From Hyphomonadaceae bacterium (GTDB lineage: Bacteria; Pseudomonadota; Alphaproteobacteria; Caulobacterales; Aquidulcibacteraceae): a stretch of 37,900 nt of DNA. The stretch is taken from positions 1 through 37,900 of the forward strand of contig JAPUEP010000251.1 in assembly GCA_027492515.1 (NCBI GenBank), read 5' to 3'. Shown piece after piece: positions 1 through 37,900 of this stretch (positions are counted from its first letter, which is position 1; each line of letters starts with the position of its first letter). The notes below the pieces were generated by a model. It had not been told where the DNA came from. It saw nothing but the letters and a program-made list of their open reading frames with translations, and searched no databases. The position numbers and the translations under genes are program-made.

Positions 1-69
1 TGCACCAATAGTTTCGGTAATATTATTGAAAATGCGCCCTTGCGATCTAGCTTGTGATTCTTGTGACAT
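1..69 (-). CDS. cysK: Cysteine synthase A, N-terminal fragment
   Basis: This is the first 23 codons of a gene that runs off the left edge. The reading ends in GRIFNNITETIGA, which matches the start of O-acetylserine sulfhydrylases (usually continuing TPLVRL), the PLP enzymes that make cysteine from O-acetylserine and sulfide in the cytoplasm. The ATG (minus strand, 69-67) has an AGAGG ribosome binding site just upstream. It is divergent from the helicase gene at 225, and a perfect inverted repeat at 85-105 lies in its leader. Only the N-terminus is visible, so the identity rests on one short but characteristic motif. Confidence 0.8.
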   Translation of the reverse strand, partial: MSQESQARSQGRIFNNITETIGA

Positions 70-84
70 TTCTAACCTCTTAAT

Positions 85-105
85 TATAAGAATATTATTC
101 TTATA
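85..105. promoter_or_regulatory. Perfect 10-1-10 palindrome upstream of cysK, candidate operator
   Basis: The arms TATAAGAATA and TATTCTTATA are exact reverse complements around one central T. The element lies 16-36 bases before the cysK ATG, where a repressor or activator would act on the cysK promoter or leader. Rrf2-type and ArsR-type sulfur regulators use similar AT-rich palindromes, but which protein binds here is unknown. Confidence 0.5.
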
Positions 106-224
106 TGGTAAAAAATATAGCGCTTTAAAGAGAAGTAAGTTTCTTATTTTCTTTTCAAATTGGAATATTTTTCTGTTAAGCTATAAAGTATTGACCTTTA
201 TGGCGTGTCAGTAAAAAAGAAACC

Positions 225-1727
225 ATGAAAACAATTCGCCAAACTAATATTATGGGTGGTATCGCGCGTTTGGTCGAAAATGGCGATGAATATCACGCAA
301 TTTTAATTGTTGATGGCGCAATCGAACGTAAAATCATTGATAAAGATGCCGATAAAGCATGGTCTGGCTTGCTGTCTGGAAATGGGCAAGTTGAAAATTC
401 GGCGCCCAAAAATAATAATTTAATTGATAATAAAATTTATTTTGAAGTTCGGCAATTGATTGAAAAATCACCTTTTCCAATTTTCCTTACGGGGCGCGCG
501 GGAACAGGTAAAACAACATTTCTAAAAAACTTTCTTGAAGAAACCCAATTGCGGGCAGTTATAATTGCGCCAACTGGCATTGCCGCGCTTAATGCAGGTG
601 GGCAAACGGCGCATTCACTTTTCAAATTTCCACCCAATCTTATCCATCCCCAAGATGTTAAAAGGGTTCGTGAAGGGCGTTTGTTACGTAATACTGACCT
701 TTTAGTGATTGATGAAATTTCAATGGTCAGATCCGATTTGATGGATGCGATTGATAGGTCGCTTAGGCTTCATCGCGGGGTTGCACTGCCATTTGGTGGT
801 GTGAAAATTTTGTGTGTGGGCGATGCCGCGCAATTGCCGCCCGTTGTAAATAATCAAGATAATGAAATATTACAAAAATGGTTTGATGGTATTTATTTTT
901 TTGACGCCCCATGCGCCAAGGCGTCAAAATGGCATGTGATTGAATTAACCCATGCATTTCGGCAAACCGAAGCCCATTTCCTTGGCATTTTAGAGCGTGT
1001 GCGTGGCGGCAAAATTACACGTGAAGATTATGATTTATTGGAAACAAGAATTCGTATCGAACCACCCGATAAAACCGAAAATTCGGTTATATTAACAACA
1101 ACCAACGAAGCGGCGCGCCGTATAAATGAAAAAGAAATGGCGGCTTTGCCCGATAAAGCCGCACTATATGAATGCGAAACCGAAGGTGTGTTTGACGAAA
1201 AACTTTTCCCAACCGAAAGCGATTTGGAATTAAAAGTTGGCGCAAAAGTAATGATGCTTAGGAATGATGCCGATAGAAGATGGGTAAATGGTTCGCTCGC
1301 AACAATTGTTGAAACCAATTTGGACACAGTAAAGGTAAAAATTGGGCGCTATATTCATGAAGTTGAACCTGCGGTTTGGGAAAGGTTTCAATATGATATT
1401 GACGAAGATGAAAAGCCGCGCCGCAAAGTTGTTGGTACTTTTACCCAATTACCAATTCGCCCCGCATGGGCATTGACCATTCATAAATCCCAAGGCCTTA
1501 CATTTGATAGTGTCCATATTGATTTTGGGCGCGGCACTTTCGCCCACGGGCAAACCTATGTTGCCTTATCAAGATGCCGAACTTTGCGCGGTCTTACAAT
1601 CTCACGCAATTTAAGGAAATCTGACATTGCAATCGACAATCACGCAATGGCATTCATTCGCGATGTTGAATTTGAAGACAAAGAAAATTTCCGAATTGGC
1701 AGTGTTAAATATGGTGAAGAATTTTAA
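225..1727 (+). CDS. Pif1/RecD-like superfamily 1 DNA helicase (AAA family ATPase)
   Basis: 500 residues. A Walker A motif GRAGTGKT is at about residues 90-97, Walker B DEIS at 163-166, and the C-terminal UvrD_C_2-type motif TIHKSQGLTFD lies near 430-440. These are the signatures of Pif1-like 5'-3' helicases, which unwind DNA, often at structured sites. The first ~65 residues precede the helicase core and carry no motif I recognise; they read like a small separate domain (ARLVENGDEYHAILIVDG). The ATG at 225 has only a weak purine-rich ribosome binding site, and a second ATG at codon 10 is possible. It stands alone between cysK (divergent) and metK (113 bases downstream). The family assignment is firm; the cellular role is inferred. 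Confidence 0.88.
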   Translation: MKTIRQTNIMGGIARLVENGDEYHAILIVDGAIERKIIDKDADKAWSGLLSGNGQVENSAPKNNNLIDNKIYFEVRQLIEKSPFPIFLTGRAGTGKTTFLKNFLEETQLRAVIIAPTGIAALNAGGQTAHSLFKFPPNLIHPQDVKRVREGRLLRNTDLLVIDEISMVRSDLMDAIDRSLRLHRGVALPFGGVKILCVGDAAQLPPVVNNQDNEILQKWFDGIYFFDAPCAKASKWHVIELTHAFRQTEAHFLGILERVRGGKITREDYDLLETRIRIEPPDKTENSVILTTTNEAARRINEKEMAALPDKAALYECETEGVFDEKLFPTESDLELKVGAKVMMLRNDADRRWVNGSLATIVETNLDTVKVKIGRYIHEVEPAVWERFQYDIDEDEKPRRKVVGTFTQLPIRPAWALTIHKSQGLTFDSVHIDFGRGTFAHGQTYVALSRCRTLRGLTISRNLRKSDIAIDNHAMAFIRDVEFEDKENFRIGSVKYGEEF

Positions 1728-1839
1728 TTTTCCATTATATTCAGAATAAAGAATGAATTTCTGAAAAAAGACTTTCATTTAAACATATAAACATGTATTT
1801 ATATCTCTATATGAGTTTTACCTATTTAAGGAGCGCAAT

Positions 1840-3030
1840 TTGACACGTTCATCTTATATTTTTACTTCTGAATCAGTATCAGAAGGCCACCCAGATAAAG
1901 TTTGTGATCGTATTTCTGATGAAATCGTGGATTTATTTTTCCGTCGCACAATTGAAAAAGGTCTTAATCCTTGGGTGACACGTGCTGCTTGTGAAACTTT
2001 GGCTACAACTAATAAAGTTGTTATTGCTGGTGAAACACGCCTTGAAACTGAAATTTCACATGATGAAATTATCGAAACTACACGCGCGGCAATCAAAGAC
2101 ATTGGCTATGAACAAGATGGTTTTCACCATGCAACTGCTGATATTGAAGTTCTTCTTCATGGGCAATCTGCACACATTGCGCAAGGCGTTGATGAATCTG
2201 GTAATAAAGAGGAAGGCGCGGGTGACCAAGGTATTATGTTTGGTTATGCAACCAATGAAACCGCAGAATTTATGCCAGCGCCAATTCATTTTTCACACAA
2301 AATTTTGAAAAAACTTGCCGAAGTGCGCCATAATGGCAAAGAAGCATGGCTTGGCCCTGATGCAAAGTCACAAGTTACTGTTCGCTATGAAAATGGAAAA
2401 CCGGTTGAGGCAACTTCAATCGTGCTTTCAACCCAGCACCTTGATGCAAGTATGACATCGGATGATATTGCGGCATTGGTTAAGCCTTATATCATTGGTG
2501 AATTAGGTGATGCATTACCAATTTCGCCAAATTGCGCGTGGCACATTAATCCAACTGGTGCGTTTGTAATTGGTGGCCCTGATGGTGATACTGGTTTGAC
2601 TGGTCGTAAAATTATTGTTGATACTTATGGCGGTGCGGCCCCACATGGAGGCGGTGCATTCTCTGGTAAAGACCCAACTAAAGTTGACCGCTCTGCGGCT
2701 TATGCAGCACGCTATTTGGCGAAAAATGTGGTTGCCGCTGGCCTTGCTGATAAATGTACAATTCAATTATCTTATGCAATTGGCGTTGCAGAGCCTTTAT
2801 CAATCTATGCAAATTGCGAAGGCACAGAGCGTTGTGATTTGGATGCTTTGGAAAAACGCCTTTTCGAAGTTATGCGCCTTACTCCAAAAGGTATTCGCAC
2901 ACATCTTGACCTTAACAAACCAATCTATGCCCGCACCGCAGCCTATGGCCACTTCGGCCGCGCGCCAGAGGCGGATGGCGGTTTTTCATGGGAAAAACTC
3001 GATTTAATTGATGCCCTAAAAGGCCTATAA
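1840..3030 (+). CDS. metK: S-adenosylmethionine synthetase
   Basis: Makes S-adenosylmethionine from methionine and ATP in the cytoplasm. 396 residues, the usual length. Signatures seen: [12 protein letters not shown] near residue 17, [12 protein letters not shown], and the glycine-rich [13 protein letters not shown] followed by [15 protein letters not shown]. The start is a TTG with AAGGAG seven bases upstream (1828-1833); no in-frame ATG gives the full N-terminus, so TTG is preferred. The 112-base leader holds no riboswitch I could recognise. A strong terminator follows directly. It is convergent with the secreted peptidase gene. Confidence 0.98.
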
Positions 3031-3035
3031 AATTA

Positions 3036-3061
3036 AGCCCCGCAATTGCGGGGCTTTTTTT
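3036..3061 (+). terminator. Rho-independent terminator of metK
   Basis: The perfect stem AGCCCCGC / GCGGGGCT closes an AATT loop and is followed by a run of seven T. It starts six bases after the metK stop. The end of the convergent gene (stop at 3060-3062) overlaps the T tract. In the other direction the stem is followed by TAATTTT, so it may stop both transcripts. Confidence 0.92.
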
Positions 3062-4607
3062 AATTTGTAAGTAATTTTATAATATCTTCTTTGCTTTTTT
3101 TTCTATCAATTGCAGAAATCATGTCTGATAATTTTTGCGAAAGCTTACCTAAATGTGGGTTGCTTGCAAGGTCTTGAATTATATATTTTGCGTCTTCGTA
3201 ATTCTCTTTTGCTAATAGGAAAAAAACGGCATTGAATGCAAATTCTTCAACCGAAGGCTCAAGATTATATGCTTCTAATGCTGAATTTAATGAATTATCA
3301 TCGGGATGCATCATGTCTTTTGTAGTAAGCGAAATGTAATAAAGATTGGTGGCATTAAGTGGATTAAGGCCATAGGCTTTTAGTAGTGCATTTCGTGCTT
3401 CTTGAATTTTTAAATTAGTTTCATCCTTATCTTTAAATTTTCCATGATTAGCGGTTAGATAAAGCGCCTGCCCATATCTAAACCATGCTTCATCATCTTT
3501 GTCATTTATGGAAATACGGTTTTTGTAATAATCAATTGCCTTCTCTTCATCGCCAATGATTATTTCTGCTTTTGAAAGAATGTTTTGCGCATAATCATCG
3601 TCTTTGAATGGTTCAGCTTTTTTACGAATATTATTAAGTAGTTTTTCCCAATTCTCTTTCTTTGGGCATGCCTCTAATGCTGCGTCATACAATAATAATT
3701 GAGATGCAGATTTTGGCATTTTTTTGATGGAAACATTCAAATCAATATCTTTGCGTAGCGGATGATAGGTCGCAATAATTTCGGAATTAAGATATTTTTC
3801 GAGTGCTTTTTTGAGGGCTTTGCTATCCATTCCAAATACGCGCTCAAAAGCTTTTAATTTATCATCACCTTTTTGACGCGCATTGAAATAATCTTGCGCT
3901 TTTTTCCTTAATTCAGGTGTTGACATTATATAATGGGTCAAAAGCCATGATTGAGCATAAAAAACCGTAATTCTATTATCATAGGTTTTTAAATGTAAAG
4001 TTTCGCCAATGATGTCCTGATAGTCTATTTGTGTATTGTTTTTTAAAGCTAAGTAGCGATTAATAAATGGCATCCCAACCATTATTTTTTCATTATTCAT
4101 TCGCGTTCCGCCGTAATATTCGGCATAGCCTTCTATGAACCAGTGCGGGAAATTCATTCCCCAGTTTTTGGCCATAAAAATGTGTGAATATTCGTGAAAA
4201 ATAATGATTAAGCTTGGGTTTTCTTGCTGCTTAAGGAGGTTATCACTATTTTGGATAGTATCGCCTTGATATAGTGAAAAGCCAGTAATTCCTTCTTGGC
4301 AGGACTTTACAAAACCTGCAACATTTGAATCTACTTTGGGATATGTTTTTTCTAAATCTGAATATGATTGTAAAAAATATATAACAAATTTTTCGTGATT
4401 ATCTTGTTTATAAGCATAAAAATCACCCAAAACATAATTAAAGTTCTCAAGTTTTTTGATATATTCAACCGCGATTTTTTCTTTGACGTTTGAATACATT
4501 ATAAAATTATTGCTTTCAAACTTAGTCCAATCTTCGGCAAATACCTGATTGGAAAACAAAGAAGCAATACTAAAAACCGCTGAAAACAATATATTTTTTA
4601 TATTCAT
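3060..4607 (-). CDS. Secreted HExxH (peptidase MA-like) metallopeptidase with C-terminal TPRs
   Basis: 515 residues. The N-terminus has a signal peptide (hydrophobic stretch 5-20, cleavage likely after VFA at about 24). A zinc motif HEYSH lies at residues 138-142, and FIEGYAEYYGG at 157-167 supplies a likely third glutamate ligand, as in gluzincin peptidases of the peptidase MA type. The C-terminal half (about 300-510) is helical with tetratricopeptide-like pairs such as DDEAWFRYGQALYLT. It is probably periplasmic or secreted, and the substrate is unknown. It is convergent with metK and has no operon partner. Base composition is more AT-rich than in the pump genes next to it. Fold assignment is good; catalytic activity is inferred from the motif. 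Confidence 0.75.
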   Translation of the reverse strand: MNIKNILFSAVFSIASLFSNQVFAEDWTKFESNNFIMYSNVKEKIAVEYIKKLENFNYVLGDFYAYKQDNHEKFVIYFLQSYSDLEKTYPKVDSNVAGFVKSCQEGITGFSLYQGDTIQNSDNLLKQQENPSLIIIFHEYSHIFMAKNWGMNFPHWFIEGYAEYYGGTRMNNEKIMVGMPFINRYLALKNNTQIDYQDIIGETLHLKTYDNRITVFYAQSWLLTHYIMSTPELRKKAQDYFNARQKGDDKLKAFERVFGMDSKALKKALEKYLNSEIIATYHPLRKDIDLNVSIKKMPKSASQLLLYDAALEACPKKENWEKLLNNIRKKAEPFKDDDYAQNILSKAEIIIGDEEKAIDYYKNRISINDKDDEAWFRYGQALYLTANHGKFKDKDETNLKIQEARNALLKAYGLNPLNATNLYYISLTTKDMMHPDDNSLNSALEAYNLEPSVEEFAFNAVFFLLAKENYEDAKYIIQDLASNPHLGKLSQKLSDMISAIDRKKSKEDIIKLLTN

Positions 4608-4693
4608 TTAAAAAACGCCCACAATATATATTAATTTTATATTGTGAAATATTGTTTTGTAAATATGAAATAAAACTATTTATGTGTGCGGTT

Positions 4694-7600
4694 TTATTTT
4701 TTTATAATTCCATCATCCCTAAGTGCAATATAAATCGCTGGTATTACCAATACTGTAAGTAATGTTGATGACATCAAGCCAAACAATAATGATATTGCCA
4801 AACCTTGGAAAATTGGGTCGGATAATATTACGGCGGCGCCAATCATAGCAGCCAAAGCAGTAAGGATGATTGGTTTAAAGCGGATTGCACCTGCTTCAAG
4901 CAATACTTCACGCAATGGCCTGTCATCGGTTTTGGCGTGGCGTATGAAATCAATAAGCAATATTGAATTTCGCACAATAATGCCCGCAAGTGCGATAAAG
5001 CCAATCATCGAAGTTGCCGAAAATGGCGCGCCAAAAATTGCATGACCCAATACAATACCAATTAAAGTCAATGGAATTGGCGTAAGCACAACAAGTGGTA
5101 ATTTAAAGCTGCCAAATTGGGCGACCACCAAAATATAAATCCCGATAATTGCAACACCAAATGCTGCGCCCATATCGCGGAATGTAACATAGGTTATTTC
5201 CCATTCACCATCCCAAAGAATGGTTGGTTTGCTTTCATCATGGGGTTGACCATGCCAAGAGATTGTTGGTTTTGGCAAATTGCCCCAATCCATATTTTTG
5301 ATTTTATTATTTGTATCAAAAATCCCGTAAATTGGCGCTTCATATTGCCCCGCAAGGTCGGCAGTTACCATTTCAGCTTCGCGCCCATCGCGGCGGAAGA
5401 TTGGGTAAGATGATTGGGTATTTTGTGGTATTACCAATTCACCCATATCAACAAGGCGCGCGCCCACTGGGGTTTGCGAAATTGCAACTGGCATTGATGA
5501 AGTGCGGGCATTCCATGTTCTGTCTTGGGTTGGCAATCTTAGAGAGATTTCAATCGGATCATGCCCATTTGTTCCCGCCAAAGTGCCAAGGCTTGTGCCG
5601 CCGAATGTTGCGCCAATTGATTGAAGAACTTGCCCTTCATTAATGCCCAATGCATCCATTTGCGCACGATTTGGTGCAAAGAAAGTTTTAGGGCGCGGCA
5701 CGCCATAATAATCGTCAATATCAACAATATATGGAATTTTCGCCATTTGCGCTTTGATTTTATTGGCAACATCGCGGCGCGTTTGCGCATCAGGGCCATA
5801 AACCTCTGCAAGAAGGGTTGAGATAACTGGCGGCCCTGGCGGCACTTCAATAACTTTCAATGAACCGCCAACAGGCAAATGAACATCTTTAATTAATTTG
5901 CGTGCTTCAAGCGCAATATCATGGCTTTCGCGTTTGCGGTCTTTCTTAGGTGTAAGATTTAATTGAAGATCACCCATCTCAGGGCGCTCACGCAAGAAAT
6001 AATGGCGCACAAGGCCGTTGAAATTAAATGGCGCAGATGTTCCCGCATAGGCTTCCATGCTTTCAACTTCTTTTATATTGCCAACCAATGCCGCAGTTTC
6101 CATCAAAACCCTTTGTGTGGTTTCAAGGCTTGTGCCTTCTGGAAGGTCGGCAACGATTTGGAATTCTGATTTATTATCAAATGGCAAAAGTTTTACGGTT
6201 ACGGTTTTGGTATAGAATAAGAAACAGGCCGCAATTGTTGCAAAACCAACCACCAATAAAAATGTCCATGCACTTTTTTTAGTGGCAATGATTGGGGTCG
6301 CAATTTTACGATATGTGCGCCCAAGAATGCCTTCTTCTTCAGAATGTGCGTGCCCATGCCCTTTTTTTGGCGCAACTTTAAGCATTAACCAAGGGGCAAC
6401 AATCACCGCCACGAAGAATGAGAATATCATCGCCGCCGACGCATTCGCAGGGATTGGCGCCATATATGGCCCCATCAATCCCGAAACAAACATCATTGGC
6501 AAAAGTGCAACCACCACGGTCAAAGTGGCAACAATGGTTGGATTGCCAACTTCGGCAACTGCATCAATTGCCGCCGCCTCTTTGCTGCGACCATCATTCA
6601 TGCCCCAATGGCGCGCGATATTTTCAATCATAACAATCGCATCATCCACCAATATCCCGATAGAGAAAATAAGCGCGAATAATGAAACGCGGTTAATTGT
6701 ATAACCCATAGAATTTGACGCAAAAAGCGTAAGCAAAATTGTGGTTGGAATAACCACCAAGGTCACAAAACTTTCGCGCTTGCCAATTGTAAAGAAAATC
6801 AAGGCAACAATTGAAAGCGTGGCAAGGCCAAGGTGAAATAAAAGCTCATTGGCTTTTTCATTTGCGGTTTCGCCATAATCACGAACCACTTTGGCACTTA
6901 TGCTTTCAGGGATTAAATTGCCATTCAGGGTTTCAAGTTTTTTGCGAACATGTTCGGTTAAAACAACGGCATTAACCCCTGGGCGTTTTGCGATTGCGAT
7001 GGCAATTGTTGGGGTGCGAACAAATTCATTGCCCACACGTTCATAATGATAGGCGATTGATTGGTCATTGCGCGGTGAAATTGTAACATCCGCCACGTCG
7101 CGCACCAAAACTTCACCGCCATTTATTGAGCGTAAAGAAAGGTTACGAACTTCATCAATTGATTTAAAACTTTGCCCTGATGAAATGTCATTGGCGCTTC
7201 CATTGGTACGTATTGAACCAAGTGGCATTGAATTAGATGCGCTTTTTACCGCATCCATAAGTGCGCCAAGTGGCACGCCATAGGCTTTTAACTTGGCTGG
7301 ATCTGGCGAAATTTGTAATTCATTTGGACGACCGCCAACCATGAAAACTGTGCCAACATCATCAACTTTGGTAAGTTCGGCTTTAATATTTTTGGCAAGT
7401 TCAAATAATGATGCATCATTCCAACGTGATGCAAGTTCTGGCTTTGGCGAAACTGTAACCACGATGATTGGAACATCATCAATGCCGCGCGCAGTAATGA
7501 TTGGCGCCATTGTTCCTGTGGCAGGTAAAACATTTGGTTCGCGCATTTTTTGCTGAACGCGCAAAATTGCATTATCGGCGCTTGTTCCAACTTTGAAACG

Positions 7601-7906
7601 CGCCGTAAGCATAATTCCATCATCTTGGGTTTGCGAATAGACATGCTCAACCCCATTAAGGCCGCGCAATGCGGTTTCAACGGGTTCAGTAACCTTAACT
7701 TCGGCATCTTTTGCACTAAGGCCAGGGGCGGGGATGCGCACATTGACCATTGGCACTGAAATTTGCGGCTCTTCTTCACGCGGGATTGCCATCAAAGCCA
7801 TAAAGCCAACGGCAAATGAAGCAAGCAAAAGCAAAAGTGTAAGTGGCGATTTAATAAAAGCCTTGGTTAAAGAACCTGCTATGCCAAGTTTGGAATCTGG
7901 TTTCAT
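4694..7906 (-). CDS. RND family efflux pump, inner-membrane permease
   Basis: About 1070 residues, typical of AcrB-like proton-driven pumps that export substrates through a tripartite complex. The N-terminus shows TM1 (about 20-43) followed by the usual PREEEPQI segment. TM4 carries the proton-relay pair in ILVDDAIVMIEN (about 421-422), which favours the HAE group over heavy-metal CusA types. The TM10 lysine of AcrB is replaced by arginine in IVRNSILLIDF near residue 980. The chosen ATG at 7906 has AGGA overlapping the stop of the adaptor gene; a TTG two codons earlier (7912) is the alternative. It is last in a rhodanese-adaptor-pump operon. Substrate is unknown; the sulfur-related neighbours hint at a thiol or sulfur compound. 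Confidence 0.93.
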   Translation of the reverse strand: MKPDSKLGIAGSLTKAFIKSPLTLLLLLASFAVGFMALMAIPREEEPQISVPMVNVRIPAPGLSAKDAEVKVTEPVETALRGLNGVEHVYSQTQDDGIMLTARFKVGTSADNAILRVQQKMREPNVLPATGTMAPIITARGIDDVPIIVVTVSPKPELASRWNDASLFELAKNIKAELTKVDDVGTVFMVGGRPNELQISPDPAKLKAYGVPLGALMDAVKSASNSMPLGSIRTNGSANDISSGQSFKSIDEVRNLSLRSINGGEVLVRDVADVTISPRNDQSIAYHYERVGNEFVRTPTIAIAIAKRPGVNAVVLTEHVRKKLETLNGNLIPESISAKVVRDYGETANEKANELLFHLGLATLSIVALIFFTIGKRESFVTLVVIPTTILLTLFASNSMGYTINRVSLFALIFSIGILVDDAIVMIENIARHWGMNDGRSKEAAAIDAVAEVGNPTIVATLTVVVALLPMMFVSGLMGPYMAPIPANASAAMIFSFFVAVIVAPWLMLKVAPKKGHGHAHSEEEGILGRTYRKIATPIIATKKSAWTFLLVVGFATIAACFLFYTKTVTVKLLPFDNKSEFQIVADLPEGTSLETTQRVLMETAALVGNIKEVESMEAYAGTSAPFNFNGLVRHYFLRERPEMGDLQLNLTPKKDRKRESHDIALEARKLIKDVHLPVGGSLKVIEVPPGPPVISTLLAEVYGPDAQTRRDVANKIKAQMAKIPYIVDIDDYYGVPRPKTFFAPNRAQMDALGINEGQVLQSIGATFGGTSLGTLAGTNGHDPIEISLRLPTQDRTWNARTSSMPVAISQTPVGARLVDMGELVIPQNTQSSYPIFRRDGREAEMVTADLAGQYEAPIYGIFDTNNKIKNMDWGNLPKPTISWHGQPHDESKPTILWDGEWEITYVTFRDMGAAFGVAIIGIYILVVAQFGSFKLPLVVLTPIPLTLIGIVLGHAIFGAPFSATSMIGFIALAGIIVRNSILLIDFIRHAKTDDRPLREVLLEAGAIRFKPIILTALAAMIGAAVILSDPIFQGLAISLLFGLMSSTLLTVLVIPAIYIALRDDGIIKK

Positions 7907-7914
7907 TTTCAATC

Positions 7915-9093
7915 CTATTTGGCTTTGGCAACAATTACATCATTAATTTCAAGGCCTGAAAGAATTTCAACGCCATCTTTTATCGTGGCATTTGAAATTG
8001 ATTGCCCACGTTGAACAGGTATTTCAAAGGCTTTATCGCCTTTTAAAAGCATCACAAAATCAAAGCCGTCGCGGGTAATAATGTATGATTTTGGAATTAT
8101 TATTGCATCACGATTTCCAATTGGCAAAGCAACATCAACGCGTTCACCAACCAAATGTTCGCCGCCATTGGTTTGCAAGTCAATTTTCACCTGTCCATTT
8201 TCAACCAATGGATAGATTTTTGAAATAATGCTTTGACCAATGATTTCGCCATTCGTGCCAACAAGTGGAACGCTCTGCCCAGTTTTTAAAAGTTTAGCAT
8301 CAGCCTCTGGCGCACGAAGGCGTAAGATTGGTGTTCCTGCTGCGATAAAGGCAATAATTTCACCCGGCATTACAACCGAACCACGCGGAATTGGCGCCAT
8401 TGTAACTTTGCCAGATTTTGGCGCATAAATCCGCCCCTGTGCACGTACAGCAGATGCAACACCTGCTTGCGCTGATGCCGCGCTTGCTTGTGAACGGGCG
8501 GCATTGGCCTGTGCATTGGCGGCGCTTACACCTGCACTTGCGGCGCGAACTTGGGCATTGGCAGCGCTTAATGATGCCTGCATTTGGTCAAGGCGCGCTT
8601 TGGCATAAACACCTTGATCATAAAGCATTTTGGTGCGGTTATAATCGGCAAGTGCTTTGTTTGCCATTGCATTTGCGGCATCAAGATTTGCGGGCGCTTG
8701 GTTTGCGCTTGCGCTTGCTGCTTGGGCTTGTGATTTTGCGGCATTGGCATTGGCAAGCCCTGCTTGCACTTCTGCATTATATCTTGCTTCATCGATTATG
8801 CCGATTAATTGGCCTTGGGCAACATTTTGCCCCTCATCAACCATAAGGCTAACCAAGGTTCCGCCAATTCTTGCGCGCGCTTGGGCTTCATCTTCTGAGG
8901 TGTAAATTGCGCCTACTGGCTTTAAATCATTAATATTACTTTTGGCGATAATAAGGCGCGAATTTGTATCATAATTGATTTTTTGCGCTACTTCTTTCTT
9001 ATCATCATGCTTATTGCCGCAAGCGATTAATGGGGAAAAAGCGCCGAGCATTGCGGCGCTTAGAAGTAATGTTTTTTTGCTTAATTTTATCAT
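7915..9093 (-). CDS. RND efflux periplasmic adaptor (membrane fusion) lipoprotein
   Basis: 392 residues. The N-terminus is a lipoprotein signal with lipobox LIAC (Cys at about 25), so it should be anchored in the inner membrane facing the periplasm. A lipoyl/barrel-sandwich half (LVSLMVDEGQNVAQGQLIGIID) precedes a very alanine-rich helical hairpin (about 105-215), then the second lipoyl half and a beta-barrel. This is the HlyD/AcrA family plan, bridging pump and outer-membrane channel. The ATG abuts the rhodanese stop (TAAATG) and the stop is 9 bases before the pump ATG, so the three genes are surely one transcript. The partner channel is probably the divergent tolC-like gene. Confidence 0.93.
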   Translation of the reverse strand: MIKLSKKTLLLSAAMLGAFSPLIACGNKHDDKKEVAQKINYDTNSRLIIAKSNINDLKPVGAIYTSEDEAQARARIGGTLVSLMVDEGQNVAQGQLIGIIDEARYNAEVQAGLANANAAKSQAQAASASANQAPANLDAANAMANKALADYNRTKMLYDQGVYAKARLDQMQASLSAANAQVRAASAGVSAANAQANAARSQASAASAQAGVASAVRAQGRIYAPKSGKVTMAPIPRGSVVMPGEIIAFIAAGTPILRLRAPEADAKLLKTGQSVPLVGTNGEIIGQSIISKIYPLVENGQVKIDLQTNGGEHLVGERVDVALPIGNRDAIIIPKSYIITRDGFDFVMLLKGDKAFEIPVQRGQSISNATIKDGVEILSGLEINDVIVAKAK

Positions 9094-9423
9094 TTACGCA
9101 CCTGATTTAACTGGAAGGCCATTGGCATGCCAAGCCATAATTCCGCCTGCAAGGTTTGAAACATCAATGCCCGCCTTGTCACATGCTTTTGCCGCTTGGC
9201 CAGAGCGCATACCGCTTTGGCAATAAAGAACAATTTTTTTACCTTCTGGCGCAGTAATTTTCGAAGTATCAAATTTTGAAAGTGGCACTAAAATTGATTT
9301 TTCGATTCGCGCATTATTATGTTCATGCGCTTCACGCACATCATAAAGGACAATTTCGCCAGTTTCCAAACCTACTTGAACTTCACGTGGGGAAACAGTT
9401 TTAATTGGTTTTCCAAAGAACAT
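9094..9423 (-). CDS. Single-domain rhodanese (sulfurtransferase)
   Basis: 109 residues from the ATG at 9423, which has AAGAGG upstream; an ATG 13 codons earlier would add a KRR-rich tail and looks less likely. The fold is one rhodanese domain: EIVLYDVREAHEHNNARI, then the active-site loop VLYCQSGMRSGQAA with the catalytic cysteine that takes up a persulfide. Such proteins move sulfane sulfur between thiols. It is the first gene of the adaptor-pump operon and is divergent from a DUF2892 gene; rhodanese and DUF2892 are fused in Escherichia coli YgaP, so the two halves appear split here. It is probably cytoplasmic and may work beside sqr. Confidence 0.92.
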   Translation of the reverse strand: MFFGKPIKTVSPREVQVGLETGEIVLYDVREAHEHNNARIEKSILVPLSKFDTSKITAPEGKKIVLYCQSGMRSGQAAKACDKAGIDVSNLAGGIMAWHANGLPVKSGA

Positions 9424-9461
9424 TTTACGCCTCTTAAAAAAATTGTTAAAGCATACTTGCA

Positions 9462-9483
9462 TATATTATTATTTTCTAATATA
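9462..9483. promoter_or_regulatory. Inverted repeat in the rhodanese / DUF2892 divergent promoter
   Basis: The arms TATATTA and TAATATA are exact reverse complements separated by eight bases. The site lies between the two divergent start codons (9423 and 9537), so one protein could control both operons. Read on the minus strand it contains ATATTAGAAAAT, found again with one mismatch upstream of sqr at 11052. ArsR-type sulfide sensors (BigR, SqrR) are the obvious class of candidate, by inference only; no such regulator gene is in the window. Confidence 0.5.
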
Positions 9484-9536
9484 ATGAAGATAAGTTTAAA
9501 AAGTCAAGCCTTTTTACAATTTTTTTGGAGAAGAAA

Positions 9537-9740
9537 ATGAATATTGATGCAGCCGTATTTCGTTTCGCAGGCATTGTCGTAATTGTATCGGCATTGTTGG
9601 GAATGTTTGTTGATAAGAATTTTCTTTGGCTAACGATTTTTGCGGGCGCAAATATGTTGCAGGCTTCTTTTACAAAATTCTGCCCTGCGGCGATGGTTTT
9701 CAAAAAACTTGGTTGCAAAAATGGGGCGCATTTCCAATGA
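9537..9740 (+). CDS. DUF2892 (YgaP-like) small membrane protein
   Basis: 67 residues from the ATG at 9537, which has GGAG seven bases upstream; an in-frame TTG at 9525 lies before that ribosome binding site and is rejected. Two hydrophobic segments (about 8-25 and 28-44) are followed by the family motif FTKFCPAAMVFKKLG. DUF2892 domains are the membrane part of YgaP, normally fused to a rhodanese; the rhodanese here is on the opposite strand 114 bases away. The stop overlaps the start of the tolC-like gene (ATGA), so the two are translationally coupled. Confidence 0.88.
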   Translation: MNIDAAVFRFAGIVVIVSALLGMFVDKNFLWLTIFAGANMLQASFTKFCPAAMVFKKLGCKNGAHFQ

Positions 9741-10984
9741 TTTCGAAAATATCTGCTCCTGCTCTAATTTTTGGTGTTGCGCTTTTTGCAACGCCATTAA
9801 TGGCGCAAGATATTAATGTGGCAATTGACGCGGCAATCAAATCCGAGCCAAAATTTTTGGCCTTTTCGCTTAATTCAGATATGCAAAAATCGCGTCTTAA
9901 AGGCGTGAAAGCTGATGCAAAGCCTTCATTGGGTTTGCAGGGTTCATATGGTGCCGCAAATGCAGATTTTGGGCTTGGCTATAAAGAAATTTATCCACGT
10001 AGTTTGGCAATTGCATGGGAAATGCGATTGTTTGATGGCGGGCAATCATTGGCAAAAATTAATGCCGAAGATTTTGCCCTTGCCGCAACCAATGCCGAAA
10101 TTGTGAATTCGCGCAATCAATTGATTGTTGAAACCGCCGAAGCCTATAGTAATTATTATGTTGCGCAAAAATCATTGGAATTTGCAAAAGATAATTTAGA
10201 TGCCAATGCGCGCTATGCCCGCGATGCCAAATTGCAATTTGAAGCAGGCGAAACCGCTGTTTCTGAAAAAGCCTTTGCCGATGCAAGCTTTGCCCGCGCC
10301 AAGGCGCTTTACGCGCAAATTGATGGTCAAAAGCAAATGGCCGGTGCAAATTTATATCGCTTAACAGGTATGAATTTTGAAAATACAAGTCTTGATGGGG
10401 CAATGGTGCAAATACCGGCGTCAATATCAATGGCGAAAGATGCAGCGCAGGAAAAGCATCCTTTGCTAATTGCCGCAAATGCGCGCCTTGCACAGGCGCA
10501 GGCTCAATATAAAATTGCCAATTCTTCTTATGCACCAAAAGTGACATTAAGTGCGCGTGCAACTACTGTTCGTGATCAATTTTTGGCTGGTTATCGCGCC
10601 GATGATTATGGCGCTTATGTTAATGTAACAATGCCGCTTTATTCATATGGTCGGATTTCATCGGGAATTGATGCCGCAAAAATTGGCAAGCAACAGGCGC
10701 AATTAGGTATTAATGCAACTATGCGCGGTGTTGAAATGGGTATTACCCAAGCCTATGCCAATTTTAATGCGGCATTGGCACAAAAAGATGCCGCAATAAG
10801 CGCGCAAGATGCCAGTGCAATCGCATTAAAAAGCGTTGAAGCGGAAATGCGCGTAGGGCAAAGACCATTGAAAGATGTGCTTGAGGCAAGACGTGATTTA
10901 ACCATGGCAAACATGGAATTGGCAAAAGCCCAAGCGGCGTTAATAGTTGCAAAATACAAAATTATAGCAGCAGTCGGGCAATAG
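9737..10984 (+). CDS. TolC family outer-membrane efflux protein
   Basis: 415 residues from the ATG at 9737, which overlaps the DUF2892 stop as ATGA. The signal peptide ends at about LMAQD (residues 19-20). The rest has two repeats of the outer-membrane efflux protein domain, with long coiled-coil helices rich in alanine and glutamine (about 70-200 and 260-400) and the late motif VEAEMRVGQRPLKDVLEARRD typical of TolC channels. It should form the outer-membrane trimer for the adaptor and pump encoded divergently. A reading frame open upstream to 9626 merely overlaps the DUF2892 gene and lacks the signal peptide at its start. A terminator follows. Confidence 0.93.
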   Translation: MISKISAPALIFGVALFATPLMAQDINVAIDAAIKSEPKFLAFSLNSDMQKSRLKGVKADAKPSLGLQGSYGAANADFGLGYKEIYPRSLAIAWEMRLFDGGQSLAKINAEDFALAATNAEIVNSRNQLIVETAEAYSNYYVAQKSLEFAKDNLDANARYARDAKLQFEAGETAVSEKAFADASFARAKALYAQIDGQKQMAGANLYRLTGMNFENTSLDGAMVQIPASISMAKDAAQEKHPLLIAANARLAQAQAQYKIANSSYAPKVTLSARATTVRDQFLAGYRADDYGAYVNVTMPLYSYGRISSGIDAAKIGKQQAQLGINATMRGVEMGITQAYANFNAALAQKDAAISAQDASAIALKSVEAEMRVGQRPLKDVLEARRDLTMANMELAKAQAALIVAKYKIIAAVGQ

Positions 10985-11011
10985 ATTGGGCGAAATCGCC
11001 CAGTCTTTTTT
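10984..11011 (+). terminator. Terminator after the tolC-like gene
   Basis: The stem GATTGGGCGA / TCGCCCAGTC (one G-T pair, two-base nominal loop) is followed by six T. It begins on the last base of the stop codon, so it separates DUF2892-tolC from sqr, which needs its own promoter. Confidence 0.85.
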
Positions 11012-11051
11012 GATTTAAAATAAAGGTGTTAAGTAAAAAAATTTGTGATAA

Positions 11052-11072
11052 ATATTAGAACATCCTAAATAT
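11052..11072 (+). promoter_or_regulatory. Candidate operator upstream of sqr, shared with the efflux divergent promoter
   Basis: ATATTAGAACAT at 11052-11063 matches ATATTAGAAAAT (minus strand, 9482-9471) in 11 of 12 positions. It is followed by CTAAATAT (11065-11072), an imperfect inverted partner of the left half. The element ends 23 bases before the sqr ATG. The shared sequence suggests one regulator for both promoters. Confidence 0.45.
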
Positions 11073-11095
11073 CAAATATATAAAGGGAGTGGAAA

Positions 11096-12367
11096 ATGGC
11101 GAATGTTGTAATAATTGGTGCAGGGCTTGGCGGTGTAATCGCGGCCTATGAAATTAAGGATCAATTGCGCGATGGTGATAAAATCACCGTCGTAAATAAA
11201 GGCAGAATCTATCATTTTGTGCCTTCAAACCCGTGGGTTGCGGTTAAATGGCGTACGCGTGATGCGATAGAAGTTGATTTAACCCATGTTTTCAAAAAAC
11301 GCGGCATTGAATTGGAAGATGGCGGCGCAAAGCGCGTTCACCCTGAAAATAATCAAGTTGAGCTAGAAGATGGGCGTATGCTTGATTATGATTATCTTGT
11401 TATTGCCACTGGCCCTGATTTAGCGTTTGATGAGATTGAAGGCTTTGGCCCGCATGGCAACACACAATCGGTTTGCCATGTTGATCACGCAATTCAAGCA
11501 TCAGAAGCATTTGAAGAATTTTGTAAAGATCCAGGGCCAATAGTAATTGGCGCGGTTCAGGGTGCGTCATGCTATGGCCCTGCGTATGAATTTTTGATGA
11601 TTGTTGAAACTGAACTTCGCAAACGTAAAATCCGTGATAAAGTTCCAATGACCTTTGTAACGTCTGAACCATATATCGGGCATCTTGGCCTTGATGGGGT
11701 TGGTGACACTAAGGGCTTGCTCGAAAGTGCAATGCGTAATCGCCATATTAAATGGATGACATCTTCGAAACTTTTAAAAGCCGAAGAAGGTAAATTGACC
11801 ATTGAAGAAATCAATGATGATGGTTCGTCAAAAGGCATTAAAGAAGTTGCGTCTAAATTCACCATGATGCTTCCTGCGTTTCGCGGTGTGCCATGTGTGT
11901 TTGGAATTGACAAACTTACAAACCCGCGCGGTTTTATACTTGTTGATAAAAATCAGCGAAATCCAACTTATCAAAATATATTTGCAATTGGCGTATGCGT
12001 GGCAATCGCACCACAAGCGCCAACCCCTGTTCCATGTGGTGTTCCAAAAACTGGCTTTATGATTGAATCGATGGTGACAGCAACCGCGCATAATATCGGG
12101 CATTTGCTAAATGGAAGACCTGCTGATGAAGAAGGAACATGGAATGCAGTTTGCCTTGCAGACTTTGGTGATTCAGGTGTTGCCTTTGTTGCACAGCCGC
12201 AAATTCCACCGCGAAATCGCAATTGGTCAAGCTCGGGCAAGTGGGTTCATATGGCTAAAATTGGGTTTGAAAAATACTTCTTGAATAAAATCAAAAGTGG
12301 CGAATCTGAACCATTCTATGAAAAGATGGTTATGGACATGCTTGGAATTGCCAAGTTAAAAGATTAA
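11096..12367 (+). CDS. sqr: Sulfide:quinone oxidoreductase, Acidithiobacillus ferrooxidans type
   Basis: 423 residues. Oxidises sulfide to sulfane sulfur or polysulfide and passes electrons to the quinone pool at the inner membrane. The N-terminal FAD motif is IIGAGLGGVIAAYE (6-19), followed by FVPSNPWVAVKW. Three cysteines fall where the A. ferrooxidans enzyme has its active-site cysteines: SVCHVDHA (Cys127), GASCYGPAYE (Cys159) and NAVCLADFGD (Cys353), so it should be a working SQR. The C-terminus EKYFLNKIKSGESEPFYEKM is the usual membrane-binding end. An additional cysteine (Cys314, PVPCGVPKTG) sits where I recall threonine in relatives. AGGGAG precedes the ATG. It has its own promoter and terminator, beside rhodanese, DUF2892 and the efflux genes. 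Confidence 0.94.
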   Translation: MANVVIIGAGLGGVIAAYEIKDQLRDGDKITVVNKGRIYHFVPSNPWVAVKWRTRDAIEVDLTHVFKKRGIELEDGGAKRVHPENNQVELEDGRMLDYDYLVIATGPDLAFDEIEGFGPHGNTQSVCHVDHAIQASEAFEEFCKDPGPIVIGAVQGASCYGPAYEFLMIVETELRKRKIRDKVPMTFVTSEPYIGHLGLDGVGDTKGLLESAMRNRHIKWMTSSKLLKAEEGKLTIEEINDDGSSKGIKEVASKFTMMLPAFRGVPCVFGIDKLTNPRGFILVDKNQRNPTYQNIFAIGVCVAIAPQAPTPVPCGVPKTGFMIESMVTATAHNIGHLLNGRPADEEGTWNAVCLADFGDSGVAFVAQPQIPPRNRNWSSSGKWVHMAKIGFEKYFLNKIKSGESEPFYEKMVMDMLGIAKLKD

Positions 12368-12384
12368 AAATTCAACACATTAAC

Positions 12385-12415
12385 AAAAATGCGCCTTAAT
12401 CGGCGCATTTTTTTT
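12385..12415 (+). terminator. Terminator of sqr
   Basis: The stem AAAAATGCGCC / GGCGCATTTTT with a six-base loop (TTAATC) runs into a T tract. It begins 18 bases after the sqr stop. Confidence 0.88.
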
Positions 12416-12519
12416 AAAATTTTATATAAATTCAATTTATCAATTTTCATTTTTATAAATCGTGTTCCTTCAACTTTTAGTAGTTTAAAAATGATACTAA
12501 GAGGTAAGAGGAAAATAAT

Positions 12520-13686
12520 ATGTGGGTCAGGGAAGTCTCATTAAATTTGGGCGATAATTATAATGCCTTAGAAAAAGAATTTTCTGGCATAAATAAAATG
12601 CCTGATTTGGTTCTTCTATTTGGTAATAGCGATGAAATCGAAACTTCGCGCGAGCTTAAAAAAATAAACGAAAAGTTTTGCGATTCCCTTGTGGTTGGTT
12701 GTTCAACTGGAACCAATATTAATGGCAAAAAAACTTTTGATAGCGGTATTTCTGGTATTGCTATTGGTTTTGATAGTTCAACAATTCGCCATTCATGCGC
12801 ACGTATAGAAGATAGTATCCAAAGCTATGAATTAGGTGCAAAACTTGGCCTTGATTTAGAGGCTGATGATTTAGTTGCAGTTTTTGTTATGTGTGATGGG
12901 CTTTTTATCAATGGCTCGGAAATTATTAAAGGTATTGCCGCTGTTTTAGGGGATAAAATTCCAATAAGTGGTGGCCTTGCAGGCGATGGCGAAAGCTTTG
13001 CCAAAACCCGCCTTTTAATTGGTACCGAAATTTTTGATCATGGCGCAATTGCAATTGGCTTTTATTCAAAAAAACTTCAAGTAAGTCATGCAAGCTTTGG
13101 CGGTTGGTTTGAATTTGGGCCTGAATGGAAAATTACAAAGTCCAAAGGCAATGTTGTAAGTGAAATTGATGAAATGCCCGCGATTGAGCTTTATGATGAT
13201 TATGTCGGCTCTGAAAAAATGGCATTACAGGCTTCGGCTTTATTATATCCATTAAAAGTTTGGCCGCCTAATCATCCTGAAAAAGGTGTTGTTCGCGCAA
13301 TTATGAATGTTGACCGTGAAAATGGCACATTAACTTTCGCAGGTGACGTTCCCGAAGGTTGGAATGCAAAATTAATGCATGGCAATATGCCGGGACTGAT
13401 TGATGGTGCAACACAAGCGGCAAATCACGCCATAAGTAGCTTAAAAGCTGCAAATGAAAATAATTCACCCGATTTATGCCTTGTTGTTTCATGCGTGGCG
13501 CGCCGAATTCTTTTGGGTTCACGCACCGCACAAGAGATTGAGGCTTTATCAAATATAATTGGTGAAAATATCCCGCTTGCAGGTTTTTATTCTTACGGCG
13601 AAATTTCCCCGCAAAATGATAGCCCTGTTGCAGGACTGCATAACCAAACTATGACTATAACATTGATGAGAGAAGAGGCGGCTTAA
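12520..13686 (+). CDS. FIST N / FIST C domain protein
   Basis: 388 residues with the two-part FIST layout: an N-terminal half with LVVGCSTGTNING, GIAIGFDSS and ISGGLAGDGESFAKT (to about 215), and a C-terminal half ending in NIIGENIPLAGFYSYGEISP (about 330-375). FIST proteins are cytoplasmic sensory proteins thought to bind small ligands; the haem-binding NO sensor NosP belongs to this family. No histidine kinase, cyclase or chemoreceptor is adjacent, so the output partner is not visible. The ATG has AGAGG upstream. The stop overlaps that of the convergent nfuA-like gene on a shared TTAA (13683-13686). Confidence 0.88.
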   Translation: MWVREVSLNLGDNYNALEKEFSGINKMPDLVLLFGNSDEIETSRELKKINEKFCDSLVVGCSTGTNINGKKTFDSGISGIAIGFDSSTIRHSCARIEDSIQSYELGAKLGLDLEADDLVAVFVMCDGLFINGSEIIKGIAAVLGDKIPISGGLAGDGESFAKTRLLIGTEIFDHGAIAIGFYSKKLQVSHASFGGWFEFGPEWKITKSKGNVVSEIDEMPAIELYDDYVGSEKMALQASALLYPLKVWPPNHPEKGVVRAIMNVDRENGTLTFAGDVPEGWNAKLMHGNMPGLIDGATQAANHAISSLKAANENNSPDLCLVVSCVARRILLGSRTAQEIEALSNIIGENIPLAGFYSYGEISPQNDSPVAGLHNQTMTITLMREEAA

Positions 13687-14249
13687 AACACCTGCTCAAC
13701 ACGTGTAACTTCGGGAACATAATGTTTAATCATATTCTCGACACCGTTTTTAAGTGTAATCGCACTTGATGGGCAGCCAGAGCAGGCGCCGCGCATTCTT
13801 AAATAAACCACGCCTGTATCTTCATCAAATGAATCAAATTCAATGTCGCCGCCATCTTGGGCAACTGCGGGGCGAACGCGGGTTAATAATAATTCTTCAA
13901 TTTCAGCAACCACAAGTGCGGTATCGCCTTCATATTTAGGGGCAGGCCTATATTCATCCTTTGTGCCAATAAAAATTGGCATATTAGCAACAAAGCCATC
14001 CATAATTGCGCCCAAAACTTCGGGTTTTAAATGATGCCATTCAATGTTTGAATTTTTGGTTATCGCAATGAAATCATCACCAAACATTACAGATTTCACG
14101 CCGTCGATATTAAAAAGGCTTTGTGCAAATGGTGAAAAATCCGCCGAACCGCGATTATTAAATTCAAGCGTTCCATCTTTATAAACATCGCGCCCAGGAA
14201 TGAATTTTAATGTGGCAGGGTTTGGGGTTGCTTCGGTTTGAATAAACAT
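13683..14249 (-). CDS. NfuA-like iron-sulfur scaffold / carrier protein
   Basis: 188 residues. The N-terminal Nfu domain begins with the hallmark MFIQTEATPNPATLKFIPG. The C-terminal NifU domain (about 110-185) carries RMRGACSGCPSS, the CxxC that holds a 4Fe-4S cluster for transfer to client enzymes in the cytoplasm. In alphaproteobacteria this gene commonly sits near a universal-stress gene and trpS; here usp is adjacent and trpS is about 5 kb away on the same strand. Likely last in an operon DUF2333-usp-nfu, with a 70-base gap after usp. Confidence 0.93.
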   Translation of the reverse strand: MFIQTEATPNPATLKFIPGRDVYKDGTLEFNNRGSADFSPFAQSLFNIDGVKSVMFGDDFIAITKNSNIEWHHLKPEVLGAIMDGFVANMPIFIGTKDEYRPAPKYEGDTALVVAEIEELLLTRVRPAVAQDGGDIEFDSFDEDTGVVYLRMRGACSGCPSSAITLKNGVENMIKHYVPEVTRVEQVF

Positions 14250-14319
14250 AATAAGTCTCCAAAACCTATATGGATAATTCTTGAGTAAAATACAAGGAAA
14301 TTGCGCAATTTATTTGCAT

Positions 14320-14790
14320 TTACCCTGCAAGTTCAAGGATTTCATCATCATTAAGGCCAGCGGGGATAATCATAATTCCAACCCGTCTTTTGCCCAAAAT
14401 CAATGCACCGCGTGTTGCCGCGCTCAAAATTGGGCCAGGGCCAGATTTTGCCGATGATGTTGCCAAAAACAAGGTTTTGATTTCCGTATCTTCATCAATC
14501 AAATTGCTTATTTCGCGTGATAAATCCCCCTCGCGGATGATGATTTGCGCATCAATTCCCGCGCTTTCTTTTGCCAATTTATGAAGATTTTGCAATTTAT
14601 CCAATGCTTCAAGGCGTAAATCATCGATAATTGCATCACCAATTGTGCTTAATAATGAATTTTCAGGTGGTTCAATAACCCGCAAAATCACCAATTGTGA
14701 ACCATTAAGTGCCGCACGTTTTGCCGCAAACAAAACGGCGGTTTTGCTTTCAATACTATTATCGGCGATGCAAAGAAGTTTACGTTGCAT
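14320..14790 (-). CDS. Universal stress protein (UspA family)
   Basis: 156 residues forming one Usp domain. It opens with KLLCIADNSIESKTAVLFAAKRA and ends with an alpha/beta core containing ATSSAKSGPGPILSAATRGALIL and VGIMIIPA. The glycine-rich region resembles the nucleotide-binding loop but is not a clean ATP-binding consensus. Its ATG is one base from the stop of the upstream DUF2333 gene, so they are cotranscribed. The role is stress-related and unspecified. Confidence 0.85.
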   Translation of the reverse strand: MQRKLLCIADNSIESKTAVLFAAKRAALNGSQLVILRVIEPPENSLLSTIGDAIIDDLRLEALDKLQNLHKLAKESAGIDAQIIIREGDLSREISNLIDEDTEIKTLFLATSSAKSGPGPILSAATRGALILGKRRVGIMIIPAGLNDDEILELAG

Positions 14791-14791
14791 A

Positions 14792-15829
14792 TTATTTCAA
14801 CAAAATATCGGTTATTTCACGTAATTTTGCGCGTGAACGTAGGATGTAAAAACCTTCGCCAACCAAATGGTTTGGCAAAATTGCGCCGTCTGTATTGGCA
14901 TTTTGAACAATTAAAGGCTTCATATCCGCAGCAAGCGCAAGGTCGGCAAGCATTGCATCATATAATTTTTCAACGTGACGCTCTTGAAGGACAGAACGAT
15001 AATCTTCACGCAAAGCACGCAAGATTATGAAATATGCGTAGGCTTGGCCTTTTGAATAATAAAATACTTTATCGGCGCGTGTATCGATAAACATTTTACG
15101 ACCAGTAAGAACTTGGTTTTCCAAATTGTCAGAGATGCCACCTAAATCAAGGGCAATTCTATCCAATACACCTTGAAGATTATCGGCGCGTACTTCAAAA
15201 ACTGCCTGCCCATTGGCAAGGCGGTTATTATAGCGAATTAATGCATCGTGCGCCTTGCGATATTCGCCATCTGCACCCGCCCAAAGCCAAGTGTCAGCAG
15301 AACGTGATAGACCTTGGCGTGCCGCCGCCATATCAGGGTCTTCTGATGAAGTGCCGCGAACACGTGCAAGGCGGCTTTCCATTTCAAAAGTAACAGTTGC
15401 CAAAGAGCGCACAATACCAGTTTGGAAATTAACCATATTGCCGCCAATTCGCAAAAGCGCCGCCGGTTCAAAAGCCTGAATATTAGGTGACCATTTGGTT
15501 TTATTGACTTCGCGGTCAATTAGACCTGCCATAACTTCAACAGTGATTGATTTACCCGCTTGCGGTGTTCCAACTTTGAAGTTTAAATCATCATTAATAC
15601 GGTGGGTTAAAAGTGAACCAACAATATAATAAAGCGGGACAATCATAAGCAAAAGAAAAATGCCCAATGATTTAAAATTAGATTTTTTCTTTTCATTTGG
15701 TGCAGGTGCAGATGCGCCAGCAGCCGCAGGTGCGGCATCAGTGGTTGCAAATTCATCGCCTTTTTTGCCAAAAGTAAACATGTTTTTGACCTTACTTCCA
15801 AGTAGGCGAAGATTTTGTCCAATACTCAT
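14792..15829 (-). CDS. DUF2333 family membrane protein
   Basis: 345 residues. A cytoplasmic N-terminal tail (about 1-48, with an Ala/Pro-rich patch) is followed by one membrane segment (FLLLMIVPLYYIVGSLL, about 54-72) and a large, probably periplasmic, helical domain. Conserved family segments include DREVNKTKWSPNIQAFEPAALLRIGGNM and SRSADTWLWAGADGEYR. DUF2333 is widespread in proteobacteria and has no known function. First gene of the run with usp and nfu, and divergent from recQ with about 100 bases between the starts. Confidence 0.85.
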   Translation of the reverse strand: MSIGQNLRLLGSKVKNMFTFGKKGDEFATTDAAPAAAGASAPAPNEKKKSNFKSLGIFLLLMIVPLYYIVGSLLTHRINDDLNFKVGTPQAGKSITVEVMAGLIDREVNKTKWSPNIQAFEPAALLRIGGNMVNFQTGIVRSLATVTFEMESRLARVRGTSSEDPDMAAARQGLSRSADTWLWAGADGEYRKAHDALIRYNNRLANGQAVFEVRADNLQGVLDRIALDLGGISDNLENQVLTGRKMFIDTRADKVFYYSKGQAYAYFIILRALREDYRSVLQERHVEKLYDAMLADLALAADMKPLIVQNANTDGAILPNHLVGEGFYILRSRAKLREITDILLK

Positions 15830-15930
15830 AATTGACCCCTAAAAATTTGAATTCCTTTTACCCGATATTTAAAAATATTGAAACAGACTTTTCGCAATGG
15901 TTGATAATAGTTGACGCATACGGGCAAATT

Positions 15931-17736
15931 ATGAAATGTGGCACAATGAACCAAGCGCGGCAAATATTAAATAAAATCTATGGCTATGAAAATTTTCGTG
16001 CACCGCAAGATGAAATAATTGATTGCGTATTAAAAGGTAAAGACGCGCTTGTAATTATGCCAACGGGTGGCGGTAAATCGCTTTGTTATCAAATACCATC
16101 TTTAATTCGTGATGGGATTGGAATTATAATATCCCCCCTTATTGCGCTTATGCAAGATCAGGTTGATGCGCTTTTACAATTGGGCATACGCGCGGCAACA
16201 ATTAATTCAAGCATAGCGAATGATGAAGTAAATTCGATTTTCGATAAAATCCAAAATAATGAATTAGATATGCTTTATGTTGCGCCAGAACGTGTCTTGA
16301 TGGGCGGGTTTTTAAATGCGCTTGATAAATTGCCAATCGCGCTTTTTGCAATTGATGAAGCCCATTGTATTTCCCAATGGGGCCATGATTTCAGGCCATC
16401 ATATCAAGGTCTTGAAATTCTTGCCACACGCTTTCCAAATGTGCCGCGCATTGCCCTTACGGCGACCGCCGATGAACCAACGCGCAAAGATATTATCCAA
16501 AAACTAAATCTTGAAAACGGGCAACATTTTATAACGGGTTTTGATAGACCAAATATTTTTTATGAAATAATTGCCAAAGATAATTCAAAAGCGCAAATAA
16601 CCCAATTCTTGCAAGCCCGCCACAAGGGTAATAGTGGAATAATATATTGCCTATCACGCAAGAATGTTGAGGATATGGCAGATTGGCTTTGTGAAATTGG
16701 CTATAATGCCCTGCCATATCATGCGGGTCTTTCGCCAAAGGTGCGTGAGCGTAATCAGGCGCAATTTTTGCGTGAAGAAAATATAATAATGTGCGCCACA
16801 ATTGCTTTCGGCATGGGTATTGATAAGCCCGATGTACGTTTTGTTATTCATGCCAATATCCCAAAGAATATAGAGGCCTATTATCAAGAAACAGGACGCG
16901 CAGGGCGCGATGGTGAAAAGGCGGATGCACTTTTGCTTTATGGGGTTTCCGATATTGCAATGCTTCGTAATTTTATTGATGATACCAATTCACCCGACAC
17001 ACAAAAACGCATTGAACACGCAAAATTAAATGCTTTTATAGGCCTATGTGAAAGCGCAAAATGCCGCCGCCAAATCTTGCTTGAATATTTTGGGCAAGTG
17101 GCAAAACCGTGTGGCTATTGCGATAATTGCCAAAATCCACCCAAAACTTATGATGCCACAATTGCCGCGCAAAAGGCGATTTCCAATGTCTATCGCACGG
17201 GGCAAAGATTTGGCGCGGGCTATTTAATTGATGTCTTAACGGGCAAGGGTAATGATAGAATAATAGACTTTGGTCATGATAAAATAAGCACTTTTGGAAT
17301 TGGCGCGGAATTAAAAAAGACCGAATGGCAAAGCATTTATCGCCAATTAATCGCGCTTAATTATCTTCATGTTTCATCTGAAAATGGCGGCATTTCAATT
17401 ACTAAAGAGGGCCTTGATTTCCTAAAATCAAAATCAACAATCATGCTTAAAGCAGCGCCAAGCCGCAAGGAAAAACGCGCCGCAAAATCAAAAGCTGCGC
17501 CAATTTTAAACAATGAAAACCAAAATCTATTCGAACAATTAAAGGCAAAACGCCGCGAACTTGCGCTTGAGGCCAATATGCCGCCCTATATTATTTTCCA
17601 TGACAAAACCTTGCAAGAAATGGCGAATGCAAAACCACAAACATTGGATGAGTTCGCCGAAATTTCAGGTGTAGGCGCACAAAAACTTGAACGCTATGGC
17701 GCACAATTTTTGGAAGTTTTGCGTGCAGATATTTAA
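15931..17736 (+). CDS. recQ: ATP-dependent DNA helicase RecQ
   Basis: 601 residues from the ATG at 15931, close to the 609 of E. coli; the reading frame is open back to a TTG at 15832, but those 33 extra residues match nothing and would crowd the divergent promoter. An ATG at 15946 is also possible. Domains in order: helicase core with [12 protein letters not shown] (Walker A, about 42-53) and [14 protein letters not shown]; RecQ zinc-binding region [11 protein letters not shown]...CGYCDNC; RQC winged helix; and a C-terminal HRDC domain (about 525-600). It is a 3'-5' helicase acting in recombination and replication-fork repair. No operon partner. Confidence 0.95.
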
Positions 17737-17752
17737 TTATATTAAGCCAAAT

Positions 17753-18352
17753 TTATTTTGCAAATTGTTCAATTAACGATGAAACTTCTTGGCAATATGC
17801 CTTTAATTCTTTTTCATTGTTTCCAGATCTAACCCTTAATGAAAGGCTTTGGATAAAGGCCGATACCATCTTGCCAAGTGCGATTGGGTTTGAAGTTTCT
17901 ATTATTTGTCCGCTTTGCTTTGCCCTTTCAAAACGATTGATAAATAATTCATCGAGTTGGGATAATAGATTTTTTATAAGCGCCTTTATATCTTCTTCCT
18001 TGGTCTCAGATGGTGATGTTGATATTATAAAGCAGCCCAATGCCGCATCTTCATCAAATAAATATGTATCAAGTGCAATTTTCATTACATTATTAATTGA
18101 TTGAATAATATCATCATTATCAATTGCCGCTTTAATTTTTTCGCCATAATCAAAGGCAAACATTTTTGCAGCCTTTATATAGATTTCTTTTTTACTACCG
18201 AATGCTGCGCTAAGGCTTGGGCGGTTCATTTTTGTCACTTCCACCAAATCATCAAGCGAAGTATTGTTAAAACCCTTTTCCCAAAACACCCGCATTGCGG
18301 CTTTTAGTGCGGTATCACTATCATATTTTATTGGACGACCTAATTTCTTCAT
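17753..18352 (-). CDS. TetR/AcrR family transcriptional regulator
   Basis: 199 residues. The N-terminal helix-turn-helix (about 12-60) contains AMRVFWEKGFNNTSLDDLVEVTKMNRPSLSAAFGSKKEIY, the standard TetR pattern. The C-terminal ligand domain is all helical and shares the usual FNERA-like segment (FINRFERAKQSGQI). It is divergent from an HD-domain and MAPEG gene pair across 97 bases that hold ATTTTGTGCG half-sites and two palindromes, so it most likely represses that pair and itself. The ribosome binding site is weak. Confidence 0.92.
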   Translation of the reverse strand: MKKLGRPIKYDSDTALKAAMRVFWEKGFNNTSLDDLVEVTKMNRPSLSAAFGSKKEIYIKAAKMFAFDYGEKIKAAIDNDDIIQSINNVMKIALDTYLFDEDAALGCFIISTSPSETKEEDIKALIKNLLSQLDELFINRFERAKQSGQIIETSNPIALGKMVSAFIQSLSLRVRSGNNEKELKAYCQEVSSLIEQFAK

Positions 18353-18390
18353 ATTTTGTGCGCTTTCGCATAAAAGTATTGCAATATATT

Positions 18391-18428
18391 ATTTTGTGCG
18401 ATACAGTACAAAATATCGCGCGATATTT
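18391..18428. promoter_or_regulatory. Overlapping palindromes in the TetR / HD divergent promoter
   Basis: ATTTTGT (18391-18397) and ACAAAAT (18408-18414) are exact inverse arms around ten bases. They overlap a perfect 18-bp palindrome, AAATATCGC plus its complement (18411-18428). The half-site ATTTTGTGCG occurs a second time at 18353-18362, directly beside the TetR start codon. The arrangement fits TetR operators controlling both directions. Confidence 0.6.
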
Positions 18429-18449
18429 CAACATTTAAAAAGGTGAAAT

Positions 18450-19091
18450 ATGAATTATCCAAAACAAATAGCAGGGATACGCATCCCTGATAGCGAAATC
18501 GCGCAAAAAGCAATGAGAATTGCCTATAAATTTTCTGATGAAACACTATTTTGTCATACAATGCGAACTTATGTGTTTGGCGCAATTGCGGCAAATTCAA
18601 GAAGGTGGAAGTTTGACGAAGAGGCTTCTTTTATTGCTTCAATTTTGCATGATCTTGGAATTACAGATGAATTTGAAAAAGATGATAGGTTTGAATTAGT
18701 TGGTGCAGATGCGGCAAAAAACTTATTACAAGCCGAAAAGTATCCGCCTGAAAAAACTGAACTAATTTGGGATGCGATTGCTCTACATACAAGCGCAGGA
18801 ATCGCAATGCGGAAAGAGCCTGAAGTTGCAATAGTTCATATTGGCGCAGCTATGGATGTTTTTGGTTTAGGTTTAAATAATCTTCCAAAATTTTTGTTAG
18901 ATGAAATCATTGAGAATTTGCCGCGAAATGATTTCAAAAATTACATCGTTAAAAAGCTTATTAACAATGTCGAAAAATTTCCAGACACCACAAATGCAAC
19001 TTGGCTAAGTGATGTCGGGCGGCAACATATACATAATTATAATTGCCCGTGTGTAATTGATTCAATTAAAAATTCTGTCTTTGGGGAATAA
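18450..19091 (+). CDS. HD-domain protein, cyanamide hydratase-like
   Basis: 213 residues. Metal-binding positions of an HD domain are visible: His in ETLFCHTMRTYVFG (about 36), the HD pair in FIASILHDLGITDEF (about 66-67), and the downstream AIALHTSAGIAM. The layout resembles the cyanamide hydratase / Ddi2 branch rather than signalling phosphohydrolases, but the substrate cannot be read from the sequence. AAGGTG precedes the ATG. It is followed after one base by the MAPEG gene and shares a control region with the divergent TetR gene. Confidence 0.75.
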   Translation: MNYPKQIAGIRIPDSEIAQKAMRIAYKFSDETLFCHTMRTYVFGAIAANSRRWKFDEEASFIASILHDLGITDEFEKDDRFELVGADAAKNLLQAEKYPPEKTELIWDAIALHTSAGIAMRKEPEVAIVHIGAAMDVFGLGLNNLPKFLLDEIIENLPRNDFKNYIVKKLINNVEKFPDTTNATWLSDVGRQHIHNYNCPCVIDSIKNSVFGE

Positions 19092-19092
19092 T

Positions 19093-19494
19093 ATGAAAAA
19101 CGAATTATTTTGGCTATCTTGCAACCTATTATTAGTGGCGACAATGTGGATGCCTTATGTTTACAACCGCGTCAAAGAAATTGGCCTTCCTAGTATGGGA
19201 TGGAACCCACCACCAGACCCGCCGCAAAAAGCAAAATGGGCGGCACGAAATGTTCAGGCGCATATTAATGCAATTGAAAATATAGCGATTTTTGCACCGC
19301 TTGCGATAATATCTTATTTTAGTGGAAGTGCAATTAATACAAGTATAGCATGCGCAATTTATTTCTTTGCCCGTCTGGGGCATTTCATTATTATGATGAT
19401 TGGCGCGCCAATACCATTTAGAACATTAATATTCCTATTGGGTCATATTGCCAATTTATATTTAGTTATAAGTTTAATTGCGCGTTTTAATTAA
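19093..19494 (+). CDS. MAPEG family membrane protein
   Basis: 133 residues from the ATG at 19093, one base after the HD-gene stop, with GGGG as ribosome binding site. Four hydrophobic segments and the motif [23 protein letters not shown] match the MAPEG family (membrane proteins of eicosanoid and glutathione metabolism); bacterial members are often glutathione-transferase-like. With the HD gene it forms a TetR-controlled two-gene operon that looks like detoxification, by inference. Its stop overlaps the convergent trpS by 8 bases. Confidence 0.85.
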
Positions 19495-20521
19495 AGAAGC
19501 CAACAATCTCTTTAACTTGTTTCAATATTGGTTGTGCGATTGCATTTGCCCGTTCGGCGCCATCTTTTAGGATGGCGTCAATTTCGGGCGCATCGCCCAT
19601 AAGGCGGCGCATATGTTCGGTAATTGGGGCAAGTTTTTCAACAGCCAAATCCGCCAGCGCAGGTTTGAATGCACCAAAACCTTGCCCTGCAAATTGGGTT
19701 ACGACCGCTTCTTTCGTGGTTTCCGCCATTGCCGCATAAATACCAACCAAATTATCAACTTCAGGGCGCGTTTTTAATTCATCCAAAGTTTCAGGCATCG
19801 GGAATTGATCGGTGCGCGCTTTTTTTAATTTGCGAACAATTGTGTCTGTATCATCGGTAAGATTGATGCGCGACAAATCGGCAGGGTCAGATTTTGACAT
19901 TTTCTTTGTGCCGTCTTGCAAATTCATAACGCGCGATGCAGGGCCGCCGATTAAAGGTTCAGGGCTTGGGAAAAAGCCTTTGGCTTTGAAATCTGTGTTA
20001 AATTTTTGGGCAATATCGCGCGCAAGTTCAAGGTGCTGTTTCTGATCATCACCAACAGGAACATGGGTTGCCTTATATGCCAAAATATCAGCCGCCATCA
20101 AAACTGGATAATCAAATAGGCCAACCGACATGCGTTCCGAATTTTCGCCCGCTTTATCCTTGAATTGTGTCATACGCTCTAACCAGCCCATGCGCGCAAC
20201 GCAATTTAAAACCCATGCAAGTTCGGCATGTGCCGATACATTTGATTGAACGAAAATAATTGATTTTTTCGGGTCAATTCCCGCCGCCAAATAAGCCGCC
20301 GCAACTTCGCGCGTTTGCGCTTTTAGCATTTTTGGGTCTTGTGGAACCGTGATGGCGTGTAAATCAACAACGCAAAATAGGCTTTCCATTTCGTGCTGCA
20401 CCGAAACAAAGCGTTTAATCGCGCCAAGATAATTTCCCAAATGAATATTTGCCGTTGGTTGTACACCTGAAAAAACCCTTGTTGGGCGTGGCTTTTTTTC
20501 GGTTTCATTTTGGGTGTTCAT
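19487..20521 (-). CDS. trpS: Tryptophanyl-tRNA synthetase
   Basis: 344 residues, usual length. Charges tRNA-Trp in the cytoplasm. The class I signature appears as [11 protein letters not shown] (HIGH motif, residues 25-34) and the KMSKS loop is intact in [11 protein letters not shown]. The core [12 protein letters not shown] and the [24 protein letters not shown]-like segment are canonical. The gene overlaps MAPEG at its 3' end. Its usual alphaproteobacterial partners, usp and nfu, are separated from it here by recQ and the TetR region. Confidence 0.97.
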
Positions 20522-20665
20522 TGCTTTTATCCGTATAATTGTTTCCGTGTGTGCTTTAGCGATTTTTAATCAAATTTAAAAGCGCAATGGCATGTAAGTT
20601 TCAGTAAAAATAATGGATTAATTTCAAAAATCGTGTTCATATCATCAAAAACAAGGATTTTGGAA

Positions 20666-22438
20666 ATGAATATAACGCGCCGCGCACTTAATATTGGGAT
20701 ATTTTCAACTTTACCATTGGTCGCAGGGGCGGCAAATGCCGCAAGCCAAAGCGCAGCCGATAAGGAATTTGCAAAACTAAGCGCATGGTGGCTTGATAAT
20801 TATCTTAGGCTTTCGCCTGTACAAGCAACGCAAATTGGCGACCATAGATTTGATGACCAAGTCGATGATTTAAGTGTCAAAGGCCGTGTAACGCAATTGG
20901 TGTTTAATAAAAATACTTTGGCAAAACTTGGTAAAATTAACCGCGCCAAACTTTCACGTGATAATCAGGTTGATTATGCAATTTTGGAAAATTCATTAAA
21001 ATCAACAATTTTTAGTTTGGAAGAAGTCAAAGAATGGGAATGGAACCCGCTTTATTATCATAGTGTTGCGGGTGGCGCGGTTTATAATCTTATGGCGCGC
21101 GAATTTGCACCTGCCAATATACGTGCCTTTAATTCTATGCGCCGTTATCGAAAAATCCCGAAAATTCTTGAAGATATGCGCGCGCAAATTATACCGTCAA
21201 AAGTGCCGCCAAATTATGCGAAAACCTATGCCGCGCAATTTTTGGGGATAGAGCAAACCTTTACAGAAATGGTTTATCCAATAATTGAAAAAATGGATAA
21301 TATGAATTCCAATATTGATTATGAAACTTCATTGAAACTTGTGAAGGTTGCACTTGATAATCATAAAAAATGGATTGATGAAACCCTTATTCCAAATGCC
21401 AAAGGCGATTTTAGGGTTGGGGCGCAGATTTTTGATAAGACATTATCGTTTTCATTAATGTCAAACCTGACGCGCCAAGATATTAAAAAGCGCGCATTAG
21501 AAGAGATTAAAAAAGTTCGCGGGCAAATGTATGAAATTGCCAAAACCGCACTTAATCGAAACGATGCGCCAAATAATCCAACATCAGAGCAAGAACAGGC
21601 AATAATCAAAAACGCCCTTGATTTAGCCGCTTCAGAGCGCCCAAAACGCAATGAATTGGTTGAAACCGCAACAAAAATGACCGAAATTGCGCGTAAATTT
21701 GTTCAAGAAAAAGATTTTATAACTTTGCCCGATGGGCCAGTAAAAGTAATCCTTATGCCTGAATTCCAACGCGGCTATGCGGTTGCATATTGTGATAGTC
21801 CGGGGCCACTTGATAAAAATTTGGCAACTTATTACGCAGTGTCGCCTGTCCCTGATGATTGGGATGATGCAAAATCAGATTCATTCTTAAAAGAATATAA
21901 TATGCGCGGCATTCAAGATATTGCCGTCCACGAAGCCATGCCGGGGCATTATGTTCAATTATTCCACGCCAATTCATGCAAAAGTATTTTGCGGGCGGTT
22001 TTATCGTCTGGCTCCTTCATCGAAGGCTGGGCCGTTTATGCCGAACGCGTAATGGTCGAACAGGGCTTTAAATCTGATGACCCACTTTATAAATTGACGC
22101 AATTAAAAGTTTATCTTCGCACAATTACCAATGCCCTTATTGACCAAGCAATTCATTGCGAAGGCATGACAGAAGATGAAATGATGAAACTTCTTACCCA
22201 AACCGCATTCCAAGAAGAAAGCGAGGCGCGTGGTAAATGGCGACGTGCGCAATTATCTTATACGCAATTATCAACATATTTTGTTGGTTTCTTGGAACAT
22301 TATGAAACCCGCGAAATTTATAAAGCCAAACAAGGCAATTCATTTAATCTGAAAAAATACCATGATAGTGTTCTTGCCTTTGGTTCGCCGCCAATGAAAT
22401 TTGCGCGTGCTTTGTTAATTGGTGACAAAATTCCTTAG
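20666..22438 (+). CDS. DUF885 family exported protein (putative metallopeptidase)
   Basis: 590 residues from the ATG at 20666, with AAGGA upstream. The N-terminus MNITRRALNIGIFSTLPLVAGAANA is a signal peptide with twin arginines, possibly Tat-dependent. The family motif HEAMPGHYVQLFHA is near residue 422 and EGWAVYAERVM about 35 residues later; HExxxGH followed by E fits a zinc site, and DUF885 proteins are thought to be peptidases. Likely periplasmic. A single gene with its own promoter; the GST gene follows 57 bases later and may be read through. Confidence 0.85.
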   Translation: MNITRRALNIGIFSTLPLVAGAANAASQSAADKEFAKLSAWWLDNYLRLSPVQATQIGDHRFDDQVDDLSVKGRVTQLVFNKNTLAKLGKINRAKLSRDNQVDYAILENSLKSTIFSLEEVKEWEWNPLYYHSVAGGAVYNLMAREFAPANIRAFNSMRRYRKIPKILEDMRAQIIPSKVPPNYAKTYAAQFLGIEQTFTEMVYPIIEKMDNMNSNIDYETSLKLVKVALDNHKKWIDETLIPNAKGDFRVGAQIFDKTLSFSLMSNLTRQDIKKRALEEIKKVRGQMYEIAKTALNRNDAPNNPTSEQEQAIIKNALDLAASERPKRNELVETATKMTEIARKFVQEKDFITLPDGPVKVILMPEFQRGYAVAYCDSPGPLDKNLATYYAVSPVPDDWDDAKSDSFLKEYNMRGIQDIAVHEAMPGHYVQLFHANSCKSILRAVLSSGSFIEGWAVYAERVMVEQGFKSDDPLYKLTQLKVYLRTITNALIDQAIHCEGMTEDEMMKLLTQTAFQEESEARGKWRRAQLSYTQLSTYFVGFLEHYETREIYKAKQGNSFNLKKYHDSVLAFGSPPMKFARALLIGDKIP

Positions 22439-22495
22439 TTCGGGAATATTGAATTAATAAAAACCTGACCTATATAAAAAATATAGGAGGACGAA

Positions 22496-23197
22496 ATGTC
22501 AGATTTATCAAATTTCCCAATTACAAAAAAATGGCCGCCAAAAAACCCGAATGCCATTCAATTATATTCGCTTGCCACGCCAAATGGTGTGAAAGTATCG
22601 ATTATGCTTGAAGAATTGGGAATTGAATATGATGCCCATTATATTGATTTTTCCGAAAATGGCACAAAGTCAGACGCATTTCGTTCATTAAACCCTAATG
22701 GCAAAATCCCTGCAATCATTGATCCGAATGGGCCAAATGGGGCGCCTTTGGAACTATGGGAATCTGGTGCAATCCTTTATTATTTGGCGCAAAAAACAGG
22801 TAAGTTTTTGCCGAAAGATGCCAATGCGCATTATGAAGCTTTGCAATGGGTATTTTTCCAAATGGCATCAATTGGCCCAATGTTTGGTCAAATTGGTTAT
22901 TTCTATAAATTCGATGGCAAGGAAATCGAAGATAAAAGACCGCTGGAACGCTATGTCAGCGAATCAAAACGCCTGCTTGGGGTTTTAGATAAAAGACTTG
23001 AAGGGCGTGATTGGATTATGGGCGAATATTCAATTGCCGATATTGCAATTTTCGGCTGGATAAGAAATTTAATCGGTTTTTATGGTGCGGGCGATTTAGT
23101 TGAATTTGATAATTTTAAAAATGTATCAAGAGTTTTAAATATTTGGCTTGAAAGACCTGCGGTTCAACGCGGGTTGGAAATTCCAAAGGCCGTGTAA
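22496..23197 (+). CDS. Glutathione S-transferase, YghU/YfcG-like (Nu class)
   Basis: 233 residues. The thioredoxin-fold half opens with AIQLYSLATPNGVKVSIMLEELGIEYD and carries NPNGKIPAI and LWESGAILYYLA; the helical half has DWIMGEYSIADIAIFGWI. The TPNG loop is the active site of YghU and YfcG, which bind glutathione and have disulfide-bond reductase activity. Cytoplasmic. AGGAGG at 22485 is a strong ribosome binding site. It is distinct from the zeta-class gene at 36669. A shared terminator separates it from the convergent DUF3667 gene. Confidence 0.92.
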   Translation: MSDLSNFPITKKWPPKNPNAIQLYSLATPNGVKVSIMLEELGIEYDAHYIDFSENGTKSDAFRSLNPNGKIPAIIDPNGPNGAPLELWESGAILYYLAQKTGKFLPKDANAHYEALQWVFFQMASIGPMFGQIGYFYKFDGKEIEDKRPLERYVSESKRLLGVLDKRLEGRDWIMGEYSIADIAIFGWIRNLIGFYGAGDLVEFDNFKNVSRVLNIWLERPAVQRGLEIPKAV

Positions 23198-23198
23198 G

Positions 23199-23223
23199 AA
23201 AAGGGGCATTTGCCCCTTTTTTT
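23199..23223. terminator. Bidirectional terminator between GST and DUF3667 genes
   Basis: The stem AAAAGGGGCA / TGCCCCTTTT has a minimal TT loop and is followed by more T. Because of the flanking A and T runs it works as a terminator on either strand; the DUF3667 stop (23222) lies in it. Confidence 0.85.
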
Positions 23224-24211
23224 ATGAATAATAAGCCGCAACACCCATGATTAGTAAAATCAAACTTGAAAAAGATATGGTTGTAATGGCGCAAATGAAT
23301 AAGGTCTTTAATAATGCGCCAAGCCATCCTGAATCATAAGTTCCGCGTAATGTGAAAAAGAAATTTATTGGGGTTAAAATAAATAAAAACCCATAAAGAA
23401 TTCCGCCATAAGGCGCGGGCAACCATAAAGATATTGATATCGATAAAAACACAAATGACATCATCGTCATAGAAACCAATAAATGGTCATAAAAATAATA
23501 TTTGCGCTTATAAATATAAACAATTGCAAGCGCGATTGCATTAATCGGCAGCAATAAAATTGCCAATTTATGTGCCCAGCTAAAGGCAGAAATTATGAAT
23601 ACTTTAGGATTGGATGCAGCCTTTACCAAACCATCTTTAAATTTTTGCGTTGCTTCTTTTGAAATTGGTAAATCTATTTGGGAATTTTTGATGCCATCTA
23701 TTAATTTATCATCATGCCCTTGCATGAATTTTTCGAAATCAAATTTATATTCATATGATTTGCCTTTTTTTTCAGAATATTCGTTTTCAATTTTTATTGA
23801 ATTGGCTTCTTCTTTGTTCTGATTTGTATCTAGATTATTTTTGTGGGCATCAATATAGGATTTTTGTGAAACTTCATGTGAATTTTCGACATTGTGAATT
23901 GCTTTTTCTAATTTGAATTCACTTGTGAAAATAAAAATGAAAAGGGTTACAAGAAATAACCTGAAGGGTGGAACATGGCGATTTATTCGCCCTTCAATAT
24001 AGTCTTTGTTCAATGTTCCAGGGCGAATAAAAATAGCAGGTAAAGTTCGCCATAAACGCCCATCAAAATGAAAAATCCCTTCTAAGGCTTCATACATAAG
24101 ATGGAAAAACGAACGATGATGCAAATCAGTGTTTTGCCCACATGAAAAGCAATATTTGCCCATTATTTTCGTACCGCAATTTTTGCAGTTTTCGTCTTTT
24201 TGATTTGTCAT
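23222..24211 (-). CDS. DUF3667 domain membrane protein with zinc ribbon
   Basis: 329 residues. The N-terminus has four cysteines, CKNCGTK and CFSCGQ (about 9-27), of a zinc-ribbon type. The conserved core FHFDGRLWRTLPAIFIRPGTLNKDYIEGRI, with RHVPPFRLFLV after it, defines DUF3667. One membrane segment follows at about 85-100, then a charged Lys/Glu/Asn-rich stretch (110-185), then three or four membrane segments to the C-terminus. Function unknown. It lies 50 bases downstream of the truncated haemoglobin gene on the same strand, with AAGGTGGGGG before the ATG. Confidence 0.85.
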   Translation of the reverse strand: MTNQKDENCKNCGTKIMGKYCFSCGQNTDLHHRSFFHLMYEALEGIFHFDGRLWRTLPAIFIRPGTLNKDYIEGRINRHVPPFRLFLVTLFIFIFTSEFKLEKAIHNVENSHEVSQKSYIDAHKNNLDTNQNKEEANSIKIENEYSEKKGKSYEYKFDFEKFMQGHDDKLIDGIKNSQIDLPISKEATQKFKDGLVKAASNPKVFIISAFSWAHKLAILLLPINAIALAIVYIYKRKYYFYDHLLVSMTMMSFVFLSISISLWLPAPYGGILYGFLFILTPINFFFTLRGTYDSGWLGALLKTLFICAITTISFSSLILLIMGVAAYYS

Positions 24212-24261
24212 GCCCCCACCTTTGGCAAGAGCATATAAAATAATTTTAAAAGGTCAAACCA

Positions 24262-24681
24262 TTATGGCCTATAAAACATACCAAGGCTTAGGGATTGCCC
24301 AATTCGATTGGCGCGTTCCATAAAATATTCAACCACATCATAATTGGGCGCAAGTTCGGTCAAAACCTGTTCAAATAATTCAAGCCATTGGGCAAAATGA
24401 AACGGCTCAACATTCTTAAGCGCCATATGAACCGGCATTGGGCGACCTGAATAAGTGCCCGAATGAAGGCAAACACTTGCCCAAAAATGTTTTAATTTAT
24501 AAATATGCCCATCCCAATCCTCAATTTTATTGTTAAAAATTGGGCCAAGACTTGGGTGTTTGCGAACGCGCGAATAAAATTCGTCAACCAAATCTGAAAT
24601 GAATTCAGGTGTAACCCCAATTGAATTTGCGTGCGCGATTAATTGTTCGCGTGCTCTATTTTCATGTTCAATATTTTCCAT
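24262..24681 (-). CDS. Group III truncated haemoglobin
   Basis: 139 residues. The helical globin core reads FYSRVRKHPSLGPIFNNKI, then WDGHIYKLKHFWASVCLHSGTYSGRPMPVHMAL and a late HFAQWLELFEQVL, the pattern of class III truncated globins; the VHMAL / HF region holds the expected proximal histidine. These cytoplasmic haem proteins bind O2, NO or peroxide, and their role is usually inferred to be NO or oxidative-stress protection. It is divergent from the cytochrome b561 gene and upstream of DUF3667. Confidence 0.9.
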   Translation of the reverse strand: MENIEHENRAREQLIAHANSIGVTPEFISDLVDEFYSRVRKHPSLGPIFNNKIEDWDGHIYKLKHFWASVCLHSGTYSGRPMPVHMALKNVEPFHFAQWLELFEQVLTELAPNYDVVEYFMERANRIGQSLSLGMFYRP

Positions 24682-24753
24682 AAAGCCTAAATATCAAACC
24701 TTCCTTGCAATTCAATGCGCTATAATAGCCCACAATTTTATTATGGGGATATT

Positions 24754-24769
24754 TGCGGCAAATGCCGCA
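24754..24769. other. GC-rich hairpin in the haemoglobin / cytochrome b561 intergenic region
   Basis: TGCGGCA and TGCCGCA are exact inverse arms around two A. It lies between divergent genes, so it is not an ordinary terminator for either; it could be an operator or a leader hairpin of the cytochrome b561 transcript. No clear T run follows. Confidence 0.4.
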
Positions 24770-24855
24770 TTCTTCATATTATTGCTTTGAATGGGGCTTA
24801 TGTCCGATGCGAATAATATTTTAAAGTGCAAAATGAATTATCACAGGAGATACAA

Positions 24856-25860
24856 ATGAATAAAGATAATTCAACCACTTTAGTATTTGATTTGCCCACA
24901 CGAGTTTTCCATTGGCTTTTTGCCTTTGGATTTGTTGGTGCTTTTTCAATTGGCAAATTTACAGATGATGAAAGCGCGCTTTACCCGCTTCATATGTTTT
25001 TTGGTGCAATGATGGCAATTGCCGTGGTTTTGCGAATTATATGGGGCTTTGTTGGTTCAAAATATGCACGTTTTAGCTCATTCAAATTAAATCCAATAGG
25101 TTTAATTGAATATTTCAAAGGCAATTTCCCAAGAACGATTGGCCGTAATCCTGCATCATCATTTGCCGCAATTGCCATGATGCTAATTGCGCTTATTATT
25201 CCTATCACTGGATATATGATGTTGACCGCAACATCGCGCGATCAAATGCATAATGTAAAAGAAATTCACGAAACATTGGCAACCATTTTTGCAATAATTG
25301 CAGGATTACATATTGTTGGCATAATTTTCCATACGGCGACCAAACACGAACCTTTGGGAATTGCCATGCTTTCTGGTCATAAAGATTCGGTTGCGGGTGA
25401 AACCGGAATTCCAAATAGTCTTGCATGGGTTGGTGCATTATTCATTACTTTAATTGGCGGCGCAGCTTTTGCATTAAGCTCAAACTATAATCCACAGGCC
25501 AAAACCTTCCAACTTGGTGCCAAAACCCTTGTGCTTGGTGAAAATGAAGGTGCAGAAGGCGAAGAGGGCGAAGAAGCCGAAGAACATAAAGACCATGATG
25601 GCAAAAATTCCAAAGGCGGTGAGCGTGAAGAAGGCGAAGAAGATGAAAAATCTGAAAAAGCGGAACGCATGGAATATAATCAAAAAGATGGAAATATTAA
25701 TTCTGTCGCACCCAATTTGATGAACAAAAATAACCAAATGCTTGATGCTAATGGTAAAGTGATATTAGAAAACGAAAAAGCTGAACACGAAAAAAGAGAA
25801 AAAGAAGAGCAAAATGAAAAAGGCGAAAAGGGTGAACGCGGCGAAAAAGATAAGGATTAG
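24856..25860 (+). CDS. Cytochrome b561 domain protein with long charged C-terminal tail
   Basis: 334 residues from the ATG at 24856, with AGGAG upstream; an earlier ATG at 24826 lacks a ribosome binding site. Residues 1-180 are a four-helix b561 domain: TRVFHWLFAFGFVGAF, PLHMFFGAMMAIAVVLRIIWGFVG, IALIIPITGYMM, and IHETLATIFAIIAGLHIVGIIFH, with paired histidines for two haems. A fifth membrane segment (about 193-210) is followed by about 120 residues extremely rich in Glu, Lys and Asp. Such proteins pass electrons between quinols and periplasmic acceptors. Translation of the LuxR gene starts 8 bases after its stop. Confidence 0.88.
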   Translation: MNKDNSTTLVFDLPTRVFHWLFAFGFVGAFSIGKFTDDESALYPLHMFFGAMMAIAVVLRIIWGFVGSKYARFSSFKLNPIGLIEYFKGNFPRTIGRNPASSFAAIAMMLIALIIPITGYMMLTATSRDQMHNVKEIHETLATIFAIIAGLHIVGIIFHTATKHEPLGIAMLSGHKDSVAGETGIPNSLAWVGALFITLIGGAAFALSSNYNPQAKTFQLGAKTLVLGENEGAEGEEGEEAEEHKDHDGKNSKGGEREEGEEDEKSEKAERMEYNQKDGNINSVAPNLMNKNNQMLDANGKVILENEKAEHEKREKEEQNEKGEKGERGEKDKD

Positions 25861-25868
25861 TTTGTAAA

Positions 25869-26369
25869 ATGAAAAATAGAGAACGCCTGATAATCCTTAT
25901 TGCCCTATTGGCGATTGTGATTTTCCTTTTGGCTGATTTACGTGATGACTTCATTCATGGCGGTGGTGTTTTGCACCTTGGGTTTGAAGCATTAATGGCA
26001 TTAATTGCATCATCGGGCGTCTTTATTTTACTTAGGGGAAGTTTCAAGTTGAAGAAAAATCTTGAACAAACCCAAATCAAACTTGTTGCCCAAGAAGAAG
26101 CCACAAATGAATGGCGCAAAAGGGCGCAAATTCACATTACTGGCCTTTCAGTCGAAATAGCGCGCCAATTAAATGATTGGGGATTAAGCGCGGCAGAAAA
26201 GGAAATCGCCTTTATGCTTTTAAAAGGCCTATCATTACGCGAAATCGCAAATATTCGTGGAACAAATGAAAAAACCACCCGTGCCCAAGCAACAATTATT
26301 TATCAAAAATCAGGGCTGTCGGGGCGCGCTGATTTGTCCGCATTCTTTTTAGAAGATTTACTAGGTTAA
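25869..26369 (+). CDS. Membrane-anchored LuxR-type HTH regulator
   Basis: 166 residues. Two hydrophobic segments (about 7-22 and 38-55) precede a charged coiled-coil-like linker (59-90). The C-terminal LuxR helix-turn-helix (about 105-163) reads LSAAEKEIAFMLLKGLSLREIANIRGTNEKTTRAQATIIYQKSGLSGRADLSAFFL. A regulator tethered to the membrane and cotranscribed with a cytochrome b561 suggests control by a membrane or redox cue, by inference. No receiver domain is present. Confidence 0.88.
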   Translation: MKNRERLIILIALLAIVIFLLADLRDDFIHGGGVLHLGFEALMALIASSGVFILLRGSFKLKKNLEQTQIKLVAQEEATNEWRKRAQIHITGLSVEIARQLNDWGLSAAEKEIAFMLLKGLSLREIANIRGTNEKTTRAQATIIYQKSGLSGRADLSAFFLEDLLG

Positions 26370-26462
26370 TATGTATATTTTTCACTAAATTATAGTAAAA
26401 TGCCTTTGAGCCATAAAATTATTTATAGATGATTTTTTGCTATAAATCTTTTGTGTGTGTTT

Positions 26463-26481
26463 AAGTTGCATATTGCAACTT
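26463..26481. promoter_or_regulatory. Inverted repeat upstream of the cupin gene
   Basis: AAGTTGCA and TGCAACTT are exact inverse arms around TAT, ending 19 bases before the ATG. It could be a repressor site in the promoter or leader. The spacing differs from the FNR/NnrR consensus. A second, weaker inverted repeat (ATTTATAG / CTATAAAT) lies at 26421-26447 and may be the end of the LuxR transcript. Confidence 0.45.
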
Positions 26482-26500
26482 CGCTTCTAAGGAGTGGAAA

Positions 26501-26833
26501 ATGGCTGGTTTGGCAATTGATATTGCGCGCCAAACTTTGGAAAATAATAATTTTCGAAAAACCCTTTTTAAGGGTGACAATTTTCGAATTGAAATTATGA
26601 CCTTAGAGAAGGGGCAAGAAATAAAATTAGATGCCAATTCTATTTTTGATAGATTTCTTCGCTTTGAAATTGGCGAAGGTATCGTCACAATAGATAATAA
26701 TGAAATTTATGTCGAAGAAGGTTCAGGCGTTTTAATACCCAAGACCAACGGTTTTATGATAAGCAATATTGGCAATTTGGCGCTTAAATTCTCGATGATT
26801 TATACGCGCCCTGACCTTAATATTGTTAATTGA
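26501..26833 (+). CDS. Small cupin-domain protein
   Basis: 110 residues forming one cupin barrel: GDNFRIEIMTLEKGQEIKLDANSIFDRFLRFEIGEGIVTIDNNEIYVEEGSGVLIP spans both cupin motifs. The histidines that normally bind metal in motif 1 are replaced (KLDANSIFDRF), so it may bind a ligand without metal. AAGGAG is seven bases before the ATG. It is alone between two intergenic regions; the function is not known. Confidence 0.7.
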   Translation: MAGLAIDIARQTLENNNFRKTLFKGDNFRIEIMTLEKGQEIKLDANSIFDRFLRFEIGEGIVTIDNNEIYVEEGSGVLIPKTNGFMISNIGNLALKFSMIYTRPDLNIVN

Positions 26834-26926
26834 CATTTTGCTTGAATGATAAAGTGGTAAGTTTTTATAATTAGTGTAATGCTTTATTTATAGTTTATTT
26901 TGTTTCTATATAAGCTATAAATAATT

Positions 26927-28558
26927 ATGCCTAGTATGTCATTTTACAAAAGATTTTTTTACAGAATTAGAATGCTATTTAAGGGGCATTGTAAAAAACC
27001 TTGCTTTAAATTTAGTTCTCTTTGTGTTTTATTTCTTTCAGTCTTCATAAATCCCGCCCCTGCCTTTGCCAAAGGGGAAATGATTTGGGGTAATTATCCA
27101 GAAAACCAATTGAGTATTGAGTTAATTGCTGGGCGTAAATTATATTTGGAAAAAAAATATAAAGAAGCAAGATTGTCATTTGATTCATTATGCTCACAGA
27201 ATGACGCAATTGCTTGTAATTATGCTGGGCAAATGTATCAATATTCTGAGGGCGGCCCTAAAGATGAGGGTCTTGCTAATAAACTATATTCAAAGTCATG
27301 TGATATAAATGATGGTTTAGGTTGTGCATTAGTCGCAGATTTGAAACTTTCAAAATCTGATCAAAATTATAAAGATGATAAAGACTTAGAGGAAGTTTTA
27401 TCCAAGTCGTGTTTTTTACATTTCCAACACTCTTGTAAAATTGTTGGTGATTTGTTTTATTTAAATGGATATAGAATTTATGGCGGTTTTTTAGAAGGCT
27501 TCAATAACGAATTAAGTATTCAATCAAGAAGTATTGTATGTAAAAATTCACTTTTTAAAAATTGTGAAGCTGCTTCAAAGAAATATATTTACCGCAAAAA
27601 GTCAGCTTATTCATATGTTGAAGATTTTGAAAAAGCATGCATTTTAAATAGCCCCGTTGATTGTCATAATTTGGGAAAAATACTTGAGGCCAGTGACATT
27701 GATGAAGATTTTACAAAAGGCATTTCAAAAATTTATTCTGCCTGTAAAATGGATTTTATGCCTTCATGTTATTATTCGACGGTCGAAAATCTTGTCCTTG
27801 TGAAAAGCTATTATGAAGATGACCGACCTCAGGGTGAAATAGAACAAGATATTGTTGATAAGTTTTGTAGACAAAATGTATTTGATTTTTGTTATGGGTC
27901 AGCAAAAAATCGTATGCTTAATTATAGTGTTGAAGAACCACAAAGCGAAAGAAAACTATCAAATTTAGAATATGCTTGTAACCAAGGGCACGCAAAATCA
28001 TGTAACTTACTTGTAGTATATAAGGCGAAGCTAAAGCAAAATGAAATAGACTATGAAGCTGCTTTTGATAGTTTTTCAAAAGGTTGCGAACTGAATGATG
28101 CCGCTTCATGTTATGATATTGGGGCGATACATTGGAATGGTGTATCTTCAAAATCCTCAAAATCATTAGCACAAAAGTATTTTCAAAAATCATGCAATTT
28201 GAAATTGTCAGAAGGTTGTTATGGCCTTGCCCTAGCGCTTTCAAAAGCTAATTTAGCATCAAACGAAAGCAATTTGGTCAAAGAATATTTTATAATCGCG
28301 TGTCAAAACTATTACCTAGCTTGTTTTCAATATACGATTTTATTTGGAAATCCACAAAGTAAGCAATATGATTCAGTTATAAAAAAATCATGTCTGAATG
28401 AAAGTAATATTAAAGCTTGTAGGATTCTTTTGGAAGAAACAAAGAAACTTCCTGATGGTGAAAAAAGGAATAGTGAGATTAATTATATAAATATTATTAT
28501 CGAAAATGCGTCAATAAAATCATTAGACTTTCCTCACTTGATTGAGTTAAACGATTGA
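26927..28558 (+). CDS. Exported Sel1-like repeat protein with twelve cysteine pairs
   Basis: 543 residues. A basic N-terminus and hydrophobic segment end at PAPAFAKG (about 49), a likely signal peptide; ATG codons at residues 4 and 16 are alternative starts and no strong ribosome binding site decides. The mature part is built of about 12 helical repeats, each with two cysteines: ten pairs have seven residues between them, as in CSQNDAIAC, CDINDGLGC and CELNDAASC, and the last two have six and eight. This is the disulfide-per-repeat pattern of Sel1-like cysteine-rich (Hcp-type) proteins, fitting the oxidising periplasm. Base composition is more AT-rich than most neighbours, suggesting transfer or relaxed constraint. 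Partner unknown. Confidence 0.8.
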   Translation: MPSMSFYKRFFYRIRMLFKGHCKKPCFKFSSLCVLFLSVFINPAPAFAKGEMIWGNYPENQLSIELIAGRKLYLEKKYKEARLSFDSLCSQNDAIACNYAGQMYQYSEGGPKDEGLANKLYSKSCDINDGLGCALVADLKLSKSDQNYKDDKDLEEVLSKSCFLHFQHSCKIVGDLFYLNGYRIYGGFLEGFNNELSIQSRSIVCKNSLFKNCEAASKKYIYRKKSAYSYVEDFEKACILNSPVDCHNLGKILEASDIDEDFTKGISKIYSACKMDFMPSCYYSTVENLVLVKSYYEDDRPQGEIEQDIVDKFCRQNVFDFCYGSAKNRMLNYSVEEPQSERKLSNLEYACNQGHAKSCNLLVVYKAKLKQNEIDYEAAFDSFSKGCELNDAASCYDIGAIHWNGVSSKSSKSLAQKYFQKSCNLKLSEGCYGLALALSKANLASNESNLVKEYFIIACQNYYLACFQYTILFGNPQSKQYDSVIKKSCLNESNIKACRILLEETKKLPDGEKRNSEINYINIIIENASIKSLDFPHLIELND

Positions 28559-28618
28559 ATAAATTATTTTATATTTTGTCGCATTTGCAATGTGGTAAAA
28601 AATGATTAAAACCACACT

Positions 28619-29719
28619 ATGACATCAGACAACAAAACTATTGATACAATTGAAACCAATCAGAATGACGGCCTTTTGCGTGATATTTGGTATTTTGGTG
28701 CACAATCAAGCGAATTAAAACCTGGCAAACATATTCGCCGCATGATTTTGGGTGATCCTGTTTTATTTGGGCGCACCAAGGCGGGCAAGGTTTTTGCCAT
28801 GCGCGATATTTGCCCCCATCGCCTTGTGCCGCTTTCTGCGGGTAAGCAGATGGATCATGAGGGTAATCCTGTGGTTGAATGCCCGTACCATGGCTGGCGT
28901 TTTGGTGTTGATGGTGTTTGTCAACATATGCCAAGTTTGGTTGATGGCAATCCTTATGACCCCGCAAAAGTAAAGGTTCGCCATTATCCGACCCATGAAG
29001 CCAATGGCATTGTTTTTGTCTATGTCGCCTCTAATCCGCGTTTCACGGGGGATGCGCCAATTGCGCCGCCTGACATTGGTATTCGCGCTGAAAAACCAAA
29101 ATTTGTGGTTTCACAAGTTTTCAATGCTAGCATGGATAATGCGGTTGTTGGATTAATGGATCCTGCGCATGTTGGTTTTGTGCATAATCAATGGTGGTGG
29201 CGCCCGCCATCTGTGGGCCTTAAAGTCAAAGAAAAACAATTTGTTCCGCAAAATCTTGGCTGGGCAATTGAACGCCATAGGCCATCTGGCAATAGTGTTG
29301 CATATAAATGGATTTTTGGTGATGATGTAACCACTGAAATCCGTTTCATGCTTCCGGGGTATCGGTGGGAAGTTGTGGAAAATGGCAAAAGCCAGTTTTT
29401 CACATTAACCTGCCTATTGCCGCAAACTGAAAATGAAACTTTGATTGTTCAATTTACTTATTGGGATAAAGCGCCGCTTTTGAATTTAATGTTGCCAATT
29501 TTGCCGTATTTGGCGGAAACCTTCCTTAATCAAGATGGCACAATGGTTGATTTGCAAAACCTTGGTTTAAAACATCAAAAAGCAATGCTTTGGATTGATG
29601 ATATCGATGTTCAGGCCAAATGGTATCAACGCCTTAAAAAAGAATGGCGCGATGCCAAAAATGAGAACCGCGATTTCAAAAACCCGATTGAGCCTACAAG
29701 GTTGAAATGGCGAAGTTAA
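28619..29719 (+). CDS. Rieske-type aromatic ring-hydroxylating oxygenase, alpha subunit
   Basis: 366 residues. The Rieske 2Fe-2S site is CPHR (65-68) and CPYHGW (88-93). The mononuclear iron site follows in NAVVGLMDPAHVGFVHNQ, with likely ligands His184 and His189. The plan resembles the vanillate O-demethylase / pheophorbide a oxygenase branch. It would hydroxylate or demethylate an aromatic substrate with electrons from a reductase not encoded here. The ATG lacks a clear ribosome binding site; a seven-codon mini frame (28602-28622, MIKTTL-stop) overlaps it as ATGA. The stop shares TTAA with the convergent gene. Confidence 0.9.
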   Translation: MTSDNKTIDTIETNQNDGLLRDIWYFGAQSSELKPGKHIRRMILGDPVLFGRTKAGKVFAMRDICPHRLVPLSAGKQMDHEGNPVVECPYHGWRFGVDGVCQHMPSLVDGNPYDPAKVKVRHYPTHEANGIVFVYVASNPRFTGDAPIAPPDIGIRAEKPKFVVSQVFNASMDNAVVGLMDPAHVGFVHNQWWWRPPSVGLKVKEKQFVPQNLGWAIERHRPSGNSVAYKWIFGDDVTTEIRFMLPGYRWEVVENGKSQFFTLTCLLPQTENETLIVQFTYWDKAPLLNLMLPILPYLAETFLNQDGTMVDLQNLGLKHQKAMLWIDDIDVQAKWYQRLKKEWRDAKNENRDFKNPIEPTRLKWRS

Positions 29720-30153
29720 TTTTTCACTTTTTCTAAAGTTGCATTACTAATCTTCCAATCGGTTGGGGCGAAGGTGTGTGACCTTGCGCGTAAATCATAC
29801 GTGCCGTCATAAAATTTAAGTGTGTTTTTGAAATCACGCACGGTGACATGAACTTTAACTTGAATATAAACATGCCCCATTCCGGCATCAATTTCGCCCA
29901 CCTCAATAATTTCAACCTTGGCAGAACGTGTATTGGCAAAGCCAAGTTTGAAATCTTTATAATTCTGCCCTTTAATATTTACCTTACCGCTTTCATCCTT
30001 TTCCCAAAGCTCAAAAGCCTTTCGATAATTATGCTTATCAATTGCCACATAATATTTTTCAATCGTTTCCCGCGCCGATTTTTGCGTTGTCTCCGCCAAA
30101 GCAGGCGACGCAAAAACTAAAACCAAAGCAATGATAAATTTAATAAACTTCAT
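29716..30153 (-). CDS. Small exported protein, possibly NTF2-like
   Basis: 145 residues from the ATG at 30153, which has AGGTGG upstream; an ORF start ten codons earlier is less likely. A signal peptide (FIIALVLVFASPALAE) is followed by ARETIEKYYVAIDKHNYRKAFELWEK, the opening of many NTF2-like/SnoaL-type domains. The remaining beta-rich part contains HVYIQVKVHVTVRDFKNTLKFYDGTYDLR. Periplasmic; function unknown. Convergent with the Rieske gene. Confidence 0.6.
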   Translation of the reverse strand: MKFIKFIIALVLVFASPALAETTQKSARETIEKYYVAIDKHNYRKAFELWEKDESGKVNIKGQNYKDFKLGFANTRSAKVEIIEVGEIDAGMGHVYIQVKVHVTVRDFKNTLKFYDGTYDLRARSHTFAPTDWKISNATLEKVKN

Positions 30154-30227
30154 AATGCCACCTAAATTATTGATAATTGACACATATTTCCAAATTTTGA
30201 CAAAAATAGGGCGCGATATTCACGTGA

Positions 30228-30247
30228 AAATGCTATCAAATGCTATC
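30228..30247. repeat. Two tandem copies of a 10-base unit
   Basis: AAATGCTATC occurs twice in direct succession in the 200-base gap between two minus-strand genes. It may be chance or a binding site pair for the gene at 29716. Confidence 0.4.
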
Positions 30248-30354
30248 ATTGGGTTTTGATGGGGGGATTATAGCATGTTTTTCGGGAGCGGGGATTTATT
30301 TGAATTTTAAAAGGAAAAAATAATTTGTAATTCAGGTTTTAACTATATTGCTAA

Positions 30355-30915
30355 TTAAGCACATTCATATGTGAATTCTTTTAATAATTTGCCATCGCTA
30401 TTTTTTGCAAAAATTGAAATGAAGTCAAATAGGTCTTGATAGTTACAATTTTCATCGTTACTGATTTCAAGTAACTCTTCTATGGGTATATTATATATTA
30501 GTGATACGCTAATATTATAAAACATGATGTTACACTTTATTGGATTGTCTAGCCCTTCACCGATTTGGTAAGATGGCGGGTGTCCTAGGGTGCCGTCATA
30601 CCCATGTATTCTTAGGTCAAAAAGTAATTCCTTTTCGCCACATTTTTCACAAACTAAATGATGTGGATTTAATTCCTCAACATCAACCTCGTCTGATGAG
30701 TTAAAGCAATAGATTTGGAAATTATTGTGATTACAAAACCTGCATCTAATTTCATACTCTTTTTCTAAAGGATTTTTTTCAGTTTTTAAAAGATTGATTT
30801 CAAAATTTTTCAAAAAATCTGGTTTGTCATTGGCAAAATCAAATTGATTTTGTTTGTTTATGTTTTGATTTTTAAATAAAAAAGCATTTTTTATTATTGA
30901 GAAAAAGTTTTTCAT
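30355..30915 (-). CDS. Hypothetical protein with a two-CxxC zinc-ribbon-like centre
   Basis: 186 residues; I do not recognise a family. The N-terminal ~50 residues are Asn/Lys/Phe-rich and probably disordered. The middle has CRFC (about 58-61) and CEKC (about 89-92), spaced as in zinc ribbons, separated by a short beta stretch. The C-terminal half contains HGYDGTLGHPPSYQIGEGLDNP and a helical tail. No signal peptide or membrane segment. The reading frame is markedly richer in A and T than mdh beside it, which suggests horizontal transfer. Codon start ATG; ribosome binding site weak. Confidence 0.55.
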   Translation of the reverse strand: MKNFFSIIKNAFLFKNQNINKQNQFDFANDKPDFLKNFEINLLKTEKNPLEKEYEIRCRFCNHNNFQIYCFNSSDEVDVEELNPHHLVCEKCGEKELLFDLRIHGYDGTLGHPPSYQIGEGLDNPIKCNIMFYNISVSLIYNIPIEELLEISNDENCNYQDLFDFISIFAKNSDGKLLKEFTYECA

Positions 30916-30980
30916 GTATTTGAAGGTAAATATATTGGTTATAATATATATTTTATTGCATTAAAATCATTGAATGTAAA

Positions 30981-31007
30981 TAAAAAACCCCACCAAAACT
31001 TGGTGGG
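30981..31007 (-). terminator. Terminator of mdh
   Basis: Read on the minus strand, the stem CCCACCAA / TTGGTGGG with a three-base loop is followed by GTTTTTTATTT. It lies 74 bases beyond the mdh stop, past an AT-rich palindrome at 31037-31074. Confidence 0.85.
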
Positions 31008-31036
31008 ATTTTCTAAAATTTTTGTCCGCTTTAATC

Positions 31037-31074
31037 CAAATAAAATTATTTTACGAAGTAAAAAATTTTATTTG
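31037..31074. repeat. AT-rich palindrome directly after mdh
   Basis: Arms CAAATAAAATT...TTTTAC and GTAAAA...AATTTTATTTG pair with one unpaired A, around a GAA (TTC) loop. It starts seven bases after the mdh stop and is flanked by TCCGCTT. It could be an mRNA-stabilising 3' hairpin or a small repeat element related to the one at 33602. Confidence 0.55.
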
Positions 31075-31080
31075 AGGCCT

Positions 31081-32103
<1,023 letters not shown>

Positions 32104-32235
32104 TCAATGGCACATAGCGCAAAGTATGAAGAAAAAACTTATTGTTTTTATAATTTGGTCTTTATCGCCACCTAACAGGAAATTAAGTGGAAATTTGGCG
32201 CTGTTTTTTGTATCATTATTGCATGGAGATTTGAG

Positions 32236-32685
32236 ATGTTATTATCAAGTTTAATGTTCTTTGTCGCTGCGACCGAGCCGGTTGGAAAAAATGATACTAC
32301 ACCAGTAAAAGAAGATGCTTTTGCAGGGCGTGAAAATGGAACAATCGCCTTTGCAAGCCAAATTGATGGCTTTGCTGTAAAGCGCGAGGGGCGTGATGAT
32401 ATTTTATATCTAAATACGGGCCTTGGGCATTGGTATCGTGCGCCTTTGACTTGCTTTGGTATGGGTGATCCATCTTCTGCGATGGGAATCATACCTTATG
32501 ATTATCATGGCGGTTCGATTGATAAATTTAGCCGCTTTAAATTGCTTGGTATTGATAGAATGGACAAAAATGAATGTACGATTTCTGCGCTGATTGAATT
32601 AACGCCGCAAGAAACCGTTACTTTTGGCCTTGAATCACAAAAACAAGTTGATGCACGCCTTGCAAAGGCAAAGCCGAAAAACTAG
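32236..32685 (+). CDS. Exported hypothetical protein, DUF6491-like
   Basis: 149 residues. A short hydrophobic start (LLSSLMFFVAATEP) suggests export. The middle part has RDDILYLNTGLGHWYRAPLTCFGMGDP and the later DKNECTISALIELTP, similar in layout to DUF6491 proteins, where two cysteines probably pair. GGAG precedes the ATG. It lies upstream of phaB with a 134-base gap containing its own inverted repeats, so cotranscription is uncertain. Function unknown. Confidence 0.55.
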   Translation: MLLSSLMFFVAATEPVGKNDTTPVKEDAFAGRENGTIAFASQIDGFAVKREGRDDILYLNTGLGHWYRAPLTCFGMGDPSSAMGIIPYDYHGGSIDKFSRFKLLGIDRMDKNECTISALIELTPQETVTFGLESQKQVDARLAKAKPKN

Positions 32686-32702
32686 AAGTGTTTCATTTTT
32701 GA

Positions 32703-32740
32703 TGCAGTGCAAAATTTTTTTTCCCATAACCCAAGGGAAA
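32703..32740. promoter_or_regulatory. Candidate regulatory sites upstream of phaB
   Basis: TGCAGTGCA at 32703-32711 is an inverted TGCA pair around G, like the TGC-rich sites of the PHB regulator PhaR. At 32720-32740 TTTCCC and GGGAAA form an inverted repeat with a nine-base spacer. Both lie 80-120 bases before the phaB ATG, within reach of its promoter. The link to PhaR is inference. Confidence 0.3.
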
Positions 32741-32819
32741 TATACTTTTGTTCTATTGATTTTTACCCAATGCACCTTCACAAAAACATTAAGCTGAAAA
32801 ACAGCATCGGGAGGAAAAA

Positions 32820-33539
32820 ATGGGTAAAGTAGCTTTGGTAACGGGTGGAACGCGCGGCATTGGCGCGGCAATTTCAACTTCATTGAAAGCGGCGGGTTTT
32901 GACGTTGTTGCATCATACGCAGGTAATGATGAAGCGGCAAATGCTTTCAAAGCCGAAACCGGAATTAATGTTATTAAATTTGATGTTTCTGATTATGAAT
33001 CATCAAGTGCAGCAATCAAACAAATCGAAGCAGACTTTGGCCCCGTTGAAGTTTTAATCAATAATGCGGGTATTACGCGCGATGGCTTCTTCCACAAAAT
33101 GAAGCCAGATCAATGGCGCGATGTTATCGCAACAGATTTAGATAGCCTTTTCAACTGTACGCGCCCCGTTATCGAAGGTATGCGCGAACGTGGTTATGGG
33201 CGCATTGTGAACATCTCATCAATCAATGGTCAAAAAGGTCAGGCCGGGCAGGTGAATTATTCTTCTGCAAAAGCGGGCGTTATTGGCTTCACTAAGGCAT
33301 TGGCACAAGAAGGTGCAAGCAAGGGTATCACGGTCAATTGTATCGCCCCGGGCTATATCGCAACTGAAATGGTAACCGCAATTGCCCCTGAAGTTTTGCA
33401 AAAAATCGTTGCACAAATTCCGTCAGGCCGCTTGGGCGAAGCCGAAGAAATTGGGCGTGTTGTTGTATTCTTGGTTGAAGATAAAGGCTTTATCAATGGC
33501 GCAACCATCGCAATCAATGGAACGCAATATATAAGCTAG
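32820..33539 (+). CDS. phaB: Acetoacetyl-CoA reductase (short-chain dehydrogenase)
   Basis: 239 residues. Reduces acetoacetyl-CoA to (R)-3-hydroxybutyryl-CoA with NADPH for polyhydroxybutyrate synthesis in the cytoplasm. Motifs: cofactor loop TGGTRGIG (8-15), NNAG (81-84), catalytic Ser133/134, Tyr147 and Lys151 in NISSINGQKGQAGQVNYSSAKAG. The GITRDGFFHKM segment and the overall length favour PhaB over FabG. GGAGG is seven bases before the ATG. No phaA or phaC is in the window. A palindromic element and a terminator follow. Confidence 0.9.
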   Translation: MGKVALVTGGTRGIGAAISTSLKAAGFDVVASYAGNDEAANAFKAETGINVIKFDVSDYESSSAAIKQIEADFGPVEVLINNAGITRDGFFHKMKPDQWRDVIATDLDSLFNCTRPVIEGMRERGYGRIVNISSINGQKGQAGQVNYSSAKAGVIGFTKALAQEGASKGITVNCIAPGYIATEMVTAIAPEVLQKIVAQIPSGRLGEAEEIGRVVVFLVEDKGFINGATIAINGTQYIS

Positions 33540-33543
33540 GTTT

Positions 33544-33639
33544 CAAATTCACACCTTCGCATTGCTTTGCAATGCTCACTCATGAATTTGGGACAAGCGG
33601 AGAATAAATTTTAAAAAGCGTCGTTTTTAAAATTTATTC
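33544..33639. repeat. Two nested/adjacent palindromes, candidate repeat element
   Basis: First unit: CAAATTCA (33544-33551) and TGAATTTG (33583-33590) enclose GCATTGC-TTT-GCAATGC. Second unit: a perfect 16-bp arm GAATAAATTTTAAAAA (33602-33617) and its exact complement (33624-33639) around GCGTCG. The 11 bases between the units read GGACAAGCGGA. The length and perfection are more than one terminator needs, and a separate terminator lies just downstream, so it looks like a small mobile or extragenic palindromic repeat. Confidence 0.65.
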
Positions 33640-33652
33640 GCATATTATTTTG

Positions 33653-33682
33653 AAAAACCCGCCGATTGGCGGGTTTTTGTTT
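33653..33682. terminator. Bidirectional terminator between phaB and the VOC gene
   Basis: The stem AAAAACCCGCC / GGCGGGTTTTT with loop GATT is flanked by A and T runs on each side, so it can stop transcripts from either strand. The VOC stop overlaps its edge. Confidence 0.88.
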
Positions 33683-34211
33683 AGTTGTCATGTAACCACG
33701 CCGCGTGTTTTGGGGCGATTTTGGTTTCGTTCCATTCATCAATCATGATTGGTGCAACGCGTTTTAGTTCCGCCATTTGTTCGGGGGTTGCGCAATCGGC
33801 CGCAAGTTCAAGGCGGTGACCATTGGGGTCAAAGAAATAAATGCTTTTGAAAATCGTGTGATTGGTTGGGCCAATAACTTCGATGCCAAGGTTTTCAATA
33901 TGTTCCTTTGCCGCCATTAAGGCATCATAATCTTTTACCGCGAATGCAATATGTTGAACCCATTTTGGTGAATTGGGGTCGAAACCCATTTCGGGGTGTT
34001 TTGGTAATTCAAAAAATGCCAAAACATTGCCGCCACCTGCATCAAGGAAAATGTGCATATAGGGGTCATGTTCGCCAGTTGATGGAACATAATCTTCGGA
34101 AATTGCCAGTTGAAAATCCATGCCCAAAACTTTTTGGTAAAATTCAACCGTCTCTTTGGCATTGATGCAGCGATAAGCAACATGGTGGATTTTTTGCAAA
34201 TTAGGCAGCAT
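33681..34211 (-). CDS. VOC (glyoxalase/dioxygenase fold) family protein
   Basis: 176 residues. Two beta-alpha-beta-beta-beta modules: KIHHVAYRCINAKETVEFYQKVLGMDF at the start and KWVQHIAFAVKDYDALMAAKEH, then TIFKSIYFFDPNGHRLELA. Likely metal ligands are the His near residue 10, the His of VQHIAF and the Glu of HRLELA. It could be an extradiol dioxygenase, glyoxalase or epimerase; the substrate cannot be read. Its start overlaps the hppD stop by 11 bases, so it is the last gene of the tyrosine-catabolism operon and probably acts on a related intermediate. Confidence 0.85.
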   Translation of the reverse strand: MLPNLQKIHHVAYRCINAKETVEFYQKVLGMDFQLAISEDYVPSTGEHDPYMHIFLDAGGGNVLAFFELPKHPEMGFDPNSPKWVQHIAFAVKDYDALMAAKEHIENLGIEVIGPTNHTIFKSIYFFDPNGHRLELAADCATPEQMAELKRVAPIMIDEWNETKIAPKHAAWLHDN

Positions 34212-35292
34212 TGGTTTTATCCTTCAAAACGCCACGGCGAATTTGGTCAAGTTCAATTGATTCAAACAAAGCGCGGAAATTACCTTCGCCAAAGCCTTCA
34301 TTGCCTTTACGTTGAATAAATTCAAAGAAAATTGGCCCAAGCATTTCATTAGAGAAAATCTGAAGCAAAAGACCTTGCCCTTCTGATGGTGCGCCATCAA
34401 TAAGAATACGGCGTTTTCTAAGTTCTTCAACATTTTCGCCATGCCCAGGGAGGCGTTTGTCAATTAAATCAAAATAAGTTTCAATTGTATCTTGAAGTTC
34501 AACGCCATTTTTGCGCAAGCCATCAACCGATGATAATAAATCATTTGTGCCAAGGGCGATGTGTTGAATGCCTTCGCCATTATATTTTTCAAGATATTCG
34601 GCAATCTGATCTTTCACGCCTTCAACACCTTTTGATTCATTGATTGGAATACGAATTTTACCGCATGGCGATGTCATTGCTTTTGATGTAAGGCCTGAAA
34701 CTTTGCCTTCAATGTCAAAATAGCGGATTTCGCGGAAATTAAAAACGTTTTCGTAAAAATTCGCCCATTTTTCCATATCACCCTTATAAACATTGTGGGT
34801 TAAATGGTCGATATAAGTGAAGCCAAGGCTGTTGGCTTTTTCTTCTTGGGCGGTATTTTCAACGGGGTCAAAATCGATGTCATAGATTGATTTATCACCA
34901 TATCTATCGACAAGATAAACATATGAACCGCCAATGCCTTTGATGCATGGAATATCAAGTTCAAGTGGGCCTTTCTTGCGTTCGACAATTTCAGCGCCGC
35001 GTTTGGCTGCTTCTACAAGGGCGAATGCGGCATCTTTTACGCGAAATGCCATTGCATTGGCGCTTTGACCATGAAGTCTGCCAAATTCACTTGGTTGGCC
35101 TTGGGTTTCCATATTAAGGATGAAATTTATTTCGCCTTGTTTTAATCTTAAAACATCTTTGGTTTTATGTTTTCCCGCAATAACAAAGCCAAGAGTTTTT
35201 AATTTCGCCAAAATCTCCGCAGGGTTTGGCCCCGTAAATTCAACAAATTCAAAGCCATCAGTATTAAGCGGGTTTTCAAACAAATCAGCCAT
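34201..35292 (-). CDS. hppD: 4-hydroxyphenylpyruvate dioxygenase
   Basis: 363 residues, usual length. Converts 4-hydroxyphenylpyruvate to homogentisate in tyrosine breakdown. The iron ligands of the family are in place: His163 in YIDHLTHNV, His244 in IQHIALGTND and Glu324 in IFFEFIQRKG. The KRRILIDGAPSEGQGLLLQIFS segment and the C-terminal helix are canonical. The ribosome binding site GGGAG (35306-35302) is nine bases before the ATG and sits in a hairpin. It follows an apparently inserted gene in the maiA-marR-hppD-VOC operon. Confidence 0.97.
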   Translation of the reverse strand: MADLFENPLNTDGFEFVEFTGPNPAEILAKLKTLGFVIAGKHKTKDVLRLKQGEINFILNMETQGQPSEFGRLHGQSANAMAFRVKDAAFALVEAAKRGAEIVERKKGPLELDIPCIKGIGGSYVYLVDRYGDKSIYDIDFDPVENTAQEEKANSLGFTYIDHLTHNVYKGDMEKWANFYENVFNFREIRYFDIEGKVSGLTSKAMTSPCGKIRIPINESKGVEGVKDQIAEYLEKYNGEGIQHIALGTNDLLSSVDGLRKNGVELQDTIETYFDLIDKRLPGHGENVEELRKRRILIDGAPSEGQGLLLQIFSNEMLGPIFFEFIQRKGNEGFGEGNFRALFESIELDQIRRGVLKDKTNAA

Positions 35293-35300
35293 TAAAATAT

Positions 35301-35325
35301 TCTCCCTGTTTTCACAAAAGGGAGA
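35301..35325 (-). promoter_or_regulatory. Hairpin that sequesters the hppD ribosome binding site
   Basis: In the mRNA, TCTCCC pairs exactly with GGGAGA, which contains the Shine-Dalgarno sequence of hppD. An inner TTTT/AAAA stem with a GTG loop and a two-base bulge extends it. The structure ends eight bases before the ATG, so opening it would control hppD translation; an attenuator is the other reading. Confidence 0.5.
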
Positions 35326-35342
35326 TATAATAAATTAGTTTC

Positions 35343-35367
35343 ATTTGCAACTATTATTTTTGAATTT
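35343..35367. repeat. Left copy of a 25-bp direct repeat
   Basis: Begins ATTTGCAACTATTA and ends TTTTTGAATTT; identical in all 25 positions to 36221-36245. It lies between the unknown gene and hppD. Only the right copy is part of marR, so this copy looks like a duplicate made by insertion. Confidence 0.85.
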
Positions 35368-35392
35368 ATTCTTGCATTAATATCTCAGGCTT

Positions 35393-36166
35393 TTATTGCG
35401 ATTTAGGTTCAAACCCAAGTTTTGAGGTTATAATCGCAGCCTCCATAGCAAGTTTCATTCCGATTTCAGGGCTAAGAACCTTACTTGTTTCCTCAAGATA
35501 GATGCCAGCAATAAGATTAATAATTATCGGCCTATGTTCAAATGACGGCGGCGCAAAATTTGTGCCGCTTGGTACAGATTGTGCAAACCATTGACTAATA
35601 TGTGGCAATAGCAAATCAACGATTTTCACAGGTTCTAATTGTGGGATGTGTTCAGGCCCGCACATTTTCAAATTATAATCGTTATTTATGACGTCTTCTA
35701 TTTTTTGCTTAAACATCATATTAATGTCAGGAAATTGATTTTGCGGCATTTGAAGTGTAATTGCACTTTTTGCAAGAGATTGGAAAAGTGAAATTCTTCC
35801 TTCTTTTTCTTGAACCAAGAAACTATTTAATTCGTCACCAGCAAGTAAAATACGCCCGTCAACTAATTCTATAGTAACATAATCTTTGCCTATTATGCCG
35901 ATTTTCGTTTTTATAAGATTTTCATAAACAGCCTGAAATGCACATGCGCCCGCAAGCGCACCCACAGCGACCATTAGGGTTTCGGCTTGTAATCTGCCAT
36001 CAATAGTTAGTATGGTTTTGATATGTTCATAAATCATTCGATAGGCAAAATTACACGATATATAATCATCTTTGCCATACCAAGGTAGCCATTCATTAGT
36101 AGTTTTTTCTGGTGGATTTATTTCTAGTTTATCACTTTTATTGGCTTTCTTTTTTCCGAAAAACAT
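35393..36166 (-). CDS. Hypothetical protein between marR and hppD
   Basis: 257 residues; no family recognised, though similar proteins may exist in alphaproteobacteria. The N-terminus is basic (FGKKKANKSDKLE) and lacks a signal peptide. DDYISCNFAYRMIYEHIKTILTIDGRLQAETLMVAVGALAGACAFQAVYE is a helical, small-residue-rich core, followed by a beta segment (KDYVTIELVDGRILLAGDEL) and a helical end. It is probably cytoplasmic. It interrupts what would otherwise be a marR-hppD junction and is enclosed by the 25-bp direct repeat, with 26 and 54 bases of flank inside the repeats. Confidence 0.7.
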   Translation of the reverse strand: MFFGKKKANKSDKLEINPPEKTTNEWLPWYGKDDYISCNFAYRMIYEHIKTILTIDGRLQAETLMVAVGALAGACAFQAVYENLIKTKIGIIGKDYVTIELVDGRILLAGDELNSFLVQEKEGRISLFQSLAKSAITLQMPQNQFPDINMMFKQKIEDVINNDYNLKMCGPEHIPQLEPVKIVDLLLPHISQWFAQSVPSGTNFAPPSFEHRPIIINLIAGIYLEETSKVLSPEIGMKLAMEAAIITSKLGFEPKSQ

Positions 36167-36220
36167 AATGCAATTCCACGCTAATATTTACAAATAATAT
36201 TATGCATACAATATGCTTAT

Positions 36221-36245
36221 ATTTGCAACTATTATTTTTGAATTT
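36221..36245. repeat. Right copy of the 25-bp direct repeat, overlapping the end of marR
   Basis: Identical to 35343-35367. It contains the last three sense codons (I-Q-K) and the stop of marR, read on the minus strand, plus the following 11 bases. This shows that the original sequence belonged to the marR 3' end. Confidence 0.85.
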
Positions 36246-36672
36246 CGTCCACACGCGTCCAAAGTGCGCGTAAAAGGCCATCGAGTGATAGGATTTCTTC
36301 TTTAGAAAACGTGCCAAGTAGGGAATGTTCCAATTCTTTGGCAACAGGGATAATTTCATCAACCACGCTTTGGCCTTCTTTTGTTAGATTTAGTGATTGA
36401 AATCTTTTATCATTATCTTGGGATTTTTTTGTAACAAGGCCGCGTGTAATAAGTGATGAAACAGTACGTGAAACGTTTACCTTATCCATCAAAGTTCGGT
36501 TCACCAAATCTTGCTGCGATAATGGCGCATGTTCATTCAAAACCGCAAGCAAGCGCCATTGCGGAATGGTCAAACCAAAACGTGTTTCATAGGCTTTGGC
36601 AATAAGCCCTGAAACTTTGGCGGACGTGACCGCCAATCTATATGGTAAATATTCTTCGAGTGATAGGTTCAT
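36232..36672 (-). CDS. MarR family transcriptional regulator
   Basis: 146 residues with a winged helix: YRLAVTSAKVSGLIAKAYETRFGLTIPQWRLLAVLNEHAPLSQQDLVNRTLMDKVNVSRTVSSLITRGLVTKKS, then KDNDKRFQSLNLTKEG. MarR proteins next to hppD and maiA usually control aromatic amino-acid breakdown in response to a pathway compound. The start overlaps the maiA stop as ATGA, so it is cotranscribed with maiA, and its 3' end lies in the repeat. Confidence 0.93.
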   Translation of the reverse strand: MNLSLEEYLPYRLAVTSAKVSGLIAKAYETRFGLTIPQWRLLAVLNEHAPLSQQDLVNRTLMDKVNVSRTVSSLITRGLVTKKSQDNDKRFQSLNLTKEGQSVVDEIIPVAKELEHSLLGTFSKEEILSLDGLLRALWTRVDEIQK

Positions 36673-37301
36673 TTTTGCGTATCTGGTGAGGTTGAAATAA
36701 AGGCAATATGATTGCGGGCTTTTTTATCAAAACTTTCAAGAATTGGAAATTGCGTTAAATCAACCCCATAACGCACGGCATTATTCCATTGCGGAACAAG
36801 GCATATATCGGCAATTGTTGGATAGTCGGCAAACAAAAATTCGGTTTTGGGCGGGTTGTTTTGCAATTCTTTTTCAAGGCCAATAAAGCCACGTGCAATC
36901 CAAAATGCCGACCATTTGGCCTGATCATCAACACTTTGCCCAAAATCTTCGCCAATTTTGCGACGGGTTGAAAGGTTTTGAAGCGGGAATATATCGGCAG
37001 CAATTGCATGGGCAAAGGCGCGGCTTTTTTGGCGCGCAATAATATCTTTTGGGAAAAGCGATGGATTTGGATATTTTTCTTCCAAATATTCAATAATCGC
37101 CAAAGATTGTGCAAGCCCATTTTCGCCATCAATTAAATATGGAACACGCCCTTGCGGGTTAAGATTTTTATATTCTTCGCTTTGGTGGGCGTTTTCAATC
37201 AAATTCACCCCCAAAACTTCATATTCAAGCCCCTTCAAAGCCAATGCAATACGCACACGATATGACGCCGAAGATTGCGAAAAAGAATATAATTTTAGCA
37301 T
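36669..37301 (-). CDS. maiA: Maleylacetoacetate isomerase (zeta-class GST)
   Basis: 210 residues from the ATG at 37301, which has AAGG upstream; a longer frame to 37376 would add 25 residues with no match. Opens MLKLYSFSQSSASYRVRIALALKGLEYE, with the zeta-class SSxSxRVR active-site motif, then NPQGRVPYLIDGENGLAQSLAIIEYLEE. Isomerises maleylacetoacetate to fumarylacetoacetate using glutathione, two steps after homogentisate. Homogentisate dioxygenase and fumarylacetoacetase are not in the window. First gene of the operon; divergent from the Bax inhibitor-like gene. Confidence 0.93.
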   Translation of the reverse strand: MLKLYSFSQSSASYRVRIALALKGLEYEVLGVNLIENAHQSEEYKNLNPQGRVPYLIDGENGLAQSLAIIEYLEEKYPNPSLFPKDIIARQKSRAFAHAIAADIFPLQNLSTRRKIGEDFGQSVDDQAKWSAFWIARGFIGLEKELQNNPPKTEFLFADYPTIADICLVPQWNNAVRYGVDLTQFPILESFDKKARNHIAFISTSPDTQK

Positions 37302-37333
37302 TTTTAACCTTGCAGAATATTTATGTTTATTTT

Positions 37334-37384
37334 TGCAAGATTCATTTAGCGCGATATTGAAAAAATGCAAACTCATTGCGATAT
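37334..37384. promoter_or_regulatory. Imperfect direct repeat in the maiA / Bax1 divergent promoter
   Basis: TGCAA-N2-TCATT-(TAGC)-GCGATAT at 37334-37357 recurs as TGCAA-N1-CTCATT-GCGATAT at 37366-37384, giving two copies about 30 bases apart upstream of maiA. The MarR protein of the operon is the natural candidate to bind here; this is inference. Confidence 0.4.
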
Positions 37385-37434
37385 ATAGAGAAACGTGCCA
37401 CTATAAGTGAAACGTTATTTTGGAAGGAAAAATT

Positions 37435-37900
37435 ATGAACGACTTTAATCCTAATTATCAATATGGCGCTGTAAACGGCACTATGGATATGTCGGTTGAT
37501 CAGGGCCTTCGTTCTTTTATGCTTGGCGTTTATAATAAAATGGGCCTTGGCCTTGTTTGGTCTGGTATTTTGGCGGCAACCACGTCAATGGTTGAGCCTG
37601 TTCGCAACGTAATGTTTGGAACGCCTTTGGGTATGGTTGTTGCATTTGCACCTATGGTGATATTGCTGGGTTCAAGCTTCTTTATGCGCAACCCATCAAA
37701 AACTGGCGCGGGCATTCTTTATTGGACAATTGTGACATTAATCGGTTTGTCTCTTGGTGTTTGGGGCTTGATTTACAAGGTTGAATCAATTTTCCTAACA
37801 TTTTTCGTAACTGCGGCGGCATTCGGTGGGCTTAGTTTATTTGGCTATACTACTAAGAAAAACCTTTCTGGTCTTGGGTCATTTTTGATTATGGCAGTTT
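37435..37900 (+). CDS. Bax inhibitor-1 / YccA family membrane protein, N-terminal part
   Basis: 155 codons are visible before the window ends. The N-terminus YGAVNGTMDMSVDQGLRSFMLGVYNKMGLGLVWSGILAA is the start of alphaproteobacterial Bax inhibitor-1 proteins; four or five hydrophobic segments follow, with FFVTAAAFGGLSLFGYTTKKNLSGLGSFLIM a family hallmark. These are inner-membrane proteins, some acting as calcium leak channels. AAGGA is seven bases before the ATG at 37435. Confidence 0.92.
   Translation, partial: MNDFNPNYQYGAVNGTMDMSVDQGLRSFMLGVYNKMGLGLVWSGILAATTSMVEPVRNVMFGTPLGMVVAFAPMVILLGSSFFMRNPSKTGAGILYWTIVTLIGLSLGVWGLIYKVESIFLTFFVTAAAFGGLSLFGYTTKKNLSGLGSFLIMAV

Follow-up and report, generated by a model that had tools for sequence, protein, structure and literature searches.

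Many integrative elements restore the end of the target gene on integration, and the usual length of an att core includes 25 bp, longer than the target duplications usual for transposons; those of the well-known bacterial insertion sequences are shorter than 25 bp. The insert described here carries one gene (referred to as X) and lies between a marR-family gene and hppD in a tyrosine operon of a Hyphomonadaceae bacterium. It resembles integrative elements with an att core at a 3' gene end in having a direct repeat at both ends and in restoring the end of the target gene, but differs from them in the lack of an integrase, in consisting of one gene, in a site that is not reused and in showing no sign of present mobility. 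It resembles transposon target-site duplications in that the target is directly duplicated and relatives have a clean empty site, but differs in a repeat length, 25 bp, that is long for a bacterial insertion sequence, and in having neither a transposase nor terminal inverted repeats. Literature on one-gene insertions with long duplications was searched and nothing useful was found. Elsewhere, in Alteromonadales and relatives, tyrosine degradation is predicted to be under the MarR-family regulator HmgS (PMC5343134). As in that system, a MarR-family gene is tied here to tyrosine-degradation genes preceded by a palindromic site, but the lineage and the gene order are different (marR-hppD here, hmgAB there).

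Taken as a whole, the locus is likely to record an old event that happened once, in which a single gene was inserted at the marR-hppD junction and the target duplicated, after which X was kept as a functional gene. The observations underlying this account are the empty and filled sites, the single and double occurrence of the motif, the age of the insert relative to the sister species, and the constraint on X and its leader. The locus offers a clean and datable case of an extra gene entering a working operon harmlessly, the duplication having supplied a second copy of exactly those bases that both neighbours require.

Structure of the locus and the 25-bp repeat

The window (the whole stretch of DNA analysed, 37,900 nucleotides) carries on its minus strand, in coding order, a GST-family gene resembling maiA (36669..37301; maleylacetoacetate isomerase by context), a marR-family regulator gene (36232..36672), X (35393..36166; 257 aa, uncharacterised and mostly alpha-helical), hppD for 4-hydroxyphenylpyruvate dioxygenase (34201..35292) and a second gene of the glyoxalase/dioxygenase superfamily (33681..34211). 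The marR product probably controls the neighbouring tyrosine-breakdown gene hppD.

The original prediction of an exact 25-base repeat enclosing 853 bases with one gene was confirmed. The two direct copies, at 35343-35367 and 36221-36245 (minus strand), are identical at 25/25 positions and both read ATTTGCAACTATTATTTTTGAATTT; the segment between them (35368..36220, 853 bp) contains a single gene-sized open reading frame, that of the 257-aa protein X, for which no domain match was obtained. The right copy comprises, as had been noted, the last three marR codons and the marR stop (36243-36232), plus 11 nt, and takes in the left half of an operator-like sequence, whereas the left copy lies in the hppD leader and continues into the intact operator-like palindrome of hppD.

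The repeat is the longest in the window and exceeds every shuffle: sequences shuffled under a Markov model reached maximal repeat lengths of 10-17 nt (2.5-kb region, 300 shuffles) and 14-20 nt (whole window, 40 shuffles), against the 25 nt observed, in line with the earlier estimate that an exact repeat of this length is improbable by chance. That the 25-mer is a common genome repeat, which would have counted against an insertion, was ruled out, as the 2.56-Mb assembly contains these two copies only, even with three mismatches tolerated.

Empty and filled sites in relatives

A relative with marR leading directly into the hppD leader and one copy of the 25-mer had been proposed as a check, and G001, of the same genus, fits this description. 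It has the BI-1 (divergent), maiA, marR, hppD and glyoxalase-type genes in the order of the window, lacks X, and has approximately 50 bases between the marR stop and hppD. The motif is present once at this junction (AAAATCAAATAAATTAGTTGCAAATGAAACTAATT), and the window flanks joined across the repeat read GAAATTCAAAAATAATAGTTGCAAATGAAACTAATT. G001 was the one same-genus empty site available, no hppD match having been found in G003 and G004; in the sister-genus genomes (g6), marR and hppD likewise stand with no X between them.

The sister species (G002; HYPHO1 MAG, L003), with approximately 10% divergence from the window in coding DNA, has X at the same place together with both repeat copies, the left one with one inserted A and one substitution. 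The presence of X and of both copies in this second genome makes an assembly artefact very unlikely. A search of 61 relatives and of 398 genomes from the order found X at the marR-hppD junction in these two sister species only, and the insertion can be placed from this distribution after the split from G001 and before the split from G002. The predicted insertion at the marR-hppD junction with duplication of 25 bases was thus supported by an empty site in G001 and a filled site with both copies in G002.

The same distribution bears on the reading in which X was ancestral at the junction and was precisely lost from G001 and others through recombination between the 25-bp copies. Such an exchange would yield exactly the empty site observed, but with X here confined to two sister species many independent losses would be needed and the repeat would still require an origin, so that this reading is highly improbable.

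Divergence from G001 was uneven within the operon (34201-36672), with hppD 89% identical, marR 51% and maiA 63%; the second glyoxalase-type gene was 74% identical. Replacement by a xenologous marR was considered for the difference between marR and hppD and was set aside, the tree having given no resolution and maiA and the second glyoxalase-type gene having diverged too.

The operator-like palindrome

In most relatives read, hppD is preceded by a near-palindrome of the TTAGTTGCAAATGAAACTAA type. It is found shortly after the marR stop in G001 and in the g6 loci, where marR adjoins hppD, and the G001 and sister-genus genomes have one such palindrome after marR. The corresponding near-palindrome in the window, ATAGTTGCAAATGAAACTAA (35335..35354, minus strand), is presumed to be the MarR-type operator of hppD; the left 25-mer copy extends into it and holds its first part. 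The motif is single in the genomes with an empty site and both copies are present in G002, which indicates that the 25-mer is made up of the marR 3' end and the left half of the presumed MarR operator before hppD.

Sites were scored with a palindrome model built on twelve sites. The intact hppD palindrome was the top-scoring site in the window at 28.7 bits, a value that is partly by construction since the window's own site was among the twelve. The right-hand remnant, cut after TTGCAAAT, scored 9.8 bits, which is not affected in this way, against 20-29 bits for the hppD sites of relatives. Selection of the repeat as a second regulator site placing X under MarR control, as opposed to its creation by the insertion, is barely credible: conservation is strong in and around the right copy, but the repeat spans marR codons as well as a half-operator, and the right-hand site is as weak as this score indicates.

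Constraint on X and its leader

Purifying selection acts on X, with dN 0.058, dS 0.365 and dN/dS 0.16 between the window and G002; the dS values of its neighbours in the same comparison were 0.46-0.66. The 68-bp stretch between marR and X, counted from the marR stop (36167..36234, minus strand) and presumed to be the promoter region of X, is identical to the sister species at 67/68 positions; this single difference (p < 5e-6 at 80% neutral identity) is far fewer than synonymous sites predict. A promoter-like pair, TTGCAA-18-CATAAT (CATAAT at 36204-36199), is present in this leader, and its first box falls within the right 25-mer copy, where TTGCAA could serve as a -35 box for X as well. In a promoter scan such sites were no commoner than in shuffles, and the pair is accordingly put forward as a suggestion for the X promoter. 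The leader (36167-36234) also contains the inverted repeats GCATA-TTG-TATGC and TAATATT-ATTTGTA-AATATTA.

The two 25-mer copies of the window have stayed identical for longer than neutral drift permits, which needs either constraint on both or gene conversion. The identity is best explained by constraint on both copies, acting on the gene end and leader on one side and on the operator on the other, with gene conversion as a possible alternative cause.

Model of the insertion

According to the model, the lineage shared by this species and G002 had already separated from G001 when a short segment carrying X alone entered the marR-hppD junction at a point inside the presumed MarR operator of hppD (TTGCAAAT|GAAACTA), and the 25 target bases would have ended up at both sides of the insert. 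The copy beside marR would have retained the end of marR and the copy beside hppD the complete operator, so that neither neighbour was broken, which is the likely reason for the survival of the insertion. X would now be a resident gene whose transcription probably depends on a constrained 68-bp leader of its own; this leader includes part of the right copy with the possible -35 box and half an operator. X may be expressed together with the tyrosine operon. For the joining step, break repair or illegitimate recombination with fill-in of staggered ends is favoured over a transposase because mobility genes are absent, although such absence is weak evidence after so long a time.

Signs of mobility and other routes of entry

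As in transposable elements, the target is directly duplicated and relatives show an empty site; as in the integrative elements of tyrosine recombinases, a core is repeated at both ends and the end of marR is restored, in the window and in the sister species. The 853-bp insert was examined for a transposase, recombinase or integrase gene or remnant (open reading frame list; Pfam, NCBIfam, PHROG) and for inverted repeats linking its two ends, and none was found, which agrees with the original prediction that no transposase is present. The accompanying proposal that X itself takes part in mobility was not borne out, as X gave no domain or fold match, has no second copy in the genome and has relatives without bracketing repeats; present-day mobility of the segment found no support.

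Site-specific integration would make the 25-mer an att core at the marR 3' end, used by a small element that restores the gene end and whose integrase acted in trans or has since been lost. Like an att site, the repeat re-creates the end of the gene, marR stop included, and its length is usual for a core and above that of usual transposon duplications. This origin is nevertheless unlikely, given that the 853 bp hold no recombinase gene, that the site has not been used again in the genome, that the relatives of X are without bracketing repeats and that X has no match in phage, plasmid and viral collections. The direct duplication and the clean empty site in relatives could also stem from a one-gene unit mobilised in trans by a transposase, but the duplication exceeds those of well-known bacterial insertion sequences, no inverted repeats connect the ends of the insert, and of these two ends the one behind X has diverged more between the sister species than the one before it; we regard such a transposon-type duplication as quite unlikely. 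It is very unlikely that the X family is an undescribed kind of single-gene cargo that moves on its own, enters operons at gene ends via trans-acting recombination and leaves a long target duplication.

Protein X and its relatives

The event is a well-documented and rather ordinary gene gain, and the uncharacterised protein X is its most interesting part. It marks a conserved alphaproteobacterial protein family without a domain model, and its position in the tyrosine operon is a first hint toward function. X gave no usable match in Pfam, NCBIfam, PHROGs or the sequences of solved structures, and no match in collections of phages, plasmids and viral contigs; weak NCBIfam matches of its relatives (best E 0.0025) carried unrelated enzyme names and were not used. 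The predicted structure consists mostly of helices and has one beta hairpin (pLDDT 75.7, pTM 0.78). Foldseek returned no match at E < 0.2 (best second-look Z 4.9), and the scattered helical and membrane proteins in the fold comparison, none of them significant, were left unused.

Relatives of X are scattered in Alphaproteobacteria. Distant ones of almost full length occur in 5/15 genomes of g35, a genus belonging to another family within the order (25-31% identity, approximately 225-248 residues, E 2e-19 to 3e-15), and a weaker one in G606. Positions common to X and its relatives include P28, W29, G31, D34, C38, N39, D103-R105, E242, S248 and K249. X is somewhat poorer in G+C than its neighbours (0.36 against 0.40-0.44), and both this and its patchy spread suggest that it was gained horizontally; no donor came to light, and outside the genus the closest relatives are the 25-31% identical proteins above. 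Segments with X homologues flanked by repeats, which the original prediction had proposed to look for, did not turn up: no repeats convincingly bracket the gene in the relatives, and the genome has no second copy of X. The repeats are thus a feature of this one insertion, not of the family of X.

In g35 the relatives of X adjoin a gene for a TipA/MerR-type regulator (L043:615-2307; named by eye), and 5/6 of the g35 genomes with this regulator have X too. The relative in G606 (L052:1480-2274) lies between genes identified by eye as threonine aldolase and arginase, again in amino-acid metabolism, which may be coincidence.
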